A stretch of DNA of 64,000 nucleotides from Muribaculaceae bacterium (GTDB lineage Bacteria; Bacteroidota; Bacteroidia; Bacteroidales; Muribaculaceae). The stretch covers positions 1-64,000 of the forward strand of contig JAGASI010000020.1 in assembly GCA_017621845.1 (NCBI GenBank), read 5' to 3'. Positions 1 to 64,000 of this stretch are shown here, piece after piece (positions within the stretch are counted from its first letter, which is position 1; every line of letters begins with the position of its first letter). Below the pieces are notes generated by a model, which worked only from the letters and a program-made list of their open reading frames with translations, had not been told where the DNA came from and did not search any database. A program made the translations under genes and the position numbers.

Positions 1-69
1 CTGACGCATCAGGCCCTCCCTTGCCCTCTCTTTTCGACTGACTGGGGCTTGTCAAAGAATAAAATCAGA

Positions 70-96
70 CTCGACCGCTGAAAATCAGCAGCCGAG
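70..96 (-). terminator. Possible terminator of the secreted glycosidase gene
   Basis: On the minus strand an 11-bp stem (arms at 86-96 and 70-80, two G-U wobbles, 5-nt loop) lies about 87 nt downstream of the stop codon of the glycosidase-like gene and is followed by a T-rich stretch. The stretch 1-182 holds no convincing gene. It also contains a 12-bp direct repeat (AATATTATTGTG at 136-147 and 153-164) of unknown meaning. Confidence 0.45.
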
Positions 97-182
97 CCAT
101 ACATTTTTTGCCTTTCCTAAGTTTTATCGGACAGCAATATTATTGTGTAGTGAATATTATTGTGGTCGTGTCGGGCCCGGAG

Positions 183-2642
183 TTATTTGACTATGAATTT
201 GATGCTTATTGGAGAAGTTGTCGTAGAGGTAATCACAGCGGCATATATGCCTACCGGGAGTTCCTTGATATTGAATGATAGCTCGTTACATCCAGGTTGG
301 AGGTTAAATGTCTTGGTTGCAATACGTTGTCCGGCGAAGTCATAGATGTGTAGACCGGCGTTTTGGGTGATATCTGAGCTAACGTTTACGATGAGGTTTT
401 CACCGATGATTTTTATATCAGGGTTCTGAATGGGGTCGGCAGTGATGTCTGTTACGCCTAATTGTGAAGGATACAGAGCTTTAAGTGATTGGAAGGCGAG
501 TGATGCTCCTGGCTTGGCCGCGGTAGTGAGGTCTACTCTGATTTTGGAGAGTTTTAGTGGATAGTAGTAGTAGGGATATGGGTCTCCTTGGCTGTCCTTG
601 AGGTCAAACTTGTAGTCGTTTTCTCCGGCAATAGCATCGGAGGTGATGCTGAGACGTCCACCGGTGGCATCGACAAATTGTAATGTGACGCTTTTTGCAG
701 CGCCGGTCTTGTCCAATATTCTCATTGACAGGGCTTCGGGTAGGGAGTAAAGGGTGAGGTCGGGAGAGAATGAGATGTTGGCTGTGCGATTGGCTATTAG
801 GTCAAAGTTTATTACAGCTCCCGATGTCCAGCCATCGGGAAGATTGGAGTAGTCAAATGAGACGTTTTTGACAGCTGATTGGCTTTTGAAATTGATATCA
901 TCGAGGTTGTTAAAGAGAGGTGTTGTTATTGTGCTGTCAGCGATTTCGACTCTCACGTCCATTGTCATGTTTATGTCGTCCATTTGTCCGGTTATGGTGG
1001 CATTTCCGTTGGCGATGCCGGTAAGAACGCCGTTGTCATCGATTTGTACAATGCCTGATGGGTCAGCTGACCAAGAGAAAGCTCCGGGGTCAACGACGCG
1101 GGATAATCCGTCGCTGACACCTTCGAGTTCGAGTGTCACATGGCGATGGTTGTCGACAAGGATGGATTTTCTGACGGGGTAAATTTTTTCGAGTGGTTGG
1201 GTATTGACGGACATGGAGGCAGTCATTCCGTCTTTCTCGGCAATGATTAGACCACCGATGGCTTGTGCTGAAGCGTAGAAAACGCCTTGGTCATCGACAT
1301 ATCCTAATTCGGGAGGGTCGCATCTGAACTGACATTCCCTGACGTCATCACACAGAGGTTCGTCATATTGGTTGAAAGACATGACTCTGAGAGGTGTGCG
1401 TGAGACAATCGAGGGGGAGATGGAGGGGCGAGAGAAGGTGAGATGATGAGTGGTGTTATCCTCGGGGGCGGTTGACACGGCAAGCATGGCGTCCTGTACG
1501 GGGCGAACAGAGCCGCGTCCCGGCAGGTTAAGCATTTTTTCATCAATAACGATAGCTGCCGATCCACCGCTGTCAAAGTTGACTATGTCCCAAGCTCCTT
1601 TTTCAACCATCCATGCCGATAGTTCGATGCAATCAACTCCGACGCTTGAGCCGGACATTTCGGTGGTTGCGATGTATAGTTTTTTCTTGTCACGTGATAT
1701 TCCGGCCATTACGCGGCTTGATTTTTCATATTCACGGCCGTTTTCAAAATTATTGTATTCGCCGTCGTGGAGTTTGCCGTCGTGTACGATACTCGGGTAG
1801 CCGTGGAAGGCGTTGAGTATCCGTTGGGGAGAAATACCCCATTTGGGTGTGCGGAATGATTGGGTGATTTTTACTATGTCACCTTGTGATATGTGTCCGT
1901 CAAGTGAATTTAATTTTGAACCTCTCAGATATAAAACATAGGTGTCGGAGGATGATTGTATGGGGGAGTCGGAAATGTCTATTACGCGACATTTAATGTC
2001 ATCACCGTTGATAATCCATGTGTCCAGCGGTTGTAATGAGATGTATCGGCCATCTTCGACGAGTTGTTTGCTATTGAATCGATTATATAGTACGCAGTCA
2101 CCATATATGCCGCCATTGAGGGCGTTGTAGTAGTCGATGTTGACAGTTGTGTTGTCGGGGGTTGACAGGTGGGCGTCAAAGTCGGCGCAGAACACCTCGG
2201 CTTGTCCATTGTCGGTGATTGAAAGTATTGAGCGTCCTGATGTAGTCCAGGTAACTTCGCCTTCGCTGACATTCATGCCGATGCATACACCGGGTTCATA
2301 GGAGAAGAAGTCATGGTTCCATGCTACCCTGACTTGATGTCCCGGACGTGAGTTTTCCCTATAATGGGTCATTACGTCCCAGCGTAAAGGGTCGGGGACT
2401 GCATGGCGACTCTGAACTTGTTCAACCTTGGCATATTTATTGGACAGGTCAACTTCAACCCACCATAAGATTAATGGTTTGGATGGGAAGATGATTTTGG
2501 CGTATGTCATACCCGGGCCGACGGTGTGGTGGGCAATTGTGTCAGCCGCGCCCCATTTGTAGGTTAGTTCATCGGCGGCGGTTGCGGTAAATATTCCGAA
2601 TAATAACGCAGTTAATGAAATGATAGATTTTAAGGTATTCAT
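183..2642 (-). CDS. Secreted phosphodiester glycosidase (NAGPA-like) with sorting domain
   Basis: This 819-residue exported protein has a signal peptide at residues 1-22. The N-terminal half resembles the phosphodiester glycosidase (NAGPA/DUF2233) family, with the diagnostic DSGGSA motif at 357-362 preceded by a conserved hydrophobic strand. A bacterial Ig-like (Big_2-type) region follows at about 490-590 (sequence like GVLTGIANGNATITG). The last 75 residues, with IYDFAGQRI and an ending KFIVK, look like a type IX secretion C-terminal sorting domain. Family members remove or recognise sugar phosphodiesters; the substrate here is unknown. The gene lies 48 nt downstream of the sensor kinase gene on the same strand, so it may share its transcript. 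Secretion by the type IX route is inferred from the C-terminus only. Confidence 0.8.
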   Translation of the reverse strand: MNTLKSIISLTALLFGIFTATAADELTYKWGAADTIAHHTVGPGMTYAKIIFPSKPLILWWVEVDLSNKYAKVEQVQSRHAVPDPLRWDVMTHYRENSRPGHQVRVAWNHDFFSYEPGVCIGMNVSEGEVTWTTSGRSILSITDNGQAEVFCADFDAHLSTPDNTTVNIDYYNALNGGIYGDCVLYNRFNSKQLVEDGRYISLQPLDTWIINGDDIKCRVIDISDSPIQSSSDTYVLYLRGSKLNSLDGHISQGDIVKITQSFRTPKWGISPQRILNAFHGYPSIVHDGKLHDGEYNNFENGREYEKSSRVMAGISRDKKKLYIATTEMSGSSVGVDCIELSAWMVEKGAWDIVNFDSGGSAAIVIDEKMLNLPGRGSVRPVQDAMLAVSTAPEDNTTHHLTFSRPSISPSIVSRTPLRVMSFNQYDEPLCDDVRECQFRCDPPELGYVDDQGVFYASAQAIGGLIIAEKDGMTASMSVNTQPLEKIYPVRKSILVDNHRHVTLELEGVSDGLSRVVDPGAFSWSADPSGIVQIDDNGVLTGIANGNATITGQMDDINMTMDVRVEIADSTITTPLFNNLDDINFKSQSAVKNVSFDYSNLPDGWTSGAVINFDLIANRTANISFSPDLTLYSLPEALSMRILDKTGAAKSVTLQFVDATGGRLSITSDAIAGENDYKFDLKDSQGDPYPYYYYPLKLSKIRVDLTTAAKPGASLAFQSLKALYPSQLGVTDITADPIQNPDIKIIGENLIVNVSSDITQNAGLHIYDFAGQRIATKTFNLQPGCNELSFNIKELPVGIYAAVITSTTTSPISIKFIVK

Positions 2643-2690
2643 GTGGTGGATTTTTGTGTGAAAATATCATCGGCATTGAAATAAGGGAAG

Positions 2691-4175
2691 TTACTTCCAT
2701 TTGGGAAGCGAGAACTCAATCATGAAGCCACCGGTGGCTGGATGAGACGAGGCTTTGATTTTCCCATGGTGTGCGATTATGGTGTTGTACACGATGGCAA
2801 GGCCGAGTCCGGTGCCGCCGGATTTACGGGCACGTCCAGAGTCGATGCGGTAGAAGCGCTCGAATATGTGTTCAAGGTGCTCGCGTGATACTCCGACGCC
2901 GTTGTCCCAGAAGCGGAAATAGTAGAAGTTGTCATCTCCGGCATGTGCTTCAAGGTGACATTCAGTGCCACGGGAGTAGTTGGCGGCATTCTTGGCGAGG
3001 TTCTGGATTACGGCCATCAGAAGGTTGTAGTTGCCGCGGACAAAGCATCCGAGGGGTATCTCGTGGATAAACTTCATGTTTCCCATTATGCCTGATTCGG
3101 CTACGTCGTTGGCAAATGAGTAAGCGATATCATGGAAGTCAAGTCTCTCGGTCGAAATCTGGTTTTGGCCTTCTTCCAATCGTGTGATAGCCGAGACGTC
3201 TTGCATAAGGTTTACGAGTCGGTTGGCGTGGTTGCGTGCTTTTTCTATAAAGTGACGTTGGGTTTCGGGGTCGAGTTGTTCATCGGCGAGGATGTCGAGG
3301 TAACCTTTGATTACACCAATGGGTGTCTTGAGCTCGTGGTTGATGTTATTGGTGAGTTGTCGTTTCTGGAGAGCTTTTTCTTCCATGGCGTGCATGGCGA
3401 TATCATGTTCGCGTTCGAGGCGGTCTAATGCTTCAGTGCGGGCGTTGTACAGTGTAACAATCTGACGTGCTATTTCGCCGAGCTCGTCACGTGAAAAGTC
3501 TTCGCCGGGCATGAAGTCGTTTTCGTTGGCCGAACGGGTGGCTATTTCACGCAGGAGGGTTATATTGCGGCTGAATCGGCGCGCCGAGATGTAGGCAGCG
3601 GTAAATGAAACGAGTGCCAACGCCAGAACTATAATCCATATTTCGTTGCTGCTCTTCTCGATGAACTCGTTGAGCATGTTGTCGTTGGAGAGAGCGGCGA
3701 CGATAATCACTTGTCGGCCGTTGTTGGCGTTGATGGATGATTTGGCTATATAGACATAGTTGCCGTTGTCAAGTGTCGGTAGGTTGTGATATGTGTATTC
3801 GTGCCCGGAGCTTATGTCTTTTTTTATGGAGTCTTTTTCTTCCAGGGAGAGATGGATGGGATTGCCGGTTGAGTCAATTGTTTTCCAGTTGGAGTAGTCG
3901 TATACGGCAAGTTTCAAGTGCCCGAAGAATTGACTGCGTGTGAAGTATGTGTCAACAAACTTTAGGAAGTTGGAAATATCCTGTTTGTGCTCATATCCGT
4001 TGGCTATACGGTCGGCAACAATCTCGAGTTGTTGGACTATAAATTCGCGACGGTAGCTACGCTCGCGATATACCTGCCAGGCTGCCATTCCCACGAGGAT
4101 GATTGTCATGGAAATAACGCGAGGCAGGAAGAGGCGCCATTTGGTGTCAAGTAGTTTTTCTAAAGCCATAACCAA
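2691..4175 (-). CDS. Two-component sensor histidine kinase
   Basis: This is a membrane sensor kinase of about 494 residues. Transmembrane segments at about 17-35 and 178-197 bracket a periplasmic sensor of roughly 140 residues. A HAMP-like linker follows, then the HisKA domain with phospho-acceptor His280 in NINHELKTP. The HATPase domain has the N-box (KNAANYS), the G1 box DNGVGV, the F-box (FERFYRI) and the G2 box GGTGLGLA. The start overlaps the response regulator gene by 29 nt; the Met at codon 3 would also serve. The overlap means translational coupling, and the cognate regulator is the upstream gene. The signal sensed cannot be read from the sequence. Confidence 0.93.
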   Translation of the reverse strand: MVMALEKLLDTKWRLFLPRVISMTIILVGMAAWQVYRERSYRREFIVQQLEIVADRIANGYEHKQDISNFLKFVDTYFTRSQFFGHLKLAVYDYSNWKTIDSTGNPIHLSLEEKDSIKKDISSGHEYTYHNLPTLDNGNYVYIAKSSINANNGRQVIIVAALSNDNMLNEFIEKSSNEIWIIVLALALVSFTAAYISARRFSRNITLLREIATRSANENDFMPGEDFSRDELGEIARQIVTLYNARTEALDRLEREHDIAMHAMEEKALQKRQLTNNINHELKTPIGVIKGYLDILADEQLDPETQRHFIEKARNHANRLVNLMQDVSAITRLEEGQNQISTERLDFHDIAYSFANDVAESGIMGNMKFIHEIPLGCFVRGNYNLLMAVIQNLAKNAANYSRGTECHLEAHAGDDNFYYFRFWDNGVGVSREHLEHIFERFYRIDSGRARKSGGTGLGLAIVYNTIIAHHGKIKASSHPATGGFMIEFSLPKWK

Positions 4176-4857
4176 ACCCCTGACGTGTTACAATGTTGTT
4201 GCCATAAGGGCCTAACTTGCGACGCAGGCGTGTCACGTTTGTGTCAATCGTGCGATTGGATATCACAACCTCGTGTCCCCATACTTCGTTGATGATTTCC
4301 TCGCGAGAATAGATGCGGTTGGGGTGTTGAAGCAGGAATAGGAGGAGGTCATATTCTGTGCGCGTGAGTTGGATTTCTTCGCCATTAAGCCAGCATAGTT
4401 TGGTATTTTGGTCAATGCGCAGGGTCTGGTATACGACGTCTTGGTTGACGGAGATTTGGGCTTGTGGCTCTTGAATACGCATTGTCTTGTTGGCGCGGCG
4501 CAGGACGGCGCGTACACGGGCAATGACTTCTGATATTACAAATGGCTTTGTAATGTAATCGTCGGCCCCGATGTTTAGTCCCATGACTTTGTCGTCTTCG
4601 CTTTCGAGAGCAGAGCAGAAGATTATGGGTGTGTGCTCGACTTGGGGGATGTCTTGGACACGTTTTGCGAAATCAAAGCCACTAAGCCGATCCATCATGA
4701 TGTCAACAATGAAAAGTTGGTAAGGCGTGAGGTCTTTTTCGAGGGCTTCTTCGGCGCTGTAGGCAGTGTCAACTTCATATCCTTCTTTCTCGAGATTGAA
4801 TTTAAGGATTTCACATAATGCTTCTTCGTCGTCAATTACAAGTATTCTTGTTCTCAT
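4147..4857 (-). CDS. OmpR/PhoB-family response regulator
   Basis: This 236-residue protein has a receiver domain with the acidic pair D9-D10, phosphorylation site D52 in FIVDIMM, and K104 in YITKPF. A winged-helix DNA-binding domain follows at about 140-236 (NRTIDTNVTRLRRKLG). It is the first gene of a minus-strand unit with the overlapping sensor kinase gene and the exported glycosidase. Regulators of this architecture activate or repress at direct repeats upstream of their targets. The downstream exported gene may be part of its regulon, which is inference from position only. Confidence 0.95.
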   Translation of the reverse strand: MRTRILVIDDEEALCEILKFNLEKEGYEVDTAYSAEEALEKDLTPYQLFIVDIMMDRLSGFDFAKRVQDIPQVEHTPIIFCSALESEDDKVMGLNIGADDYITKPFVISEVIARVRAVLRRANKTMRIQEPQAQISVNQDVVYQTLRIDQNTKLCWLNGEEIQLTRTEYDLLLFLLQHPNRIYSREEIINEVWGHEVVISNRTIDTNVTRLRRKLGPYGNNIVTRQGFGYGFRKTT

Positions 4858-5391
4858 GATTTATTTATGGTGCGTATTCTTCGGCGTGAATGTGTTTATT
4901 TATGGTGTCAATTTTGACTTTGTAAAGTTAGTGTATTTGTGGGAATAATTGGGTTAAATTGTGTTAATTCGAAATGTAATTCGACCTGTGTGGTGTGTAA
5001 AAATACCCACGATGGGTATTGACCGTGTTGTTTTGTTAATGCTTAAAATAAGGCTATTGTGTTGGTAAAATGCTATATATTAGCTTGTGTATGTGGATAT
5101 ATGCGGTGCTATATCTTGTTTTGATGAAAAATAGTATGTGGTGTCATGTCTTTTTTATCGGAATTTTTGCAGGGGATTAAACTTTTATATAATTTTGTTG
5201 TTGTATAATTATATGCTTGTTTGTGATGATGCTTTAAGGCCCTTGGCTGTTGATATTGAACAAGGGCTTCAGTGGCAGAAACGCGAGTCAAGTGTTAAAT
5301 TTAATAAAAATAATCAATTAGTGACCTGAAGAAATTAGTACTAAAATCGAGTTAGCAACCACGACAATCATTCTTAAAAACCTATTGAACT
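4858..5391. other. 534-bp divergent intergenic region without a gene
   Basis: This AT-rich region separates the divergent response regulator and DJ-1 genes and should hold both promoters. A 7-bp inverted repeat (AATACCC at 5002-5008, GGGTATT at 5014-5020) could be an operator or a short hairpin. On the minus strand TAACTTTA, close to the -7 consensus, lies about 65 nt before the regulator start. I see no convincing -7 element for the DJ-1 gene. ORFs in this stretch are short, low in complexity and unlike proteins. Confidence 0.4.
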
Positions 5392-5967
5392 ATGACAACA
5401 TTTTTATTTTTGGCAACCGGATTTGAAGAGATAGAGGCATTGACTGTAGTAGACGTTTTGCGTCGTGCAGGTATGGATATAAAAACCGTATCTATAACCT
5501 CTGATAAGTTGGTAAAAGGAGCCCATGGCGTAGTAGTAGAGGCTGACCAGACATTTAAGGAAGCCGATTTTAGTGAAGCAGAGTGGTTGGTATTGCCCGG
5601 CGGTATGCCCGGGGCAGAAAACCTGCATAACTTTGAAGCACTGAATGAATTGCTTAAGATACATGCAACCAAAGGAAAGGTTGCGGCCATCTGTGCGGCC
5701 CCGGCGGTAGTGCTTGGTCCGTTAGGAGTCCTCAGTGGTCGTGAAGCAACATGTTATCCGGGGTTTGAGGATGGTATTATTGCCGGAGGCGCCATACGAC
5801 GCGATGCGCCGGTAGTTGCTCTTGACAAGCTGATTACAGCTAATGGACCCTCGTCAGCCTTAAGATTTGCCCTGGCAATTGTTGCCAACTCGCTGGGAGA
5901 GTCTTATGCCCACGAGGTCGGCGCCGGGATGTTGTATTACCCCAAGTCGATGAACTTTTATTTCTGA
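5392..5967 (+). CDS. DJ-1/PfpI family protein
   Basis: This 191-residue single-domain protein matches the usual length of DJ-1/YajL. It has the nucleophile-elbow Cys101 in AAICAAPAVVL, and Glu15 in GFEEIEAL sits where DJ-1 Glu18 hydrogen-bonds the reactive Cys. A loop with LPGGMPGAENL is also typical. Family members act as glyoxalase III/deglycase-like or redox-stress chaperone proteins in the cytosol; which applies here is unclear. It is monocistronic: a divergent regulator lies upstream and a strong bidirectional terminator downstream. Confidence 0.93.
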   Translation: MTTFLFLATGFEEIEALTVVDVLRRAGMDIKTVSITSDKLVKGAHGVVVEADQTFKEADFSEAEWLVLPGGMPGAENLHNFEALNELLKIHATKGKVAAICAAPAVVLGPLGVLSGREATCYPGFEDGIIAGGAIRRDAPVVALDKLITANGPSSALRFALAIVANSLGESYAHEVGAGMLYYPKSMNFYF

Positions 5968-6031
5968 CCCTCAGGTTAAGAACATTTGAGTTTAGGTGTG
6001 CTAATTGCTTAAGCATAAACGTAGTATCACA

Positions 6032-6069
6032 CGACCCGCCGGTCAATCCATGGATTGACCGGCGGGTCG
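6032..6069. terminator. Bidirectional intrinsic terminator
   Basis: A perfect 19-bp inverted repeat with no spacer (centre between 6050 and 6051, arms reading CGACCCGCCGGTCAATCCA and its complement) is followed by GGTTTTA on the plus strand. It lies between the convergent DJ-1 and ABC-ATPase genes and can end transcription from both sides. The GC-rich outer stem supports a stable hairpin. Confidence 0.85.
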
Positions 6070-6166
6070 GTTTTATGGAGTCTCAGAGTTAGCTATAAAG
6101 GAAAGATGGTGCAGGGTCTCTTTGATATATAATACTCTTAGTTTGGTTTATAACCGGAAATGACCT

Positions 6167-6967
6167 CTAAATGATGGTTGGGCGGAAGTCGGCGAGGGCC
6201 TGGTCGAAGATTATACCGCGGTCGGCAAACAGGTCGGTGAGTACCATGGGGAGAGAGGGGTCGGAAACTGAAAGGAAAGAGGTGGAAGATGTGTGGGGGT
6301 TGATGGCGAGAATGTGTGTGGCTATTTTGAGCGCTGAAGATATATCATGTGTGGATAGGAGAATGCCTCGGTCGGAGTCTTTGGCGAGGTTGGCGAGTAG
6401 CAATGAGGTCTCGATGCGTGCGGCAACGTCGAGAAATGATGTAGGTTCGTCAAGCATTATTATAGGAGTGTCCTGGACTATGGCACGTGCAATCATTGCT
6501 TTCTGGCGCTCTCCATCGCTGATGTTGGCAAGGTATTTGTCGCTTAGGTTATAGAGGCCGACGCGGTTGATGGCTGTGTCAATAATCCGGTGGTCGTCAG
6601 AAGACAAGTGTCCGAGAAAACCGGTGTAAGGATGACGCCCCATTGCCACGAGGTCATGGACAGTGAGACCGCCCCCACCGGTGTGGCCGGTATATACCAT
6701 TGCGATTGCCCGAGAGAGCCGAGAGGTCGAGAATTTATTAATGTCACGGCCCATTATCGAGACAGAGCCGGCAAGAGGGCTCTGTAGTCCGGCGATAGTC
6801 CTGAGCAGGGTTGATTTTCCGGCTCCGTTAGGTCCTACCAACAACACTACGTCACCCCGTGAGACGTTGAAATTTATATCGGTGAGTAGAGGGTGTGTAT
6901 ATCGGCGCGAGCCGTAACCGATTGATAATCCGCTGACCTCTATAAGTATGTTGTTTAAGTCGCTCAT
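6167..6967 (-). CDS. ABC importer ATPase, FecE/BtuD type
   Basis: This 266-residue nucleotide-binding subunit has Walker A GPNGAGKST at 45-53, the ABC signature ISDGERQ near 150, Walker B IIMLDEPTS, and the H-loop histidine in LLSTHD. The D-loop reads SFLDVA. It starts 5 nt after the stop codon of the FecCD permease and must be its motor. Family members import ferric siderophores, haem or cobalamin. No periplasmic binding protein or TonB receptor is encoded nearby, so the substrate is open. The gene closes a five-gene minus-strand unit that includes the queuosine-precursor genes. Confidence 0.93.
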   Translation of the reverse strand: MSDLNNILIEVSGLSIGYGSRRYTHPLLTDINFNVSRGDVVLLVGPNGAGKSTLLRTIAGLQSPLAGSVSIMGRDINKFSTSRLSRAIAMVYTGHTGGGGLTVHDLVAMGRHPYTGFLGHLSSDDHRIIDTAINRVGLYNLSDKYLANISDGERQKAMIARAIVQDTPIIMLDEPTSFLDVAARIETSLLLANLAKDSDRGILLSTHDISSALKIATHILAINPHTSSTSFLSVSDPSLPMVLTDLFADRGIIFDQALADFRPTII

Positions 6968-6972
6968 TGATG

Positions 6973-7980
6973 TCAGTTGAAGTAGGCCAGACGGCGTCGG
7001 TTAATGATGATGTAAATGACAATCGGGACACCTATGACAGGAGTTATAGCATTGATGGGGAGTTGACCGTAGCCTGAGGGTATAAGACTCATCCATAGGG
7101 CTAACAGGCCGGTGACGATACCGGCGAGGGCTGTCAGAGGAATGAGGATGTGGTGGGATGACGAGCCAGAGGTCATGCGTGCAATATGGGGAACAGCCAG
7201 GCCGATAAAAGCGATTGGACCACACCAGGCGGTGACAATGGAGGTGAGAAGTCCGGCGATAATAAGTAGCCAGGTGCGTGTGGACATGACGTTGACGCCA
7301 AGATTGGTGGCATAGAGGTCGCCTAAGAGCAGTGCGTCCAAGGGCTTGGTGAATAGGCATGATGCCAATACGGGGATGAGGCATAACATGCTGTAGGTTA
7401 ATAATATTTTGCAATCAACACCTGTAAAAGAACCAAGGCCCCATACAACAAATGTCTGTAATGAGTCGGCCGTAGCCACATAGTTGGTGATGGAGATTGC
7501 CGATGAGGTAAGATAACTGATCATGATACCCGCGATTAGTAGCATGATGGTAGATCTTACCATGGACGATAGTAATGATAATATCATTATTATCAGCGCG
7601 GCGCCTAATAGTGCACCTGCCAGTATAGACACCGTAGAACTTCCGATAATGATGACAGCCAAAGCAACTCCCAGGCTTGCTCCTGTCGAGACTCCCATGA
7701 TTGAGGGGCCGGCCAACGGGTTGTCAAAGGCTGTCTGCATCAGCAGGCCGGCTATTGCGAGGGCCATGCCTGAGACGGCGGCTGTGACCATCATGGGTAA
7801 CCTAAGTTGGGTTACAATATTGGTCCAAGTAAAACGAGAACATTCACCTCCTGAGAGAGCAGTCATTACCTCGCTTGTTGGGATATCAACGGGTCCTGAT
7901 ATAAGACATGCCATCGCAAGTATAAGGGCGAGTCCACTCATTATGATGAACGAGAGAGATATGCGAGCGTGGCGTGTCAT
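6973..7980 (-). CDS. FecCD/BtuC-type ABC importer permease
   Basis: This 335-residue polytopic protein fits the FecCD family (8-10 helices, usually 320-350 residues). Family-typical stretches are QTAFDNPLAGPSIMGVSTGAS, in the first third, and GPIAFIGLAVPHIAR near 240-255, which lines the translocation path. It is encoded between queC and the ATPase gene on one strand with short gaps (29 and 5 nt), so co-transcription is likely. The presumed substrate is iron-siderophore, haem or cobalamin; the sequence alone does not decide. Confidence 0.92.
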   Translation of the reverse strand: MTRHARISLSFIIMSGLALILAMACLISGPVDIPTSEVMTALSGGECSRFTWTNIVTQLRLPMMVTAAVSGMALAIAGLLMQTAFDNPLAGPSIMGVSTGASLGVALAVIIIGSSTVSILAGALLGAALIIMILSLLSSMVRSTIMLLIAGIMISYLTSSAISITNYVATADSLQTFVVWGLGSFTGVDCKILLTYSMLCLIPVLASCLFTKPLDALLLGDLYATNLGVNVMSTRTWLLIIAGLLTSIVTAWCGPIAFIGLAVPHIARMTSGSSSHHILIPLTALAGIVTGLLALWMSLIPSGYGQLPINAITPVIGVPIVIYIIINRRRLAYFN

Positions 7981-8009
7981 GGAGATTAAAGAATTAGGGG
8001 AGGAATTAT

Positions 8010-8666
8010 TTAGACTTCATATACCGTGGTGTCGGTGACGCCGGCCTCGGCGAGGGCTTGACGGCGTTCGAGACAAGTTGCACAACGACCACAGTGCACC
8101 ATGCCACCTCGATAGCAGGAGTAGGTATGGGAGAAGTCCAGGCCATTGGCAGCTCCACGACGGGCGATATCGGTCTTTGAGATATTGGTGTAAGGAGTCA
8201 ATAGCTTGATATGCTCAAAGGTGCCGGCGGCAATTGCTGTGGCCATGGCATCGGCAAATTCAGGCCGGCAATCGGGGTATATGGCATGGTCTCCCGAGTG
8301 GTTGGCCATCATTATGGCCTTGAGAGAGCCTGACTCGGCGAGACCGGCGGCTATGGCAAGCATGATGCCGTTGCGGAACGGGACGACTGTCGAGCGTATG
8401 TTATCGATGGCATAGTCACCCTCGGGGATGGCGTCGGCACCTGATAATAGTGAACTTTTGAAGTTCTCACCTATAAATGCCAGATTGATAACTTTGTGAG
8501 GTATGCCTAAGAGTTGGCAGTTGTAGGCGGCACATTCCAGCTCGCGTTCGTTGTGGTTGGAGCCATAGTTGAAGCTGACAGCCATTGCGATGCAATCACG
8601 GTATTCATATAACATAGTCGTCGAGTCCATACCACCCGACAGTACCAAAAGTGTGTCTTTATTCAT
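8010..8666 (-). CDS. queC: 7-cyano-7-deazaguanine (preQ0) synthase QueC
   Basis: QueC converts 7-carboxy-7-deazaguanine, ammonia and ATP into preQ0, in queuosine biosynthesis. The 218-residue protein shows the PP-loop SGGMDST at 10-16. Four zinc ligands appear near the C-terminus: Cys184, Cys192, Cys195 and Cys198 in SCYRGGMVHCGRCATC. The length is normal. It sits 23 nt downstream of queF, which takes its product, so the two consecutive steps are encoded together. Confidence 0.97.
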   Translation of the reverse strand: MNKDTLLVLSGGMDSTTMLYEYRDCIAMAVSFNYGSNHNERELECAAYNCQLLGIPHKVINLAFIGENFKSSLLSGADAIPEGDYAIDNIRSTVVPFRNGIMLAIAAGLAESGSLKAIMMANHSGDHAIYPDCRPEFADAMATAIAAGTFEHIKLLTPYTNISKTDIARRGAANGLDFSHTYSCYRGGMVHCGRCATCLERRQALAEAGVTDTTVYEV

Positions 8667-8689
8667 AAGCAGCTAATTTATAGATTGTA

Positions 8690-9157
8690 CTATTGAAGAC
8701 GCATGGCGGCAAGACGCCGTGCCTTGACCATGTCCCGGTGTTCATCGTCACCATAGTTGGCAAATGGATATATTGAGATGCCGCCACGTGGGGTGAACAT
8801 GCCTGAGACTTCAAGGTAACGTGGATTCATGAGTTTGACGAGGTCTTTCATGATAATATTTACGCAGTCTTCGTGGAAGTCACCGTGGTTGCGGAAACTG
8901 AAGAGGTATAGTTTAAGACTTTTGCTTTCCACCATGTCTTCACGAGGGATGTAATTAATCATGATGCGGCCAAAGTCGGGTTGTCCCGTTTTGGGGCACA
9001 GAGATGTGAACTCGGGGCAGTTGAAAGTCACGACATACTCGTTGTCAAGGTGTTTATTCTTGAAGGTCTCGAGTATATTGGGGTCGTAGTCGGTGGGATA
9101 TTTGACTCCGGCGGCTCCGAGTAGGGTTACACCTGGCATTTCATCGTCGGTTCTCAT
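8690..9157 (-). CDS. queF: NADPH-dependent preQ0 reductase QueF
   Basis: QueF reduces the nitrile of preQ0 to the aminomethyl group of preQ1, which is then inserted into tRNA by Tgt. The 155-residue length marks the short unimodular class. Catalytic Cys54 lies in [12 protein letters not shown] with Asp61 behind it, and the QueF motif [21 protein letters not shown] starts at 77. No preQ1 riboswitch is recognisable in the 83 nt between the exporter stop codon and this start. Tgt, QueD and QueE are not in the window. Confidence 0.97.
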
Positions 9158-9240
9158 TGTTTTTAATTTTTTATGGTGGATATTGTTGAAAATATATCGA
9201 GGAGGTTGTCGAGAATATTGTCGGGAATGTAATAGAGGAG

Positions 9241-11067
9241 TTAGAAGGATTGCATGTCTACGAGCCGTTTATAGAATCCGTCAAGGGCTATCAATTCGTC
9301 GTGGGTTCCTCGTTCAACGATGCGTCCCTCGTGCATGACACATATCATCGATGCGTTGCGTATGGTAGATAGGCGGTGTGCGATGACAAGAGTTGTGCGG
9401 TTTTCCATGAGACGGTCAAGGGCTTGCTGTACAAGTTTCTCGCTCTCGCTGTCGAGTGCTGATGTGGCTTCGTCCAGAATGAGAATGGGAGGGTTTTTGA
9501 GGATGGCGCGTGCGATAGAAAGTCGTTGGCGCTGACCACCGGAGAGGCGGCATCCGCGGTCGCCAATGACCGTATCGTAGCCATTTTCAGACTCCATGAT
9601 AAAGCCGTGGGCGTTGGCAATGCGGGCCGCTTGTTCAACTTGCTCGCGGGTAGCGTGTTTTACACCAAAGGTTATGTTGTTATAGAAGGTGTCATTGAAT
9701 AGTATTGCCTCCTGGTTAACGTTGCCCATTATAGCTCGGAGGTCATGAACCTTGACCTCCCGTATGTCTTTGTTGTCAACAGTAATTGAGCCACAGTCCA
9801 CGTCATAAAAGCGAGGCAGTAGATCGGCCAATGTTGATTTTCCTGAGCCGGATTGTCCTACCAGTGCGACAGTGGCTCCTGCAGGGATGTCGAGGCTGAC
9901 GTCATCGATGACTTTGTGGTCACCATAGCTGAAGCTGACATTTTTATAAGATATAGGGCCGCCCTCGGGGTTGAGCTCCTTGGGGTCTTTGGGGTCTTTG
10001 ATGGGATTGTCGGTTCCAAGGATGCGATCAACACGCTCCATAGAAGCAAGGCCTTTCTGTACGGCGTAGGCAGCCTTGGATAAATCCTTGGCGGGATTGA
10101 TAAGGCTGTAGAAGATAACCATGTAGTAAATGAAAGCGGCAGCGTTCATCGAGCTTGAGCCCGAGAGAATTAGTGTGCCGCCAAACCATAAAACGATGGC
10201 AATGGCAGCGGTGCCAAGAAATTCGCTCATCGGGTGGGCGAGGGATTGGCGTCTTGCCACTTTGTTTGACAATCGGTAAAATTCCTCGTTCTCGCCGTGA
10301 AATCGGCGTCTGACCTTGCCCTCGGCGTTAAATGCCTTGATGATACGCAGGCCTCCGAGAGTCTCCTCGATATTGGACATAAGAGTTCCCCACTGATTTT
10401 GTAGGGCAAGAGACGAGCGTTTAAGACGTTTGCCAACGCGTCCCATGACCAATCCTGCCATGGGCAGGAGAATCAGGACAAAGAGGGTGAGTTGCCACGA
10501 TACGGCAATCATCATGCCAAGGCACACGATAATCATTACCGGGTTTTTGAACATCATGTCAAGAGATGACATCACTGAGTTTTCAATCTCAGCTACGTCG
10601 CCACTCATACGGGCCATGACGTCGCCTTTGCGCTCGCCGGTAAAAAATCCTATGGGGAGGCGTGTAATCTTGTCGTAGACATAGTTGCGGATGTCTCGCA
10701 CGATACCCGACCGCAGAGGTATGATAAAGTAAGAAGCCAAATATGCCGAGCCGGTCTTCAGGGCTGTCATCACGACTAATGCGACACCTAACAGAGCCAG
10801 AGTAGTCGAGGCTCCGAGTTCTTGGATGGATGTCTGGGTGTAATAGTAAAAGTTGTTGACTATCACATCCTTGAATGAACCGTCATCAAGTGACATATAG
10901 GTATAGGTCGCCTCAGATACCTGAAACAGCATCTCCAATATCGGTACTATCAGAGCAAACGAAAATAGTGTCAGAAATGCCGCTAAAATGTTGAATATGA
11001 TGTTGAGTATCAGATATTTTTTATAGGGCGGAACAAAACGCCTCAATATCTTAAAGAATTCTTTCAT
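9241..11067 (-). CDS. MsbA-like ABC exporter (fused permease-ATPase)
   Basis: This is a half-transporter of about 608 residues. An N-terminal six-helix domain is followed by an ATPase domain with Walker [10 protein letters not shown], signature [10 protein letters not shown], Walker [13 protein letters not shown] and H-loop IAHRLST. The start is placed at [10 protein letters not shown], because the upstream 14-residue extension overlaps the promoter. The family includes the lipid A flippase MsbA and many lipid or drug exporters; lipid export is plausible but not proven. It is the first gene of the unit running into queF, queC and the FecCD importer. Confidence 0.92.
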
Positions 11068-11088
11068 TAAAATATGTGTTTGGAGGTG

Positions 11089-11127
11089 CAAATATAGCAC
11101 AAATGCCAAGATTAATTTGTATATTTG
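11089..11127. promoter_or_regulatory. Divergent -7 elements for the exporter and LytTR genes
   Basis: Two TATATTTG elements match the Bacteroidetes -7 consensus TAnnTTTG. One is on the minus strand at 11089-11096, about 22 nt before the exporter start codon. The other is on the plus strand at 11120-11127, about 66 nt before the LytTR start. No clear TTTG -33 box is found at the right distance for either. The two promoters are 23 bp apart back to back, so a regulator binding here could affect both. Confidence 0.6.
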
Positions 11128-11193
11128 CCGAAGTTTTTTCCAAATATGCCAAATGCAAGTCCATGGCGCAAGTAATAAACCAAGTTTCTCAAA

Positions 11194-11646
11194 ATGGAAA
11201 ATACGCTGTTGTTTAATACCCGAGATGAGCTTACACGTATTCAGCTTGACCGTGTAATGTACTTTGAATCAGACGCTAATTATACTAATGTGATATTTGC
11301 CAATGGGGCCCATGCCACATTGTTGACCTCGCTTGTCAAACTTGAAGACCTGATTGGTCAAGTTCTGCTTGAACGTTGTAGTGTATTTGTGCGCATCGGT
11401 AAAAAGTATATTGTCAATTCAGACTATATATTTCAGATTAATGTGCTAAAACAACGTCTTATACTGTCAGATCTCAAGTCGACGCATATAGCACGTCTCG
11501 AAGTATCTAAAGAAGCACTTAAAAAACTCAAAGCGTTGTTTCTTGCACCGACGGCCAAGGCCCCGTCACGAGCGATGCCCTCGACACCGAGGCCAATGGC
11601 CAAATCGTTGGGACAGGTACCGACGGTGACTAAAGAAAATGAGTGA
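11194..11646 (+). CDS. LytTR-domain DNA-binding protein
   Basis: This 150-residue protein is nearly all LytTR domain (about 5-112), with the typical features YFESDANYTNVIF, FVRIGKKYIVN and a hydrophobic strand before the final helix. It has no receiver or membrane domain, so it cannot be an ordinary phospho-relay regulator. The last 35 residues are a Pro/Ala/Lys-rich tail. It opens the plus-strand cassette with the two FHA genes and the caspase gene; the gap to the first FHA gene is 34 nt. A role in regulating that cassette is inference. Confidence 0.88.
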   Translation: MENTLLFNTRDELTRIQLDRVMYFESDANYTNVIFANGAHATLLTSLVKLEDLIGQVLLERCSVFVRIGKKYIVNSDYIFQINVLKQRLILSDLKSTHIARLEVSKEALKKLKALFLAPTAKAPSRAMPSTPRPMAKSLGQVPTVTKENE

Positions 11647-11680
11647 AAGCTAAGCGCTTGTATAAATATATATGTGACAC

Positions 11681-12403
11681 ATGTCTATTAATCTGAATAT
11701 AGGACAAAGAATACTTGTTGGTCGTGAAGGGCAACAGGCGGTGGGTATTAATGATATGACCGTCTCTCGCCGTCATTGTACATTAACTCGTGTGGGCGCT
11801 GAGGATTATGTTATCGAGGATATCGGATCTAGTCGCGGTACTATTGCCGACGGATTACCGGTGGTCAAGACACGGGTCAAGTTGTCAACACCACTGATGC
11901 TTGGAAATTACCAGACAACAGTGGGGCAACTCTTGGGAATTCAAGTTGCTAACAAGTCTCAAAGTGCAGCTACTCCCGGAGGTAAGCCTCAGGAAACAAT
12001 ACATATAGGGCAACTCGAGTCGGTTTATGACAATTATGAAGAACAGATTAAGGAGCTCTCTAAGCGTCGTGGAACCCAGAATATCAAGCGAATGTTGCCG
12101 ATGCAGATACTCATGCCGGTGGTGGCGTGTGGCAGTATGTTCATCAACTTTGAGCCTCAGGTCGCATCGGGCTTGTTTAAAGGGAGTTTGATGATAGGAT
12201 GTGTATACCTTGGCATAAAGCTTTCGGCTCGCAATGTGACAGCCGGTGTCGAGATGGTTGAAGAACAATTTGAGATAAATAAACAATTCCAGATTGATTA
12301 TGTGTGTCCCTCATGCAAGAATTTTCTCGGCATGGGGCGACCGGTAAAATCACTTCTGAATATAGGTCAATGTCCTTATTGCAAGGGCCGTTTTGTCAGA
12401 TAG
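11681..12403 (+). CDS. FHA-domain membrane protein with C-terminal zinc ribbon (copy 1)
   Basis: Residues 1-75 form a forkhead-associated (phosphothreonine-binding) domain with the full signature: GR at 14-15, SRRH at 29-32 and SSRGT at 50-54. A charged linker follows (about 105-135), then two predicted membrane helices (about 140-190), and a zinc-ribbon tail reading CPSCKNFLGMG...CPYCKGRFVR. With two helices, both soluble ends should face the cytoplasm. The next gene is a paralogue with the same layout. FHA domains read Thr phosphorylation; a membrane Ser/Thr kinase gene lies 24 kb away in this window, but a link is inference. Confidence 0.88.
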   Translation: MSINLNIGQRILVGREGQQAVGINDMTVSRRHCTLTRVGAEDYVIEDIGSSRGTIADGLPVVKTRVKLSTPLMLGNYQTTVGQLLGIQVANKSQSAATPGGKPQETIHIGQLESVYDNYEEQIKELSKRRGTQNIKRMLPMQILMPVVACGSMFINFEPQVASGLFKGSLMIGCVYLGIKLSARNVTAGVEMVEEQFEINKQFQIDYVCPSCKNFLGMGRPVKSLLNIGQCPYCKGRFVR

Positions 12404-12408
12404 GAACT

Positions 12409-13158
12409 ATGGCAGTACTTTTAAGCATAGGACAGTCTATAATAGTCGGACGCCAAGGCAGTCAGCCGTTGCAAATTGCTGACATGACTGTCTCGCGCCG
12501 TCACTGTAAGATTACAAGAGTCACTCAGGATGAGTATGAGCTCGAGGACCTTGATTCTTCACGCGGTACCGTTGTTAATGGTCAGCAGATATATCAGACC
12601 CGGGTCAGACTCGATACGCCGGTCTCGCTTGGTAATTTTGCAACCTCGGTAGGGCAATTACTGGGTTTTGTGACTCAGCATAACGGTGGAGGCAGTGTAA
12701 AACTTGTAGGCCATCCTCAGGAAAGCAATCAACCTCCGGTCAAGACGCTCTCGATAGGTCATCTTGAAAGAGTATTTGACGAGTATGAAGAAAACACCAA
12801 AAACATAAGCAAGCAACGTGCCAGACAACAAGGACGGCGCGCGTTGCCGATGCAGATAGGTATGCCTCTGATAATGTTTGTAGGCATAATTATCGATGTG
12901 GCTCATGTGGATGATAATACGGCGCTTGCTTTCAAGATGGTGCTGTCTCTGGTGTGTGTGGTGTTGACTCTGGTGTTGACGCTCACCTCATTCTCGTCTA
13001 ATGACACGATGGTCGAAGATACATTTGAGACCAACAAGCAATTTCAGATTGACTATGTATGTCCGGGATGCAAAAATTTTCTTGGCATGAATCGCCCGGT
13101 ACAAGCATTGTTGAATTCGGGCAAATGCCCTTATTGTAAATCTCGATTTGTAAGATGA
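12409..13158 (+). CDS. FHA-domain membrane protein with C-terminal zinc ribbon (copy 2)
   Basis: This 249-residue paralogue of the preceding protein has its FHA motifs at the same positions (GR 14-15, SRRH 29-32, SRGT 51-54, NG 57-58), two membrane segments (about 145-200) and the tail CPGCKNFLGMNRPV...CPYCKSRFVR. I chose the ATG at 12409, 5 nt after the previous stop codon, because it aligns with the start of copy 1; a longer reading frame begins inside copy 1. The stop codon overlaps the caspase start (ATGA). Tandem duplication with both copies intact suggests a heteromeric or dual-ligand function. Confidence 0.88.
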   Translation: MAVLLSIGQSIIVGRQGSQPLQIADMTVSRRHCKITRVTQDEYELEDLDSSRGTVVNGQQIYQTRVRLDTPVSLGNFATSVGQLLGFVTQHNGGGSVKLVGHPQESNQPPVKTLSIGHLERVFDEYEENTKNISKQRARQQGRRALPMQIGMPLIMFVGIIIDVAHVDDNTALAFKMVLSLVCVVLTLVLTLTSFSSNDTMVEDTFETNKQFQIDYVCPGCKNFLGMNRPVQALLNSGKCPYCKSRFVR

Positions 13159-13895
13159 AACGTTTTCTTATCGCTTTGGCCATTTTGCTGGCATCGCTGT
13201 TATGTTTGGATTGCTTTGCTGACACATATGTTATTGCAGTTGGAATCAATCGTTACAAGTCAGCACCGTCGTTAATGGTGAGTGAGAAGGATGCCACCGA
13301 CTTTGCACGCCTTATTAAAGGTTTTCCCAAGACCCATGTCACGACTATCACCGGCCGTTATGCCACGCGTTCCAATTTAGTCAAGGTAATATCCCGTGAG
13401 TTTTCCAAAGCCGGTAAGGATGATGCAGTGATACTGTACTTCTCGGGCCATGGTAATAGCGGAGGCGTGGTTGCCTATGACAGCGGATTTAACAATGGGG
13501 TGGGGCTGTTGAAATATTCAGAGATAGCCAAACTGATGAAAAAATCCCCGGCAAAACGTAAGATGATTATTGTAGACTCGTGTAACTCGGGGTCATCCAA
13601 GATGACGTCACGAGGGAAGCAGAAACACCGGTCCGGCGATCCCAATGTTGTCTTGTTCATGTCATCCCGTGCCAATGAGAGTTCCCTTGAATATCCCAAT
13701 CTTGGAAATTCGGTGTTTACCAAGTATCTGATTAGCGGACTCAGCGGAAAGGCTGATGCCAATAAAGACCGTCGTGTGTCGGCCAAGGAAATTTTTGACT
13801 ATGTAAGCAATAACGTCCGCCGTATTTCCTCGGGAAAGCAACACCCTGTGATGTGGGGAAATTTTGACCAAAACTTTATAATCACTACTTATTGA
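13155..13895 (+). CDS. Caspase-fold (peptidase C14-like) protease, exported
   Basis: This 246-residue protein has a probable signal peptide (residues 1-22), followed at once by a caspase p20-like domain starting YVIAVGINRY. The catalytic dyad is visible: His99 in YFSGHG and Cys143 in IVDSCNSG. Acidic pocket residues typical of Arg/Lys-specific metacaspase-like enzymes are plausible. The start overlaps the FHA gene stop by 4 nt (ATGA), so translation is coupled. Bacterial caspase-like proteins act in programmed death, defence or signal processing. Export to the periplasm, if real, separates it from the cytoplasmic FHA domains. Whether it cleaves the FHA proteins or another partner is unknown. 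Confidence 0.87.
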   Translation: MKRFLIALAILLASLLCLDCFADTYVIAVGINRYKSAPSLMVSEKDATDFARLIKGFPKTHVTTITGRYATRSNLVKVISREFSKAGKDDAVILYFSGHGNSGGVVAYDSGFNNGVGLLKYSEIAKLMKKSPAKRKMIIVDSCNSGSSKMTSRGKQKHRSGDPNVVLFMSSRANESSLEYPNLGNSVFTKYLISGLSGKADANKDRRVSAKEIFDYVSNNVRRISSGKQHPVMWGNFDQNFIITTY

Positions 13896-13899
13896 AAGA

Positions 13900-14841
13900 A
13901 TGTCTGATACTATTCTCCAGCCTGCATCGCTCCCCAACGAGCGTATCCTTACCATTAATGAGATGTCCAACGTGGTAAACTACTCGTCAGAGTTTGCCCA
14001 GATGTCTGATAAATATATATGTTGGCGCATGCGCTCGCTTAATGGAGACCCCATCCCGCCTCTGGCTTATCCAATGAGATTGCGCGGAATGGCGATATTC
14101 ATGTGCATGAGAGGCTCGTTGGATATAGAGATTAATCTCGTGCCCTATCACGTCGATGCCGGCATGATATGTGTTGTGAGCCCGAGCATGTTATTTGCCT
14201 TGTCTAATATTGATTATTCAGACATAGATGTGAGGTGTCTGTTTGTCGACCTCGACTTTCTGAGCGATGTCAATATAGACCTCAATGCAATTAATGTGAG
14301 ACCGATGATTGAACATCGCTCACCGGTATTGAAACTCACGTCTGAAGAAGTCGAAATATTTGAAAGTCATATAAATTTACTTTCACTTCATGCGTGTAAT
14401 GACACCGGAACAGTGTTTAAACGTAATATTGCGAGGGCATTGATAGCCACTGCTCTGTATAATTTGCTCGATTTTAGCTTTATGCGTATTGACGAGGTTA
14501 AAGACTCGACGCCTACGCTTAATCGACGCTCGTTGTATGTTCATGACTTTCTGAGACTTGCTCATGCCAATTATGCCACTCACCGGTCATTGGATTTTTA
14601 TGCCGAGAAATTATGTATATCATCCAAGTATCTTGCCGTTCTGGTTAAAGAAGCTACCGGACGCTCGGCAGTCGAGTGGATTAATGAGTTTGTAATATTG
14701 GAGGCAAAAAATCTCCTGCGTTTTTCAGGCAAAAACATCCAACAGGTGGCGTATGCGTTGAACTTTGCCAACCAAAGCTCATTTGGAAAGTACTTCAAGC
14801 ACCTTACCGGGCAGTCTCCTTCCCAATATCAGAAAAGCTGA
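13900..14841 (+). CDS. AraC-family transcriptional regulator
   Basis: This 313-residue regulator has an N-terminal cupin-like sensing domain (about 35-190) and a C-terminal AraC HTH pair (about 212-313). Recognisable elements are LDFYAEKLCISSKYLAVLVKEATG for the first helix-turn-helix and IQQVAYALNFANQSSFGKYFKHLTGQSPSQYQ for the second. It starts 4 nt after the caspase stop codon, so it belongs to the same transcript as the FHA-caspase cassette and may autoregulate it. The effector is unknown. Confidence 0.92.
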   Translation: MSDTILQPASLPNERILTINEMSNVVNYSSEFAQMSDKYICWRMRSLNGDPIPPLAYPMRLRGMAIFMCMRGSLDIEINLVPYHVDAGMICVVSPSMLFALSNIDYSDIDVRCLFVDLDFLSDVNIDLNAINVRPMIEHRSPVLKLTSEEVEIFESHINLLSLHACNDTGTVFKRNIARALIATALYNLLDFSFMRIDEVKDSTPTLNRRSLYVHDFLRLAHANYATHRSLDFYAEKLCISSKYLAVLVKEATGRSAVEWINEFVILEAKNLLRFSGKNIQQVAYALNFANQSSFGKYFKHLTGQSPSQYQKS

Positions 14842-14994
14842 TTGGTCTCGGAATGGCGTTTATTGCATAAGCCGAGCAGGGCCCGAGATATGAGTTATGA
14901 GTACAAGGTCTTTATAATTAGAATACTAAGATAATGATGAGATTTATGTCTGAGCACTAATTATAAATGCTTTTAGAAAAAAATGATGTAAAGT

Positions 14995-15025
14995 TTTGGT
15001 GATTAAAAAAAAGTGCTTACCTTTG
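14995..15025 (+). promoter_or_regulatory. Promoter of tRNA-His
   Basis: A TTTG box at 14995-14998 and TACCTTTG at 15018-15025 are separated by 19 nt, an exact match to the Bacteroidetes sigma-ABfr consensus. Transcription should start near 15032, about 11 nt before the tRNA. Confidence 0.88.
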
Positions 15026-15042
15026 CACCGGAATTAGAAATG

Positions 15043-15116
<74 letters not shown>

Positions 15117-15127
15117 CTAAATTACAG

Positions 15128-15165
15128 GCATCAAAAGCTATCTCGGTTTTTGATGCTTTTTTTTT
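15128..15165 (+). terminator. Terminator after tRNA-His
   Basis: A 9-bp stem (GCATCAAAA at 15128-15136, TTTTGATGC at 15148-15156) with an 11-nt loop is followed at once by nine T residues. It is a strong intrinsic terminator ending the single-tRNA transcript. Confidence 0.9.
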
Positions 15166-15192
15166 ATTTGTTATATAATATGGTATATATCG

Positions 15193-15972
15193 ATGGATGA
15201 CATAAAATTATTGCTTGATCAAGAGGCACAACGTATCAACTCGGTAGAGTTTATTAAAGACGATCCGGTGCAGTTCCCTCGCCAATTTGACAACCTCCGG
15301 GATATAGAAATCGCGGCGTTGCTAAGCTCTTCTATTGCCTGGGGAAATCGCAAGATGATTGTTGGTAATTGTAGAAAAATGTTTTCATTGATGGATTGGC
15401 AACCATATAATTATGTAATGGATAAAGGATATGAAGATTTGCCTGACTGTAATATCCATCGCACAATTTTTGCCGCCAATCTTAAGCACTACTTGCGAGG
15501 GTTGCGTTTGGTCTATGAGCGTTATGGCACGTTGGCCGATATGGCGTTGGCCCGGGGTGTAGGAGAGGCTGATCAACCGGCGTGGATGTTGGCACAAGCC
15601 TTAAATGGTATCCTATATGAAGCCAATGATTGTGAAGATAATCGGTGTTTGCCATTGAATCTTGGCACGACGGCTCTCAAGCGCCTTAATATGGCCCTAA
15701 GATGGCTTGTGCGAGATGATGGTATCGTGGATCTCGGCGTGTGGGATGTTATCAAGCCTTCCCGGTTGTATATACCATTGGATGTTCATGTGGGCAATGT
15801 CTCGCGCGAATTAGGCCTGCTTAATCGCCGTTCCAACGACCGTAAGGCGGTTCTGGAACTTACCGACAAGCTACGTCGATATAATTCTGCTGACCCGGTC
15901 CTCTACGACTACGCTCTCTTTGGTATCGGCGTCCACCATCATAATGTCAGCCATCCTTGTCCGAGTGTTTGA
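15193..15972 (+). CDS. TIGR02757/DUF2400 family protein
   Basis: This 259-residue protein matches the Bacteroidota-wide TIGR02757 family: it opens with an acidic helix, then DPVQFPRQFDNLRDIEIAAL (about 24-45), a central region with HYLRGLRLVYERYGTL, and a C-terminal part with PLDVHVGNVSRELGLLNRRSNDRKAVLELTDKLR. The last segment resembles the helix-hairpin-helix arrangement of DNA glycosylases, so a nucleic-acid role is possible. No enzyme activity is established. It is monocistronic between the tRNA terminator and the nuo operon. The following 206 bp hold a short tandem repeat (two copies of GGGTAAATA at 16018-16035) and the nuoA -7 element. Confidence 0.85.
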   Translation: MDDIKLLLDQEAQRINSVEFIKDDPVQFPRQFDNLRDIEIAALLSSSIAWGNRKMIVGNCRKMFSLMDWQPYNYVMDKGYEDLPDCNIHRTIFAANLKHYLRGLRLVYERYGTLADMALARGVGEADQPAWMLAQALNGILYEANDCEDNRCLPLNLGTTALKRLNMALRWLVRDDGIVDLGVWDVIKPSRLYIPLDVHVGNVSRELGLLNRRSNDRKAVLELTDKLRRYNSADPVLYDYALFGIGVHHHNVSHPCPSV

Positions 15973-16093
15973 AAGTGAGGTAGAGTTTAAAACGTATGTG
16001 CTCTAATAGGGAACAAAGGGTAAATAGGGTAAATAGGCTAAAAAATGTTACCAAAAGTTGAATTAAAATTAGAGTTATATGGTGAAAAATCAC

Positions 16094-16101
16094 TACCTTT
16101 G
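16094..16101 (+). promoter_or_regulatory. -7 element upstream of nuoA
   Basis: TACCTTTG matches the TAnnTTTG consensus and lies 77 nt before the nuoA start codon. A TTTG -33 box at the usual 19-21 nt distance is missing, so this promoter is weaker by sequence or needs an activator. It is the only -7-like element I recognise ahead of the 18-kb nuo/atp gene array. Confidence 0.55.
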
Positions 16102-16178
16102 TGGCTGTGTTGTGGCCAGATGTATGGTCATACAATACATGTGTTTAAAATAACTGTGTATAAATCAGTAAAATATAT

Positions 16179-16559
16179 ATGACACCATTAACCATTTTTG
16201 GAATTTCAAACACAGCGCTACTGGCAGTGACAGCGGCGTTGACCGGTTTTGCCCTGGTGGCGCTGGCAATGTGGATTGCCGGCTTGATATCGCCACGGTC
16301 GTTCAATCCACAGAAGGGTGAACCATACGAGTGTGGTATTCCCACCCGAGGAGAGTCGATGACTCAATTTCATGTAGGATATTACCTGTTTGCGATTCTT
16401 TTCTTGATGTTTGATGTAGAGACCGTCTTCCTTTTCCCTTGGGCTGTTAGAATGAGAGAACTGGGTGTTGACGGTCTTATCAGTATTGCAGTATTCTTTT
16501 CAATCTTAGTGCTGGGCCTCGTTTATGCTTGGCGGAAAGGAGCTTTGGAATGGAAGTAA
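16179..16559 (+). CDS. nuoA: Complex I subunit A
   Basis: NuoA is a small membrane subunit of the proton-pumping quinone reductase. The 126 residues show three membrane helices (about 10-35, 65-90, 97-118), the conserved loop KGEPYECGIPTRGESMTQFHVGYYLFAILFLMFDVETVFLFPW, and the acidic residues that join the quinone-site channel. It opens the operon and overlaps nuoB by 10 nt. No flavoprotein genes (nuoE/F/G) occur anywhere in this operon. Confidence 0.97.
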   Translation: MTPLTIFGISNTALLAVTAALTGFALVALAMWIAGLISPRSFNPQKGEPYECGIPTRGESMTQFHVGYYLFAILFLMFDVETVFLFPWAVRMRELGVDGLISIAVFFSILVLGLVYAWRKGALEWK

Positions 16560-17152
16560 CAACCAAGAGCATGCCCTACGAGGCGTGGAAAGACAACGAG
16601 TATATCGAAGGGCTTGTCAATGAACTGCGAGAAAATGGCACCAACGTTATTGTAGGCACCTTTGACAAACTTATCAACTGGGGGCGTTCCAACTCAATCT
16701 GGCCGCTCACTTTCGCTACCAGTTGCTGTGGCATAGAATTTGTGTCACTCGGAGCAGCGCGTTTTGATATGGCGCGTTTTGGCTGGGAAGTAGCACGAGC
16801 CTCGCCACGTCAGGCCGACTTTATGATGGTTGCCGGTACTATAGTCAATCGCATGGTGCCGGTGTTCCGTCGTCTGTATGACCAGTTGGCCGAGCCCAAG
16901 TATGTAATAGCTTGTGGTAGCTGTGCTATCTCGGGAGGTCCTTTCCGCAAAAGTTATCACGTGGCCAAAGGTATAGAAGATATTGTACCTGTCGATGTAT
17001 TTGTTCCCGGATGCCCTCCACGCCCCGAGGCCATGATTTATGGCATTATGCAACTTTCGCGTAAGATTAAGGTCGAGCGATTCTTTGGTGGCGTAAACCG
17101 TCAACAGAAACGTCAGGAGTATCTCAACCTTGTACAGGAAAAACAATCTTAA
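16550..17152 (+). CDS. nuoB: Complex I subunit B (N2 iron-sulfur cluster)
   Basis: NuoB carries cluster N2, the last electron carrier before quinone. With the start set at the ATG at 16550 (an AAAGGAG sequence lies about 9 nt before it) the protein is 200 residues. The four cluster ligands are visible: adjacent Cys59-Cys60 in SCCGIEF, Cys125 in CGSCAISGGP and Cys155 in PGCPPRPE. The reading frame could extend seven codons upstream into nuoA, but the internal start has the better ribosome site. A 157-nt gap with no clear feature follows. Confidence 0.96.
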   Translation: MEVTTKSMPYEAWKDNEYIEGLVNELRENGTNVIVGTFDKLINWGRSNSIWPLTFATSCCGIEFVSLGAARFDMARFGWEVARASPRQADFMMVAGTIVNRMVPVFRRLYDQLAEPKYVIACGSCAISGGPFRKSYHVAKGIEDIVPVDVFVPGCPPRPEAMIYGIMQLSRKIKVERFFGGVNRQQKRQEYLNLVQEKQS

Positions 17153-17309
17153 AAAGTTCATTCTCGTCGGTGTAGATAAGCATATCTCGCCGAGGCCCAT
17201 AGGACCAAGACGATAAGGTCTTGCAATCTAATATTAAGAACGAGGTCCCGAGTCTCGTATTTATCCAATCAAGCATTTAAAAGCATTTATTACATACACA
17301 ATAACAGCT

Positions 17310-18926
17310 ATGCAAGAGCAAATTGCCAAACTGTTTCCCCAGGCAACTTTTGAAACTGTCGATAACACCTTGACAGTGACCATCGATGACGCCCATTGGC
17401 ACGATTTGGCCACCTATCTCCGTGACCAACTCCACATGGATTATCTTGTGACCATCGTTGGTATGGACTGGGTTACATCATTGGGTTGTATCTATTATAT
17501 GATGTCAACCGTTGATAACAAGATGGTTGCGGCCAAGGTATCGACTACCGACCGCGTTAACCCCTATATTACGTCGGTCGCCGACTTGTGGGCTATAGCC
17601 GGAATTTATGAACGTGAGGTTTATGACTTCTTTGGCATCATCTTTGTCGGAAATCCCGACATGCGTCGTCTGTTCCTTAATATCGACTGGAAAGGGTTCC
17701 CTCTGCGCAAAGATTATGATGAAAACGACCCGCGCAATGCCGTCTCTATAGAGAACGAGCGTCAGACCGACGACACCTACACCTATGTGCGTCAGGCCGA
17801 TGGATCGGTAGAACGCAAGTCTGTACCGGTATTTATGCCCGATGACTTTGTTGTCAATATAGGACCTCAGCACCCTGCCACTCACGGCGTATTACGTTTC
17901 CGTACAGCCGTTGACGGCGAGACCATCAAAAAGATTGACGTCTATATGGGATATATCCACCGCGGTATTGAAAAACTGTGTGAGTCACTCACCTATCCCC
18001 AGACATTGCCCTTCATGGACCGTATGGACTACTTCTCGGCTCACAACTACCACCACGGTCTGTGTGCAACAATTGAGAAGGCCGCCGGTATCACAATCTC
18101 TGATCGAGCCCAAGTAATCCGAGTGATGATGGATGAACTCTCGCGTATTGCGTCTCACTGCTTGTTCATCGGTACATATTGTATGGACCTCGGTGCTACC
18201 ACTATGCTGTTCTATACACTGAGAGTGAGAGAGCAGATTCTCGACATCATGGAAAAAACATGTGGAGCCCGCATGACATTCAACTATGACTGCATCGGTG
18301 GCGTTATGCAAGACATAGCACCCGATTTTGTCGCAGACGTCAAGGCATTGCTCGAAATCCTCCCCAAGAACATCAAAGAATACAACAAGATATTTACCGG
18401 CAACGTGATTGCCCGTAACCGTATGGAAGGTGTTGGCGTATTGTCGCGTCAGGATGCAATCTCCTATGGTATCACAGGACCCTCGGGTCGCGCCAGTGGA
18501 TGGGCTTGCGATATGCGTAAGGAAAAACCATACAGCATATATTCTCAGCTTGACTTCAGGCAGGTTGTGGCCGAGGAAGGTGACTCTATGGCACGCTTCA
18601 AAGTGCGTCTTCAAGAGATGGAAGAGAGTGCCCATATCCTCGAGCAGCTTGTCGATAATATTCCCGAGGGCGAATATTGCGTCAAGGTTCCTAAGATGCT
18701 CAAATTGCCCAAGGGCGCATGGTTTGACATGTACGAGGGTTGTCGCGGAGTATTTGGCGTTTATGTTGAGAGTGACGGGACTACCAAGCCCTACCGTCTC
18801 AAACTCGTCCCTCCCTGTCTTAACCTTGCCGCTGTTGTTGACCACATCACACGTGGCGAAAAAATTGCCGACCTTATCACAATCGGTGGCTCGCTTGATT
18901 ACATCGTTCCTGATATGGACCGCTAA
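17310..18926 (+). CDS. nuoCD: Fused complex I subunits C and D
   Basis: This 538-residue protein joins NuoC (about 1-150, with YEREVYDFFGIIFVGNPDMRRL and the motif FPLRKDY) to NuoD (about 165-538, starting NIGPQHPATHGVLRF). NuoD supplies the quinone-binding cavity: the conserved HPATHG and the MDRMDYFSAHNY loop are present, with DxxRGxxxY-like residues at the end (SLDYIVPDMDR). NuoC-NuoD fusions are known in several phyla. The fusion fixes a 1:1 ratio of the two peripheral-arm subunits. Confidence 0.96.
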   Translation: MQEQIAKLFPQATFETVDNTLTVTIDDAHWHDLATYLRDQLHMDYLVTIVGMDWVTSLGCIYYMMSTVDNKMVAAKVSTTDRVNPYITSVADLWAIAGIYEREVYDFFGIIFVGNPDMRRLFLNIDWKGFPLRKDYDENDPRNAVSIENERQTDDTYTYVRQADGSVERKSVPVFMPDDFVVNIGPQHPATHGVLRFRTAVDGETIKKIDVYMGYIHRGIEKLCESLTYPQTLPFMDRMDYFSAHNYHHGLCATIEKAAGITISDRAQVIRVMMDELSRIASHCLFIGTYCMDLGATTMLFYTLRVREQILDIMEKTCGARMTFNYDCIGGVMQDIAPDFVADVKALLEILPKNIKEYNKIFTGNVIARNRMEGVGVLSRQDAISYGITGPSGRASGWACDMRKEKPYSIYSQLDFRQVVAEEGDSMARFKVRLQEMEESAHILEQLVDNIPEGEYCVKVPKMLKLPKGAWFDMYEGCRGVFGVYVESDGTTKPYRLKLVPPCLNLAAVVDHITRGEKIADLITIGGSLDYIVPDMDR

Positions 18927-18963
18927 CCTCTCATAATATCGTAATATAGTAAACCAATACAAT

Positions 18964-20046
18964 ATGCAAGATTTCGCAGTCATCACTAACTGGATACATA
19001 ATTTCCTGGTATCAACACTGGGTTGTGCCCCATGGCTTGCCGTCACCATCGAGTGTGTGGCTGTAGGTGTGGGACTACTGTTGCTGTACGCGCTGTTAGC
19101 GTTGTTCTATATCTACTTTGAACGTAAGGTGTGTGCCTTTTTCCAGTGTCGTCTCGGTCCCAACCGGGTTGGTCCCTGGGGTCTGTTACAAAGTTTCGCC
19201 GATATGTTCAAAATCCTTATCAAGGAACTTATCGAACTTAAAAATATAGACAAATTTCTGTTTGCACTCGCTCCCTATCTCGTGATTATCGCGTCAATGT
19301 TGGCATTTGCGGTACTCCCTTGGGGCAACGGCTTACAGATTATCGATTTTAATATAGGTATCTTCTTCCTATTGGCCGTGTCGTCAATTGGAGTACTTGG
19401 CATCTTGTTGGCCGGATGGTCTTCAAATAACAAATTTACCCTTATCGGAGCACTGCGTTCAGGCGCCCAGATGGTCAGCTATGAGCTCTCTATCGGACTG
19501 TCAGTAGTCACTATGGTGTGTCTTGCCGGTACCATGTCAGTTACCGGTATCGTTGAAGCGCAGGACCGTCTGTGGTTTATATTCTCGGGCCATGTCTCGT
19601 CAATCATTGCCTTCATCATCTATATGATAGCCGGTACCGCCGAGACCAATCGTGGCCCGTTTGACCTGCCTGAGGCTGAGAGCGAATTAACAGCCGGTTA
19701 CCACACCGAGTATTCCGGAATTCACTTTGGCTTCTTCTACCTTGCCGAGTATCTAAACTTGTTTATCATCTCGGGCGTTGCAGCTTTGCTCTTCTTTGGA
19801 GGCTGGATGCCCCTGCATATACCCGGATGGGACGCTTTTAACAATATAATGGACTACATTCCCTCTGTAGTGTGGTTTGTCGGCAAAGCTATCGCATTGT
19901 CATTTATAATCATATGGTTTAAATGGACATTCCCCCGATTGCGCATCGACCACTTGCTCAAACTCGAGTGGAAATATCTCCTCCCCATCAACTTGTTCAA
20001 CCTTGCCCTGATGGTGTGCATCATCATCTTTGGCTGGCAAATCTAA
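18964..20046 (+). CDS. nuoH: Complex I subunit H
   Basis: NuoH is the membrane subunit that closes the quinone tunnel and links the peripheral and pumping arms. The 360 residues carry about eight helices with the family signatures [54 protein letters not shown] and [27 protein letters not shown]. After its stop codon the operon switches to ATP synthase genes. The 140-nt gap to atpD contains a 7-bp inverted repeat (20110-20116 and 20123-20129) but no recognisable terminator. Confidence 0.97.
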
Positions 20047-20081
20047 GTCGTCGGTTAACAAAAAATTATTACCAACCATAA

Positions 20082-21686
<1,605 letters not shown>

Positions 21687-21786
21687 CAGGCCTCTAAACA
21701 ACATTGCTTGATGTCATGTCTCAGGTGACACAAGTTATACTACAGATATATAACAAATAACGACAAGTTTTCAGAATCAGGCTCAG

Positions 21787-22023
21787 ATGACACTTAAAAT
21801 CATATCGACATCCAAGATCGTGTATGAAGGACAAGTCAACAGTGTTACCCTTCCCGGTACACAAGGACTATTTACTGTCCTGAAAAATCATGCCTCGCTC
21901 ATCTCGACTCTCAATGCCGGCATCATAAGTTATAAAGATGATAACGGGACCCAAGGTCAATTTGACGTGCGTGGAGGAATCGTTGATGTTGACAATAATG
22001 TCATCTCGGTATGTATATATTAA
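21787..22023 (+). CDS. atpC: ATP synthase F1 epsilon subunit (short form)
   Basis: The 78 residues cover only the N-terminal beta-sandwich of epsilon (LPGTQGLFTVLKNHASLISTLNAGII is the typical strand-loop). The C-terminal two-helix domain found in E. coli (about 138 residues in total) is absent. That domain inhibits ATP hydrolysis in many bacteria, so this enzyme must lack epsilon-hairpin inhibition. Short epsilon is usual in Bacteroidota. The reading frame ends cleanly, so this is not a truncation by frameshift. Confidence 0.92.
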   Translation: MTLKIISTSKIVYEGQVNSVTLPGTQGLFTVLKNHASLISTLNAGIISYKDDNGTQGQFDVRGGIVDVDNNVISVCIY

Positions 22024-22114
22024 TTGCGAGTTGATTAAACACCTTGATTTGCAGTTTCAATCATGTTCTCTGTCAGACCTCGTTGTTTTTAAACTATACT
22101 GAATTATAAAGTCT

Positions 22115-23287
22115 ATGAAGCGACTACTCAACATATTGATTGTTATGCTGATGGCATTGGCGGTCAGTCAGTCCACCTATGCCACCGAGGACAAGCATGG
22201 CGGGGAAGAAGCCCTAAATCCCAAGGAAATCATCTTTGAACATCTCGGGGATGGATATGGCTGGGAAGTCCCGTTCAACCATCATGTGCGTATCCCGCTT
22301 CCTGTTATTGTCAAGGGTACTGATGGCTGGCATGTGTTCTCGTCGGCCAAGCTTGCCGAGGGTGTTGTTTACAAGGATGGCAATGCTTACTATAAAATAG
22401 CAGGCAAGGACAGTGAATATAAGGGTAAAGTCGTCGAGATTGTCAATGGCAAGGAAATCAAGCCATTTGATATTTCCATCACCAAAAATGTCGCGGCTAT
22501 CATTATCTGTATCATCATTGTATTGGGCCTGATGCTTTGGCTTAAGTCTTGGCATAAGCGTCATCCCTACAAGGCACCACGTCATGGACTTGGTGCTGTA
22601 GAGGCTCTCGTGGTGTTTATCTATGACTCGGTAGTAAAGTCAACGCTCAAGGACAAGGCTTCCAAGTTTGCCCCATATCTGTTGACAGTATTTTTCTTCA
22701 TCTTTGTGATGAACCTTACCGGCCTGATAGTGATATTCCCCGGCGGAGCCAACCTTACAGGCAATATTGCGGTGACTCTTGTGTTGGCGATTATAACATT
22801 TTTGGTGACCAATATCTGGGGCAACAAGCATTACTGGAAAGAAATCTTCTGGCCCGATGTGCCACTGTGGCTCAAATTCCCCATCCCCATCATGCCGTTG
22901 ATAGAGATTTTCGGTATGTTCACCAAACCTGCCGCCTTGACAGTGCGTTTGTTTGCCAACATGATGGGTGGGCACATGATTGTGTTGGTGCTGACATTGC
23001 TGATTTTTATCTTTGCAGCTGTCAACCCGGTTGCCGGAGGTGCAACCACCGTGGTATCGGTACTATTCTCAGTGTTCATGTTACTTATCGATGTGCTGGT
23101 AAGTTTTATCCAGGCATATGTGTTCACAATGCTCTCGACAATCTTCATCTCGTTGGCACAAGAAAGGCCTCATGAAGATCATGCCAATGATAAAGAACAC
23201 GGCAGTAAGATAGCTGTTGATGACAGCGCCAAACTCATGAACGCTACAGCCAACGGTCCGAAAGCTCCCGCTCCCGTGACTCAGTAA
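22115..23287 (+). CDS. atpB: ATP synthase Fo a subunit with periplasmic N-terminal extension
   Basis: Subunit a forms the proton half-channels beside the c-ring. The core helices (about 125-365) contain the essential Arg278 in AALTVRLFANMMGGHM and the helix with VSFIQAYVFTMLSTIFISLA. The protein is 390 residues against about 270 in E. coli, because it begins with a signal peptide (1-23) and a 100-residue exported domain. Such an extension is known in Bacteroidota; its role is not clear. A short polar tail follows the last helix. Confidence 0.95.
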   Translation: MKRLLNILIVMLMALAVSQSTYATEDKHGGEEALNPKEIIFEHLGDGYGWEVPFNHHVRIPLPVIVKGTDGWHVFSSAKLAEGVVYKDGNAYYKIAGKDSEYKGKVVEIVNGKEIKPFDISITKNVAAIIICIIIVLGLMLWLKSWHKRHPYKAPRHGLGAVEALVVFIYDSVVKSTLKDKASKFAPYLLTVFFFIFVMNLTGLIVIFPGGANLTGNIAVTLVLAIITFLVTNIWGNKHYWKEIFWPDVPLWLKFPIPIMPLIEIFGMFTKPAALTVRLFANMMGGHMIVLVLTLLIFIFAAVNPVAGGATTVVSVLFSVFMLLIDVLVSFIQAYVFTMLSTIFISLAQERPHEDHANDKEHGSKIAVDDSAKLMNATANGPKAPAPVTQ

Positions 23288-23341
23288 ATATAGAATTAAG
23301 AACAAATCAAATATAAGAAAATAAATTATCAAAACTCATAA

Positions 23342-23593
<252 letters not shown>

Positions 23594-23609
23594 TATCATA
23601 AGGTTTAAG

Positions 23610-23641
23610 CCGGGGACATCCTTACCGCTGATTGTCCCCGG
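23610..23641 (+). other. Stem-loop between atpE and atpF
   Basis: A 9-bp stem (CCGGGGACA and TGTCCCCGG) with a 14-nt loop lies 16 nt after the atpE stop codon. No T-run follows directly. It may protect the atpE end of the transcript or cause partial termination, either of which would help make the many c subunits the ring needs. That role is inference. Confidence 0.6.
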
Positions 23642-23779
23642 GTAAAAACCTGACGTTTTGTTTTCAGATTTATTACCCCGGTATACACATGCATCTTCTG
23701 TCATGTTAAAGAAATTTATTGACGCAATCAATGCTATTTCTTGACGGGAAACAATAAAATACTTTTAAAATTACCACTA

Positions 23780-24274
23780 ATGGATCTTTTCACCCCTGAT
23801 ACCGGTTTGGTTATATGGATGTTTATCGGGTTTGCCGTGCTTTTCTTCATACTGTGGAAATGGGCTTGGCCGGTAATACTTAAGACCGTAGACCAACGTG
23901 CCGATCTTATAGACAAGGGTGTGGAATATGCCCAGAGCGCCAAGCAACAACTCGACAGTGCACGCGCTGAAGCCGGCAAATATATTGACGAAGCTCGTCG
24001 CCGGCAAGCCGACATGTTACGTGATGCCGATAAAATGAAAACTCAGATTATCGAGGAAGCTCGCTCAGCAGCCCAAGTTGAGGCTCAGAAGGTAATGGAA
24101 GCAGCCAAACTTTCGATTCAACAACAACAGAAACAGGCTGAAACCCAATTCCGCAACCAAGTTAGCCAATTTGCCCTTGATATTGCCCAAAAGGTGGTCA
24201 AGGACCAGATGGCTGATCCTAAGGCTCAGTCCAAGTTGGTCAATACCTATCTTGACGATTTAGAAAAAAAATAA
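23780..24274 (+). CDS. atpF: ATP synthase Fo b subunit
   Basis: The peripheral stalk subunit b has one N-terminal membrane helix (about 8-30, LVIWMFIGFAVLFFILWKWAWPVI) followed by a long charged coiled coil rich in Ala, Gln, Glu and Lys. The start is set at MDLFTPDTGL (164 residues); a TTG-initiated frame 39 nt upstream adds residues with no family counterpart. The 24-nt gap to atpH suggests coupled expression. Confidence 0.95.
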   Translation: MDLFTPDTGLVIWMFIGFAVLFFILWKWAWPVILKTVDQRADLIDKGVEYAQSAKQQLDSARAEAGKYIDEARRRQADMLRDADKMKTQIIEEARSAAQVEAQKVMEAAKLSIQQQQKQAETQFRNQVSQFALDIAQKVVKDQMADPKAQSKLVNTYLDDLEKK

Positions 24275-24297
24275 ATAATTAAAAATCTTCAGCTTCA

Positions 24298-24843
24298 ATG
24301 GATCAAGGACTCTTACCACGCCGTTATGCCAAGGCTTTTTATAAGTATGCCTTAGAGAAAGACTATGCCAAGCGAGCCTATGACTTGATGAATAATCTTG
24401 ACAGCTCGTTTGATCAAAATCCTTCTATGGCTCAGGTTATCGCCAATCCCTATGTCGAAGATTCCAAAAAGGTGGCGCTCCTAATCACTGCCGCCGGTGC
24501 CGATAAAGATAAGGACCTCCCATTGAACGACTTCTATAAATTGTTGGTCAAAAACCATCGTCTCGATCAGATTCATGCCATAGCTCTTGACTATGCCAAA
24601 CTCTATCGCAAAGCCAACAATATCTATAACGTCAACATAGAGTCGGCCTCAGAACTTAACTCCGCCGATGCCGACCGTATCAAAGACATGATATATCGTC
24701 ATCTGGGAGATGCCAAGGTACAATACACCTTTAAAGTGACACCCGATCTTATTGGTGGTTTTGTCGTCACCATCGACTCAGAGCGTCTCGATGCCTCAGT
24801 CAGAAATGAACTCGAACAACTGCGTTTAAACCTCCTAAAGTAA
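24298..24843 (+). CDS. atpH: ATP synthase F1 delta subunit
   Basis: Delta joins the peripheral stalk to the top of F1. The 181 residues match the family in length and form: N-terminal helical domain starting [14 protein letters not shown], and the C-terminal hallmark [31 protein letters not shown]. It is followed 15 nt later by atpA. Confidence 0.96.
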
Positions 24844-24857
24844 CACTATCCAAGATA

Positions 24858-26462
24858 ATGATTAATCCAAGCGAGATATCTCAGGTCCTCAAAGAGGAAC
24901 TTGAAAATGTTAATTCACACGTGGCCTTTGAAGAGGTAGGTAAAGTCCTGAACGTCGGTGATGGCGTGGCCCACGTCTATGGCCTTGATAACGTGTGCGC
25001 CAACGAACTTGTTGCCTTTGAAAACGGTGTCAAGGGTGTGGCGCTAAACCTCGAGGAGAGCAATGTAGGTGTCATTCTTATGAATGATATTGACAAGGTC
25101 ACCGAGGGTATGACTGTAAAACGTACCGGTCAAATTGCTTCAATCCCTGTTGGCAACGGTCTGTTTGGGCGTGTCATTAATGTTCTCGGCGAGCCTATTG
25201 ATGGCCGTGGCCCTATTCAGGGTGACTTGCTCAGAATGCCACTTGAACGTAAAGCCCCGGGCGTAATCTATCGTCAACCTGTAACCCAGCCGCTTCAGAC
25301 CGGTATCAAGGCGGTAGATGCCATGGTGCCTATAGGTCGTGGACAGCGTGAGCTGATTATCGGTGACCGTCAGATAGGTAAGACCGCAATAGCCGTTGAC
25401 ACCATTATCAACCAGCGCCAAAACTATGAAGCCGGAAAGCCCGTCTATTGTATATATGTGGCTATTGGACAGAAAGCATCGTCTGTAGCCGCTTTGGTCG
25501 AGACATTACGTCGCAACGGCGCTCTGGACTATACAGTAGTTGTTGCAGCTACAGCCTCAGACTCGGCGGCTATGAGATACTATGCCCCATTTGCCGGTGT
25601 GGCAATCGGTGAGTTTATACGTGATACCGGTCGTGATGCACTCATCGTGTATGACGACCTCTCCAAACAAGCCGTCGCCTACCGTGAGATTTCACTGATT
25701 CTTAAACGTCCTTCCGGTCGTGAGGCATATCCGGGCGATATCTTTTATCTCCACTCTCGTCTGCTGGAGCGCGCAGCTAAAATTATTGACAACCAGAAAG
25801 TAGCCGAAAAGATGAACGACCTCCCCGAGGTGCTTAGACCTCTCGTTAAAGGTGGTGGTTCACTGACAGCACTCCCAATCATCGAGACCCAAGCCGGTGA
25901 CGTATCTGCATACATTCCTACCAACGTTATCTCAATTACCGACGGTCAGATATTCCTTGAGACAGCACTGTTCAACCGTGGTATCCGTCCAGCTATCAAC
26001 GTGGGTATCTCGGTATCGCGTGTAGGTGGTAATGCCCAGATTAAGTCGATGAAAAAGGTTGCCGGTACACTGAAAATTGACCAGGCTCAATTCCGTGAGT
26101 TGGAGTCATTCACCAAGTTTGGCGGTGATATCGACCCGGTGACCGCTCGTGTTATTGACAAGGGACGTAAGAACGAACGTCTACTAATCCAACCTCAATA
26201 TCAGCCCTGGGAAGTTGCCGACCAAGTAGCTGTCATATACTGTGGCGTCAACGGTCTGCTCGAAAACGTTCCTCTCGACCAAGTCGCCGAGTTTGAAAAA
26301 CAATTCATCCAGCTTGTTCACGCCCAGCATCCCGAGGTGCTCGAGACTATCAAGGCCGGCAAGCTTACCGATGAAGTCACGGATGCCCTTGCCAAGTGTG
26401 CGGCTGATGTCTCGGCTCGCTTTGCCTCGTTGGATGACTCGACTCGGGTTCTTGACAATTGA
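24858..26462 (+). CDS. atpA: ATP synthase F1 alpha subunit
   Basis: Alpha carries the non-catalytic nucleotide sites of F1. The 534 residues show the P-loop GDRQIGKT at 169-176, the [44 protein letters not shown] block, and the arginine-finger region [15 protein letters not shown]. The length is slightly above the E. coli protein (513) owing to the N-terminus. Nothing is unusual in the conserved residues. Confidence 0.97.
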
Positions 26463-26538
26463 TGCCAATCAACCGGCTCCAACACCATTTTTAATACTGA
26501 ATATTAGCGTCAAACAGTAGCATTTACAATAACTCACA

Positions 26539-27423
26539 ATGTCAACACTCAGAGAACTAAAAGGCCGTATCGGATCGGTATCCTCGTCTGAAAAGATTAC
26601 GGGTGCCATGAAGATGATATCGTCGGCCAAAATGCATAAGGCCGAGAACGCCCTCAAACGTCTCGTTCCCTTTCGCTCCCAGATTAACGGTATCATAGCC
26701 AATCTTCTGGGGTCTGATGCCCAATTCTCCTCACCGTTGTTGACCGCTCGCCCTGTTCATAAGATGGCGATTGTCGTGTGGGGTAGTGACGATGGCCTCT
26801 GTGGCGCTTATAACATCAATATCGTTAAGCAACTGCTCAGATATATAGTAAATATACGTCAGACGTTGCCCGGTGATGTCGCTATAGAAATTATTGCTAT
26901 CGGTCGCAAGATGTACAAGTCTTGTCGTATGCTGGTCGATGCCCAAACTACATTGATAACACCCGAAGACATCGATTCCAAGTCTGACGGTGACAAGGTT
27001 AATACATTCCTCCGTCGACTTATCAATAAATTTATCAATGGAGATTATGACCGCGTTGACACCATGTATATGAATTATCAGTCAGTCAGTCGTCAGCGTT
27101 TAGTGACCGAGCAATTATTGCCGATACTATTCAGCTCGTTTGAGTCAAACAGTGATAGTCGTGCCGACCGTCCGTACATCTTTGAACCCGATCCTACAAC
27201 GATATTCAACTCAGTGTTGCCGATGTTTCTGATGTCTACCGGCCAAGAAATCTTTACAGAAAACCGTGCCGCCGAGCAAGCTGCCCGCGTCATGGCTATG
27301 CAGAGCGCCAATGACAACGCTAAAAAACTCCTCGAGCAACTTCAACTTGAGTATAACAAATTACGACAACAGTCAATCACTACCGAACTGCTCGATATTG
27401 TCGGCGGTCAGGTGCGTGACTGA
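26539..27423 (+). CDS. atpG: ATP synthase F1 gamma subunit
   Basis: Gamma is the central rotor shaft. The 294 residues begin with the coiled-coil helix (LRELKGRIGSVSSSEKITGAMKMISSAKMHKAE) and end with its partner (AARVMAMQSANDNAKKLLEQLQLEYNKLRQQSITTELLDIVGG). The middle Rossmann-like part includes WGSDDGLCGAYNINIV. It is the last ATP synthase gene, and nuoI starts 48 nt downstream. Confidence 0.97.
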   Translation: MSTLRELKGRIGSVSSSEKITGAMKMISSAKMHKAENALKRLVPFRSQINGIIANLLGSDAQFSSPLLTARPVHKMAIVVWGSDDGLCGAYNINIVKQLLRYIVNIRQTLPGDVAIEIIAIGRKMYKSCRMLVDAQTTLITPEDIDSKSDGDKVNTFLRRLINKFINGDYDRVDTMYMNYQSVSRQRLVTEQLLPILFSSFESNSDSRADRPYIFEPDPTTIFNSVLPMFLMSTGQEIFTENRAAEQAARVMAMQSANDNAKKLLEQLQLEYNKLRQQSITTELLDIVGGQVRD

Positions 27424-27471
27424 TATTAGTATAGAATATTTAAAAACCATTATCATTATAAATACCAATCA

Positions 27472-28116
27472 ATGGGTAGTGTAAAAGAATACTTCACATC
27501 ATTAGGAACAGGCATTGCAAGCCTTCTCAAAGGCATGTCAGTGACCGGTAAAGAATTTGTTACCCCTAAGATTACAGAGCGTTACCCTGAAGACCGCGAC
27601 ACATTCAAGTGGCCCGAGCGCTTCAGAGCACAGCTTAAATTTATCTATGATGCCGAGGGTAATCACAAATGTATCGCCTGTGGTACATGTGAGCGCAATT
27701 GTCCAAACGGAACCATAACCATCGAAACCAAGATGGTAGACACGTTGACCGGCAAAAAGAAAAAACTCGACAAATATTTCTATGACCTTGGTAGCTGTAC
27801 ATTCTGTCAGTTGTGTGTGACGTCATGTCCCACCTCGGCCATTGAGTTTGACAACGATTTTGAACAAGCCGTGTTTACACGTTCCAAACTTGTCAAACAA
27901 CTCAACTATCTTCCCGAAAAAGAAGAGCCGGCACCAACTCCCGAGCAAATCGCTGCCGCCGAGGCTGAGCGTCAAGCCAAGATTGCCGCTGCCAAGGCCA
28001 AGGCCGCCGCTCTCAAAGCCGCCAAGGAAGGTGCTGCCGGAGCTGCTCCCGCCACCGACTCAGGTAAAAATGCCACCGTGCCGGTTGAACCTAAGGAGGA
28101 CAAGGCCAACGCTTGA
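27472..28116 (+). CDS. nuoI: Complex I subunit I (two 4Fe-4S clusters) with Ala/Lys-rich tail
   Basis: NuoI holds clusters N6a and N6b in the peripheral arm. Two ferredoxin motifs are complete: Cys67, 70, 73, 77 and Cys109, 112, 115, 119. Residues from about 148 to 214 form a low-complexity tail rich in Ala, Lys, Pro and Glu that has no counterpart in E. coli NuoI and is likely helical, then disordered. The gene restarts the nuo series directly after atpG. In a complex without NuoE/F/G this subunit is the probable entry point for electrons from a soluble donor, which is inference. Confidence 0.95.
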   Translation: MGSVKEYFTSLGTGIASLLKGMSVTGKEFVTPKITERYPEDRDTFKWPERFRAQLKFIYDAEGNHKCIACGTCERNCPNGTITIETKMVDTLTGKKKKLDKYFYDLGSCTFCQLCVTSCPTSAIEFDNDFEQAVFTRSKLVKQLNYLPEKEEPAPTPEQIAAAEAERQAKIAAAKAKAAALKAAKEGAAGAAPATDSGKNATVPVEPKEDKANA

Positions 28117-28181
28117 TGACCATGTCTGGAACCAACCTTTAATCCTCACCAACTATTGAATAATAAAAACTAATCAAATAT

Positions 28182-28694
28182 ATGGAATCAGTAGGAAGTA
28201 TCATTATGTATGTGATCATCGCCCTGTCGATGATTGTATTCTCGGTACTGGCTGTGACATCACGCAAGATTCTGCGCGCTGCCACCTACCTGCTATTTAC
28301 ACTATTTGCCGCCGCCGGGCTATACTTCATGCTCGACTATGAATTTCTCGGTGCCGTGCAGATAGCAGTATATGCAGGTGGTATTGTGGTGCTGTTTGTG
28401 TTTGCAATATTGCTTACGACAGCCCCTGGCCACAATTCAGAGAAACTCACCTCCAAGTCGACCATTATCGGATTTATCGCTGCCGCTGCTATGTTGGCGG
28501 TGTGTGCCTGGGCACTTCTCACACGCTGTGAGTTGTTCGCTACCCAGCCCGATATGCCGGCACTCACCATGAACCGTCTTGGTGAAGTACTTATGGGAAC
28601 CGACAAGGGCCAGTATCTGTTGCCATTTGAGGCTATCAGTGTACTGTTGCTCGCATGTATCATCGGTGGCGTTGCTATCGCCCGTAAACGTTAA
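28182..28694 (+). CDS. nuoJ: Complex I subunit J
   Basis: This 170-residue membrane subunit has five predicted helices. The key helix with LLFTLFAAAGLYFMLDYEFLGAVQIAVYAGGIVVLFVFAILL matches the pi-bulge helix of NuoJ that links quinone chemistry to pumping. It ends 14 nt before nuoK. Confidence 0.96.
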   Translation: MESVGSIIMYVIIALSMIVFSVLAVTSRKILRAATYLLFTLFAAAGLYFMLDYEFLGAVQIAVYAGGIVVLFVFAILLTTAPGHNSEKLTSKSTIIGFIAAAAMLAVCAWALLTRCELFATQPDMPALTMNRLGEVLMGTDKGQYLLPFEAISVLLLACIIGGVAIARKR

Positions 28695-28708
28695 AACTCA
28701 GTCAGAAA

Positions 28709-29020
28709 ATGGAAATTAAAGCAATCTTTTATCTACTTCCCGCTCTGGTGATGTTTTGTGCCGGCGTTTATGGCTTTATCACCCGTCGCAACATGATTGC
28801 AATGTTAATCTCTCTCGAGTTGATGCTCAATGCCGTGGATATTAACTTTGCCGTGTTTAACCGATTCTTATTCCCCGGAGCTTTAGAGGGTATGTTCTTC
28901 ACCCTGTTTGCTATTGCAATCGCTGCTGCCGAGACTGCACTGGCTATCGCAATCTTAATCAACATCTTTCGCTCGGTCAAAAATATTGACGTGCGCGATC
29001 TTAACGAAATGAAATTTTAA
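28709..29020 (+). CDS. nuoK: Complex I subunit K
   Basis: This 103-residue, three-helix subunit has the family features GVYGFITRRNMIAMLISLELMLNAVDINF and EGMFFTLFAIAIAAAETALAIAI. The two buried Glu residues (in SLELML and AAETALA) relay protons in the E-channel. It lies 5 nt ahead of nuoL. Confidence 0.97.
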   Translation: MEIKAIFYLLPALVMFCAGVYGFITRRNMIAMLISLELMLNAVDINFAVFNRFLFPGALEGMFFTLFAIAIAAAETALAIAILINIFRSVKNIDVRDLNEMKF

Positions 29021-29025
29021 GCGTC

Positions 29026-30975
29026 ATGGAGATTACACTTCCTTTACTTATACTGTGCATCCCCTTGTTCAACTTCCTGTTGTTGGGCATTGGAGGATAC
29101 AAGATGAGCCATAAGATGGCTTGTATTATAGGTGTAGCCGGCATGGGCATTACAGCAATACTGTCTTATACCGTGGCGCTTACCTACTTTTTCAGTGGCA
29201 ACGAACTCTTTCAGACAGCTGTCGATGGAGGCGTAGAACGACTTCAATATGTCGTTTTCAATGTCGACTGGTTGGCCTTTACCGACCATCTGGTAATCAA
29301 GCTTGGCTTCCTGCTTGATCCTATCTCGGCGATGATGTTGGTGGTAATCACCACTATCTCTTTCATGGTCCACCTATACAGCCGTGGTTATATGGAAGGA
29401 GAGCGTGGCTTCCAGCGTTACTATGCTTTCTTGTCGTTATTCAGCTTCTCAATGTTAGGTCTGGTTGTAGCTACCAATATATTCCAGATGTATATCTTCT
29501 GGGAGTTGGTGGGTGCATCATCATATCTGCTCATTGGTTTCTACTATCAGCGTCACTCGGCAGTGTCGGCATCCAAAAAAGCTTTCATTGTCACACGTTT
29601 TGCCGACCTGGGTTTCCTTATCGGTATCCTGATACTTTCGTTCTATACCGACACCTTTGACTTCCAGACTCTGACCAATAATCCCGGTGCAGTACTTGCC
29701 TCGACCGGCGGCGCTACCTTTATGGGCGCTTCAGTCCTGACATGGGCTCTTGTACTCATCTATATGGGAGGTATGGGTAAATCGGCAATGATGCCGTTGC
29801 ACATCTGGTTGCCTGACGCTATGGAAGGTCCCACTCCTGTATCGGCACTTATCCATGCCGCCACGATGGTTGTCGCCGGTGTGTACCTGGTTGCCCGTAT
29901 GTTCCCCATCTATATGGTAGAGGGCTCGGCCACGATGGTTGTTGCTGTCGTCGGTGCCATCACTGCTTTCTATGCCGCAATGGTCGCCTGCACCCAGGTC
30001 GATATCAAACGTGTGCTGGCTTTCTCGACAATCTCCCAGATAGCGTTCATGATGGTGAGCCTCGGTGTTGCCTCGTTGGGTCACAGCGAAGTGTGCCACC
30101 ACGGTCTCGGTTACATGGCTTCGATGTTCCACTTGTTTACCCATGCCATGTTCAAGGCATTGTTGTTCCTCGGAGCCGGTGCTCTTATACATGCTGTACA
30201 CTCCAATGATTACACCGCCATGGGTGGCCTCAGAAAGTACATGCCTATTACCCATATCACCTTCCTGATTGGCTGTCTTGCTATTGCCGGCATACCACCC
30301 TTCTCGGGTTTCTTCTCCAAAGATGAAATTCTGTCAGCCGCATACGCCTGGAGTCCCTACATGGGCATCTGGATGACTATCGTGGCCGCCATGACAGCAT
30401 TCTATATGTTCCGTCTTTACTACCTTATTTTCTGGTGGAAAGATCCCGATTATGGACACCACACACCTCATGACCCTCCTATGACCATGGGTATTCCCTT
30501 GATATTCCTGGCCGCTGTGTCATGTGTCGCCGGTTTTATTCCTTTCGGACATTTTGTGACTTGGGATCGCATGCCTTACGAGATACATCTCGACACCGTG
30601 ATTGCAGTCTCGAGCGTTGTGATTGCTCTATTGGCTATCGGCCTCGCTACTGTGATGTATCGTCGTGAGAACAGTATTCCCACCAAGGTCAAAAATATGT
30701 TGCCTGCTTTATGGGACTGGTGTTACCATCGTTTCTATTGGGACGAACTTTACATGTTCATCACTCACAAAATCATCTTCAACAGTGTATGCCGCCCCAT
30801 AGCCTGGTTTGACCGTCATATCATTGACGGCACCATGGATATGTTTGCGACTGTGACCAACAAGACATCCTGGGCTATACGTTCACTTCAGTCAGGCCAA
30901 ATTCAGAGCTATGTCTTGATTTACCTCCTGGGCGCAATCATCCTCGGCGTCATTACCGTGATGGCTGTAATGTGA
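29026..30975 (+). CDS. nuoL: Complex I subunit L (distal antiporter-like pump)
   Basis: NuoL is the end proton-pumping subunit with the long lateral helix. The 649 residues include the Proton_antipo domain (YIFWELVGASSYLLIGFYYQ, Glu of the TM5 motif), the Lys-bearing MGKSAMMPLHIWLPDAMEGPTPVSALIHAATMVVAGVYL block, and a C-terminal helix bundle after about 560. It is about 35 residues longer than E. coli NuoL (613). An 87-nt gap precedes nuoM. Confidence 0.97.
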   Translation: MEITLPLLILCIPLFNFLLLGIGGYKMSHKMACIIGVAGMGITAILSYTVALTYFFSGNELFQTAVDGGVERLQYVVFNVDWLAFTDHLVIKLGFLLDPISAMMLVVITTISFMVHLYSRGYMEGERGFQRYYAFLSLFSFSMLGLVVATNIFQMYIFWELVGASSYLLIGFYYQRHSAVSASKKAFIVTRFADLGFLIGILILSFYTDTFDFQTLTNNPGAVLASTGGATFMGASVLTWALVLIYMGGMGKSAMMPLHIWLPDAMEGPTPVSALIHAATMVVAGVYLVARMFPIYMVEGSATMVVAVVGAITAFYAAMVACTQVDIKRVLAFSTISQIAFMMVSLGVASLGHSEVCHHGLGYMASMFHLFTHAMFKALLFLGAGALIHAVHSNDYTAMGGLRKYMPITHITFLIGCLAIAGIPPFSGFFSKDEILSAAYAWSPYMGIWMTIVAAMTAFYMFRLYYLIFWWKDPDYGHHTPHDPPMTMGIPLIFLAAVSCVAGFIPFGHFVTWDRMPYEIHLDTVIAVSSVVIALLAIGLATVMYRRENSIPTKVKNMLPALWDWCYHRFYWDELYMFITHKIIFNSVCRPIAWFDRHIIDGTMDMFATVTNKTSWAIRSLQSGQIQSYVLIYLLGAIILGVITVMAVM

Positions 30976-31062
30976 TTGTCAACTGTCAGATTCATAAAAC
31001 CTTAAATTAGATAATCACATAAGCGTAAAACCTATATCAACGTATTTTAATAGTAATAAACA

Positions 31063-32568
31063 ATGTTTGAAAATCCTTTGATATACTTTGTGGTGATACC
31101 CCTGCTGATGTTGGGAGGCCTCGCCCTGTGTAAAAATATAAAGCAGATACGTGCTGTGGCTGTTGCCGGCTCTGTGGCACTTATCGGTTTGTCAGTGTGG
31201 TTGCTTGTCGACTACCTGGCCAAGCGTGCCGGTGGTGCTACTGACCCCATGCTGTATGTCGACTCTTGGATGTGGTTTGAACCACTTAATATCCATTTAG
31301 CTGTCGGTGTTGACGGTATTTCGATAGCCATGTTGCTATTGTCATCAATCATAGTATTTGCCGGCTCGTTTGCCTCATGGCAGATTTCAGACCCCAAGGC
31401 ATTCTTCCTGTGGCTGATACTTCTGTCAACCGGCGTGTTTGGCTTCTTTATCTCGATAGACTTGTTCACCATGTTCATGTTCTATGAGGTAGCGCTTATC
31501 CCCATGTACCTGTTGATTGGCGTCTGGGGCTCGGGCAACAAGAACTACTCGGCCATGAAGTTGACGCTGATGCTCATGGGCGGCTCGGCATTCCTGATGC
31601 TCGGTCTTATAGGTATTTACTACCACTCGGCACCCGAGGGAGGTCAGCTTACCTGGAACATCCTTGACATTGTCAAGAATGATGCGATACCTCATGGATG
31701 GCAATCTTTCTTGTTCCCGATGACCTTTGTCGGCTTTGGTGTTCTTGGAGCCATGTTCCCATTCCATACATGGTCACCTGACGGTCACGCTTCAGCCCCC
31801 ACCGCTGTGTCAATGCTCCACGCCGGCGTGTTGATGAAACTTGGCGGTTATGGTTGCTTCCGTGTCGCTATCTACCTCATGCCTTATGCCGCCAACGAGC
31901 TTGCCTGGATTTTCCTTGTGCTCACCGGTATCTCGGTAGTCTACGGCGCGTTCTCGGCATGTGTTCAGACCGACCTTAAATATATCAACGCCTATTCATC
32001 GGTGTCCCACTGTGGTATGGTGCTGTTTGCCATATTGATGCTTAATACCACCGCGATGACCGGTGCTATCATGCAGATGCTTTCTCATGGTCTGATGACA
32101 GCTCTGTTCTTTGCCCTCATCGGTATGATTTATGGCCGTACCCACACACGTGACATCCGTCTCATGGGTGGCTTGATGAAAATTATGCCTTTCCTTGCCG
32201 TATGTTATGTGATAGCCGGTATGGCATCGCTTGGTCTTCCCGGTCTCAGTGGATTTGTCGCTGAGATGACAATCTTTGTCGGCTCGTTCCAACATACCGA
32301 TATGTTCCACCGTGTGTTTACCATCGCCGCCTGTGCCGCGATTGTTATCACAGCCGTATATATCCTGCGCGTCGTTGGCAAGCTCCTGTTTGGCCCTGTT
32401 CAGGACAAGCATCACCTTGAGCTTACAGACGCTACCTGGTGGGAGCGCACCTCGACCGTCACACTTATCATTTGTGTGGCTGCCATCGGTTGCTTCCCCA
32501 ACTTCTTTAACGAATTGATAAACTTCACATTCAGCCCCGAGATCTTTAAGGTCATCGGTCTGAATTAA
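31063..32568 (+). CDS. nuoM: Complex I subunit M (antiporter-like pump)
   Basis: This 501-residue, about 14-helix protein has the antiporter-like features FMFYEVALIPMYLLIGVWGS (essential Glu) and FPFHTWSPDGHASAPTAVSMLHAGVLMKLGGYG, and the discontinuous helix YINAYSSVSHCGMVLF. It forms the middle pump of the membrane arm. The order nuoL-nuoM-nuoN is conventional. Confidence 0.97.
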   Translation: MFENPLIYFVVIPLLMLGGLALCKNIKQIRAVAVAGSVALIGLSVWLLVDYLAKRAGGATDPMLYVDSWMWFEPLNIHLAVGVDGISIAMLLLSSIIVFAGSFASWQISDPKAFFLWLILLSTGVFGFFISIDLFTMFMFYEVALIPMYLLIGVWGSGNKNYSAMKLTLMLMGGSAFLMLGLIGIYYHSAPEGGQLTWNILDIVKNDAIPHGWQSFLFPMTFVGFGVLGAMFPFHTWSPDGHASAPTAVSMLHAGVLMKLGGYGCFRVAIYLMPYAANELAWIFLVLTGISVVYGAFSACVQTDLKYINAYSSVSHCGMVLFAILMLNTTAMTGAIMQMLSHGLMTALFFALIGMIYGRTHTRDIRLMGGLMKIMPFLAVCYVIAGMASLGLPGLSGFVAEMTIFVGSFQHTDMFHRVFTIAACAAIVITAVYILRVVGKLLFGPVQDKHHLELTDATWWERTSTVTLIICVAAIGCFPNFFNELINFTFSPEIFKVIGLN

Positions 32569-32589
32569 TCCTTACACTATAGATAAGCA

Positions 32590-34071
32590 ATGGATTATTC
32601 TCAGTTTTTAGCAATGAAGCAAGAAATAGGACTACTTATCCTATTCTTGATAGTCTTCTTTTATGATGCCTTTGCGCCACGTAAGGTACAGAAGTATCTT
32701 CCGGGTCTCACCGCTATTCTGATGACAGTGCTGACTGTTGTCGGCTGTGTGTGGATGTTTACCGGCGAGTCATTTACATCGGCATTCAACGGCATGTATG
32801 AGACCTCGACCGTGATTGATGCAATTAAGAACATTCTTAATATCGGAGTCATTATAGTCCTCATTCAGTCAGTCAAGTGGGCCAACGGTGAGTTGATGAT
32901 AATGCGCCGAGGTGAGTTTTATATGCTCTTGTTGGTGACACTGTTCGGTATGTATCTGATGATATCGGCACGTCACTTCCTGTTGTTTGTCATTGGACTC
33001 GAATCAGCCTCGCTTCCCTTGGCCGCAATGGTAGCTCTTGACAAAAATCGTTATGAAAGTCACGAGGCCGCTGTCAAATATATCTTGACAGCCTGCTTCT
33101 CGTCGGCTGTGTTCATGATGGGACTGTCGTTTATTTATGGCCTTACCGGCTCACTTTATTTCGAGGATATATATATGTCACTTGCCGGTCAGGGATTGTC
33201 TGTCATGATGGTCTTGGCAATGGCATTTGTCCTTGCCGGTGTAGGATTTAAGCTCTCGCTTGTGCCCTTCCACTTGTGGACCGCCGATGTTTACCAAGGC
33301 GCTCCCACATCGGTGACTTCGTATCTCTCGGTAATTTCCAAGGGTGCCACTGCTTTTGCATTACTCTGCATCCTTGTTCAGGCTTTTGGATGTGTATATT
33401 CCCAGGTGTGGGAATGGATGCTCTATGCACTGATTATACTGACTATCACTATCGGTAACCTCTTTGCCATCCGTCAGCGCAATATGAAACGCTTCCTGGC
33501 ATTCTCATCAGTGTCTCAGGCCGGATATATCATGCTTGGTATCATCGCTTGTAACACCATGGGCGCCGCCGCTATGATGTACTATATCTTTGTATACATC
33601 TTCTCCAATCTTGCCGCCTTTGGAGTCATCGGTGCTATCGAGAACGCTACCGGACGTGTGTCAATGGACGAGTACAGCGGGCTGTCCAAGTCCAATCCTC
33701 GTCTCGCCTTCACCATGATGTTGGCAATGTTCTCATTGGCCGGTATTCCTCCGTTTGCCGGTTTCTTCTCTAAATTCTTTATATTTACCAGCGCTATCAA
33801 TCAAGGTTCGATTGCTATATATGTACTCGTGTTGATTGCCTTGATTAATACAATCATCTCGCTCTACTACTACTTGCTGGTTGTAAAAGCGATGTATATC
33901 TCGGACAAACCCGCCGTGATTGACCGCTTCAACTCGACCCCGGGAGAGCGTCTCGGTATGATTATTACTGTCGCCGGTATTATCCTTCTTGGTCTTGCAA
34001 GCCCTGTCTACAACTGGTTGCTCGAGACCACCGATATGTCGCCTATCCTAAATATGTTCATGCTTCAATAA
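32590..34071 (+). CDS. nuoN: Complex I subunit N (antiporter-like pump)
   Basis: This 493-residue antiporter-like subunit shows FVIGLESASLPLAAMVALDK, the Lys-bearing GVGFKLSLVPFHLWTADVYQGAPTSVTSYLSVISKGA, and RFLAFSSVSQAGYIMLGI. It is the last gene of the nuo/atp array and is followed by a strong stem-loop at 34153-34209. Confidence 0.97.
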   Translation: MDYSQFLAMKQEIGLLILFLIVFFYDAFAPRKVQKYLPGLTAILMTVLTVVGCVWMFTGESFTSAFNGMYETSTVIDAIKNILNIGVIIVLIQSVKWANGELMIMRRGEFYMLLLVTLFGMYLMISARHFLLFVIGLESASLPLAAMVALDKNRYESHEAAVKYILTACFSSAVFMMGLSFIYGLTGSLYFEDIYMSLAGQGLSVMMVLAMAFVLAGVGFKLSLVPFHLWTADVYQGAPTSVTSYLSVISKGATAFALLCILVQAFGCVYSQVWEWMLYALIILTITIGNLFAIRQRNMKRFLAFSSVSQAGYIMLGIIACNTMGAAAMMYYIFVYIFSNLAAFGVIGAIENATGRVSMDEYSGLSKSNPRLAFTMMLAMFSLAGIPPFAGFFSKFFIFTSAINQGSIAIYVLVLIALINTIISLYYYLLVVKAMYISDKPAVIDRFNSTPGERLGMIITVAGIILLGLASPVYNWLLETTDMSPILNMFMLQ

Positions 34072-34152
34072 TTGAGCCGACTTATCTATAAATGATAAAT
34101 CAGTTCACAACATGAACGTGCGGAATACTCTCCACCCGCCCATCATATTTTT

Positions 34153-34209
34153 ACCACTAAGAGTAGCAATAGCCGAGGCAATGCCCCGGCTATTGTTGCT
34201 CTTAGTGGT
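34153..34209. terminator. Bidirectional terminator after nuoN and recX
   Basis: A 23-bp RNA stem (arms 34153-34175 and 34187-34209, two G-U wobbles, 11-nt loop) sits between the convergent nuoN and recX genes. The plus side continues GTAATTTTAT; the minus side continues with AAAAATATG. It should end transcripts from both directions. It is the only clear terminator after the start of the nuo array. Confidence 0.88.
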
Positions 34210-34215
34210 GTAATT

Positions 34216-34689
34216 TTATAACTTTATGGCGCGGGAGATAAGATCGGGCTCGTAACCGCGGGATAGAGCGTGACGGTATAACTTGACACGGTTTTCGTAG
34301 CTCAAGGGTTGGGGTAGGGCACGAGACTTGGCGATGAGGACGGCATGTAGGTTGGCCTCATATAGGTCGGGGTCAATAGTGTCGAGGGCTTGGTGGATGA
34401 TGCTGGAGTTTATACCTCGGGTATACAGTGCTTGCTCGATTTTGCGCCGTCCCCAGCGCGCAAATTTGACTTTGTCGTTGACCATTGCCTTGGCATATCG
34501 GCTGTCATCGATATAGCGCGAGCTGACAAGCCGGTTGATGATATCCTCGCTGTCTTGGCCGGATATGCCCCATCGCCGAAGTTTCTCCCTGACTTCGGCT
34601 GTCGAGTGTTCGGCACGGGCGCATAAGGATTGGAGGCGGTCAAGAGCGACCTCGGGCGTGAGTTGTTTTGTAGTTTTCATCGTTGACAT
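34216..34689 (-). CDS. recX: RecX family regulatory protein
   Basis: RecX binds RecA filaments and limits recombinase activity. The 157 residues fit the three-helix repeat architecture: RLQSLCARAEHSTAEVREKLRRWG, then SSRYIDDSRYAKAMVNDKVKFARWGRRKIEQALYTRGI, a strongly conserved block. The start lies inside prmC (13-nt overlap). RecA itself is not in the window. Confidence 0.93.
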   Translation of the reverse strand: MSTMKTTKQLTPEVALDRLQSLCARAEHSTAEVREKLRRWGISGQDSEDIINRLVSSRYIDDSRYAKAMVNDKVKFARWGRRKIEQALYTRGINSSIIHQALDTIDPDLYEANLHAVLIAKSRALPQPLSYENRVKLYRHALSRGYEPDLISRAIKL

Positions 34690-35531
34690 CGTGCAAATCG
34701 GTTACGTCCCGTAAAGTCGCGTATAATCTCGACATCTGTCCAGCCTTGAGTACTGAGCATCTTCTTGAGTTGTTCGACAAACAGTGGGTTAATCTCAAAA
34801 TATAATGTTCCTCCCGGTGCAAGAGCCTCCATGGCATACTTTCCGATGGAGCGGTAAAACTCCAGAGGGTCACTGTCGGGCACAAAAAGAGCCAATGCAG
34901 GCTCATGTTCAAGAACACGTCGGTCCATATCAGAGCGCTCACATCGGGCAATATATGGCGGGTTGGACACGATGATATCGTAAGGACCTGACAGCGATGA
35001 AGGCATGTTCAAAGCATCGGCCTGTTGTATGCCAATAGTGGCATTAAGATTAAGAGCATCGGCATTGTCACGAGCGACCGCGAGTGCATCGGGAGAGATG
35101 TCGACTGCGGTGATGTGGGGAAATCTCAGGCGGCGTGCAAGCGCCAGGGCGATACATCCACTTCCGGTACAGATGTCGAGTACCGAGAGGTCAGAGATGT
35201 TATCAGAGTTATCTACAATCATGTCAACAAGCTGGGCTGTCTCGGGACGAGGAATAAGCACCGCGGGTGTCACCATGATTTTAAGACCGGCAAAATAGGC
35301 ATATCCCAGAACATACTGCAACGGCTCACCGGCAATAACACGTTGACAGATACTGTCAATACGGCTGAGACTCTCGGGCTCAAGAGGCGTGTCGGGATTT
35401 AGTGCTATAGACAGGCGATTGCGACCGGTGACGTCGAGAATAATTTCATCGGCCATAGCCCGGGCTTCCCGCTCGCCGACAGCCGGTGTCAGACGGTTGA
35501 TTATGCTATGTCGTGTGGTGGAAATATTCAT
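34677..35531 (-). CDS. prmC: Peptide chain release factor glutamine methyltransferase
   Basis: PrmC methylates the GGQ glutamine of release factors with SAM. The 284-residue protein has the helical N-terminal substrate domain, the SAM-binding motif DICTGSGCIAL at 119-129 and the catalytic NPPY at 190-193. Its ends overlap both neighbours: 4 nt with the cation efflux gene and 13 nt with recX, so the three are translated as one unit. Confidence 0.96.
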   Translation of the reverse strand: MNISTTRHSIINRLTPAVGEREARAMADEIILDVTGRNRLSIALNPDTPLEPESLSRIDSICQRVIAGEPLQYVLGYAYFAGLKIMVTPAVLIPRPETAQLVDMIVDNSDNISDLSVLDICTGSGCIALALARRLRFPHITAVDISPDALAVARDNADALNLNATIGIQQADALNMPSSLSGPYDIIVSNPPYIARCERSDMDRRVLEHEPALALFVPDSDPLEFYRSIGKYAMEALAPGGTLYFEINPLFVEQLKKMLSTQGWTDVEIIRDFTGRNRFARCQR

Positions 35532-36448
35532 GTGGTGATATGTTGTTTGGAAGGTTCGACATGTATGTAGATGAAGGTGTCGGGTCCTAATAGAGCGCGT
35601 ATGCGTTCTTCCATTATCTTTGTGACTTCGTGGGATTGTCTGACGGTGAGGTCGCCGTCCATGTGGACATGAACGTCAACGGCTTTTTTGTTGCCGATGC
35701 GTCGGGTGCGCATGTTGTGAGGATGGCAATCAGCCATGACCTCAATGAGTGCGTCTTGTATCTCTTTCTCGACATTTTCGGGCAATGATTTCTCAGTCAA
35801 TTCTTCGATGCAGGGTTTAATCAGTCGGTAGGCGGTTCTCATGATAAAGATGCTTACCACGATAGCCGCGAGAGGGTCGAGAACGCTCCATTTGGAGCCT
35901 AAGAGAATGGCTCCACCGATGCCTATTGTGGTGCCGATGGACGACAGTGCGTCGCTACGGTGATGCCATGCGTTGGCAATCACAGCCTGAGAGTCAAGCT
36001 GTCGTCCGCGCCTCGCCGTGTACCGGTATAGTATCTCTTTCACGGCAATCGAAACCAATGCCGCAATCAATGCCAATAGTCCCGGTGACTCAATTTCGAC
36101 GCCATTATACCATTGCCATACTTCTGCCGCACTTTTCCAAAGCACGCCCAATCCCACGGCAAACAATATCAAGCCGATGACAGCTGTCGCCAATGTCTCG
36201 TATTTTCCGTGGCCGAAGTCATGATCTTTATCCTGAGGCTTGGACGAGATGTGTACAAAAAATATCACGATGATGTCAGTGGCGAGGTCAGACAATGAGT
36301 GAACCGCATCGGCAATCATGGCATCGCTACGTCCGACGATGCCGGCAATAAACTTAAATATCACGAGTATGAGGTTGCCGATACTGCCGATGATTGTCAC
36401 GCGGTATATTGAGCGGGCTCTTGCGGTCGCTTGTTGTGATAATTCCAT
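35528..36448 (-). CDS. Cation diffusion facilitator (zinc/iron efflux)
   Basis: This 306-residue CDF-family exporter has six membrane helices in the first 210 residues. Metal-site residues are visible in DAMIADAVHSLSDLATD (helix 2) and NAWHHRSDALSSIG (helix 5), the DxxxD/HxxxD arrangement of Zn/Mn/Fe transporters. A cytoplasmic ferredoxin-like domain with HVHMDGDLTV follows. It is first in the recX-prmC unit, an unrelated grouping with shared transcription only. Confidence 0.95.
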   Translation of the reverse strand: MELSQQATARARSIYRVTIIGSIGNLILVIFKFIAGIVGRSDAMIADAVHSLSDLATDIIVIFFVHISSKPQDKDHDFGHGKYETLATAVIGLILFAVGLGVLWKSAAEVWQWYNGVEIESPGLLALIAALVSIAVKEILYRYTARRGRQLDSQAVIANAWHHRSDALSSIGTTIGIGGAILLGSKWSVLDPLAAIVVSIFIMRTAYRLIKPCIEELTEKSLPENVEKEIQDALIEVMADCHPHNMRTRRIGNKKAVDVHVHMDGDLTVRQSHEVTKIMEERIRALLGPDTFIYIHVEPSKQHITT

Positions 36449-36508
36449 GCTGTTTTATAGAGAGGCTGATACAAATTGCCGTAATCCCATAGTTGTAAAA
36501 ATGAATGA

Positions 36509-36557
36509 CAAAAGTAATTAATTCCCCCCAATTTAAAAACAAATATTATTACCTTTG
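36509..36557. promoter_or_regulatory. Divergent -7 elements for the efflux and Ser/Thr kinase genes
   Basis: TACTTTTG on the minus strand (36509-36516) lies about 60 nt ahead of the cation efflux gene, with a TTTG at 36540-36543 spaced 23 nt. TACCTTTG on the plus strand (36550-36557) is 48 nt ahead of the kinase start, with no clear -33 box. Both match TAnnTTTG. Confidence 0.6.
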
Positions 36558-36605
36558 TATCTATAAGCTAATCAAAAAATACAACTCAAAAATACTATCA
36601 GGTTT

Positions 36606-38072
36606 ATGACTGACGATAAAAAGAAAAACGCTCTGCCCTACGGCTATGTACTTGACTCGGGAGTGTACCGGTACACGGTGAGAAGTGTCTTGGGCATGGG
36701 TGGCTTTGGCATCACTTATTACGGCGAATTGAAGACCCGTGTGGGTAATATCAATGTCGATGTGCCAATCGCTATCAAGGAGTTTTTCCCGGCGTCGTTG
36801 TGTGAGCGTCTCGACGGGACATCGACCATGTCTTATTCCAACCCCACCAAAGACCAGGTAGAGCGAGCCCGCAAGGACTTCATGGGCGAGGCGCGACGTC
36901 TCAACTCCCTGGCCAACAAACACCCCAATATCGTTGCTGTCAACGAGGTTTTTGAGACCAACAATACGGCCTATTACGTCATGGAATATCTCGAAGGCGT
37001 GTCTCTTGACAAGTATATCAAGGAGAACGGCCCGATGGATGAAGGGCGCATGTTAGAGGTGATGCGTCCGATAATAGACGCTGTTGCGTTCCTTCACCGC
37101 CACCGCGTGACCCACCTCGACATCAAGCCCGCCAACATCATGATAGTTGGCGGTACGGTAGACACACCCGAGCGCCCGGTGCTTATCGACTTCGGTCTGT
37201 CCAAGCACTATGACGCCGCGGGCAACGCCACCTCGACCATCAACTCCTCGGGGTTCAGCGATGGCTACGCCCCCAAGGAGCAATACCGCGGCATCACCAC
37301 TTTCTCCCCCGCCTCAGACGTCTATGCCCTCGGTGCCACCATGCTCTACTGCCTGACCGGTCAGCGCCTCCCCTCATCCCTCGACCTCAAGCCCGGAGAA
37401 GTCGCCGGAGCTATTCCGGCCGGAGTCTCTCCCGGCCTACGTCGCACCCTCGAGCGAGCCCTCGCCCTCGACAAAGAAGACCGCTACCTTGATGCCGGGG
37501 CGTTGCTGGTTGCTTTGCCGGTAGCAACGTTATCTAATAATACGCTAATGGGTGTGCGTCCAGATGTCATTCAAGACAGAGCCGGGAATAGTAAAAAGAC
37601 TAAAGATAATACTCCTTCGTTGAAAAATCCGTTTATACTTGCCCTTATCGTATGTTCGGCAATTGCTATTTGTTTAACGGCTTGTGGTCAGCTGTTTACG
37701 ATAGATGAAGGAAAATGTTGTACTGGATATAATGGTTATTATGTATTAGTATTGGGAGAGCCACATAATGATATGTTATGGGTAGTAATTTTTTTACTTT
37801 ATTTGTCTCCGATTATGTCAATGTGGCTGCTACTAAAGTCAAAGACTCGCAGATATGATATTATTGGAGGTAGCTTTTTTGTCGGTTTACTATTATCTAT
37901 TGTTACAATGAATTGGATAGAAGCGTTAAGTTATTACGATTATTGGTATACTGTTGGGTCAGGCCTGAAAGGAACTGCTTTTGTTATGCTTTTAGGTATT
38001 ATTATTGCTCTTACAGCATATAGTATTAAATTGAAAGATAAAAGGGAAAGATTTAAAAAAATTCAGCGGTAA
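36606..38072 (+). CDS. Membrane Ser/Thr protein kinase (Hanks type)
   Basis: The kinase domain occupies about 20-310: Gly-rich loop GMGGFG at 30-35, Lys58 in IAIKEF, catalytic loop HLDIKPAN with Asp172 (HLD instead of HRD), DFG-Asp195, and GYAPKEQY in place of APE. Four predicted membrane helices fill about 342-480, so the kinase faces the cytoplasm. The kinase part is GC-rich, but from about 37510 the sequence turns sharply AT-rich, so the tail looks acquired separately. The first 11 codons recur at 47495 as an isolated remnant. Possible readers are the FHA proteins at 11.7-13.2 kb; that pairing is inference. Confidence 0.92.
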   Translation: MTDDKKKNALPYGYVLDSGVYRYTVRSVLGMGGFGITYYGELKTRVGNINVDVPIAIKEFFPASLCERLDGTSTMSYSNPTKDQVERARKDFMGEARRLNSLANKHPNIVAVNEVFETNNTAYYVMEYLEGVSLDKYIKENGPMDEGRMLEVMRPIIDAVAFLHRHRVTHLDIKPANIMIVGGTVDTPERPVLIDFGLSKHYDAAGNATSTINSSGFSDGYAPKEQYRGITTFSPASDVYALGATMLYCLTGQRLPSSLDLKPGEVAGAIPAGVSPGLRRTLERALALDKEDRYLDAGALLVALPVATLSNNTLMGVRPDVIQDRAGNSKKTKDNTPSLKNPFILALIVCSAIAICLTACGQLFTIDEGKCCTGYNGYYVLVLGEPHNDMLWVVIFLLYLSPIMSMWLLLKSKTRRYDIIGGSFFVGLLLSIVTMNWIEALSYYDYWYTVGSGLKGTAFVMLLGIIIALTAYSIKLKDKRERFKKIQR

Positions 38073-38137
38073 TCGGTTAGATTATGAATTCTCGCTATCT
38101 TAGGTGCATGATTTTTGGAGAAATCTTTAGTGTGATG

Positions 38138-38230
38138 CGACTTAATCGATAGAGTCGATTGATACAATTAAGTCGTATTATGTGAATAAGCCGATTAAAA
38201 CGATTGCCTCGATTAAATCGTTTTAATCGG
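38138..38230. repeat. Cluster of nested inverted repeats built on CGATTAA
   Basis: A perfect 15-bp inverted repeat (38191-38205 and 38216-38230, 10-nt loop) is preceded by a 9-bp one (38138-38146 and 38167-38175) that encloses a 6-bp one (AATCGA 38144-38149, TCGATT 38155-38160). All reuse CGATT/AATCG. The only following sequence is TAATAATTAA, so termination of the kinase transcript is possible but unconvincing. Operator function for the next gene is the alternative. Confidence 0.65.
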
Positions 38231-38288
38231 TAATAATTAATCAGGTAAAGTGATATAAAGTAATTAGTAATCTTGAATTAAAAAAACA

Positions 38289-39044
38289 ATGGGTGTAAAC
38301 ATTGGTTCTACAGCAGGATATTTTTACCTTGACTCATGGGTGTTGGCATGTGTGCTTTATCAAGGCACGGCTCGGTTCTGTTCGCGGTATTTTAATCACA
38401 GTAATGATCCGTGTGGTCGTCAGTATGACCAGATGGTACAGGCCGCACGTTCGGTTTATGCTAACATTGCCGAGGGGTCATCTCGCCATCAGACGTCAAA
38501 TGAGACAGAGATGAGGCTTGTCGATGTCGCGCGGGGGAGTGTTAATGAACTTGCCTCGGACTTTATGAATGTTTTGGTTACAATGAATCGGTGTGCGTGG
38601 AAAAACGATGATAAAAATGCCATGGCTGTGAGAAGTATAAGACTTGAACGGCCGGAAATCGGGTCGGATATAGTTCATGATGTTACTTCTCATCTGATTA
38701 CTCAGGTCAATAAATTTCAGCTCTGGTTTGATGCCGCCGATATGTCTATATCATGTAATGCGTTGCTATTGATATGTGGCCGTATAAATGCGATGCTTAC
38801 CAAACAACTGAGCAAACGACTTGAGTTGTTTAAGCAGACAGGGGGATTTACCGAGAATATGTCTCAAGAACGTCTTACAACTTTGAAATCGTTGTCACAA
38901 GATAATTCCGCTCCAAAATGTCCCAAGTGTGGAGCAATAATGTTTAAACGCATGGCACGAAAGGGAGTAAATGCAGGCAAGGAATTCTGGAGTTGTTCCA
39001 ATTTCCGTTCTACCGGGTGCTCCGGAACAAGACCGCTGTCATAA
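38289..39044 (+). CDS. Four-helix-bundle protein with topoisomerase-type zinc ribbon
   Basis: The first part of this 251-residue protein (about 15-185) resembles the S23/Avd-like four-helix-bundle family (QMVQAARSVYANIAEGSSRHQTSNETEMRLVDVARGSVNELASDF). The C-terminus (about 206-246) is a four-cysteine zinc ribbon of the topoisomerase type: CPKCGAIMFKRMARKG...FWSCSNFRSTGCSG. The combination suggests nucleic-acid binding. No reverse transcriptase or variable repeat is near, so an Avd role in a diversity-generating element is not supported. Its upstream region carries the nested inverted repeats. Confidence 0.8.
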   Translation: MGVNIGSTAGYFYLDSWVLACVLYQGTARFCSRYFNHSNDPCGRQYDQMVQAARSVYANIAEGSSRHQTSNETEMRLVDVARGSVNELASDFMNVLVTMNRCAWKNDDKNAMAVRSIRLERPEIGSDIVHDVTSHLITQVNKFQLWFDAADMSISCNALLLICGRINAMLTKQLSKRLELFKQTGGFTENMSQERLTTLKSLSQDNSAPKCPKCGAIMFKRMARKGVNAGKEFWSCSNFRSTGCSGTRPLS

Positions 39045-39092
39045 ACAAATGTTTTATAACAATGATTATTACACCGGTGTTCTGTCCGGAAA

Positions 39093-40496
39093 TCAGAACG
39101 AGAATTGGAAGAGGACATCGACGCGGTTGGCTGAGCCGTGCTCGTGGTTGAAGTTGACACGTCGACCTATCAGGTATTCGGCACCGACCTGGAGACGTGT
39201 AGTCATGTCCCAGAAAAAGTTGATGGCGGCATATTGGCCATATTTGTAATCGGTGGGAGAAACGCCGTTGCGTGGCAGGTAGCGAGAATGACCCAGGGCG
39301 ATGCATGAATAGATATTGTTGGTGAAGTTGTATTTGATACCACAGTTGAGGCCATAGGCCATCGGGGCATATAGTACACCGGGGTTGCCGGGGTCGCCTA
39401 CGAGGTCATAGTTGCCTACCGACAAGTCATTCATACAACTCGAGTAGCCGCGACCGATGTTGGCGGCGCCATAGACGGTAATCATTCTCGCCGGGGTGAA
39501 AGCAGTGGACAGTTGAGTACCCCAGCCGATTACCGATTTGTTTTTTTGAGCAATCAGGTTGCGATAGGGCAAGGTGCGTATTATGCCTGAGAGTCTCACG
39601 TGGCTGTTATGAGCCCATTGATATTGGACAAAAGCGGCATAGTCGGGCATCCAGTCGTTGATTGCTTTGGTGTTGACATTGTCACCGTCGGCCATTGTGT
39701 GAGGCAACTCGACCGAGGCTGCCAATTGCCAGCGATCTTTAAACGTGTGGGCATAGCGTATAAGCATTGCAGTGCCCGAGAGACGCCCGTTCTGACCGGC
39801 ACCATCGATAGTGGGGACGTCGGACTGGGGGTCGCAGAAAGTAGTCGAGGCATAGCCGATAGTCCAGTCAAAGATGGTAGCATAGGCCTTCTTTAGTTTG
39901 GGCGTGACGTTATTGGCTCCTGAAAAGTCAATCTGGATGTATCCGCTGATGTCACCGAGAGTCTTGTTGCGACCGATGACGCGTAAAAATATTGCTGTTC
40001 CCCCGGGAGTTCCTCCAACCCGGCGTTTTTGAGCCGGATCCTTAGGAACGGGAATCATGAATGGAACAAATCCATTGACAGGCATTGCACCGTCAAAGTC
40101 AAACCATCCTCTCATTCTCACAGCTCCGCCAATACCCAAGGCCAGTTTGGCGTCACGGCTCATCATGAGAAAGTATGGCGCCAATGGGTCCTGGAAGTGT
40201 CGGAATTGGTCGACATAGAACATCTCTATGAGATGACGCAGTGAGTCGACAGAGGCTACCGGATTTTCGCCGAAGTATACTACGCGGTGTTGGTTTTTGA
40301 GCCGCTCGGTTTTTATCTCGTCAGGTGTGAGATGGGCCAGTGAGTCCAATGTGTCACGAGATAGTTTCTCGGTGTCAGTAAAGTCGATATTATGATTTAT
40401 CGGTGAGTGGGTTGTTGAGTCAGAAGACACGGAGGCCGGGGATGAGAGGCTTGTGGCAACAATAACTGCCGACAATGTGATGTAGTGTTTAAACAT
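39093..40496 (-). CDS. DcaP-like outer-membrane porin
   Basis: This 467-residue exported protein has a signal peptide (about 1-22), a short helical segment (EIKTERLKNQHRVVYFGENPVASVDSLRHLI) and then a beta-barrel of alternating strands ending in phenylalanine (VDVLFQFSF), the usual outer-membrane insertion signal. The strand pattern and GGAVRMRGWFDFDG fit DcaP-type trimeric porins. The substrate is unknown. It is convergent with the four-helix gene and lies 53 nt downstream of the zinc-ribbon hypothetical gene. Confidence 0.82.
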   Translation of the reverse strand: MFKHYITLSAVIVATSLSSPASVSSDSTTHSPINHNIDFTDTEKLSRDTLDSLAHLTPDEIKTERLKNQHRVVYFGENPVASVDSLRHLIEMFYVDQFRHFQDPLAPYFLMMSRDAKLALGIGGAVRMRGWFDFDGAMPVNGFVPFMIPVPKDPAQKRRVGGTPGGTAIFLRVIGRNKTLGDISGYIQIDFSGANNVTPKLKKAYATIFDWTIGYASTTFCDPQSDVPTIDGAGQNGRLSGTAMLIRYAHTFKDRWQLAASVELPHTMADGDNVNTKAINDWMPDYAAFVQYQWAHNSHVRLSGIIRTLPYRNLIAQKNKSVIGWGTQLSTAFTPARMITVYGAANIGRGYSSCMNDLSVGNYDLVGDPGNPGVLYAPMAYGLNCGIKYNFTNNIYSCIALGHSRYLPRNGVSPTDYKYGQYAAINFFWDMTTRLQVGAEYLIGRRVNFNHEHGSANRVDVLFQFSF

Positions 40497-40549
40497 AGCT
40501 GTAAGGGTAATAGGTTGCTATGTTAAAAACACCTAAACGGGTGATTGGT

Positions 40550-41269
40550 TCAGTCTGTGGTCAATGGGCGCTTGTTAAGCATTTTCTCGAGGGTGTTCAC
40601 CCGGGTTTCATACTCGTCGATGATATTGTCCTGGGCTTCGGTAAGACCATATATATTGAGACCACATACCCGGCAATAATTATCATGAGCATCATTGTTG
40701 TGGCCGTTGGGACATACATAACGAGTCGTTTGGCCCAGGAGAGTGCGTGAGGTGACAATTTTCCCCACCGGGTCGGGATTACGGACAGTTGCCAGTAGAT
40801 TTTTCATGTCGGCAAGATCCCGGATGTTGTATTCGGGTTGAAAAGCTGTCAGACATTCTGTAACCCATGGCAGATTATAAGTATTCTCGTCTCCAAGAAT
40901 CTTAAGCAGTGACGGAGCATCAAACAGTTGGGCCTCGGCTATAACATCAATAGTAGCTTCGGGGCAGGACTCGATATCTCCATATACCACCTTGAGGGCA
41001 TAGTCGCGTGGCACGCTCTTGATATAGGATATAAAGTTATCGAGCGCCGCTTGATGGTAGTCACAGCGGTCTTTGTCCTCGATCATGCGCGATACCAGAT
41101 ATTTACGGTATAGTCTACTGCCTATGCCGGTCATGCGGTGCTCGATGATGTATTTCCAGTTGTCGGCCGAGGGAAAAACCTCAGGCTTGGCCAATTGGCG
41201 AGTGTAACGTTGTTTGAGGCACTCGGCTTTAAGATCATCAGCGATGATTGAAGGTGAGGGTGTATCCAT
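40550..41269 (-). CDS. Uncharacterised protein with C-terminal zinc ribbon
   Basis: I do not recognise the family of this 239-residue soluble protein. It is mostly helical, with no signal peptide or membrane helix. Near the end Cys186, His190, Cys199 and Cys202 form a compact zinc-ribbon pattern (CPNGH...YCRVCG), followed by a coiled-coil-like segment (YETRVNTLEKMLNKR). A TAATTTTG -7 element on the minus strand at 41292-41299 lies 23 nt ahead of the start. Function unknown. Confidence 0.7.
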   Translation of the reverse strand: MDTPSPSIIADDLKAECLKQRYTRQLAKPEVFPSADNWKYIIEHRMTGIGSRLYRKYLVSRMIEDKDRCDYHQAALDNFISYIKSVPRDYALKVVYGDIESCPEATIDVIAEAQLFDAPSLLKILGDENTYNLPWVTECLTAFQPEYNIRDLADMKNLLATVRNPDPVGKIVTSRTLLGQTTRYVCPNGHNNDAHDNYCRVCGLNIYGLTEAQDNIIDEYETRVNTLEKMLNKRPLTTD

Positions 41270-41447
41270 GGGGCGAAAAATATATTTTTTACAAAATTAG
41301 AAAAACGTTCCCCGGCGATTATTGCTATTAAGTTAAAAAATGTTTAAGGCAAAGTAATGAGATATATTATGTGTAACTTTAACCACTCAATTTAAATATA
41401 CTTACTTATTAAACCTCTAATTATAACACGTCTCAAGAGCTAATAAC

Positions 41448-44120
41448 ATGAAAGTAACGTTTAACATAAACTACCGCACAAACTGGGGCGAGAGTGTGTA
41501 TCTTACCGGACAGTCGGCACGTCTTGGCTCAGGAAATCTTGATGCCGCCGTGGCTATGAAGCTTGATGGAGTTGACCACTGGAGCGCTGAGTTGGATATT
41601 CCGGCCAACAGTCGTGATTTTCAGTACAGATATATCGTCAAGCATGAAAACGGAGCCGTCAAACAAGAGTGGGGCCATCCCCATGTGTTTGTACGACCGG
41701 TATCATCAACTCCTGTCGCCATCTATGACCGTTGGCAAGACCAGCCCTGGGATAAACCATATTATTCATCGGCTATCACCGACTGTATATGTATGCGCGA
41801 TAATCGTGCCGAGGGAGTCAAGCCTGCCGAAGGTCAGGTAACACTGCGTGTTACCGCCCCTATGGTCAAGGCCGACCAACAAGTTGCTGTCTGTGGATCT
41901 TCACCTATTTTGGGCGGTTGGGACCCCTCCAAGGCTCTTGTGATGAGCGATGCCACCTTCCCCGTATGGGAAATTAATTTCCCGGCCAAGGATGTCAGTG
42001 CCGGATGTGAATTCAAATTTCTCATCGTGGATAAAAAAGGTGAGGTTGTAGCTTGGGAGCTCGGCGATAACCGTGTTCTTGACGTCATACCCGTTACCGA
42101 CCGGGCAACGGTCGTTGACGGACTGAGATTGCGCAACCCTCTCACTCCCTGGCGTGGCACCGGTGTCGCTATACCGGTATTCTCGGTTAGAACCGAGGAT
42201 GATTTTGGCGTTGGTGATTTCTACTCGCTCAAGAAAATCATCGACTGGGCCGCTCTCACCGGTCAGAATTTTGTACAAATTCTACCCATCAACGATACCA
42301 CAATGACCGGCACGTGGACCGACTCTTACCCTTATAATGCCAACTCCACATTTGCGCTCCACCCCATGTATGTGCGTCTCGAAGCTGTAGGGGAACTCAA
42401 GGATGAGGCCCGTCGCAACTACTATGCCTCGCTCGCCAAGGAACTGAACGCTCTCAAGGAAGTCGACTATGAGCGTGTCAACCAAGGCAAGACCGAGTAT
42501 ATGCATGAGATTTTTGCCCAAGATGGTGCCAAGACATTGTCTTCAGCGCCTTTCAAGGCATTTATAAAAGCCAATGCGTCATGGCTGCCCAATTATGCAG
42601 CGTTCTGCGTACTACGTGACAAGTTCGGTACTCCCGACTTTAATCTCTGGGGCGAGTATAAGGACTTCACCCCCGAGACAGTCGCCAAGGTCACTGCCGA
42701 GCATCCCGATGAGATGAACTTTGTCTACTTTGTACAATATCACCTTGACCGTCAGATGCGTCATGTGCGAGACTATGCCCATTCGGTAGGAGTTGCCATC
42801 AAGGGTGATATCCCTATCGGTATCTCGCGCACGAGCGTTGATGCCTGGACCGATACCCGCCTGTTCAACATGGACTGTCAGGCCGGTGCACCACCCGATG
42901 ACTTCTCGGTGCTGGGTCAGAACTGGGGCTTCCCGACCTATAACTGGGAAGAGATGAACAAGGACGGCTTCAAATGGTGGCGTGCACGCTTCTCCAAGAT
43001 GTCGGAATACTTTGACGCCTACCGTATCGATCACGTCTTGGGCTTCTTCAGAATATGGCAAATCCCCATGGATGCCGTTCATGGCCTCTTGGGCGTATTC
43101 AACCCCGCGCTTCCCTACACTCCCGACGAGTTGAGATACAACTATGACTTCTGGTTGGATGTAGACCTCCAGACCACTCCCTATATCATGGACTGGTTCT
43201 TGGGAGACTTCTTTGGAGAGTATGTCGATGAGGCGCGCGAGCGATTCCTAGTCGATGCCGGCTATGGTCGCTATCGTCTCAAAGATGAGTTCAATACCCA
43301 GCGCAAGGTCGCCGATTACTTTGCAACTCTTGAGAAAGATGCTCACAATGACAAACTCTGTGGTGCTCTCCTGGGACTCATCGATCAGGTCCTCTTTATT
43401 GAAGATTCTGTCGAGAAAGGTAAATACCATCCGCGCATCTCGGCTCAGTTTACCTATACCTATCGTTCGTTGAATGACTATGAGCGCTGGTGCTATGACC
43501 GACTGTACAATGACTTCTTCTATCATCGTCACAATGACTTCTGGTATGGCAAGGCAATGTGGAAGCTGCCACCGTTGATTCAGGCTACCGATATGTTGAC
43601 ATGTGCCGAGGACCTTGGTATGATACCCGACTGTGTGCCGGCTGTGATGAGCGCTCTCGAGATTCTTTCTCTCGAGATACAGCGTATGCCTAAAGACCCG
43701 CGTGTCGAGTTTGGTGACACATGGCATTATCCCTACTACTCGGTATGTACCACTTCGACCCACGACATGGGCGGTATAAGACTGTGGTGGGAGCAGGACC
43801 ACGATAAAGCTCAGCACTATTACAACAATGTTCTTCATGAGGGTGGTGCAGCTCCTTTCTTTGCCGAGCCTTGGATATGTGATAAGATTGTCGACATGCA
43901 CCTCAAGTCGCCCTCGATGCTGTGTATCCTCCCCTTGCAGGATTACCTCTCGACCGACGGGGCGTTGCGTCGTCGTGACCCCAACGAGGAAGTCATCAAT
44001 GTTCCCGCCAATCCGCGTCACTACTGGCGCTATCGTATGCACCTGACCATGGAGCAACTACTGGCTGCCACCGAGTTCAACGACAACTTGCGCGACAAGA
44101 TCCACGCCGCCGGCCGTTGA
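41448..44120 (+). CDS. malQ: 4-alpha-glucanotransferase with two starch-binding domains
   Basis: MalQ transfers glucan segments between malto-oligosaccharides. The 890-residue protein has two N-terminal CBM20-type starch-binding modules (about 1-110 and 125-240, each with the VYLTG/VAVCGSSPILGGWD pattern). The GH77 catalytic domain follows at about 250-880. Catalytic residues sit in YRIDHVLGFFRIW (nucleophile Asp), CAEDLGMIP (acid/base Glu) and TSTHDM (Asp). This long DPE2-like form is usual in Bacteroidota. No signal peptide, so it acts on imported or stored glucan in the cytosol. Confidence 0.95.
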   Translation: MKVTFNINYRTNWGESVYLTGQSARLGSGNLDAAVAMKLDGVDHWSAELDIPANSRDFQYRYIVKHENGAVKQEWGHPHVFVRPVSSTPVAIYDRWQDQPWDKPYYSSAITDCICMRDNRAEGVKPAEGQVTLRVTAPMVKADQQVAVCGSSPILGGWDPSKALVMSDATFPVWEINFPAKDVSAGCEFKFLIVDKKGEVVAWELGDNRVLDVIPVTDRATVVDGLRLRNPLTPWRGTGVAIPVFSVRTEDDFGVGDFYSLKKIIDWAALTGQNFVQILPINDTTMTGTWTDSYPYNANSTFALHPMYVRLEAVGELKDEARRNYYASLAKELNALKEVDYERVNQGKTEYMHEIFAQDGAKTLSSAPFKAFIKANASWLPNYAAFCVLRDKFGTPDFNLWGEYKDFTPETVAKVTAEHPDEMNFVYFVQYHLDRQMRHVRDYAHSVGVAIKGDIPIGISRTSVDAWTDTRLFNMDCQAGAPPDDFSVLGQNWGFPTYNWEEMNKDGFKWWRARFSKMSEYFDAYRIDHVLGFFRIWQIPMDAVHGLLGVFNPALPYTPDELRYNYDFWLDVDLQTTPYIMDWFLGDFFGEYVDEARERFLVDAGYGRYRLKDEFNTQRKVADYFATLEKDAHNDKLCGALLGLIDQVLFIEDSVEKGKYHPRISAQFTYTYRSLNDYERWCYDRLYNDFFYHRHNDFWYGKAMWKLPPLIQATDMLTCAEDLGMIPDCVPAVMSALEILSLEIQRMPKDPRVEFGDTWHYPYYSVCTTSTHDMGGIRLWWEQDHDKAQHYYNNVLHEGGAAPFFAEPWICDKIVDMHLKSPSMLCILPLQDYLSTDGALRRRDPNEEVINVPANPRHYWRYRMHLTMEQLLAATEFNDNLRDKIHAAGR

Positions 44121-44142
44121 TACCGACTTTTGATAAATCACC

Positions 44143-44182
44143 AATCGGTCAATATCCCTAAACCCGGGTATTGACCGATTTT
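44143..44182 (+). terminator. Terminator after malQ
   Basis: A stem of about 15 bp with one bulged base (AATCGGTCAATATCCC and GGGTATTGACCGATT, 7-nt loop) is followed by TTTAT. It starts 23 nt after the malQ stop codon. The stretch 44183-44356 holds no gene. Confidence 0.8.
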
Positions 44183-44356
44183 ATATTGACAGATACAAGG
44201 TCGGCCTACAGTAGCGGTTGGCGTATCTCCTGAACTAATACCAATTGTAAGCATGGGAGGTTAACAAGACTCTTTTACACGATGACCTGTGGCCTGGGTC
44301 GTGGCGGATGCAATGCTGATTTTGAAATATGGGCTTGTTTTATTGAGATGCTGATG

Positions 44357-44388
44357 TTGGTGTGCTATTGGAAATTATATTATCTTTG
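44357..44388 (+). promoter_or_regulatory. Promoter of the SPFH protein gene
   Basis: TTGG at 44357-44360 and TATCTTTG at 44381-44388 are separated by 20 nt, close to the Bacteroidetes consensus. Transcription should start about 24 nt before the gene. Confidence 0.7.
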
Positions 44389-44418
44389 CAATGTGTAACT
44401 ATAAAATCAGTAAGTATT

Positions 44419-45315
44419 ATGACTGAGACTGAGAAAAATAAACATGAATATGCCTTCAAGGGCATGTGTTTCAATGGATTTGTAGGTATAGTGCTGATAT
44501 TGGCGTTTATAGGATTGGCGGCAATGATGTTTGTAGAAGATGATGACGCGTTCCATGTTACGTTGGGAGGCTTGTTTATCTTCTTGGCGGTATTCATGAT
44601 GCCGGGCTTTGCGATGCTTGAGCCTAACGAGTCGTTGGTGACATTGTTCTTCGGCAAGTATACAGGTACTATACGTCGCACCGGTTTCTTCTGGTTCATA
44701 CCTCTGTACACCAAACGTAAGGTGTCGCTGAGAGTTCGCAATCTTGACATCGAGCCTATCAAGGTGAATGACCGCACGGGCAATCCTGTCCTTATCGGCA
44801 TGGTGCTGGTATGGAAAGTCGAGGATACATATCGTGCGGTATTTGATATTGATAGTTTTGGGGGTAATTATTCGGCGGCCTATAATAATTTTGTGTCGAT
44901 TCAGGCCGACGCCGCGTTGCGAGAGGTGGCAGGTCGCTATGCATACGACTCGGACAAAGAGAGTGAGTTGACATTGCGTTCGGGTGGTGATGCTATTAAT
45001 GATATGCTCGAGCAAAAGATTAATGACCGTCTTGCCATCGCTGGTATCACTGTCGTGGAGGCCCGTATCAACTATTTGGCCTACGCACCCGAGATAGCCG
45101 CCGTGATGTTGCGCCGACAGCAGGCCGCTGCTATTATCTCGGCCCGCGAGAAAATTGTTGAGGGCGCTGTGTCAATGGTAGATATGGCCCTGCGTCGTCT
45201 CGAACAAGACCATGTGGTTGAACTCAAGGACTCGGACAAGAGTGCTATTGTCGGCAATCTGCTGATGGTGCTGTGCTCTGATGACTCGGCACGACCTGTT
45301 ATTCCGGCCAAGTAA
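44419..45315 (+). CDS. SPFH/Band-7 domain membrane protein
   Basis: The start is set at MTETEKNKHEY (298 residues) because the upstream extension overlaps the -7 region. Two membrane helices near the N-terminus (about 20-40 and 50-70) anchor an SPFH domain (LFFGKYTGTIRRTGFFWFIPLYTKRKVSLRVRNL). A helical region with APEIAAVMLRRQQAAAIISAREKIVEGAV follows, typical of stomatin/HflK-like proteins. These build membrane microdomain scaffolds and often control proteases. It is 20 nt ahead of the helicase gene. Confidence 0.9.
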   Translation: MTETEKNKHEYAFKGMCFNGFVGIVLILAFIGLAAMMFVEDDDAFHVTLGGLFIFLAVFMMPGFAMLEPNESLVTLFFGKYTGTIRRTGFFWFIPLYTKRKVSLRVRNLDIEPIKVNDRTGNPVLIGMVLVWKVEDTYRAVFDIDSFGGNYSAAYNNFVSIQADAALREVAGRYAYDSDKESELTLRSGGDAINDMLEQKINDRLAIAGITVVEARINYLAYAPEIAAVMLRRQQAAAIISAREKIVEGAVSMVDMALRRLEQDHVVELKDSDKSAIVGNLLMVLCSDDSARPVIPAK

Positions 45316-45335
45316 AACAGTTTATAACTACAAAA

Positions 45336-47459
45336 TTGATGACCCGGGAGACCAATAAAGAGACCGAGCTGGCCCGTCAGCTGATAGAAAATACAGGAGT
45401 CAATGTATTTCTAACGGGGCGTGCCGGCACGGGTAAGACGACATTCCTCAAACAGCTGTGCGCTTCATCCAACAAGCGCATGGTTGTGTTGGCGCCTACC
45501 GGTATCGCGGCCATCAATGCCGGCGGAATGACGATACACTCGTTTTTTCAGTTGCCGTTCTCGCCATATGTCCCCGGTACGGTTATTCAATCGTCAGGAC
45601 GTCGATATGATCGATTTGCTAAAGAAAAGCGTCGGTTGATACGCACGCTCGACATGATAGTCATTGACGAAATTTCGATGGTGCGTGCCGATTTGTTGGA
45701 TGCCGTGGATGCGTCGTTGCGTCGCCATCGCAATCCCCGTTTGCCCTTTGGCGGAGTGCAGTTATTGTTGATAGGAGACCTCGGCCAGCTCGCGCCGGTG
45801 GTGAAACCTGACGAATGGAAATTGTTGTCGCCTCATTATGACACGCCATATTTCTTCTCGTCATTGGCCTTGAAAGAGGCCGGCTATCAGATGGTGGAAC
45901 TTACCCATGTCTACCGCCAGCGTGACAGTCATTTTCTGGAATTGTTGAACCGCGTGCGCTCCAATACAGCCGACACCGGTACGCTTGTAGAGCTTAACCG
46001 CCGCTATATTCCAGACTTCGAGCCTGATGACGCTGAGGGATATGTGAGGCTCACCACCCACAATGACCGCGCGCGTGCTATTAACCGTGAGCGCCTTGAT
46101 GCTCTCATAACACCTGAGGTGACATATGATGCTATTGTCAAGGGCGACTTCCCCGAATCATCTTTCCCGGCTGATGAATACTTGACGCTCAAGGAGGGGG
46201 CGCGCGTGATGTTTCTGCGCAACGATAGCACTATAGGCTACTTTAACGGCATGTTGGGACGTATAGTGAGCCTTAATGATAACAATATAGAGGTCATGCC
46301 CGACGGAGGTACCGAGACCTTGACGGTAGAGCCGGTGGTGTGGGAAAATACCAAGTATTCTCTCGACCGCAAGTCGGGAAATATAGTCGAGAATGTTATC
46401 GGTACTTTTGCCCAGTATCCGCTGAGGACGGCATGGGCTATCACAATACATAAGAGCCAGGGGCTGACCTTTGAACGGGCCATCATCAACGCCTCGTCAT
46501 CATTTGCCCACGGACAAACATACGTTGCGCTCAGCCGTTGCCGCACACTCGAGGGCCTCGTGCTGGATGCTCCGCTCACAGCCCGGGCCATAATCAGCGA
46601 TGTCAATGTGGTGAATTATGTCAACGGCCAACGTGCTGCAACCATAACCGAGGACACCGTGACAGCGCTTACACGGGCCTACGGGCTACATTTGTTGGAC
46701 CTGATGTTAGGATTTGAGGACCTGAGGCGGGTATTTGATATGTTGAGGAGGATTGTCGACGAATATATGTCGCGGACATTCCCTCGGCTGGCCGGACGTT
46801 ACGCGATAGCCGACAAGTTGCTGGCCGACGATATGGAAAAGGTTGCAACGACTTTTTCGGCCTTATATCACTCCCAAGGAGGAGTCAGCGACTCTCTTGC
46901 CGAGCGTATCAAGGGAGCCTGCGGCTATTTCGGCGAAAAAGTCGAAAGCTTTGTGGCCTTGCTCAGAGATACACCCGAAGAGACAGACAACAAGGACGTT
47001 ACACATCGCTTGCTCGACGCCTTGGACGCCGTGAAGGAGTATGTTAATATCAAGCGCTATCTGTTTAAGACATTTGCTGTAGAGGATTTTGACAGCCGGA
47101 GATACCAAGAGGTGTATGCGCGTGCTTTATTGGCAATAGACAATCCCGCGGCCGCCAAAAAGAAGGCGTCATCCAAGGGCAATACTTCGTCTCGTCGCAA
47201 ACCCACCGACAAGGTGCCTGATGATGTCGTAAATCCCGCGCTTTACCTGCGGCTGGTGGCATGGCGCCGTGAATTGGCGACCCAGTTGTCTGTGCCGGCC
47301 TATGTCATCATCTCCAACCGCTCGATTGTTGAGATCTCCAATAGAATGCCACTGACGATGAGTGAACTTAAGAAAATTCCCGGCATCGGAGATGTCAAGG
47401 CCCGCAATTATGGCACCAAAATACTGCAATTGGTGATCAATGGAGATGAAAACGATTAA
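45336..47459 (+). CDS. Pif1/RecD-like helicase with HRDC domain
   Basis: This 707-residue superfamily 1B helicase has Walker A GRAGTGKTT at 28-36, Walker B MIVIDEISMV and motif III LLIGDLGQLAPV. Motif VI lies in AITIHKSQGLTFERAII with TYVALSRCRTLEGL. The C-terminus carries an HRDC domain (LRLVAWRRELATQLSVPAYVIISNRSIVEIS...ELKKIPGIGDVKARNYG), joined by a Ser/Lys/Arg-rich linker at about 600-630. It likely unwinds recombination or replication intermediates. The second Met (45339) is an equally good start. Confidence 0.92.
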   Translation: MMTRETNKETELARQLIENTGVNVFLTGRAGTGKTTFLKQLCASSNKRMVVLAPTGIAAINAGGMTIHSFFQLPFSPYVPGTVIQSSGRRYDRFAKEKRRLIRTLDMIVIDEISMVRADLLDAVDASLRRHRNPRLPFGGVQLLLIGDLGQLAPVVKPDEWKLLSPHYDTPYFFSSLALKEAGYQMVELTHVYRQRDSHFLELLNRVRSNTADTGTLVELNRRYIPDFEPDDAEGYVRLTTHNDRARAINRERLDALITPEVTYDAIVKGDFPESSFPADEYLTLKEGARVMFLRNDSTIGYFNGMLGRIVSLNDNNIEVMPDGGTETLTVEPVVWENTKYSLDRKSGNIVENVIGTFAQYPLRTAWAITIHKSQGLTFERAIINASSSFAHGQTYVALSRCRTLEGLVLDAPLTARAIISDVNVVNYVNGQRAATITEDTVTALTRAYGLHLLDLMLGFEDLRRVFDMLRRIVDEYMSRTFPRLAGRYAIADKLLADDMEKVATTFSALYHSQGGVSDSLAERIKGACGYFGEKVESFVALLRDTPEETDNKDVTHRLLDALDAVKEYVNIKRYLFKTFAVEDFDSRRYQEVYARALLAIDNPAAAKKKASSKGNTSSRRKPTDKVPDDVVNPALYLRLVAWRRELATQLSVPAYVIISNRSIVEISNRMPLTMSELKKIPGIGDVKARNYGTKILQLVINGDEND

Positions 47460-47494
47460 CTCAGCTATAATTTAATAAAATCTTAATATCATAT

Positions 47495-47545
47495 ATGACT
47501 GACGATAATAAGAAAAACGCGCTACCCATTAGTAGCCGGTGGTGA
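47495..47545 (+). pseudogene. 5' remnant of a Ser/Thr kinase gene
   Basis: The first 33 nt match the start of the Ser/Thr kinase gene at 36606 with three mismatches and encode MTDDNKKNALP against MTDDKKKNALP. The match then stops, and the frame runs on for five unrelated codons to a TGA. The remnant lies between the helicase stop codon and the phosphatase stop codon. It is best read as the residue of a second kinase gene after deletion. The upstream sequences of the two copies do not match, so it is not a simple recent duplication. Confidence 0.75.
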
Positions 47546-47550
47546 GCGGT

Positions 47551-48075
47551 TTAGCTCAGGCGGTTGTAGAGGGTTTCACAGCCTTGCTCGAGGAGGTCGA
47601 GGACGAGTTCAAAGCCTTCGGCGCCTTCGTAGTAGGGGTCGGGGACGGCGTAGTAGTGGCGTGAGTCAAGGAACGTCGCCATGGGGACAACCTTGGCCGT
47701 GTCTTCGAGGGTGGGGGCCATGCGGCGGAGGTTGCTCACGTTGTTGTCGTCCATGCCTATAATCAGGTCGTAGTTGTCAAAGTCGCTTGTCCTGACCTGG
47801 CGGCACACGTGGCGGAAGTCATAGCCTCGGCGACGGCCGTGGGCGCGCATACGCTCGTCGGGGAGGTCCCCCACGTGCCAGCCACCGGTAGCCGCTGAGT
47901 CTATTTCCCAGCGCGTCTCGGCTCCGTGTCGCTCAACCACGGCGTGCATGATGCCGTCGGCCGCCGGTGACCGGCATATATTGCCCAGGCATACAAACAA
48001 TACTCTTATCTTGTCACTGTTTCTCAGCGAGTCAAGCAATTCGCCGAGTTTCTTGTTATTGGAGGTAGTGGTCAT
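47551..48075 (-). CDS. Low-molecular-weight protein-tyrosine phosphatase
   Basis: This 174-residue phosphatase has the P-loop CLGNICRS with nucleophile Cys29 and Arg35, and the general-acid loop VPDPYYEGAEGFELVLD. The first 22 residues are an extra segment beyond the usual 150-160-residue enzyme. Such enzymes remove Tyr phosphates from kinases of capsule export or from arginine/tyrosine-phosphorylated proteins. It has its own -7 element and is convergent with the kinase remnant. Confidence 0.93.
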   Translation of the reverse strand: MTTTSNNKKLGELLDSLRNSDKIRVLFVCLGNICRSPAADGIMHAVVERHGAETRWEIDSAATGGWHVGDLPDERMRAHGRRRGYDFRHVCRQVRTSDFDNYDLIIGMDDNNVSNLRRMAPTLEDTAKVVPMATFLDSRHYYAVPDPYYEGAEGFELVLDLLEQGCETLYNRLS

Positions 48076-48139
48076 TTTTTTTAGGGAGTGTTAAATATCT
48101 TTGGCGCCGTTAGATGTGAGGACGCGCTTGTGATTACAA

Positions 48140-48147
48140 CAAAGGTA
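48140..48147 (-). promoter_or_regulatory. -7 element of the tyrosine phosphatase gene
   Basis: TACCTTTG on the minus strand matches TAnnTTTG about 65 nt before the phosphatase start. The -33 position at 48167-48170 reads TTTT, one base off the TTTG box, 19 nt upstream. Confidence 0.65.
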
Positions 48148-48172
48148 GTGAAAATATGTTGATTGTAAAATG

Positions 48173-48204
48173 ACGACACCGTGAGCGGGAACTCGCGGTG
48201 TCGT
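48173..48204 (-). terminator. Terminator of rnpB
   Basis: A 13-bp stem (one G-U wobble) with a 6-nt loop lies 8 nt after the 3' end of RNase P RNA on the minus strand and is followed by CATTTTACAA. The T-run is modest, but the position and stability fit a terminator or a processing barrier. Confidence 0.75.
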
Positions 48205-48212
48205 TATATAAG

Positions 48213-48600
48213 CAGGGCCGGGTATAAGCCGGGTTATGTAGTGAAGCCGGTTTCGAGCGTGAGCTGACCTGTCTGTCACTTCTCGTCATTTATCTACGGG
48301 CGCGTGTCACCACGGTCCTTTAGCAGTCTACCCCCCGACAATGGGCGAGCCACCCTTAAATGCCGGTATACTTGACCTTGCAACCCATAAGACGTGCGGC
48401 GCGCTATGTTGCCATAACGCCCGGTGAGCTCTTACCTCACCTTTTCACCCTTACCGACCTCGTGATGAAGCCGGCGGTTGTTTTCTGTCACGCTACTCTG
48501 CCCTCACGGACAGCTTGCCGTTAACAAGTATGGCGCTCTGTGTTGCCCGGACTTTCCTCTTGTCCCTCATGCGTGGACAAGCGACGAGACCCCGGCCCTG
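48213..48600 (-). ncRNA. rnpB: RNase P RNA (class A)
   Basis: RNase P RNA is the catalytic RNA that matures tRNA 5' ends. On the minus strand the conserved cores are visible: GAGGAAAGTCCGGGC near the 5' end, GACAGAAAACAACCGCC, the P10/P11 segment AGGGTGAAAAGGTGAGGTAAG, GGGGGGTAGACTGC, and AACCCGGCTTA near the 3' end. The ends are set by perfect pairing of CAGGGCCGGG with CCCGGCCCTG (helix P1). The total is about 388 nt. Only 6 nt separate the 5' end from the lpxA stop codon, and no TAnnTTTG promoter is visible inside the lpxA end. Confidence 0.95.
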
Positions 48601-48606
48601 ATAGAA

Positions 48607-49383
48607 TTAGATATATCCTTTGATGATGCCTCGCTTGGAGTTGCGCACAAACATGATGATCTCGTCACGCTCGGGAGTGGCGGGGAGCTCGGCTTCGATA
48701 CGTGCCACGGCGTCCGATACGTTCAACCCCGATAGATATAGATATCTATAGATATCCTGGATGTCGCGTATGGTCTCGGAGGGGAAGTTGCGGCGGCGCA
48801 GGCCGATGGAGTTGATGCCGGTATATGAGATAGGCTCACGTGCGGCCTTGACATAGGGGGGGACGTCTTTGTTTATCAATGCACCACCTTGTACCATGAT
48901 GTGACTGCCGAGGTGACAGAACTGGTGAACGAGTGTGCCACCACCAACGATGGCCCAGTCATCGACCTGAACCTCTCCTGCGAGTTGGGTCGCATTGGCA
49001 AGGATTACGTTGTTGCCGACGATACAGTCATGGGCTACGTGGCAGTAGGCCATAATCAGGCAGTTGCTACCAATAACTGTTCGGCCCTTGGCGGCAGTGC
49101 CACGGTTGACAGTGACAAATTCACGTATGGTGGTGTTGTCGCCGATGATGGCAGTCGTGTCTTCGCCTTTGAATTTGAGGTCTTGGGGTATGGCACCAAT
49201 TACGGCCCCGGGGAAGATAGTAACGTTGCGGCCGATGCGGGTTCCCTCAAGGATTGTAACGTTGCTGCCTATGCGTGTCCCTTCGCCGATTTCGACATTC
49301 TGGTCGATGGTGACAAAAGGGTCGATAACAACACTCGGGGCAATCTTGGCGGCCGGGTGAATGTATGCTAATGGTTGTTTCAT
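48607..49383 (-). CDS. lpxA: UDP-N-acetylglucosamine acyltransferase LpxA
   Basis: LpxA adds the 3-O acyl chain in the first step of lipid A synthesis. The 258 residues form hexapeptide repeats (left-handed beta helix, about 1-190), with catalytic His118 in HVAHDCIVGNN, and a helical C-terminus (GINSIGLRRRNFPSETIRDIQDIYRYLY). It is the last protein gene of lpxD-lpxC/fabZ-lpxA and abuts rnpB. Confidence 0.97.
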   Translation of the reverse strand: MKQPLAYIHPAAKIAPSVVIDPFVTIDQNVEIGEGTRIGSNVTILEGTRIGRNVTIFPGAVIGAIPQDLKFKGEDTTAIIGDNTTIREFVTVNRGTAAKGRTVIGSNCLIMAYCHVAHDCIVGNNVILANATQLAGEVQVDDWAIVGGGTLVHQFCHLGSHIMVQGGALINKDVPPYVKAAREPISYTGINSIGLRRRNFPSETIRDIQDIYRYLYLSGLNVSDAVARIEAELPATPERDEIIMFVRNSKRGIIKGYI

Positions 49384-49449
49384 ACTTTTGAATGTTTGCT
49401 GATAAGTTGTGGAGCAGTGAATATTTAAGTGAAAAAGAATGATGCGATG

Positions 49450-50832
49450 TTATTTATTCTTGACAATCTGGGCCATGAACTCACACTCGGTGACGAGCTT
49501 CTCGCCAACAAAAGCACGTCCTTTCATTACGGCACATCCGCGGCGCAGTTCGGTCATGAATGACACGTGGAATAGTATAGTATCGCCGGGGACTACTTTC
49601 TGGCGGAATTTGACATTGTCAATCTTCATGAAGTATGTAGAGTAACGCTCGGGGTCATCGACAGTAGAGAGTACCAGCAGGCCACCGGTCTGGGCCATTG
49701 CTTCGACTTGGAGAACGCCGGGCATGACAGGTTCTTGGGGGAAGTGCCCCTGGAAGAAAGGCTCGTTGGCGGTGACATTCTTCACGCCCACGATATAGTT
49801 CTCGCTCTTGTCGATAATCTTGTCGATGAGCAGGAAAGGATAACGGTGGGGGAGCATACGACGAATGTCATTATTGTCCCAGATGGGGGCTATGTTTGGA
49901 TTGTATACGGGGGCGATGACATCCATGCGTTTTACGTCGCGACGCAGTAGTTTGGTCAGCTTGGAATTGATTGAGTGACCTGGGCGTGTGGCCAGGATAC
50001 GGCCTTTGAGGGGACGGCCTATGAGGGCGATGTCACCGATGATGTCAAGGAGTTTGTGACGTGCGGGTTCATTGTCATGTACAAGAGGGGTCTCATTGAT
50101 AAAGCCATATTCTGAGACGTGTTTATGAGGCACGCCCATGAGGTCGGCGATATGGTCGAGTTGTTCCTGGCTCAGTGGAGAGTCATATATGACCACGGCA
50201 TTGTTGAGGTCACCACCCTTGATGAGATTGGCTTTAAGTAGTTGCTCGATTTCTCGGACAAATACAAATGTGCGGCTTGAGGCAATCTCGTCTTTAAAGT
50301 CGGCGATATGGTCGAGTGTGGCATACTGGTTGGCAAGGATGGGGGAGTCGTAGTTGATTTTGACATCGAGGGTGAACTCGTCATCGGGAAGGACAACGAT
50401 ATGGGCGCCGGTTTCCTCGTCCTTAACTTCGATTTTATGTCTTACGACAAAGTATTCTTTTTCGGCGGACTGTTCCTGAAGTCCCACGCGTTCAATCTCT
50501 TGGGCATATACCATGGCGCTACCCTCGAGGATAGGCATCTCGGGAGCGTTCACCTCGATAAGGACATTGTCGATGCCGGCGGCGTAAAGTGCAGCCATGG
50601 CGTGTTCGATAGTGCTGATGGTTACCGGTCCGTTACCAATGACTGTACCACGGTTGGTGGCAATGACATTCTCGGCTACAGCATCGATAACAGGGGCATC
50701 ATCAAGATCGATGCGTTTAAATTTGTATCCATGGTTGTCGGGAGCCGGAAGAAATGTGGCTTTGATTTCGATGCCTGTATGCAGGCCTTTACCGGTGACT
50801 TCAAATGAGTCCTTGAGTGTAAGTTGCTTCAT
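49450..50832 (-). CDS. lpxC: Bifunctional LpxC deacetylase-FabZ dehydratase
   Basis: This 460-residue fusion has LpxC at about 1-300 and FabZ at about 310-460. LpxC shows TIEHAMAAL and the zinc/catalytic site [16 protein letters not shown]. FabZ shows [12 protein letters not shown] with active His and [23 protein letters not shown] with the catalytic Glu. LpxC commits UDP-acyl-GlcNAc to lipid A; FabZ dehydrates 3-hydroxyacyl-ACP in fatty acid synthesis. Because both pathways draw on 3-hydroxyacyl-ACP, the fusion ties their levels at 1:1. This fusion is a Bacteroidetes hallmark. Confidence 0.97.
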
Positions 50833-50882
50833 GTCTATATGAGATGTTATTTTATTAAGCGAGGGTAATGAATTGGTTATGT

Positions 50883-51908
50883 TTAGTGTTTGATTTCCTT
50901 TTTGAGTTGGTCAACGTCGTCAAACAGTGAGCGCAGACGACGCATGCAGGCTGTCTGTCTGAGGAAGTCTGAAGATTTGATTGCGGGATATCCCATGAGA
51001 GTGACGCCGTCGGGGACGTTGTTGGGTACGCCCGACTGTGCACCGATTGTAACTCGGTCGCCAACGGTGATATGTCCTGCAAATCCGACCTGTCCTGCAA
51101 ATACACAGTTGCTGCCAATCTTGGTGGATCCGGCGACGCCTGTCTGAGCGGCAAATACGTTGTCGTGACCGAGTTGGACGTTATGTGCAATCTGGATGAG
51201 GTTGTCAAGCTTGGTACCGTGGCCTATATGTGTGGCACCCATTGTGGCTCGGTCAATGGTGGTGTTGGCTCCAATCTCCACGTCGTCTTCAATCTCGACG
51301 ATACCCATCTGGGGTATCTTGTTATAAGAGCCGTCGGCGGTGGGTGCAAATCCAAATCCATCGGCACCAATGACGGCACCGCTGTGCAGGATGCATCTGT
51401 TGCCGATTTTACAGCCATCATAAACCTTGACCCCCGAGTAGAGTATTGAGCCGGCACCAATCTTGACGCCTCGACCTACATAGCAGTGGGGATAAATCTT
51501 GGCGCCTTCCTCGAGCACGGCTCCATCGCCGATATAGGCAAAGGCCCCGACGTACACGTCCTTGCCGAGGGTCGCCGTTGGTGAGACATAGCAGGGTTGC
51601 TCTATACCCGAGGGGGCCTGTGCCATCATGCGCTGAGCGATGGTCATCAATTCAGACACGGCTTCGTATGGGTTGGCAACGCGTATGAGTGTGGCGCTGA
51701 TAGGATGTTCGGCAACAAAATCGTTTGAGACCAATACTACCGATGAGTGTGTTTGATAGATGTAATGGGTGTACTTGGGGTTGGCCAGAAATGAAATGGC
51801 TCCGGGATGCCCTTCCTCAATTTTGGCAAATGTGCTGACGGTGGCTTGAGGATTTCCATCGACGGTTCCGTTGATGAGCTGGGCTATGGTTGTGGCTGTA
51901 AATTCCAT
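50883..51908 (-). CDS. lpxD: UDP-3-O-acylglucosamine N-acyltransferase LpxD
   Basis: LpxD adds the N-linked acyl chain, the third step of lipid A synthesis. The 341 residues contain the N-terminal uridine-binding domain (about 1-100), hexapeptide repeats with catalytic His in [13 protein letters not shown], and a C-terminal helix. It starts the lpx unit. The 235 nt upstream, before the S4 gene, contain a CATCTTTG sequence (minus strand, 52038-52045), one base off the -7 consensus. Confidence 0.97.
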
Positions 51909-52143
51909 TATGGGGTGAGTTATGTGTCAGACTGTAAAGTCGTTACGATGATATCTGCCGGGCCTTAATGACGTGGAGTATGTCTGAGTGATTTTAGGTT
52001 TTTAGACATATATACCGACCGATGTCATTTCAGTGTGCAAAGATGAGAAAAAAAACTCAAATTGCCCAATTTTAGCCTCTAAAAGCGACTTGTCACAGGC
52101 TGTTTTGTGTTAACAATTGGTGTGAAGTACCGGTATAATGGTA

Positions 52144-52590
52144 TCAATCATCGTCAAGGTTGTCATCATCGTCATCCCAATCGAGGTAGAAGTCGTTTTC
52201 AAAGGCTTCTTGGGTGAATTTTGATAATTCACGTCCTTCACGTTTGGTAGGGCGTCCCAGTCCTTTGCGACGGTCGACAAATCCCGAGATGCGTATGACA
52301 TCGAGCATGTCATATTGAGATTGGGGTGTGAGGTTTTCGAGATATTCGGGGACGAGCTTGGCGCCGAGACGATTTTCGGTGAGGGCTTTGACTTTAAATG
52401 TATAGGTGATGGGCGGTTTGCGCACGTTGACTATGTCACCGACTTTGACCATTCTTGATGGCTTGGCTATGACCTCCGGGTCACGACCTATAGACACGCG
52501 GCCTTTCTTGCAGGCATCGGTAGCGAGTGTGCGGGTCTTGAAGATCCTCATGGCCCATATCCACTTGTCAATTCTTACTTCGGTCTTCAT
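52144..52590 (-). CDS. S4-domain RNA-binding protein (Hsp15-like)
   Basis: This 148-residue protein has an N-terminal S4 RNA-binding fold (about 3-65, [30 protein letters not shown]). The family member Hsp15 binds stalled 50S subunits carrying peptidyl-tRNA. Its C-terminus is strikingly acidic ([12 protein letters not shown]). It overlaps pth by 4 nt; pth frees peptidyl-tRNA, so the two likely act in the same ribosome-rescue setting. Confidence 0.92.
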
Positions 52591-53150
52591 TTGTTATTGT
52601 ATTTGCACATGGCATTTTGTATGCCGGCGAGGACCAATTCTTTGATGGCATCAATGGCTACAGCTATGCGCTCTTTCAATACTTCACGTTGTTCGGGAGG
52701 AAAGTTGCCAAGGACATAGTCTATCTGACAACCACGCGGGAAGTCGTTGCCGATGCCGAATTTCAGACGGGCATAGGCTTGGGTGCCGAGCATCTGGGCG
52801 ATGTTTTTGAGCCCGTTATGTCCGGCGTCGCTACCCGAGGGTTTGATGCGTATGGCGCCAAGAGGGAGTGATATGTCGTCGACGATAATAAGAATGTTTT
52901 CCAACTCGATGCCTTCTTTTTCTTTCCAGTATCTCACGGCATTGCCGCTGAGGTTCATATAAGTCGAGGGCTTGAGCAGGATAAGTTGTTTGTTCTTAAG
53001 TCGGGTATGGGCGATGTCGCCATAACGGGCGGTTTCAAAAGAAATATTGGACGCCTCGGCCAAGGCATCCAATATTTTAAAACCTATGTTGTGCCGGGTA
53101 TTACGATATTCATCGCCTATGTTACCCAACCCAACTATAAGATATTTCAT
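52587..53150 (-). CDS. pth: Peptidyl-tRNA hydrolase
   Basis: Pth cleaves the ester bond of peptidyl-tRNAs that drop off ribosomes. The 187 residues show [18 protein letters not shown] with catalytic His20, [12 protein letters not shown]-like [15 protein letters not shown], and DDISLPLG with the catalytic Asp. The stop overlaps the S4 gene; L25 is 23 nt upstream. Grouping pth with L25 is common in bacteria. Confidence 0.97.
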
Positions 53151-53173
53151 GTAATAATTGTCTTAAATTCCAA

Positions 53174-53824
53174 TTACTTAGCGGCAGCTTGAGCGGCACC
53201 ACGGGCGGCACGTGTGAGCTGAACGGCACATACGACAGCGTTCTTGGCGTTAACGAGTTCAAGGCCTTCAAAGTGAATGTCGGCGACTTGCATTGTTTTG
53301 CCGAGGCCGAGGTTGTCAACGTTGATGACGAGACGCTCGGGAACGTTGGTATATATGGCGCGCACTTTAAGTTTCTTCATAGACAAGGAGAGTTTACCAC
53401 CGGCTTTAACACCTTCGGCGTGGCCTTCAAGTTTAACGGGAACTTCGATAACAACGGGCTTGGTGTCGTTGACTTCAAGGAAGTCGAGGTGAAGGATGGT
53501 GTCTTTGACGGGGTCAAACTGGATGTCTTTGAGAACAGCCATTGTCTTGTGGCCGTTGAACTCAAGCTCTACGGCATAGATATCGGGGGTGTAGACGAGT
53601 TTGCGAACAGCATCCTGGGTGACTACGAGGTCGGTGGTGATGAGGCCTTTGTTGTTGCCAATCTCGACAACTTTTTGACCGGCTTCGAGCTTACCGTTGA
53701 AGGGGAGTTCAACGATTGCGCCACCATTAAGTACTACGGGGATTTTACCCTCGGCGCGCAGGGCTTTGGTTGCTTTCTTACCGAGGTCAACGCGGGGCTC
53801 GGCTACGAGTTGAAAAGTTTTCAT
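53174..53824 (-). CDS. rplY: Ribosomal protein L25 (CTC form)
   Basis: L25 binds 5S rRNA. The 216-residue protein is the long general-stress (Ctc) type: the L25 core (about 1-95, RVDLGKKATKALRAEGKIPVVLNGG) is followed by a TL5-type C-terminal beta domain (about 100-190) and an Ala-rich tail. It is the first gene of the L25-pth-S4 unit and has a full consensus promoter. Confidence 0.95.
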   Translation of the reverse strand: MKTFQLVAEPRVDLGKKATKALRAEGKIPVVLNGGAIVELPFNGKLEAGQKVVEIGNNKGLITTDLVVTQDAVRKLVYTPDIYAVELEFNGHKTMAVLKDIQFDPVKDTILHLDFLEVNDTKPVVIEVPVKLEGHAEGVKAGGKLSLSMKKLKVRAIYTNVPERLVINVDNLGLGKTMQVADIHFEGLELVNAKNAVVCAVQLTRAARGAAQAAAK

Positions 53825-53909
53825 TGTGTTGTAAAAATTGTAAAATGTTGTGTTACTAAAAATTAGATGCTTCCTAATTTCCCATCACACGGGATGCTAA
53901 AAAGCACCG

Positions 53910-53941
53910 CAAAGGTACAATTTTTTATTTATACTGCCAAA
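53910..53941 (-). promoter_or_regulatory. Promoter of the L25-pth-S4 unit
   Basis: On the minus strand TTTG (53938-53941) and TACCTTTG (53910-53917) are separated by 20 nt, an exact consensus promoter. The start point should be near 53904, leaving an 80-nt leader before L25. The stretch from 53942 to 54058 holds nothing I can name. Confidence 0.85.
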
Positions 53942-54058
53942 TATAATAGTCATATCACGCGTGAATGACGATAAGTGTGGTGTAAAGCGTTAGGAATAAG
54001 TCATATAGGCGTATATATCGTTGTGCACCGGTGTTTTCCCCGAGTCAAATATGAGCTT

Positions 54059-54502
54059 TTATAGTTTAAAGGTTATTGGAAGTATGTAGGTCGCACGAAC
54101 GATACGTCCTTCCATTTTGCCGGGAGACCAACGTGGCATTTTTTTTACCACGCGGATTGCCTCGGCATCAAGAGCGGGATGTACACCGCGAACAACTTTG
54201 ATGTTACTCAGACTACCGTCTTTCTCTACGATGAATTGGAGAGTAACTTTACCGGTTATTTTTTCTTCAGCAGCAGAAGGTGGATAAACAATATTCCGGG
54301 CTATCCAGGAATATAATGCCGCGTCTCCACCGGGAAATGTAGGTTTTAGCTCAACGGGTCCATATATGTTAGAATGTTCTGTCTGTTTATCCGGCACGGG
54401 GTTGCTTGTTGTCTGCGCCGCTACCGGCATGGTGGCGAGCATAAAGGTAGGTAGTCCCAATATTAGTGCCGTGACAGATAGGGCGAGTAATAGATGTCTC
54501 AT
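54059..54502 (-). CDS. TonB C-terminal-domain protein
   Basis: This 147-residue exported protein has an N-terminal hydrophobic signal or anchor (about 1-30) followed by a short linker and a TonB C-terminal domain (about 55-147, PTFPGGDAALYSWIARNIVYPPSAAEEKITGKVTLQFIVEKDGSLSNIKVVRGVHPALDAEAIRVVKKMPRWSPGK). Bacteroidota carry many such small TonB-like proteins that may energise or organise SusC-type receptors. No ExbB/ExbD genes lie nearby. Confidence 0.9.
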   Translation of the reverse strand: MRHLLLALSVTALILGLPTFMLATMPVAAQTTSNPVPDKQTEHSNIYGPVELKPTFPGGDAALYSWIARNIVYPPSAAEEKITGKVTLQFIVEKDGSLSNIKVVRGVHPALDAEAIRVVKKMPRWSPGKMEGRIVRATYILPITFKL

Positions 54503-54549
54503 AGTATAAAAAAGTATGGGGTGATTATTAGGTTAAACTATACATGAGT

Positions 54550-55200
54550 TTATATGTTTGTAAGAACTTTTCGGATTGCTGTGGGGAATTCTCCGACTGA
54601 TTCCAGTATCACGTCTTCGGACAAAATGCCGTTGGCATACATCGGGGCATAGTTCTGTGCGACCATTGTCATTACCTGGTAGCGATGCCTCACTAATGAG
54701 TCTTCGTTCAGGTTGAACAGTCTTATTGTTGCTCTACCACGACTCTTGTCTCCTTTTTCTTCATCCAGGGATATATATTCGCCGGTCATGAGGTCTATAT
54801 CGAGAAAGTCTTCAGGGTTATCGCGGTCGGGCTTTAATAATAGTGTGTAATCACCGGTGTTCTTGTTGTAATCGGCTTCGGTCATATTGCTGTCTTTATA
54901 GCATGCGCCGTAAGGGTCCGCTCTCTTGTTTGTTTTTCGCCATGCTACAAATATATTGTCATAACTAAATATGAGGTTTGGATTTAGACTTTGTTTTACA
55001 TAGTGGTCTATATGCACACTGTTTTTGTCCGGGTTGGGAAGACGCAGTTCGGTATAAGCACACATCCGGCCTTGTATTACCCATAAATGTCGGGTTAAGT
55101 CGGGTTTGACCGGGGATACATCATTCCAACTGTCCGGTCGGTGCTTTTTAAGGAAATCAATATAAAAATCAGGTGCTTCTCCTTTTGATATTTTATGCAT
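54550..55200 (-). CDS. HNH nuclease-like protein, PtuB/TIGR02646 type (Septu-like)
   Basis: This 216-residue protein resembles the HNH nucleases paired with PtuA-like ATPases. The core HIDHY (63-67) and the following FSYDNIFVAWRKTNKR (79-94) fit the HNH layout. The zinc knuckle usual in the family is degenerate: CAYT (47-50) instead of CxxC, and RKTN where CN is usual. The nuclease may therefore be metal-dependent through His/Asp only, or inactive. It overlaps the ATPase gene by 8 nt, so the two proteins are made together. An antiphage role is inference from family and pairing. Confidence 0.7.
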   Translation of the reverse strand: MHKISKGEAPDFYIDFLKKHRPDSWNDVSPVKPDLTRHLWVIQGRMCAYTELRLPNPDKNSVHIDHYVKQSLNPNLIFSYDNIFVAWRKTNKRADPYGACYKDSNMTEADYNKNTGDYTLLLKPDRDNPEDFLDIDLMTGEYISLDEEKGDKSRGRATIRLFNLNEDSLVRHRYQVMTMVAQNYAPMYANGILSEDVILESVGEFPTAIRKVLTNI

Positions 55201-56245
55201 TTTTACGCTCCTGTCTCGTTATATCCATTCTTATCATCACCAAATCGGCATCAGAAAATCCGATAATATTCTCCAACGGCTCCATCACTTCCCGGGCTTC
55301 TTCAAGTCGGCCATCCCTTACCAGTTCACGTAAATGTTCCAGTTTTTTTAATATCTCGGGGTCACGTTGTCCCTTGACATGCTGTATTGAAGCGAGCACG
55401 TCGGCAACAGTCCATCCGTAGGGCCCTTCCTCGACATAATCGGCATGAGTGTTGCCCTCGGAATCCCTTGTAAGTACGCGCAATTCCTCGCTCTTGGCCG
55501 ACCCTATAATCTGTGGGCTATGTGTAGCTATAATGACTTGACAATCTTCTTCATTGAGTTCCACTACACGGCGAATCAACCCAAGGAAATGGCTTTGCCA
55601 TGCCGGATGCAATGAGTCTTCAGGCTCGTCAAACATCACCAAGGCGCCCTTTACTTTTTCAAGGAATAGCGGAAGCACTTTGGCAATGAGTTTACGTTCT
55701 CCCGATGATAGTGATTCCGGCCCGAATGTGTTCCCATCGCTATTTTCAAACAGCACCTTCTTGTCTCTGGTAATGCGGTGAAATTTAACGGCCATTCCGA
55801 GTTGACCGAATATTTCATCAAAGACTCGTTTGATATTATTATAGGCATCATTGGCGGCAAGACCGTCATCATAAACGACCTTGTCTACGTATGCCAAAAG
55901 AGCTTGCGATAAATCCAAGGCCACCTTGTCGGGCGATTGCTCGGCTGTAAAATAAATAACTTTATTAACATTGCAAACACCACCGTTGTGGAATAGTTTT
56001 TGATCACTAAATGTACAACGTTGAATTACGTCATTGCGCTCGACATCAATAAATCCATTGGCCGGCCCTAAAAAAGGCTTGGTCACTATGGTTTTAAGGA
56101 AATTAAGCAATGTTGTTTTGCCCGAGCCGTTCACACCGGCTATTACAGTTATGGCGAGAGGCTTCGGAGACTCTGGAGGTGTAAATCTTACATCAAGGTT
56201 TTTGAGTCCCTGATAATTATCTAAATGTAGCGCTTGTATTTTCAT
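55193..56245 (-). CDS. AAA/SMC-like ATPase, PtuA type (Septu-like)
   Basis: This ATPase of about 350 residues, from MKIQALHLDNYQGLKNL, belongs to the RecF/SMC-like overcoming-lysogenization-type class. Walker A is GVNGSGKTT at 37-45, the ABC-like signature LSSGER at 179-184, Walker B ALVMFDEPEDSLHP near 201-214, and the switch His in IIATHSPQ. The coiled-coil arm is short, as in PtuA. The start fits the promoter, which would place transcription start within 1-3 nt of the ATG. The downstream HNH gene overlaps. Candidate defence system; the target is unknown. Confidence 0.78.
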   Translation of the reverse strand: MKIQALHLDNYQGLKNLDVRFTPPESPKPLAITVIAGVNGSGKTTLLNFLKTIVTKPFLGPANGFIDVERNDVIQRCTFSDQKLFHNGGVCNVNKVIYFTAEQSPDKVALDLSQALLAYVDKVVYDDGLAANDAYNNIKRVFDEIFGQLGMAVKFHRITRDKKVLFENSDGNTFGPESLSSGERKLIAKVLPLFLEKVKGALVMFDEPEDSLHPAWQSHFLGLIRRVVELNEEDCQVIIATHSPQIIGSAKSEELRVLTRDSEGNTHADYVEEGPYGWTVADVLASIQHVKGQRDPEILKKLEHLRELVRDGRLEEAREVMEPLENIIGFSDADLVMIRMDITRQERKNA

Positions 56246-56250
56246 AATCA

Positions 56251-56282
56251 CAAATGTATAAAAATATCTGATACTACGCAAA
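56251..56282 (-). promoter_or_regulatory. Promoter of the Septu-like pair
   Basis: On the minus strand TTTG (56279-56282) and TACATTTG (56251-56258) are separated by 20 nt, an exact consensus. Transcription should begin within a few nt of the start codon at 56245, so the message would be leaderless or nearly so. Confidence 0.78.
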
Positions 56283-56342
56283 TTAGATTTTCACAACGTG
56301 AGGAGCTCTTATGAAATCGAGAAGCTGATATGTGGATGTGAA

Positions 56343-57554
56343 TTATTTGTCGAGGTCGGTGAAGAAAGTGGGAATGTTGGCGATGAAGACGTCGGGGGTG
56401 TCGAGCAACGGGCGGTTGGCGATGAGGTCGGCGAGTTTAATAAGGCCTACAACATAGTTTACGCCGGTTGATGAGTATCGCTCGCTGATACTTTCAAATG
56501 GTAATAGCGATGGAATGTCGGTGTCTTTAAACCTTACATATACCTTGAGTGGCAGGTCGGTGGTGTAGGCAGGACGGCCACGGTAGCCCATTTTTTTGTA
56601 TTCATAGCGATAGCCGTGGAGACGTGCCATGACGTCGGAGAGTATCGATGAGGCTGTGGGGAGAGAACCGGCGCCCTTGCCGAACATGAACTGGCGGTCA
56701 TAGCACTCGCCACGTATCACAACACCGTTGTACTCGTCATCAACGCTATAGATGTATTTGGAGCGCGTGACAAATTCGGGCATAACGAACATTGTGAACT
56801 TGTCGTCCCCGATTTTGGCAACCTGGGCCACGAGTTTGATTTTGACGCGTTTTTCGCGTGCATAGTTTATGTCATAGTCGTTGATGTGGGATATGCCGTA
56901 GGTGAATATTTCTTCCGGAGCGACATATACACCGAGTGCATGAACGGTGATGATGATGAGCTTGAACAGCGAGTCATATCCATCGATGTCAAACGATGGG
57001 TCGGCTTCGGCAAATCCTAATTGCTGGGCGCGTTTAAGAGCCGAGTCATAGCTCTCGTCATGGTCAAACACCTGTGAGAGAATATAGTTGGACGAGCCGT
57101 TGAGAATACCCTTGACTTCGAGCAACAGATCGTTGTCATAGTATTCCTCGAGGTTGCGGATAACGGGTATTGAGCCACATGACGAGGCGTCATACAGCAG
57201 GGCGGTGTCATAGCGCCGTTGCAGGTCTATCAACTCGGGGAGATGGCGTGCTATCATAGCCTTACTGCCCGAAACAACGGGTATGCCAGCTCTCAGCGCC
57301 CGGGTTACTATACGATACGAAGCCTCGGCATCGCTGATGACCTCGACGATAAGGTTTATACGTGGGTCGTTGAAGATGTCATCGGGATTTGATGTGAGTA
57401 GTGTCGGGTCAAGGTCGATCGATCGGGGTTTGTTAATGTCCCTGACACAGATACGCTTGATTTCGGCATGGGCGTTACGTGCCTTGCCTATGATTTTTAC
57501 TATTCCGGAACCAACTGTCCCTAATCCGAATAGTCCAATATTTATTGTTGCCAT
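56343..57554 (-). CDS. hom: Homoserine dehydrogenase
   Basis: This enzyme reduces aspartate semialdehyde to homoserine, the branch precursor of Met and Thr. The 403-residue monofunctional enzyme has the NAD(P)-binding GLGTVGSG at 10-17 and the catalytic domain with GILNGSSNYILSQ and GFAEADPSFDIDGYDSLFKLIIITVHALG. No aspartokinase domain is fused. It overlaps metX by 13 nt and ends the metY-metX-hom unit, which is preceded by the Met-codon leader. Confidence 0.97.
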   Translation of the reverse strand: MATINIGLFGLGTVGSGIVKIIGKARNAHAEIKRICVRDINKPRSIDLDPTLLTSNPDDIFNDPRINLIVEVISDAEASYRIVTRALRAGIPVVSGSKAMIARHLPELIDLQRRYDTALLYDASSCGSIPVIRNLEEYYDNDLLLEVKGILNGSSNYILSQVFDHDESYDSALKRAQQLGFAEADPSFDIDGYDSLFKLIIITVHALGVYVAPEEIFTYGISHINDYDINYAREKRVKIKLVAQVAKIGDDKFTMFVMPEFVTRSKYIYSVDDEYNGVVIRGECYDRQFMFGKGAGSLPTASSILSDVMARLHGYRYEYKKMGYRGRPAYTTDLPLKVYVRFKDTDIPSLLPFESISERYSSTGVNYVVGLIKLADLIANRPLLDTPDVFIANIPTFFTDLDK

Positions 57555-58573
57555 AAGAAATTGTAAAGTATAGAGTTAAGTTGGTCATACTCGACCAGAA
57601 AGCCATCATGACCCAGAGGCGAGTCAATATGGTGATAAATGGCGCCGGGTATACGAGCCGTAAGAGCTTTCATCTCAGCGACGGTAAAAATAATATCGGT
57701 AGTGATACCAACGACAACCGTGGGCATGGACAAGCATGCAAGGGCGTTGTCGAGACCGCCACGTCCGCGACCAACATCGTGAGTGTCAAATGTGTCGAGA
57801 ATGGTCACGTAAGAGTAGGCGTCGAAGCGTCTAACCAGTTTGTCGCCCTGATGTTGCTGGTATGTACAGGCGCGGTGGACAGCAGGGATGGTGTCATTGT
57901 CACAATGCGGGTCCTGCTGTGAGATGTTATATCCCTCGGGGCCGCGATAGGTGAGCATACCTATTGCACGGGCGGCGGCGAGTCCACGGGCAGCGGCATC
58001 GGCATGGTGTTCGCCCCAAGTGCTGTCAGCCTTGATAGCCATGCGTTGGGTCTCATCGACAGCTATCGCCCAGGGAGAGGCTTTGGCATCCGTTGCGACC
58101 AAAACCAGGCGGTCAAATCTATGTGGCTCCTGTACGGCCCATTCCAAGGCTTGGAAACCGCCAACCGAACTGCCTACCAAAGCATAGATGCGGCCGATGC
58201 CGAGATGGTCGGCCAACAGTCGGTGGGCATGGACAACATCCCGCATCGTCAAGCGCGGGAAGGTGTCATACCACGGTTCTCCGGAAGCAGGATTTATAGA
58301 CATCGGTCCGGTGGTGCCATAACAAGAGCCGAGGATATTGGCACACACCACAAACGCTTTGGCCGGGTCGAGGAAGCGGCCCGCCTCAATGGTATGTGGC
58401 CACCAGTCGCTGACATCGCTGTTGGCCGTCAGCGCATGGGCTACCCATACACAGTTGTCCCGCCCGGAGGTGAGTGTTCCCCACGTGTGGTAAGCGATGT
58501 CGAGTGACGGGAGTATGCGTCCACTCTCCAATTCAAATGGGTGGGGGTAATGATAAACCTTTAGTTGTGACAT
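57542..58573 (-). CDS. metX: Homoserine O-acetyltransferase MetX
   Basis: MetX activates homoserine with acetyl-CoA for direct sulfhydrylation by MetY. The 343-residue alpha/beta-hydrolase-fold enzyme has the nucleophile elbow GSSVGG with Ser136 in ALVGSSVGGFQALEW. The oxyanion region is NILGSCYGTTGP and the catalytic His lies in SPLGHDGFLVEYDQL. The family contains some succinyl-specific members, so acetyl specificity is the likely but not certain reading. It is encoded 34 nt after metY. Confidence 0.95.
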   Translation of the reverse strand: MSQLKVYHYPHPFELESGRILPSLDIAYHTWGTLTSGRDNCVWVAHALTANSDVSDWWPHTIEAGRFLDPAKAFVVCANILGSCYGTTGPMSINPASGEPWYDTFPRLTMRDVVHAHRLLADHLGIGRIYALVGSSVGGFQALEWAVQEPHRFDRLVLVATDAKASPWAIAVDETQRMAIKADSTWGEHHADAAARGLAAARAIGMLTYRGPEGYNISQQDPHCDNDTIPAVHRACTYQQHQGDKLVRRFDAYSYVTILDTFDTHDVGRGRGGLDNALACLSMPTVVVGITTDIIFTVAEMKALTARIPGAIYHHIDSPLGHDGFLVEYDQLNSILYNFLWQQ

Positions 58574-58607
58574 CCTAAAAGAGTAATCAGGTTAAAGAAA
58601 TGGTTGC

Positions 58608-59906
58608 TTACTGTTTTTTTACACCATGGGTTTTTACAGCTTGTTCAAAGTCGGCGATAATGTCCTCGACATCTTCGAGGCCGAGCGATATACGCAGAAG
58701 GGTGGGTGTAACGCCGGCTTGTTTCATATCGCTGTCGCTGAGCTGTTTGTGGGTTGTTGAAGCGGGGTGTGTCACTACTGATATTGAGTCTCCTATCATA
58801 GTCATGTGTGCAAATAATTGCAGAGCTTCAACTACATGTGCGGTGGTATTTACATCTCCGTTAAGTTCAACATTGAGCACCGCCGAACCTCCATGCTTAA
58901 AGTATTTCTGAGCCAGGGCGTGAGAGGGATGGTCTTCAAATCCCACATAGCTGACTGTCTTGACGTATGGCGACTCTCTCAGGTATTGAGCAAAACGGCG
59001 TGTTGACTCTACCTGATGTCTGACTCGCAATGAAAGCGTTTCCAAGCCTAAGAGCATAAGGTAGCTGTCAAAAGCTGAGGGACATGGACCGAGGTCACGC
59101 AGGACGTCAACGCGGCACTTGGCGATGAAAGCGGCAGGGCCGAATGTTTGCCACATATTGAGCCCATGATAGCTCTCGTCGGGACCGTCAATGTCGGGAT
59201 AGCGCCCGTTGCTCCAATCAAAGCGGCCGCTGTCAACTATAATGCCACCCATGGCTGTGCCGTGGCCGTTAATCCATTTGGTAGCCGAGTCGACAATGAT
59301 GTCGGCTCCCCAGTCAAATGGGTTGCACAGGTAGCCGCCGGCGCCGAAGGTGTTGTCGATAACCAGTGGTGTGCCATGACGGTGTGCAACATCGGCCAAA
59401 GCCTCGATATCTACGACATGACAGGTAGGATTGCCCATGCTCTCGGCAAATACCAGACGAGTGTCTTTGTCGATGAGTTTTTCAAAGTCGGCCGGGTCGG
59501 TGCTCGCGGCAATTCTGACCTCGATGCCGAGACGGTCGAGAGTGTGGCGGTATTGGTTGTAGGTGCCACCATAGAGCAGAGGCGAAGCCACGATATTCTG
59601 ACCCTTGGAGGTGAGGTTGAGGACAGTTACCATGATGGCCGACATGCCCGAGGCAAGCGCCAGCGCGCCAATGCCGCCATAGAGAGCGGCCACGCGCTCC
59701 TCATAGGCTGTGTTGGTGGGATTCTGCAGGCGGGTGTATATGTTGCCCGGCTCGCTTAGCTCAAACAGATTGGCTGCATATTCACAGTCTTTAAAACGGT
59801 AAGCGGCGGTGGGATAAATAGCTATGCCGCGTGAGCCGGTAGGCTCCTGGTGATTGAGACCGGCATGGATCTGTCGTGTCTGAAAACCTAAGTTTTTATA
59901 GTCCAT
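58608..59906 (-). CDS. metY: O-acetylhomoserine sulfhydrylase MetY
   Basis: MetY makes homocysteine directly from O-acetylhomoserine and sulfide using PLP. The 432-residue Cys/Met-metabolism enzyme has Lys210 as the PLP base in VDSATKWINGHGTAMGG, and YTRLQNPTN and ESMGNPTCHVVDI as family landmarks. The start codon at 59906 lies 17 nt after the T-run of an intrinsic terminator, so the gene can be transcribed only when that terminator is avoided. It is the first structural gene of the unit with metX and hom. Confidence 0.97.
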   Translation of the reverse strand: MDYKNLGFQTRQIHAGLNHQEPTGSRGIAIYPTAAYRFKDCEYAANLFELSEPGNIYTRLQNPTNTAYEERVAALYGGIGALALASGMSAIMVTVLNLTSKGQNIVASPLLYGGTYNQYRHTLDRLGIEVRIAASTDPADFEKLIDKDTRLVFAESMGNPTCHVVDIEALADVAHRHGTPLVIDNTFGAGGYLCNPFDWGADIIVDSATKWINGHGTAMGGIIVDSGRFDWSNGRYPDIDGPDESYHGLNMWQTFGPAAFIAKCRVDVLRDLGPCPSAFDSYLMLLGLETLSLRVRHQVESTRRFAQYLRESPYVKTVSYVGFEDHPSHALAQKYFKHGGSAVLNVELNGDVNTTAHVVEALQLFAHMTMIGDSISVVTHPASTTHKQLSDSDMKQAGVTPTLLRISLGLEDVEDIIADFEQAVKTHGVKKQ

Positions 59907-59922
59907 AATAATATTTATTATT

Positions 59923-59962
59923 AAAAAAATCCGGTCTGACGGGTTGGTGTCGGACCGGATTT
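59923..59962 (-). terminator. Attenuator terminator before metY
   Basis: In the minus-strand RNA the arms AAAUCCGGUCCGAC (59962-59949) and GUCAGACCGGAUUU (59940-59927) pair with one C-A mismatch around an 8-nt loop, followed by a run of seven U in all. It lies after the Met-rich leader and just before metY, a position that makes sense only for conditional termination. Confidence 0.88.
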
Positions 59963-60011
59963 AGTTATCTGTAGATATATTGCTCTAATTTTAACTCCGA
60001 TCCGACAACCC
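59941..60011 (-). promoter_or_regulatory. Antiterminator pairing of the metY attenuator
   Basis: GGGUUGUCGGAUCGG (60011-59997), the last codons of the leader ORF, can pair with CCGGUCCGACACCAACCC (59958-59941), which is the 5' arm and loop of the terminator. The helices are 6 bp and 9 bp (one G-U) with a 3-nt bulge (CAC). The pairing excludes the terminator. A ribosome at the leader stop codon would cover the first segment and allow termination; one stalled in the Met run would leave it free. Confidence 0.82.
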
Positions 60012-60083
60012 ACGCATCACCATCATCATATCCATAGACATGATGTACATAGACATAGACATTGATGACATGATGCTGAGCAT
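59991..60083 (-). CDS. Met-rich leader peptide of the metY-metX-hom unit
   Basis: This small ORF encodes 30 residues from the ATG at 60083, or 26 from the ATG at 60071. Residues 8-23 read MSMSMYIMSMDMMMVM, and 11 of 30 residues are Met. The stop codon (59991-59993) is 29 nt before the terminator stem. The tail codons after the Met run (GGG UUG UCG GAU CGG) form the antiterminator strand. No Shine-Dalgarno is seen, as is usual here. A leader peptide that samples charged Met-tRNA in front of methionine genes is the natural reading; translation has not been shown. Confidence 0.82.
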   Translation of the reverse strand: MLSIMSSMSMSMYIMSMDMMMVMRGLSDRS

Positions 60084-60100
60084 AATCAGAGGTTGAGTTT

Positions 60101-61810
60101 TTAGGCTTGTTTATATAAATCGAGTTGATCAATATTGAAGTTGGCGATGAAGTCGGCATGTTTGGCAACCTCGGCTTGGCCCATCTTGTTATAGACTTGG
60201 GCTGAGCGAGTGAAAGCCTCGTTACGCTGGGCGTCAAGCAGGAGCAGGTAGCCCATAACGATGTTGCCGGCCATCTCGACGAGACGACGTGCCATGAAGT
60301 CGGTATAAGTCTGGTCGTTGACGGCAAGGACAGTCTCGACAGCTTTTTGATACTGTTCGGTCATGGCGACAAGATTGGATTTGACATCGGCGAGTTCGGG
60401 GCGAACTTCGACTGTCTGCTCGACATAACCATTAATCAGGGTCATGTATGTGCCGGTGGTGACGTGGCGTATGGCTGCTACAACCTGGAGCTGGGTTGTG
60501 CCCTCATATATTGAGGTAATGCGAGCATCGCGGTAGATGCGCTCACAGGCATAGTCTTTCATGAAGCCCGATCCACCGTGTACCTGGATGCAGTCATAAG
60601 CATTCTGGTTGCAGTATTCGCTGGTGAGGCCTTTGGCGAGAGGGGTGAGAGCATCGGCGAGTTTCTTGTAGAGTTTCATCTCTTTGCGCTCGTCACCGCT
60701 CAGAGAGCGTTCTTTGGCGATGTCCTCGTATGCTTTGTATAAGTCAACATAGCGAGCTGTCTCGTAAAGGAGAGTACGGGAAGCATCAAGCTTGGTCTTC
60801 ATGACGGTAATCATTTCGGCCACAGCGGGGAATTCGATGATGGCCTTGCCAAACTGACGGCGCTCACGAGCATATTGGAGAGCTTCACGATAGGCAATCT
60901 CGCTTACGCCTACCGATTGGGCAGCGATGCCAAGACGAGCACCGTTCATCAGGGCCATCACATATTTGATAAGGCCCATGCGGGTGTCGCCACATAGCTC
61001 GGCGGGGGCGTTCTTGTATGTGAGCTCACATGTGGGTGAGCCTTTGATACCCATCTTGTTCTCGATTCGGCGTACATTGACTCCACCGTTACGCTTGTCA
61101 TAGATGAACATTGACAGGCCACGTCCGTCGGTAGTGCCTTCCTCTGAGCGAGCCAATACCAGGTGAATGTCGCTGTCACCGTTGGTGATGAAGCGTTTAA
61201 CTCCGTTGAGAACCCATGTGCCGTCCTCTTTCTTGGTGGCTTTGAGCATCACAGCCTGGAGGTCTGAGCCAGCATCGGGCTCGGTGAGGTCCATAGACAT
61301 GGTCTCACCTTCACACACGCGAGGAATATATTTCTGTTTCTGTTCTTCAGAGCCAAACTCATAGAGGGTTTCGGCACAGTCTTGGAGTCCCCAGAGGTTT
61401 TCAAAACCGGTATCGGCGCGAGAGACGATGTCGGCGGCCATGATGTATGGGGTGATGGGGAAGTTGAGACCACCAAGACGACGGGGCATGGACATGCCCA
61501 TGAGGCCGGCTTTACGGCAGGCGTCAAGGTTGACTTGTGTGCCTGAGGCGTATGTCACGCGACCGTTGGCGACAGAGGGGCCTTCATGATCGACGCCCTC
61601 GGCGTTGGGTGCTATTGTGTTGGCGCATATATCACCTACAATATCCAGTACCTTGTCATAGTTATCCATTGCATCGTCAAAGTCGACGGGTGCATAGTCA
61701 AACTTCTCGGCATCGGTATAGTTACGTTCTTTGAGTTCGACAATTTTGCGCATCATCGGGTGGGTCAGATGGTGCTTGAGATCAGGATTGTCTGTATAGA
61801 AATTAGCCAT
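60101..61810 (-). CDS. Acyl-CoA dehydrogenase (long form)
   Basis: This 569-residue flavoenzyme oxidises or reduces an acyl-CoA/enoyl-CoA pair, exchanging electrons with ETF. FAD-binding signatures are MDLTEPDAGSDL and YARERRQFGKAI; the catalytic base Glu lies in IYEGTTQLQ, as in short/medium-chain enzymes. About 130 extra C-terminal residues form a helical domain, as in the ACAD9/VLCAD-like long class. Its partners etfA and etfB are directly upstream on the same strand. No terminator is visible between its stop codon and the Met leader, 17 nt further on. Confidence 0.95.
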   Translation of the reverse strand: MANFYTDNPDLKHHLTHPMMRKIVELKERNYTDAEKFDYAPVDFDDAMDNYDKVLDIVGDICANTIAPNAEGVDHEGPSVANGRVTYASGTQVNLDACRKAGLMGMSMPRRLGGLNFPITPYIMAADIVSRADTGFENLWGLQDCAETLYEFGSEEQKQKYIPRVCEGETMSMDLTEPDAGSDLQAVMLKATKKEDGTWVLNGVKRFITNGDSDIHLVLARSEEGTTDGRGLSMFIYDKRNGGVNVRRIENKMGIKGSPTCELTYKNAPAELCGDTRMGLIKYVMALMNGARLGIAAQSVGVSEIAYREALQYARERRQFGKAIIEFPAVAEMITVMKTKLDASRTLLYETARYVDLYKAYEDIAKERSLSGDERKEMKLYKKLADALTPLAKGLTSEYCNQNAYDCIQVHGGSGFMKDYACERIYRDARITSIYEGTTQLQVVAAIRHVTTGTYMTLINGYVEQTVEVRPELADVKSNLVAMTEQYQKAVETVLAVNDQTYTDFMARRLVEMAGNIVMGYLLLLDAQRNEAFTRSAQVYNKMGQAEVAKHADFIANFNIDQLDLYKQA

Positions 61811-61843
61811 ATACTTATATATAATGAGTAATCTGATTAAAGA

Positions 61844-62878
61844 TTACTTGGAATTCTTTTTATAATATTTGATAAGCTTGGGAACGACTTCCTCCATGTC
61901 GCCGGTGATTACATAGTCGGCAATCTTGTTGATTGGGGCATTGGGGTCGTTGTTGATGGAGATGATGATTGAGCTGTCCTGCATGCCGGCTATGTGCTGA
62001 ATCTGACCAGAGATACCACAGGCGATGTATAATTTGGGACGTACAGTAACACCTGTTTGGCCAATCTGTCGGGCGTGCTCGGTAAATCCGGCATCGACGG
62101 CGGCACGTGAGGCGCCTACCTCGCCGTTGAGGGTGCGGGCAAGCTCGTGTAGTAGCTCAAAGTTTTCTTTAGAGCCTACGCCATATCCACCGGCAACGAT
62201 GATGGGCGAATTCTTGATGTTAATCTTGGATTTCTCGATATGGCGGTCGATAATTTCGACTACAAAGTCGGTATCGGCGACATATTTTTTGGCGTCAAGT
62301 TTGATGGCCTGTCCTTTATGGTTGGCGTCATATATTTCTTTTTTCATGACACCCTCGCGCACGGTTGCCATCTGGGGACGACATTCGGGGTTGACGATGG
62401 TGGCGACGATGTTACCGCCAAAAGCAGGACGTATCTGGTACAACAGGTCGGTGTAGTCCTTGCCGGTCTTGACATCAGTGTGGTTGCCGATTTCAAGAGC
62501 AGTGCAGTCGGCGGTAAGACCGCTGTGCAGGCATGAAGATACGCGTGGACCGAGGTCTCGTCCAATACATGTAGCTCCCATGAGGCATATCTGCGGCTTG
62601 ATTTCCTTGAACAGGTTGATCAGTACAGCGGCATGGGGATTGGAGGTGTAGGGATATAGGCGTTTGTCTTCGACTTTATATACGGTGTCTGCGCCATAGG
62701 GGTATAATTGTTTCTCAATACCATCGAGTTTGTCACCGATGACCACTGCCTCGAGCTTGACGCCGAGTTTATTGGCCAGGACACGACCTTTGGTGAGAAG
62801 TTCGAGGCTGACGTCGGCAACGCGGCCTTCGTCATACTCACAGTAAACTATCAGGTTGTTTTGTTCGTTATTTGCCAT
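61844..62878 (-). CDS. etfA: Electron transfer flavoprotein alpha subunit
   Basis: EtfA binds FAD and passes electrons between acyl-CoA dehydrogenase and a redox partner. The 344 residues include the N-terminal domain and the C-terminal FAD domain with GGYGVGSKENFELLHELARTLNGEVGASRAAVDAGF, QIGQTGVTVRPKLYIACGISGQIQH, and SIIISINNDPNAPINKIADYVITGD. The gap to etfB is 31 nt. Confidence 0.96.
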   Translation of the reverse strand: MANNEQNNLIVYCEYDEGRVADVSLELLTKGRVLANKLGVKLEAVVIGDKLDGIEKQLYPYGADTVYKVEDKRLYPYTSNPHAAVLINLFKEIKPQICLMGATCIGRDLGPRVSSCLHSGLTADCTALEIGNHTDVKTGKDYTDLLYQIRPAFGGNIVATIVNPECRPQMATVREGVMKKEIYDANHKGQAIKLDAKKYVADTDFVVEIIDRHIEKSKINIKNSPIIVAGGYGVGSKENFELLHELARTLNGEVGASRAAVDAGFTEHARQIGQTGVTVRPKLYIACGISGQIQHIAGMQDSSIIISINNDPNAPINKIADYVITGDMEEVVPKLIKYYKKNSK

Positions 62879-62909
62879 AATAATATTATGTATGAAGGTC
62901 GGTTAGAGA

Positions 62910-63791
62910 TTAGCCGATAGTGTGGTTAGTGATAAGTTCTTTGATGAGGTCTTCAATCTGGCCGTCATTCTTGCCGTCGAGACAGAGGTTTTCTTTGGCG
63001 GTGAATACGACGTTTTCGACGTTTTTAACCTTGGTGGGCGATCCGGCGAGGCCAATTTGCTCGGGATCAGCCTCGACAAAGGCAGCCCCCCATTCTTTAA
63101 GTTGGAGGTAGGGACGTTTGTCAACGTATTGCTGGGCCTCGGGAGAGAGTGCGGCTTTTTCGCTGGGCGATACAGCATGTTTGAACTTCATGAGGCGTTT
63201 GGCATTACGTGGGCGGCACTCAGCGGCCGAACCGTTGACAGTTACCACACAGGGTAGGGGAGCTTTGACGGTCTCGACACCGTTCTCGAGGCGACGTTTT
63301 ACAACGACATGGCCATCTTTGAGCTCGAGTATCTCTTCGGCGTATGTTACTTGGGGGATGTTGAGTTTCTCGGCAATCTGAGGACCTACCTGGGCGGTGT
63401 CGCCATCAATAGCCTGACGGCCACCGAGGATGATATCATAGTTGCCGATTTTTTTTACGGCCTGGGCCAAAGAGTAGGATGTAGCCAGGGTGTCGGCACC
63501 ACCGAGAACACGGTCGGTAAGTACGATGCCGGTATCAGCACCACGGAAGATGGCCTCACGGATAACTTCTGCAGCGCGAGGCAAACCCATGGTGAGTATG
63601 GTGACTGTCGAGCCGGGGTTGGCGTCTTTAAGTCTGAGGGCCTGTTCGAGGGCGTTGAGGTCTTCGGGGTTGAAGATGGCGGGAAGCGCGGCACGGTTGA
63701 TGGTGCCGTCGGCTTTCATGGCATCTTTGCCCACGTTGCGGGTGTCGGGTACCTGCTTGGCGAGCACAATGATGTTTAAGCTCATATTCAA
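62910..63791 (-). CDS. etfB: Electron transfer flavoprotein beta subunit
   Basis: EtfB pairs with EtfA. The 293-residue protein has KQVPDTRNVGKDAMKADGTINR at the start, and the nucleotide loop DTAQVGPQIAEKLNIPQVTYAEEI. In bifurcating ETFs this chain binds a second FAD; whether this pair bifurcates cannot be read safely from the sequence. The Met at codon 3 is an equally good start. First gene of the etfB-etfA-acyl-CoA dehydrogenase unit. Confidence 0.95.
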   Translation of the reverse strand: MNMSLNIIVLAKQVPDTRNVGKDAMKADGTINRAALPAIFNPEDLNALEQALRLKDANPGSTVTILTMGLPRAAEVIREAIFRGADTGIVLTDRVLGGADTLATSYSLAQAVKKIGNYDIILGGRQAIDGDTAQVGPQIAEKLNIPQVTYAEEILELKDGHVVVKRRLENGVETVKAPLPCVVTVNGSAAECRPRNAKRLMKFKHAVSPSEKAALSPEAQQYVDKRPYLQLKEWGAAFVEADPEQIGLAGSPTKVKNVENVVFTAKENLCLDGKNDGQIEDLIKELITNHTIG

Positions 63792-63876
63792 AAATTATAG
63801 TTTTTAATGATTAGTTGTCTGATTATAAGTATGATAAAGCGCAGTCGCCAATGGCGATAGCACGTTTACACGCGTG

Positions 63877-63908
63877 CAAAGGTACTAAATATCTGTTACA
63901 CTGACAAC
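63877..63908 (-). promoter_or_regulatory. Promoter of the etf unit
   Basis: On the minus strand TACCTTTG (63877-63884) follows GTTG (63905-63908) by 20 nt, near consensus. The start would lie about 80 nt before etfB. The last 90 nt of the window hold no gene I can support. Confidence 0.75.
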
Positions 63909-64000
63909 AATCCCGCCCTTTTCTTTAATTTAACATGTTGTCAATAAACAATAGACTTGTCTATGTCATCTGTATTTCTCTAAAAAAAAGCTAAAAAAAT

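What the first reader, a model, noticed from the sequence alone, without database searches (positions are those of the whole stretch)
54550..56282. Septu-like defence pair with a degenerate HNH zinc knuckle
A PtuA-type ATPase and a PtuB/TIGR02646-type HNH protein overlap by 8 nt and sit between housekeeping units, as defence islands often do. The HNH core HIDHY is kept, but the usual zinc-knuckle cysteines are replaced (CAYT, RKTN). This may be a divergent subtype with altered nuclease chemistry.
Basis: partly seen in the sequence, partly recalled or inferred. Interest (0 to 1): 0.6.

Follow-up and report, generated by a model that had tools for sequence, protein, structure and literature searches.

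The report
Septu pair lacking its zinc knuckle
Two overlapping bacterial genes encode a probable Septu-type phage defence pair, and the nuclease belongs to a branch in which the usual four-cysteine zinc site has been replaced by another conserved motif while the catalytic residues are kept.

Summary
ptuA (350 aa, ATG start) and ptuB (216 aa) overlap by 8 nt on the minus strand. Both match PADLOC PtuA/PtuB profiles, and AlphaFold models match solved PtuA and PtuB chains over nearly their full length. The pair stands alone: no reverse transcriptase beside it, and 0 of 6 flanking proteins match a defence profile, so it is not in a defence island.

The zinc-knuckle change is real, but "degenerate" is the wrong word. 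In 17 relatives of this branch, position 50 (second Cys) is Thr in 16 and Ser in one; position 98 (fourth Cys) is Gly in 16 and Ser in one. Cys47 is kept in 16 of 17, and H63, D65, H66, N82, K102 and D103 in 17 of 17. No substitute set of metal ligands is conserved. This is a fixed alternative motif with the catalytic core intact.

Most likely it is a Septu-type ATP-gated abortive-infection nuclease; whether it cuts tRNA or DNA is open. Altered nuclease chemistry is not supported.

Side finding: related pairs with a long PtuA sit directly behind hsdM-hsdS in 5 of 5 readable loci, with no hsdR seen.

The parts
55193..56245 (-). ptuA, 350-aa SMC/ABC-head-like ATPase
   Evidence: PADLOC PtuA 1.1e-69; AF2 model to Septu PtuA 8eea_D Z 23.9 over 335 residues
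54550..55200 (-). ptuB, 216-aa HNH protein of the TIGR02646 / PtuB kind
   Evidence: PADLOC PtuB 1.4e-37; TIGR02646 over cut-off; AF2 model to 9vh1_F Z 21.1
55193..55200 (-). 8-nt overlap of ptuA and ptuB
   Evidence: frame coordinates
56114..56137 (-). PtuA Walker A, residues 37-44 (K43 is the lysine)
   Evidence: G37, N39, G40, G42, K43 invariant in 15 of 15 rows
55697..55711 (-). PtuA ABC signature LSSGE, residues 179-183
   Evidence: L179, S180, G182, E183 invariant in 15 of 15 rows
55619..55642 (-). PtuA Walker B, residues 202-209
   Evidence: D206, E207, P208 invariant in 15 of 15 rows
55514..55525 (-). PtuA His-switch THSP, residues 241-244
   Evidence: invariant in 15 of 15 rows
55051..55062 (-). 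PtuB first half-knuckle CAYT, residues 47-50 (second Cys replaced by Thr)
   Evidence: position 50 is T in 16 and S in 1 of 17 rows
55003..55014 (-). PtuB HIDH, residues 63-66; D65 and H66 are the likely catalytic pair
   Evidence: H63, D65, H66 in 17 of 17 rows; spacing of 16 to N82 as H75-N91 in Septu EcB88 (PMC13096335)
54955..54957 (-). PtuB N82, the Asn of the HNH core
   Evidence: 17 of 17 rows
54940..54942 (-). PtuB W87, the place of the third Cys
   Evidence: Cys in 4 of 17 rows of the branch
54892..54909 (-). PtuB GACYKD, residues 98-103 (G98 is the place of the fourth Cys)
   Evidence: position 98 is G in 16 and S in 1 of 17 rows; K102 and D103 in 17 of 17

Best explanation
This is a stand-alone Septu-type two-gene phage defence cassette. 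PtuA is a short SMC/ABC-head ATPase that, by analogy with solved PtuAB complexes, holds PtuB in an ATP-controlled assembly. On infection PtuB is released or switched on, its HNH site (D65-H66-N82) cuts nucleic acid, and phage growth stops by abortive infection. In this branch of PtuB the four-Cys zinc knuckle next to the HNH core has been replaced by a fixed alternative motif (C-[AG]-[YF]-[TS]-E ... [GS]-[AG]-x-x-K-D), so the fold is probably held without a structural zinc while the catalytic site is unchanged. Shown here: the genes, homology, linkage, intact motifs and the branch-wide motif. Inferred: ATP gating, defence, zinc-independence, substrate. For the substrate I lean slightly towards tRNA, because the PtuB model is closest to retron-Eco7 PtuB, but nicked DNA is nearly as likely.
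For: Profiles: PADLOC PtuA 1.1e-69 and PtuB 1.4e-37; TIGR02646 over its cut-off. Folds: PtuB model to retron-Eco7 PtuB 9vh1_F Z 21.1, rmsd 2.8, 193 aligned, and to E. coli Septu PtuB 8eea_G Z 18.6, rmsd 3.3, 202 aligned, well above the next fold class (Cas9 HNH domains, Z 5.6 and below); PtuA model to Septu PtuA 8eea_D Z 23.9, rmsd 4.7, 335 of 350 residues. PtuA motifs invariant in 15 of 15 rows. Linkage 19 of 19. Motif: position 50 T 16 / S 1, position 98 G 16 / S 1, catalytic-core positions 17 of 17; apart from 47, 63 and 66 the only column with Cys or His in half or more of the rows is 166 (His 12 of 17). In 82 rows the third Cys is lost in 20 of the 26 that lack the second and in 0 of the 56 that keep it. 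A Bacteroides thetaiotaomicron plasmid pair has the same motif. [quoted passage not shown]
Against: No close homologue exists to measure selection; the nearest is 35% identical. Curated equivalog cut-offs are not reached: NF041760 89.7 of 500 and NF041761 87.3 of 150 bits; these are built for the retron Ec78 proteins. PtuA is about 100 residues shorter than E. coli Septu PtuA between Walker A and Walker B, so its assembly may differ. Six relatives have a broken or shortened ptuB beside a full-length ptuA frame (L005, L014, L015, L016, L017, L127), so ptuB is sometimes lost or the assemblies hold errors. That the four Cys bind zinc in relatives is general knowledge of HNH proteins; no call tested it and no paper on it was found. 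Defence was not tested.
Confidence: 0.72

Rival explanations
1. Decaying Septu: the knuckle loss marks a PtuB on its way to a pseudogene, with little or no nuclease activity.
For: Three of four knuckle Cys are gone; several relatives have broken ptuB frames.
Against: The replacement residues are themselves fixed (T/S at 50 and G/S at 98 in 17 of 17 rows) and the catalytic core is invariant; the window frame is intact at 32-36% identity to relatives.
Confidence: 0.1
2. Retron effector pair acting with an RT and ncRNA encoded elsewhere in the genome.
For: PtuB is nearest to retron-Eco7 PtuB; the genome has two RVT_1 genes.
Against: Both RT genes lie on other contigs; one is a group II intron RT with maturase domain, the other a short RT frame whose best PADLOC match is a generic RT. 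No RT beside the window pair, and no Rfam RNA near it.
Confidence: 0.05
3. PtuB still binds a structural metal through an altered ligand set (Cys47 plus His63, Cys100 or others).
For: Cys47 is kept in 16 of 17 rows and H63 in 17 of 17; the window has Cys100.
Against: Position 100 is Cys in only 3 of 17 rows, position 87 in 4 of 17; no four-ligand set is conserved.
Confidence: 0.15
4. A non-defence role, for example repair by an SMC-like ATPase with an HNH nuclease.
For: PtuA resembles SMC and Rad50 heads (Z 17-18.6); the flanks are housekeeping genes.
Against: PtuA chains outscore SMC and Rad50 heads and alone match the C-terminal part among the rows shown; the pair is patchy, 2 of 49 genomes of the genus, unlike a repair gene; relatives lie by hsdM-hsdS or cas7.
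Confidence: 0.07

Closest known systems
Septu (PtuA-PtuB), E. coli, structures 8ee4/8ee7/8eea
   Same: Two-gene operon without RT; PtuA model matches 8eea_D over 335 of 350 residues including the C-terminal part beyond the SMC/Rad50-like head; PtuB model matches 8eea_G
   Different: PtuA is about 100 residues shorter between Walker A and B; PtuB has the CAYT/G98 knuckle and is nearer in fold score to retron-Eco7 PtuB. The Cys state of 8eea PtuB was not read
Septu EcB88, E. coli (PMC13096335, passages read)
   Same: Stand-alone ptuAB; HNH His-Asn spacing of 16 (H75-N91 there, H66-N82 here)
   Different: Its substrate (tRNA-Tyr variable loop) is known; that of the window pair is not
Retron Ec78/Eco7 effector PtuAB (type I-A retron)
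   Same: PtuB among the closest solved chains in sequence and the closest in fold
   Different: No RT gene beside the pair; below both NCBIfam equivalog cut-offs; Ec78 PtuB has CAYC, a third Cys and RCG before YKD
PtuAB behind hsdM-hsdS in Bacteroidales (compare NCBI TIGR04435, restriction system-associated AAA ATPase)
   Same: Same C-x-x-T/S ... G PtuB motif; overlapping ptuA-ptuB
   Different: Long PtuA (475-631 aa) and HsdM-HsdS upstream; the window pair has neither

Membership tests
Septu | ptuA: ATPase with Walker A, signature, Walker B and His-switch | tested here: met
   invariant in 15 of 15 rows; PADLOC PtuA 1.1e-69
Septu | ptuB: HNH protein of the TIGR02646 / PtuB kind | tested here: met
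   TIGR02646 60.6 bits against 52.15; PADLOC PtuB 1.4e-37; fold Z 18.6-21.1 to solved PtuB
Septu | ptuA and ptuB adjacent in one operon | tested here: met
   8-nt overlap; linkage in 19 of 19 rows of the tree clade
Septu | no reverse transcriptase in the operon (separates it from type I-A retrons) | tested here: met
   no RT among frames around the pair; the RT genes found in the genome lie on other contigs
Septu | PtuA-PtuB oligomer with ATP-controlled nuclease | not testable with these tools
   only single-chain models were made
Septu | protection against phage | not testable with these tools
   needs an experiment
Four-Cys zinc-knuckle HNH as in Ec78 PtuB | C-x2-C before the HNH core and two further Cys after it | tested here: not met
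   only Cys47 of the four aligned positions is present; zinc binding itself untested
Retron type I-A (Ec78) effector | RT and msr-msd beside ptuAB | tested here: not met
   no RT beside the pair; Rfam finds only RNase P and a tRNA in the window, which does not exclude an undescribed ncRNA
Retron type I-A (Ec78) effector | NCBIfam equivalog cut-offs NF041760 and NF041761 | tested here: not met
   89.7 of 500 and 87.3 of 150 bits

The most novel reading that the evidence does not exclude
PtuAB in Bacteroidota forms a branch in which the nuclease dropped its structural zinc through a coordinated replacement of paired knuckle cysteines, and this zinc-free PtuAB has become a plug-in nuclease arm: alone in the window, and docked on HsdM-HsdS in place of HsdR in sister lineages, making a methylation-guided Septu.
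Probability: 0.3. Interest if true: 0.6.

Novelty: new variant of a known kind. Interest (0 to 1): 0.38.

Why it matters
It gives a natural test of what the zinc knuckle of PtuB-type HNH nucleases is for: a whole branch keeps the active site and drops the knuckle. It adds a stand-alone Septu in a genus where the pair is rare, and a pair with the same motif sits on a Bacteroides thetaiotaomicron plasmid, an organism with good genetics. The link to hsdM-hsdS in sister lineages makes it testable whether PtuAB can replace HsdR as the cutting arm of a methylation-based system.

Tried and rejected
Decay of the nuclease: rejected as the main reading because the replacement motif is itself conserved. 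Retron membership: rejected on absence of a neighbouring RT and on the equivalog cut-offs. Defence island at the window: not found. Clean empty site: not obtained; DNA downstream of the homoserine dehydrogenase gene differs among the 29 genus relatives examined, and TonB_C, L25 or ptuAB were found in none of them there within 1.5 kb, so only absence of the pair at that place is shown. Viral or phage copies: none found (phages at 1e-5, viral contigs, 17 pattern matches, none confirmed). First genome-contig scan with the single protein: 6 pattern matches, none confirmed. Promoter and terminator scan: counts equal to shuffles, uninformative.

Correlated loss on the tree: independent pairs were too few to reach significance (3 pairs on starred branches, median p 0.5), so the coupling of the Cys losses rests on counts, not on a phylogenetically corrected test. 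One clade for the 17 rows: not rejected (AU p 0.226) but not shown; the 19-row clade has SH-aLRT 95 in the 82-row quick tree and only 69/78 in the careful 33-row tree. In distant rows the fourth Cys column is poorly aligned: of 41 rows with the K-D or K-E anchor, all 17 that lack the second Cys also lack the fourth, but 8 of the 24 that keep the second also show no Cys at the fourth column.

Rows dropped before the 82-row count: seven duplicate loci (L033, L122-L126, L132) and eight truncated or broken ones (L005, L014, L015, L016, L017, L029, L093, L127). Of the eight, four read T at position 50, three read C and one lacks the stretch. Where a locus gave two rows, the first was used. The set of 16 intact rows was picked because all four columns hold Cys, so its CCCC state is by construction. 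L129 and L130 are nearly identical and L108 and L109 identical, so rows are not all independent.

Full report
What is there. On the minus strand, ptuA (55193-56245, 350 aa) and ptuB (54550-55200, 216 aa) overlap by 8 nt. Upstream lie genes for homoserine dehydrogenase, a MetX-like acyltransferase and an O-acetylhomoserine sulfhydrylase-like protein; downstream a TonB_C protein, ribosomal L25, peptidyl-tRNA hydrolase and an S4-domain protein (Pfam for homoserine dehydrogenase, TonB_C and L25; the other names are read from the frames by recall). None of six flanking proteins matches PADLOC at 1e-5, so this is an isolated cassette, not an island.

Identity. PADLOC: PtuA PDLC00289 1.1e-69, PtuB PDLC00326 1.4e-37. 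NCBIfam: TIGR02646 60.6 bits over its 52.15 cut-off, but below the Ec78 equivalog cut-offs (89.7 of 500 for PtuA, 87.3 of 150 for PtuB). Solved relatives by sequence: PtuB chains 22bv_F (9.2e-13) and retron Ec78 9vh1_F (1e-11); E. coli Septu PtuA 8ee4 (1.2e-15). AlphaFold2: PtuB pLDDT 91.2, pTM 0.86; PtuA pLDDT 85.3, pTM 0.78. VIA-align: PtuB to 9vh1_F Z 21.1, rmsd 2.8, 193 aligned, 28% identity; to 8eea_G Z 18.6, rmsd 3.3, 202 aligned, 18%. PtuA to 8eea_D Z 23.9, rmsd 4.7, 335 aligned; SMC and Rad50 heads align only up to about residue 290, so the last 60 residues are matched by PtuA chains alone among the rows shown.

Distribution and linkage. With the window PtuB as query: 2 of 49 genomes of the genus (own included), 5 of 397 of the family, 27 of 393 of the order. 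With the alignment A1: 28 of 395 of the class and 60 of 395 of the phylum (the sets overlap and include the own genome). Many of the weak hits are distant HNH relatives, not this branch. In the 19 full-length rows of the tree clade that holds the window, 19 of 19 have a PtuA-like frame just upstream on the same strand, overlapping or within 12 nt by frame coordinates. Next to the homoserine dehydrogenase gene, 0 of 29 genus relatives with a readable locus carry the pair.

The knuckle. In Ec78 PtuB the region reads CAYCE, then HIEHF, then SC, then RCGIYKD. In the window it reads CAYTE, HIDHY, AW, YGACYKD. Anchored on K102-D103, the four Cys positions are 47, 50, 87 and 98: Cys, Thr, Trp, Gly in the window. 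Across the 17 full-length rows of the branch: 47 Cys 16 / Gly 1; 50 Thr 16 / Ser 1; 87 Cys 4, others 13; 98 Gly 16 / Ser 1; 99 Ala 15 / Gly 2; H63, D65, H66, N82, K102, D103 17 of 17. The only further column with Cys or His in at least half of the rows is 166 (His 12 of 17). Two relatives in the clade, L007 and L012, keep all four Cys. Across 82 rows the second Cys is missing in 26; the third is missing in 20 of those 26 and in 0 of the 56 that keep the second. The shortest count of changes on the tree is 7 for the second Cys, so similar losses probably happened more than once, although distant rows are less securely aligned. A Bacteroides thetaiotaomicron plasmid protein reads CGYTE and FGADFKD.

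Reading. The first knuckle keeps one Cys and has a Thr under strong constraint; the fourth Cys is a Gly under strong constraint; the third position drifts. That is the pattern of a knuckle rebuilt without metal, not of decay. The catalytic centre is untouched, so changed chemistry is not expected. H66, not H63, corresponds to the His mutated in Septu EcB88: the spacing to the Asn is 16 residues in both (H75-N91 there, PMC13096335 passages). That the four Cys of relatives bind zinc is recalled knowledge of HNH proteins, not a result of a call.

How it works. [quoted passage not shown] In retron-Eco7, PtuAB depletes tRNA-Tyr, whereas Septu of E. coli ATCC25922 is reported to act on nicked DNA (PMC11555353, passages, citing Li et al. 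2024, which I could not read). The window PtuB is closer to the Eco7 type, so RNA is a slight favourite. ATP control, oligomer and trigger are inferred by homology.

Side finding. In the sub-branch with long PtuA (475-631 aa) the pair follows hsdM and hsdS directly in 5 of 5 loci with enough upstream DNA (L128, L130, L131, L133; L097, extended as L156); L129 of the same sub-branch was cut short and could not be judged, and L130 and L129 are nearly identical. HsdM and HsdS of L131 and L133 match Pfam N6_Mtase and Methylase_S. A search for the ResIII helicase domain in four of these genomes gave hits elsewhere but none near the hsdM places, and the DNA upstream of hsdM in those four shows no hsdR-like frame by eye (the contig end limits L130). 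NCBI's TIGR04435, restriction system-associated AAA ATPase, matches three of these PtuA at 98-112 bits, under its cut-off of 300, so an association of this kind is partly known to curators. A literature search for HsdM, HsdS, PtuA, PtuAB, TIGR04435 and TIGR02646 listed 10 of 397 papers, of which one holds PtuA together with HsdM, and there HsdM belongs to a PrrC system.

In print. Searches of the held library returned no paper in whose listing or passages a zinc-less PtuB is described; most subscription papers are not held.

Noticed in passing
L128:116-5633, L130:1-5571, L131:111-5633, L133:44-5621, L156:1874-7361: hsdM-hsdS-ptuA-ptuB in one direction, with no hsdR seen nearby: PtuAB may be the cutting arm of a methylation-based system.
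   Followed up: partly
L005, L014, L015/L132, L016, L017, L127: ptuB broken, shortened or missing its HNH stretch beside a full-length ptuA frame; either loss of a costly nuclease or assembly errors in metagenome-derived genomes.
   Followed up: no
L126:5001-8897: A Cas7-family gene (PF05107) about 2.4 kb downstream of a stand-alone ptuAB, so some relatives do sit near other defence genes.
   Followed up: partly
L153:1-6573 (Rhizobium rhizogenes plasmid pC6.5e): ptuAB between a helicase-related protein and a DUF1156 protein, another possible partner setting for PtuAB.
   Followed up: no
L152:1762-3612 (Phocaeicola dorei plasmid): PtuA and PtuB appear fused in one 616-aa protein, downstream of SIR2 and TIR proteins.
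   Followed up: no
L158:5-10001: ptuAB behind a long frame of 1644 aa and another of 465 aa, with an AAA-like frame downstream; names by eye only.
   Followed up: no

Follow-up and report, generated by a model that had tools for sequence, protein, structure and literature searches.

The leader of the metY-metX-hom operon of a Muribaculaceae bacterium very probably contains a ribosome-mediated (leader-peptide) transcription attenuator, which would read the level of charged tRNA-Met and control the expression of the three genes. This leader was examined in the window, that is, the whole stretch of 64,000 nucleotides analysed here, and in the corresponding loci of related genomes. The supply of methionine in this gut bacterium would, in this case, very probably be read through the ribosome, and the device recurs in dozens of relatives. 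The anatomy of the leader, the in-frame conservation of its ORF, the compensatory changes in both of its alternative helices, and its linkage to methionine genes are all observed in the sequences, and the translation of the leader, termination at the U-tract, and the response to methionine are predicted from them. Leader-peptide attenuators are found in the Proteobacteria in the trp, his, leu, ilv, thr, and phe operons, and methionine does not, to our knowledge, figure among the amino acids usually listed as having attenuators of this type. Its genes are as a rule attributed to control by SAM riboswitches, T-boxes, or MetJ.

The genes of the locus are arranged on the minus strand as follows:

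60101..61810, minus strand: acyl-CoA dehydrogenase gene (acd), upstream of the leader
58608..59906, minus strand: metY, O-acetylhomoserine sulfhydrylase, the predicted first controlled gene (NCBIfam TIGR01326)
57542..58573, minus strand: metX, homoserine O-acetyltransferase (best match TIGR01392)
56343..57554, minus strand: hom, homoserine dehydrogenase (NF004976)

The metY product scores 558 bits against TIGR01326 (cut-off 495), and the hom product 304 bits against NF004976 (cut-off 205). The score of metX against TIGR01392 (343 bits) is under the model cut-off of 500, with MetX models being its best matches, all under their cut-offs. The enzymes encoded by the three genes lead to homoserine, and thence to homocysteine.

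The leader itself is composed of the following elements:

59991..60083, minus strand: leader peptide ORF, MLSIMSSMSMSMYIMSMDMMMVMRGLSDRS* (30 codons, 11 of them Met)
60015..60035, minus strand: cluster of Met codons (M D M M M V M), at which the ribosome is proposed to stall
59997..60011, minus strand: antiterminator 5' strand, GGGUUGUCGGAUCGG, within the last codons of the leader ORF
59941..59958, minus strand: antiterminator 3' strand, CCGGUCCGACACCAACCC, which doubles as the 5' arm and loop of the terminator
59923..59962, minus strand: intrinsic terminator, formed by a hairpin (59962-59927) and a U-tract (59929-59923)

The preliminary description had claimed a minus-strand ORF of 26-30 codons with 10-11 Met, and this is borne out, given that the ORF has 26 codons and 10 Met when read from its second ATG, and 30 codons and 11 Met when read from the first. 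Its last Met codon lies at 60017-60015 and its stop codon at 59993-59991, and the peptide ends in RGLSDRS*. The pairing of the last codons with the terminator 5' arm and loop, claimed to extend over 15 bp with a 3-nt bulge, was also recovered, with GGGUUGUCGGAUCGG and CCGGUCCGACACCAACCC forming 9 bp, the bulge of 3 nt, and a further 6 bp. When the strand is shuffled, only 28 of 5000 versions do as well as this duplex in energy (-27.1 kcal/mol), as do six of the 14219 36-mers of the window, in which GGGUUGUCGGAUCGG occurs without mismatch only at 60011-59997. The U-tailed terminator is likewise present before metY, and its hairpin (59962-59927, with seven U) has an energy of -19.0 kcal/mol; the gap from its last U to the metY ATG (59906) is 16 nt, rather than the 17 nt given initially. 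The antiterminator and the terminator are mutually exclusive, since both need CCGGUCCGACACCAACCC, and the leader as a whole folds at z = -5.2. The antiterminator strand of the window can also pair upstream, in a manner that is variable among the relatives. Neither a conserved pause (1:2) hairpin nor a shared pairing of the GUCACGCAU segment that follows the stop codon was found among the leaders, where both were sought.

In the proposed mechanism, a ribosome would translate the Met-rich ORF as the RNA polymerase moves along the leader. A shortage of Met-tRNA would make the ribosome stall in the Met run. All of the strand at 60011-59997, or no less than its last nine bases, would then be free to pair with the terminator 5' arm and loop, and the polymerase would proceed into metY-metX-hom. 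With an ample supply of Met-tRNA, the ribosome would reach the stop codon at 59993-59991 and cover the antiterminator strand, so that the terminator at 59962-59923 would form and transcription would end before metY. A ribosome with its A site at a given codon covers approximately 12-13 nt downstream. With the A site at the last Met codon (60017), the bases left uncovered would be expected to include UCGGAUCGG or the greater part of it, and stalls at earlier Met codons would free more of the antiterminator strand. The geometry claimed at the outset, in which a stalled ribosome exposes the strand and a ribosome at the stop codon covers it, fits the positions 60017, 60011-59997, and 59993-59991, with the footprint being taken from general knowledge. 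If this mechanism is correct, these bacteria must couple transcription to translation tightly enough for ribosome-mediated attenuation to operate.

A scan of one genome per species provided 80 named loci, mostly from the Muribaculaceae and Alistipes (Rikenellaceae), and 43 distinct leaders from these two groups keep the Met run, the antiterminator, and the terminator. The same arrangement is found at nearly all the metY orthologues of 68-77% identity, both in the genus of the window and in other genera of the family. A class-1 leader is also present in a cultured strain, Alistipes sp. An66 (L113). A comparable leader is absent at the metY homologues of approximately 44% identity of the same family, and at some orthologues of 64-69% identity (L014, L015, L016, and L042). 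The typical leader peptide ends in MMxMMCMCSRxSRV*, its length ranges from 11 to 54 residues (L007, among the shortest, is cut by the end of its contig), and its N-terminal part is variable. In the 40 leader loci with enough downstream sequence, metX is the next gene in 39, and hom is found downstream in 39. A peptide HMM run over 393 genomes of the order was too weak, and missed even the window, and the leader-peptide HMM matched only the known copy in G000. When the covariance model R1 (family and phylum) was used, matches below approximately 35 bits were mostly bare terminators, and its match at L175 was rejected as a GATGAC repeat read in frame. In two leaders (L038 and L039), the terminator-like hairpin is followed by a poor U-tract, and termination is doubtful. 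Two loci of the genus of the window (L153 and L165) have a class-1 Met leader before metX, rather than metY.

The Met-rich ORF is not a product of chance, since 37 of the 43 related upstream regions contain an ORF with a minimum of 12 codons and 30% Met, and no such ORF appears when these regions are shuffled with their dinucleotides preserved. Across the leaders, 319 ATG triplets lie in frame, against 13 and five in the other two frames. The share of Met is 34.5% over the final 16 codons and 12.6% over the rest, and the enrichment thus depends both on the frame and on proximity to the 3' end of the ORF. The Met columns that match the cluster of the window are nearly invariant in the alignment of 35 leaders (A4), and the spacing is constant, with the last Met in columns 22-24, the antiterminator strand in columns 34-43, and the stop codon in columns 46-48. 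Met often alternates with Cys codons (MCMC), for which both TGC and TGT are used, and Cys may also be sensed through these codons, in which case a shortage of Cys-tRNA could act in the same way. The codon immediately before the antiterminator strand is the less favourable stall site. A 14-codon Met-rich ORF (MEMMIELSCMPAMC) at position 61956 of the plus strand of the window, antisense to etfA, has none of the other parts, and is taken to be a chance occurrence.

The alignment of the metY upstream regions, put forward in the preliminary description as a check, revealed that the Met codons are kept in the relatives and that compensatory changes occur in both helices. In the alignment of 35 leaders, the antiterminator helix is paired in 75% of the cells (24-50% in slid controls), and the terminator helix in 94.6% (25-56% in slid controls). 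Cells in which both partners have changed number 28 in the antiterminator, against 14.4 in shuffled data, and 44 in the terminator, against 15.7, with none of 500 shuffles reaching as high a value in either case, in tests that control only partly for kinship. Most of the leaders pair GAGCC with GGCUC, and the paired strands are GGGAACC/GGUUCCC in L009, GUGUCGGU/ACCGACAC in L010, GCCGUGCC/GGUACGGC in L011, and AUGGUCC/GGACCGU in L066. Because compensatory changes are found in both the antiterminator and terminator helices, the middle strand covaries with both its partners, and this pattern of substitution indicates that both alternative helices are under selection. The antiterminator core common to the leaders is approximately 7-9 bp long, and the 15 bp of the window are the longest seen; in Alistipes, the antiterminator is only approximately 7 bp, and the flanking pairs mismatch. 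Next to the core, the contiguous pairing in the Muribaculaceae amounts to 99, against 56.8 +/- 4.7 when the partners are permuted, although the choice of anchor in this permutation maximised the pairing, which favours the true partners, and the shuffle tests on the alignment are preferred. When the changes are placed on the MetY tree, the independent pairs with good support number only one or two per column; most of them go in the expected direction, and they are too few for a test.

The strong conservation of the end of the leader peptide could also be read as the signature of an arrested nascent peptide of the TnaC type, in which the C-terminus (MMCMCSRxSRV*) itself stalls the ribosome on methionine, SAM, or some other ligand, and the nearly invariant MRMCR* that ends a second type of leader found in Alistipes, described below, points in the same direction. 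The conserved end coincides with the antiterminator strand, however, which explains its conservation, and the peptide end of the window (RGLSDRS*) differs from the typical form, with a matching change in the terminator arm. In addition, the leaders L007 (MCRR*), L035 (MWFH*), and L108 (MRGAIS*) have an earlier stop codon and lose the conserved end, yet keep the RNA strand, which lies at or just behind the stop. Control by a nascent peptide would not lead one to expect such a pattern. As these leaders lose the peptide end and retain the RNA strand, it is the RNA pairing that is selected, rather than the peptide, and the arrested peptide is considered to be very improbable as an alternative to the attenuator that responds to charged tRNA-Met.

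The leader of the window lies directly after etfB-etfA-acd, and 17 nt separate its ATG from the acd stop codon. A search for a TAnnTTTG promoter between acd and the leader, and in the 400 nt upstream (60084-60483, minus strand), found none. Because no such promoter precedes the leader, the metY operon of the window is probably read from the etfBA-acd transcript, and the attenuator would then probably sit inside an operon, acting on the transcripts that enter from etfBA-acd. Of the 80 named loci, a single one (L074) was found to have an acyl-CoA dehydrogenase gene upstream, and most of the relatives have their own promoter, which contradicts the idea of acyl-CoA dehydrogenase-metY as a conserved context. 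A TAnnTTTG box of the Bacteroidales type occurs upstream of the leader ORF in 36 of the 40 leaders with enough sequence, where 3.0 would be expected, at a distance of 17-66 nt in all but one.

Given its position directly after acd, the ORF might instead encode a microprotein rich in Met and Cys, such as a metal-binding peptide, with the hairpin being the ordinary terminator of the upstream transcript. Clusters of Met and Cys are typical of copper-binding peptides, which the leader resembles in this respect. The promoters of the relatives lie directly before the leader, however, and for this reason the hairpin does not serve as the terminator of a gene further upstream. The ORF is also linked to metY or metX, its last codons covary with the terminator arm, and the variability of its N-terminal part and its range of lengths (11-54 residues) do not favour a functional protein, which leaves the microprotein with a negligible probability in comparison with the attenuator.

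No SAM-I riboswitch (RF00162) was found in the window or in any of 59 Muribaculaceae genomes, in a search in which control genomes gave matches. The window also lacks T-box, SAM-II, and other Rfam cis-regulatory families at the curated score, with only RNase P and tRNA being recovered, and no Rfam match was obtained in eight related loci, three with a class-1 leader and five with the second Alistipes type. In other Bacteroidota, metY often lies behind a SAM-I riboswitch (some of them recognised by eye). At metY of the Muribaculaceae, a large gut family, the predicted Met-codon attenuator stands in for the SAM-I riboswitch. The frequency of SAM-I riboswitches before metY elsewhere in the phylum would be compatible with a metabolite riboswitch (sensing SAM, methionine, or homocysteine) that uses the terminator, with the ORF being incidental. 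This is extremely unlikely, given the absence of an Rfam match at the leader of the window, the consensus fold of the 35 leaders, which consists of the terminator only, without an aptamer, and the in-frame Met run (319 against 13 and five), which makes sense only with translation.

The proposed attenuator resembles the systems of the Proteobacteria, as known in general terms rather than from an alignment, in having a leader ORF with control codons for the product of the pathway, last codons that form or adjoin the antiterminator strand, and a U-tailed terminator before the first gene, with the ribosome that finishes at the stop codon preventing antitermination. It differs from them in its control codon (Met, often with Cys), its target genes (metY-metX-hom), and its host (Bacteroidota), and in that no conserved pause hairpin was found here. 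The SAM-I riboswitch (S-box, RF00162) is similar in that it also lies before metY and has a terminator, and differs in that SAM is sensed by an aptamer. Candidate Cys leader peptides have been described before cys operons of the Actinobacteria, without an obvious terminator, in a study that lists methionine as S-box-controlled in other species (Seliverstov 2005, PMC1262725). These are also short ORFs with a run of codons for a sulfur amino acid before sulfur amino acid genes, and are distinguished by having Cys codons only and no obvious terminator. Prior to their own case in the Firmicutes, Naville and Gautheret (2010, PMC2965389) knew of no leader-peptide system outside the Proteobacteria and Actinobacteria. 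Within the Bacteroidota, main-text passages report attenuation-like 5' regions before amino acid operons of Flavobacterium psychrophilum (Guerin 2021, PMC9723704) and small ORFs that resemble leader peptides in Bacteroides thetaiotaomicron (Ryan 2020, PMC7366714), and these passages do not describe a methionine leader. No description of a methionine-codon attenuator was found in the main texts of the open-access literature, and an earlier description may exist. Ribosome-mediated attenuation is thus a known kind of control, and the Met specificity and the arrangement in series with SAM-I appear to be undescribed in the open-access literature. On the evidence of its sequence, the device in the window would be a classical ribosome-mediated attenuator with a new amino acid specificity, in a new group of hosts. 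The conserved layout lets annotators name an unannotated small ORF, and predict the methionine regulons of uncultured gut bacteria.

The device extends beyond the Muribaculaceae, to Alistipes and to another class of the phylum, and is also found at metX. A Bacteroidota-wide class of Met/Cys-codon attenuators for the sulfur amino acids, responding to charged tRNA-Met and probably tRNA-Cys, with some members doubled or placed in series with SAM-I to provide two inputs, is favoured here with moderate confidence.

A second type of leader lies upstream of metY in Alistipes/Rikenellaceae, and contains a Met-containing ORF that ends in MRMCR*, with nearly invariant DNA (ATGCGAATGTGCCGTTAGGCAC). It is found at the following loci:

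L106, L109, L114, L124, L125, L126, L131, L133, L136, L138, L139, L141, and L142: second leader type

In this type, a GTGCC/GGCAC hairpin encloses the stop codon, and is followed by one or two variable hairpins, without a U-tract. A search for the pattern in 295 genomes of the order gave no match, and a variant of this leader type was observed in the Prevotellaceae (L090).

In genomes of another class of the Bacteroidota, metY is preceded by two tandem Met leaders, each with an antiterminator and a terminator (L253, L254, and L270/L202, L203). The arrangement was read by eye in the first leader of L253 and in L267, where the automatic scan did not find the right U-tract, and in the second leader of L254, where it chose another pairing. 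Also in another class, a Met/Cys leader attenuator is followed, before metY, by a SAM-I riboswitch with its own terminator (L250, L263, L264, and L267). This series may represent a form of two-input control and, if so, would act as a gate that integrates tRNA charging and SAM. At L178 (about 1436-1614), a leader of alternating Cys and Met codons (MNCCCMCMCMMC...), with an antiterminator and a terminator, precedes a rhodanese/thiosulfate sulfurtransferase-like gene.
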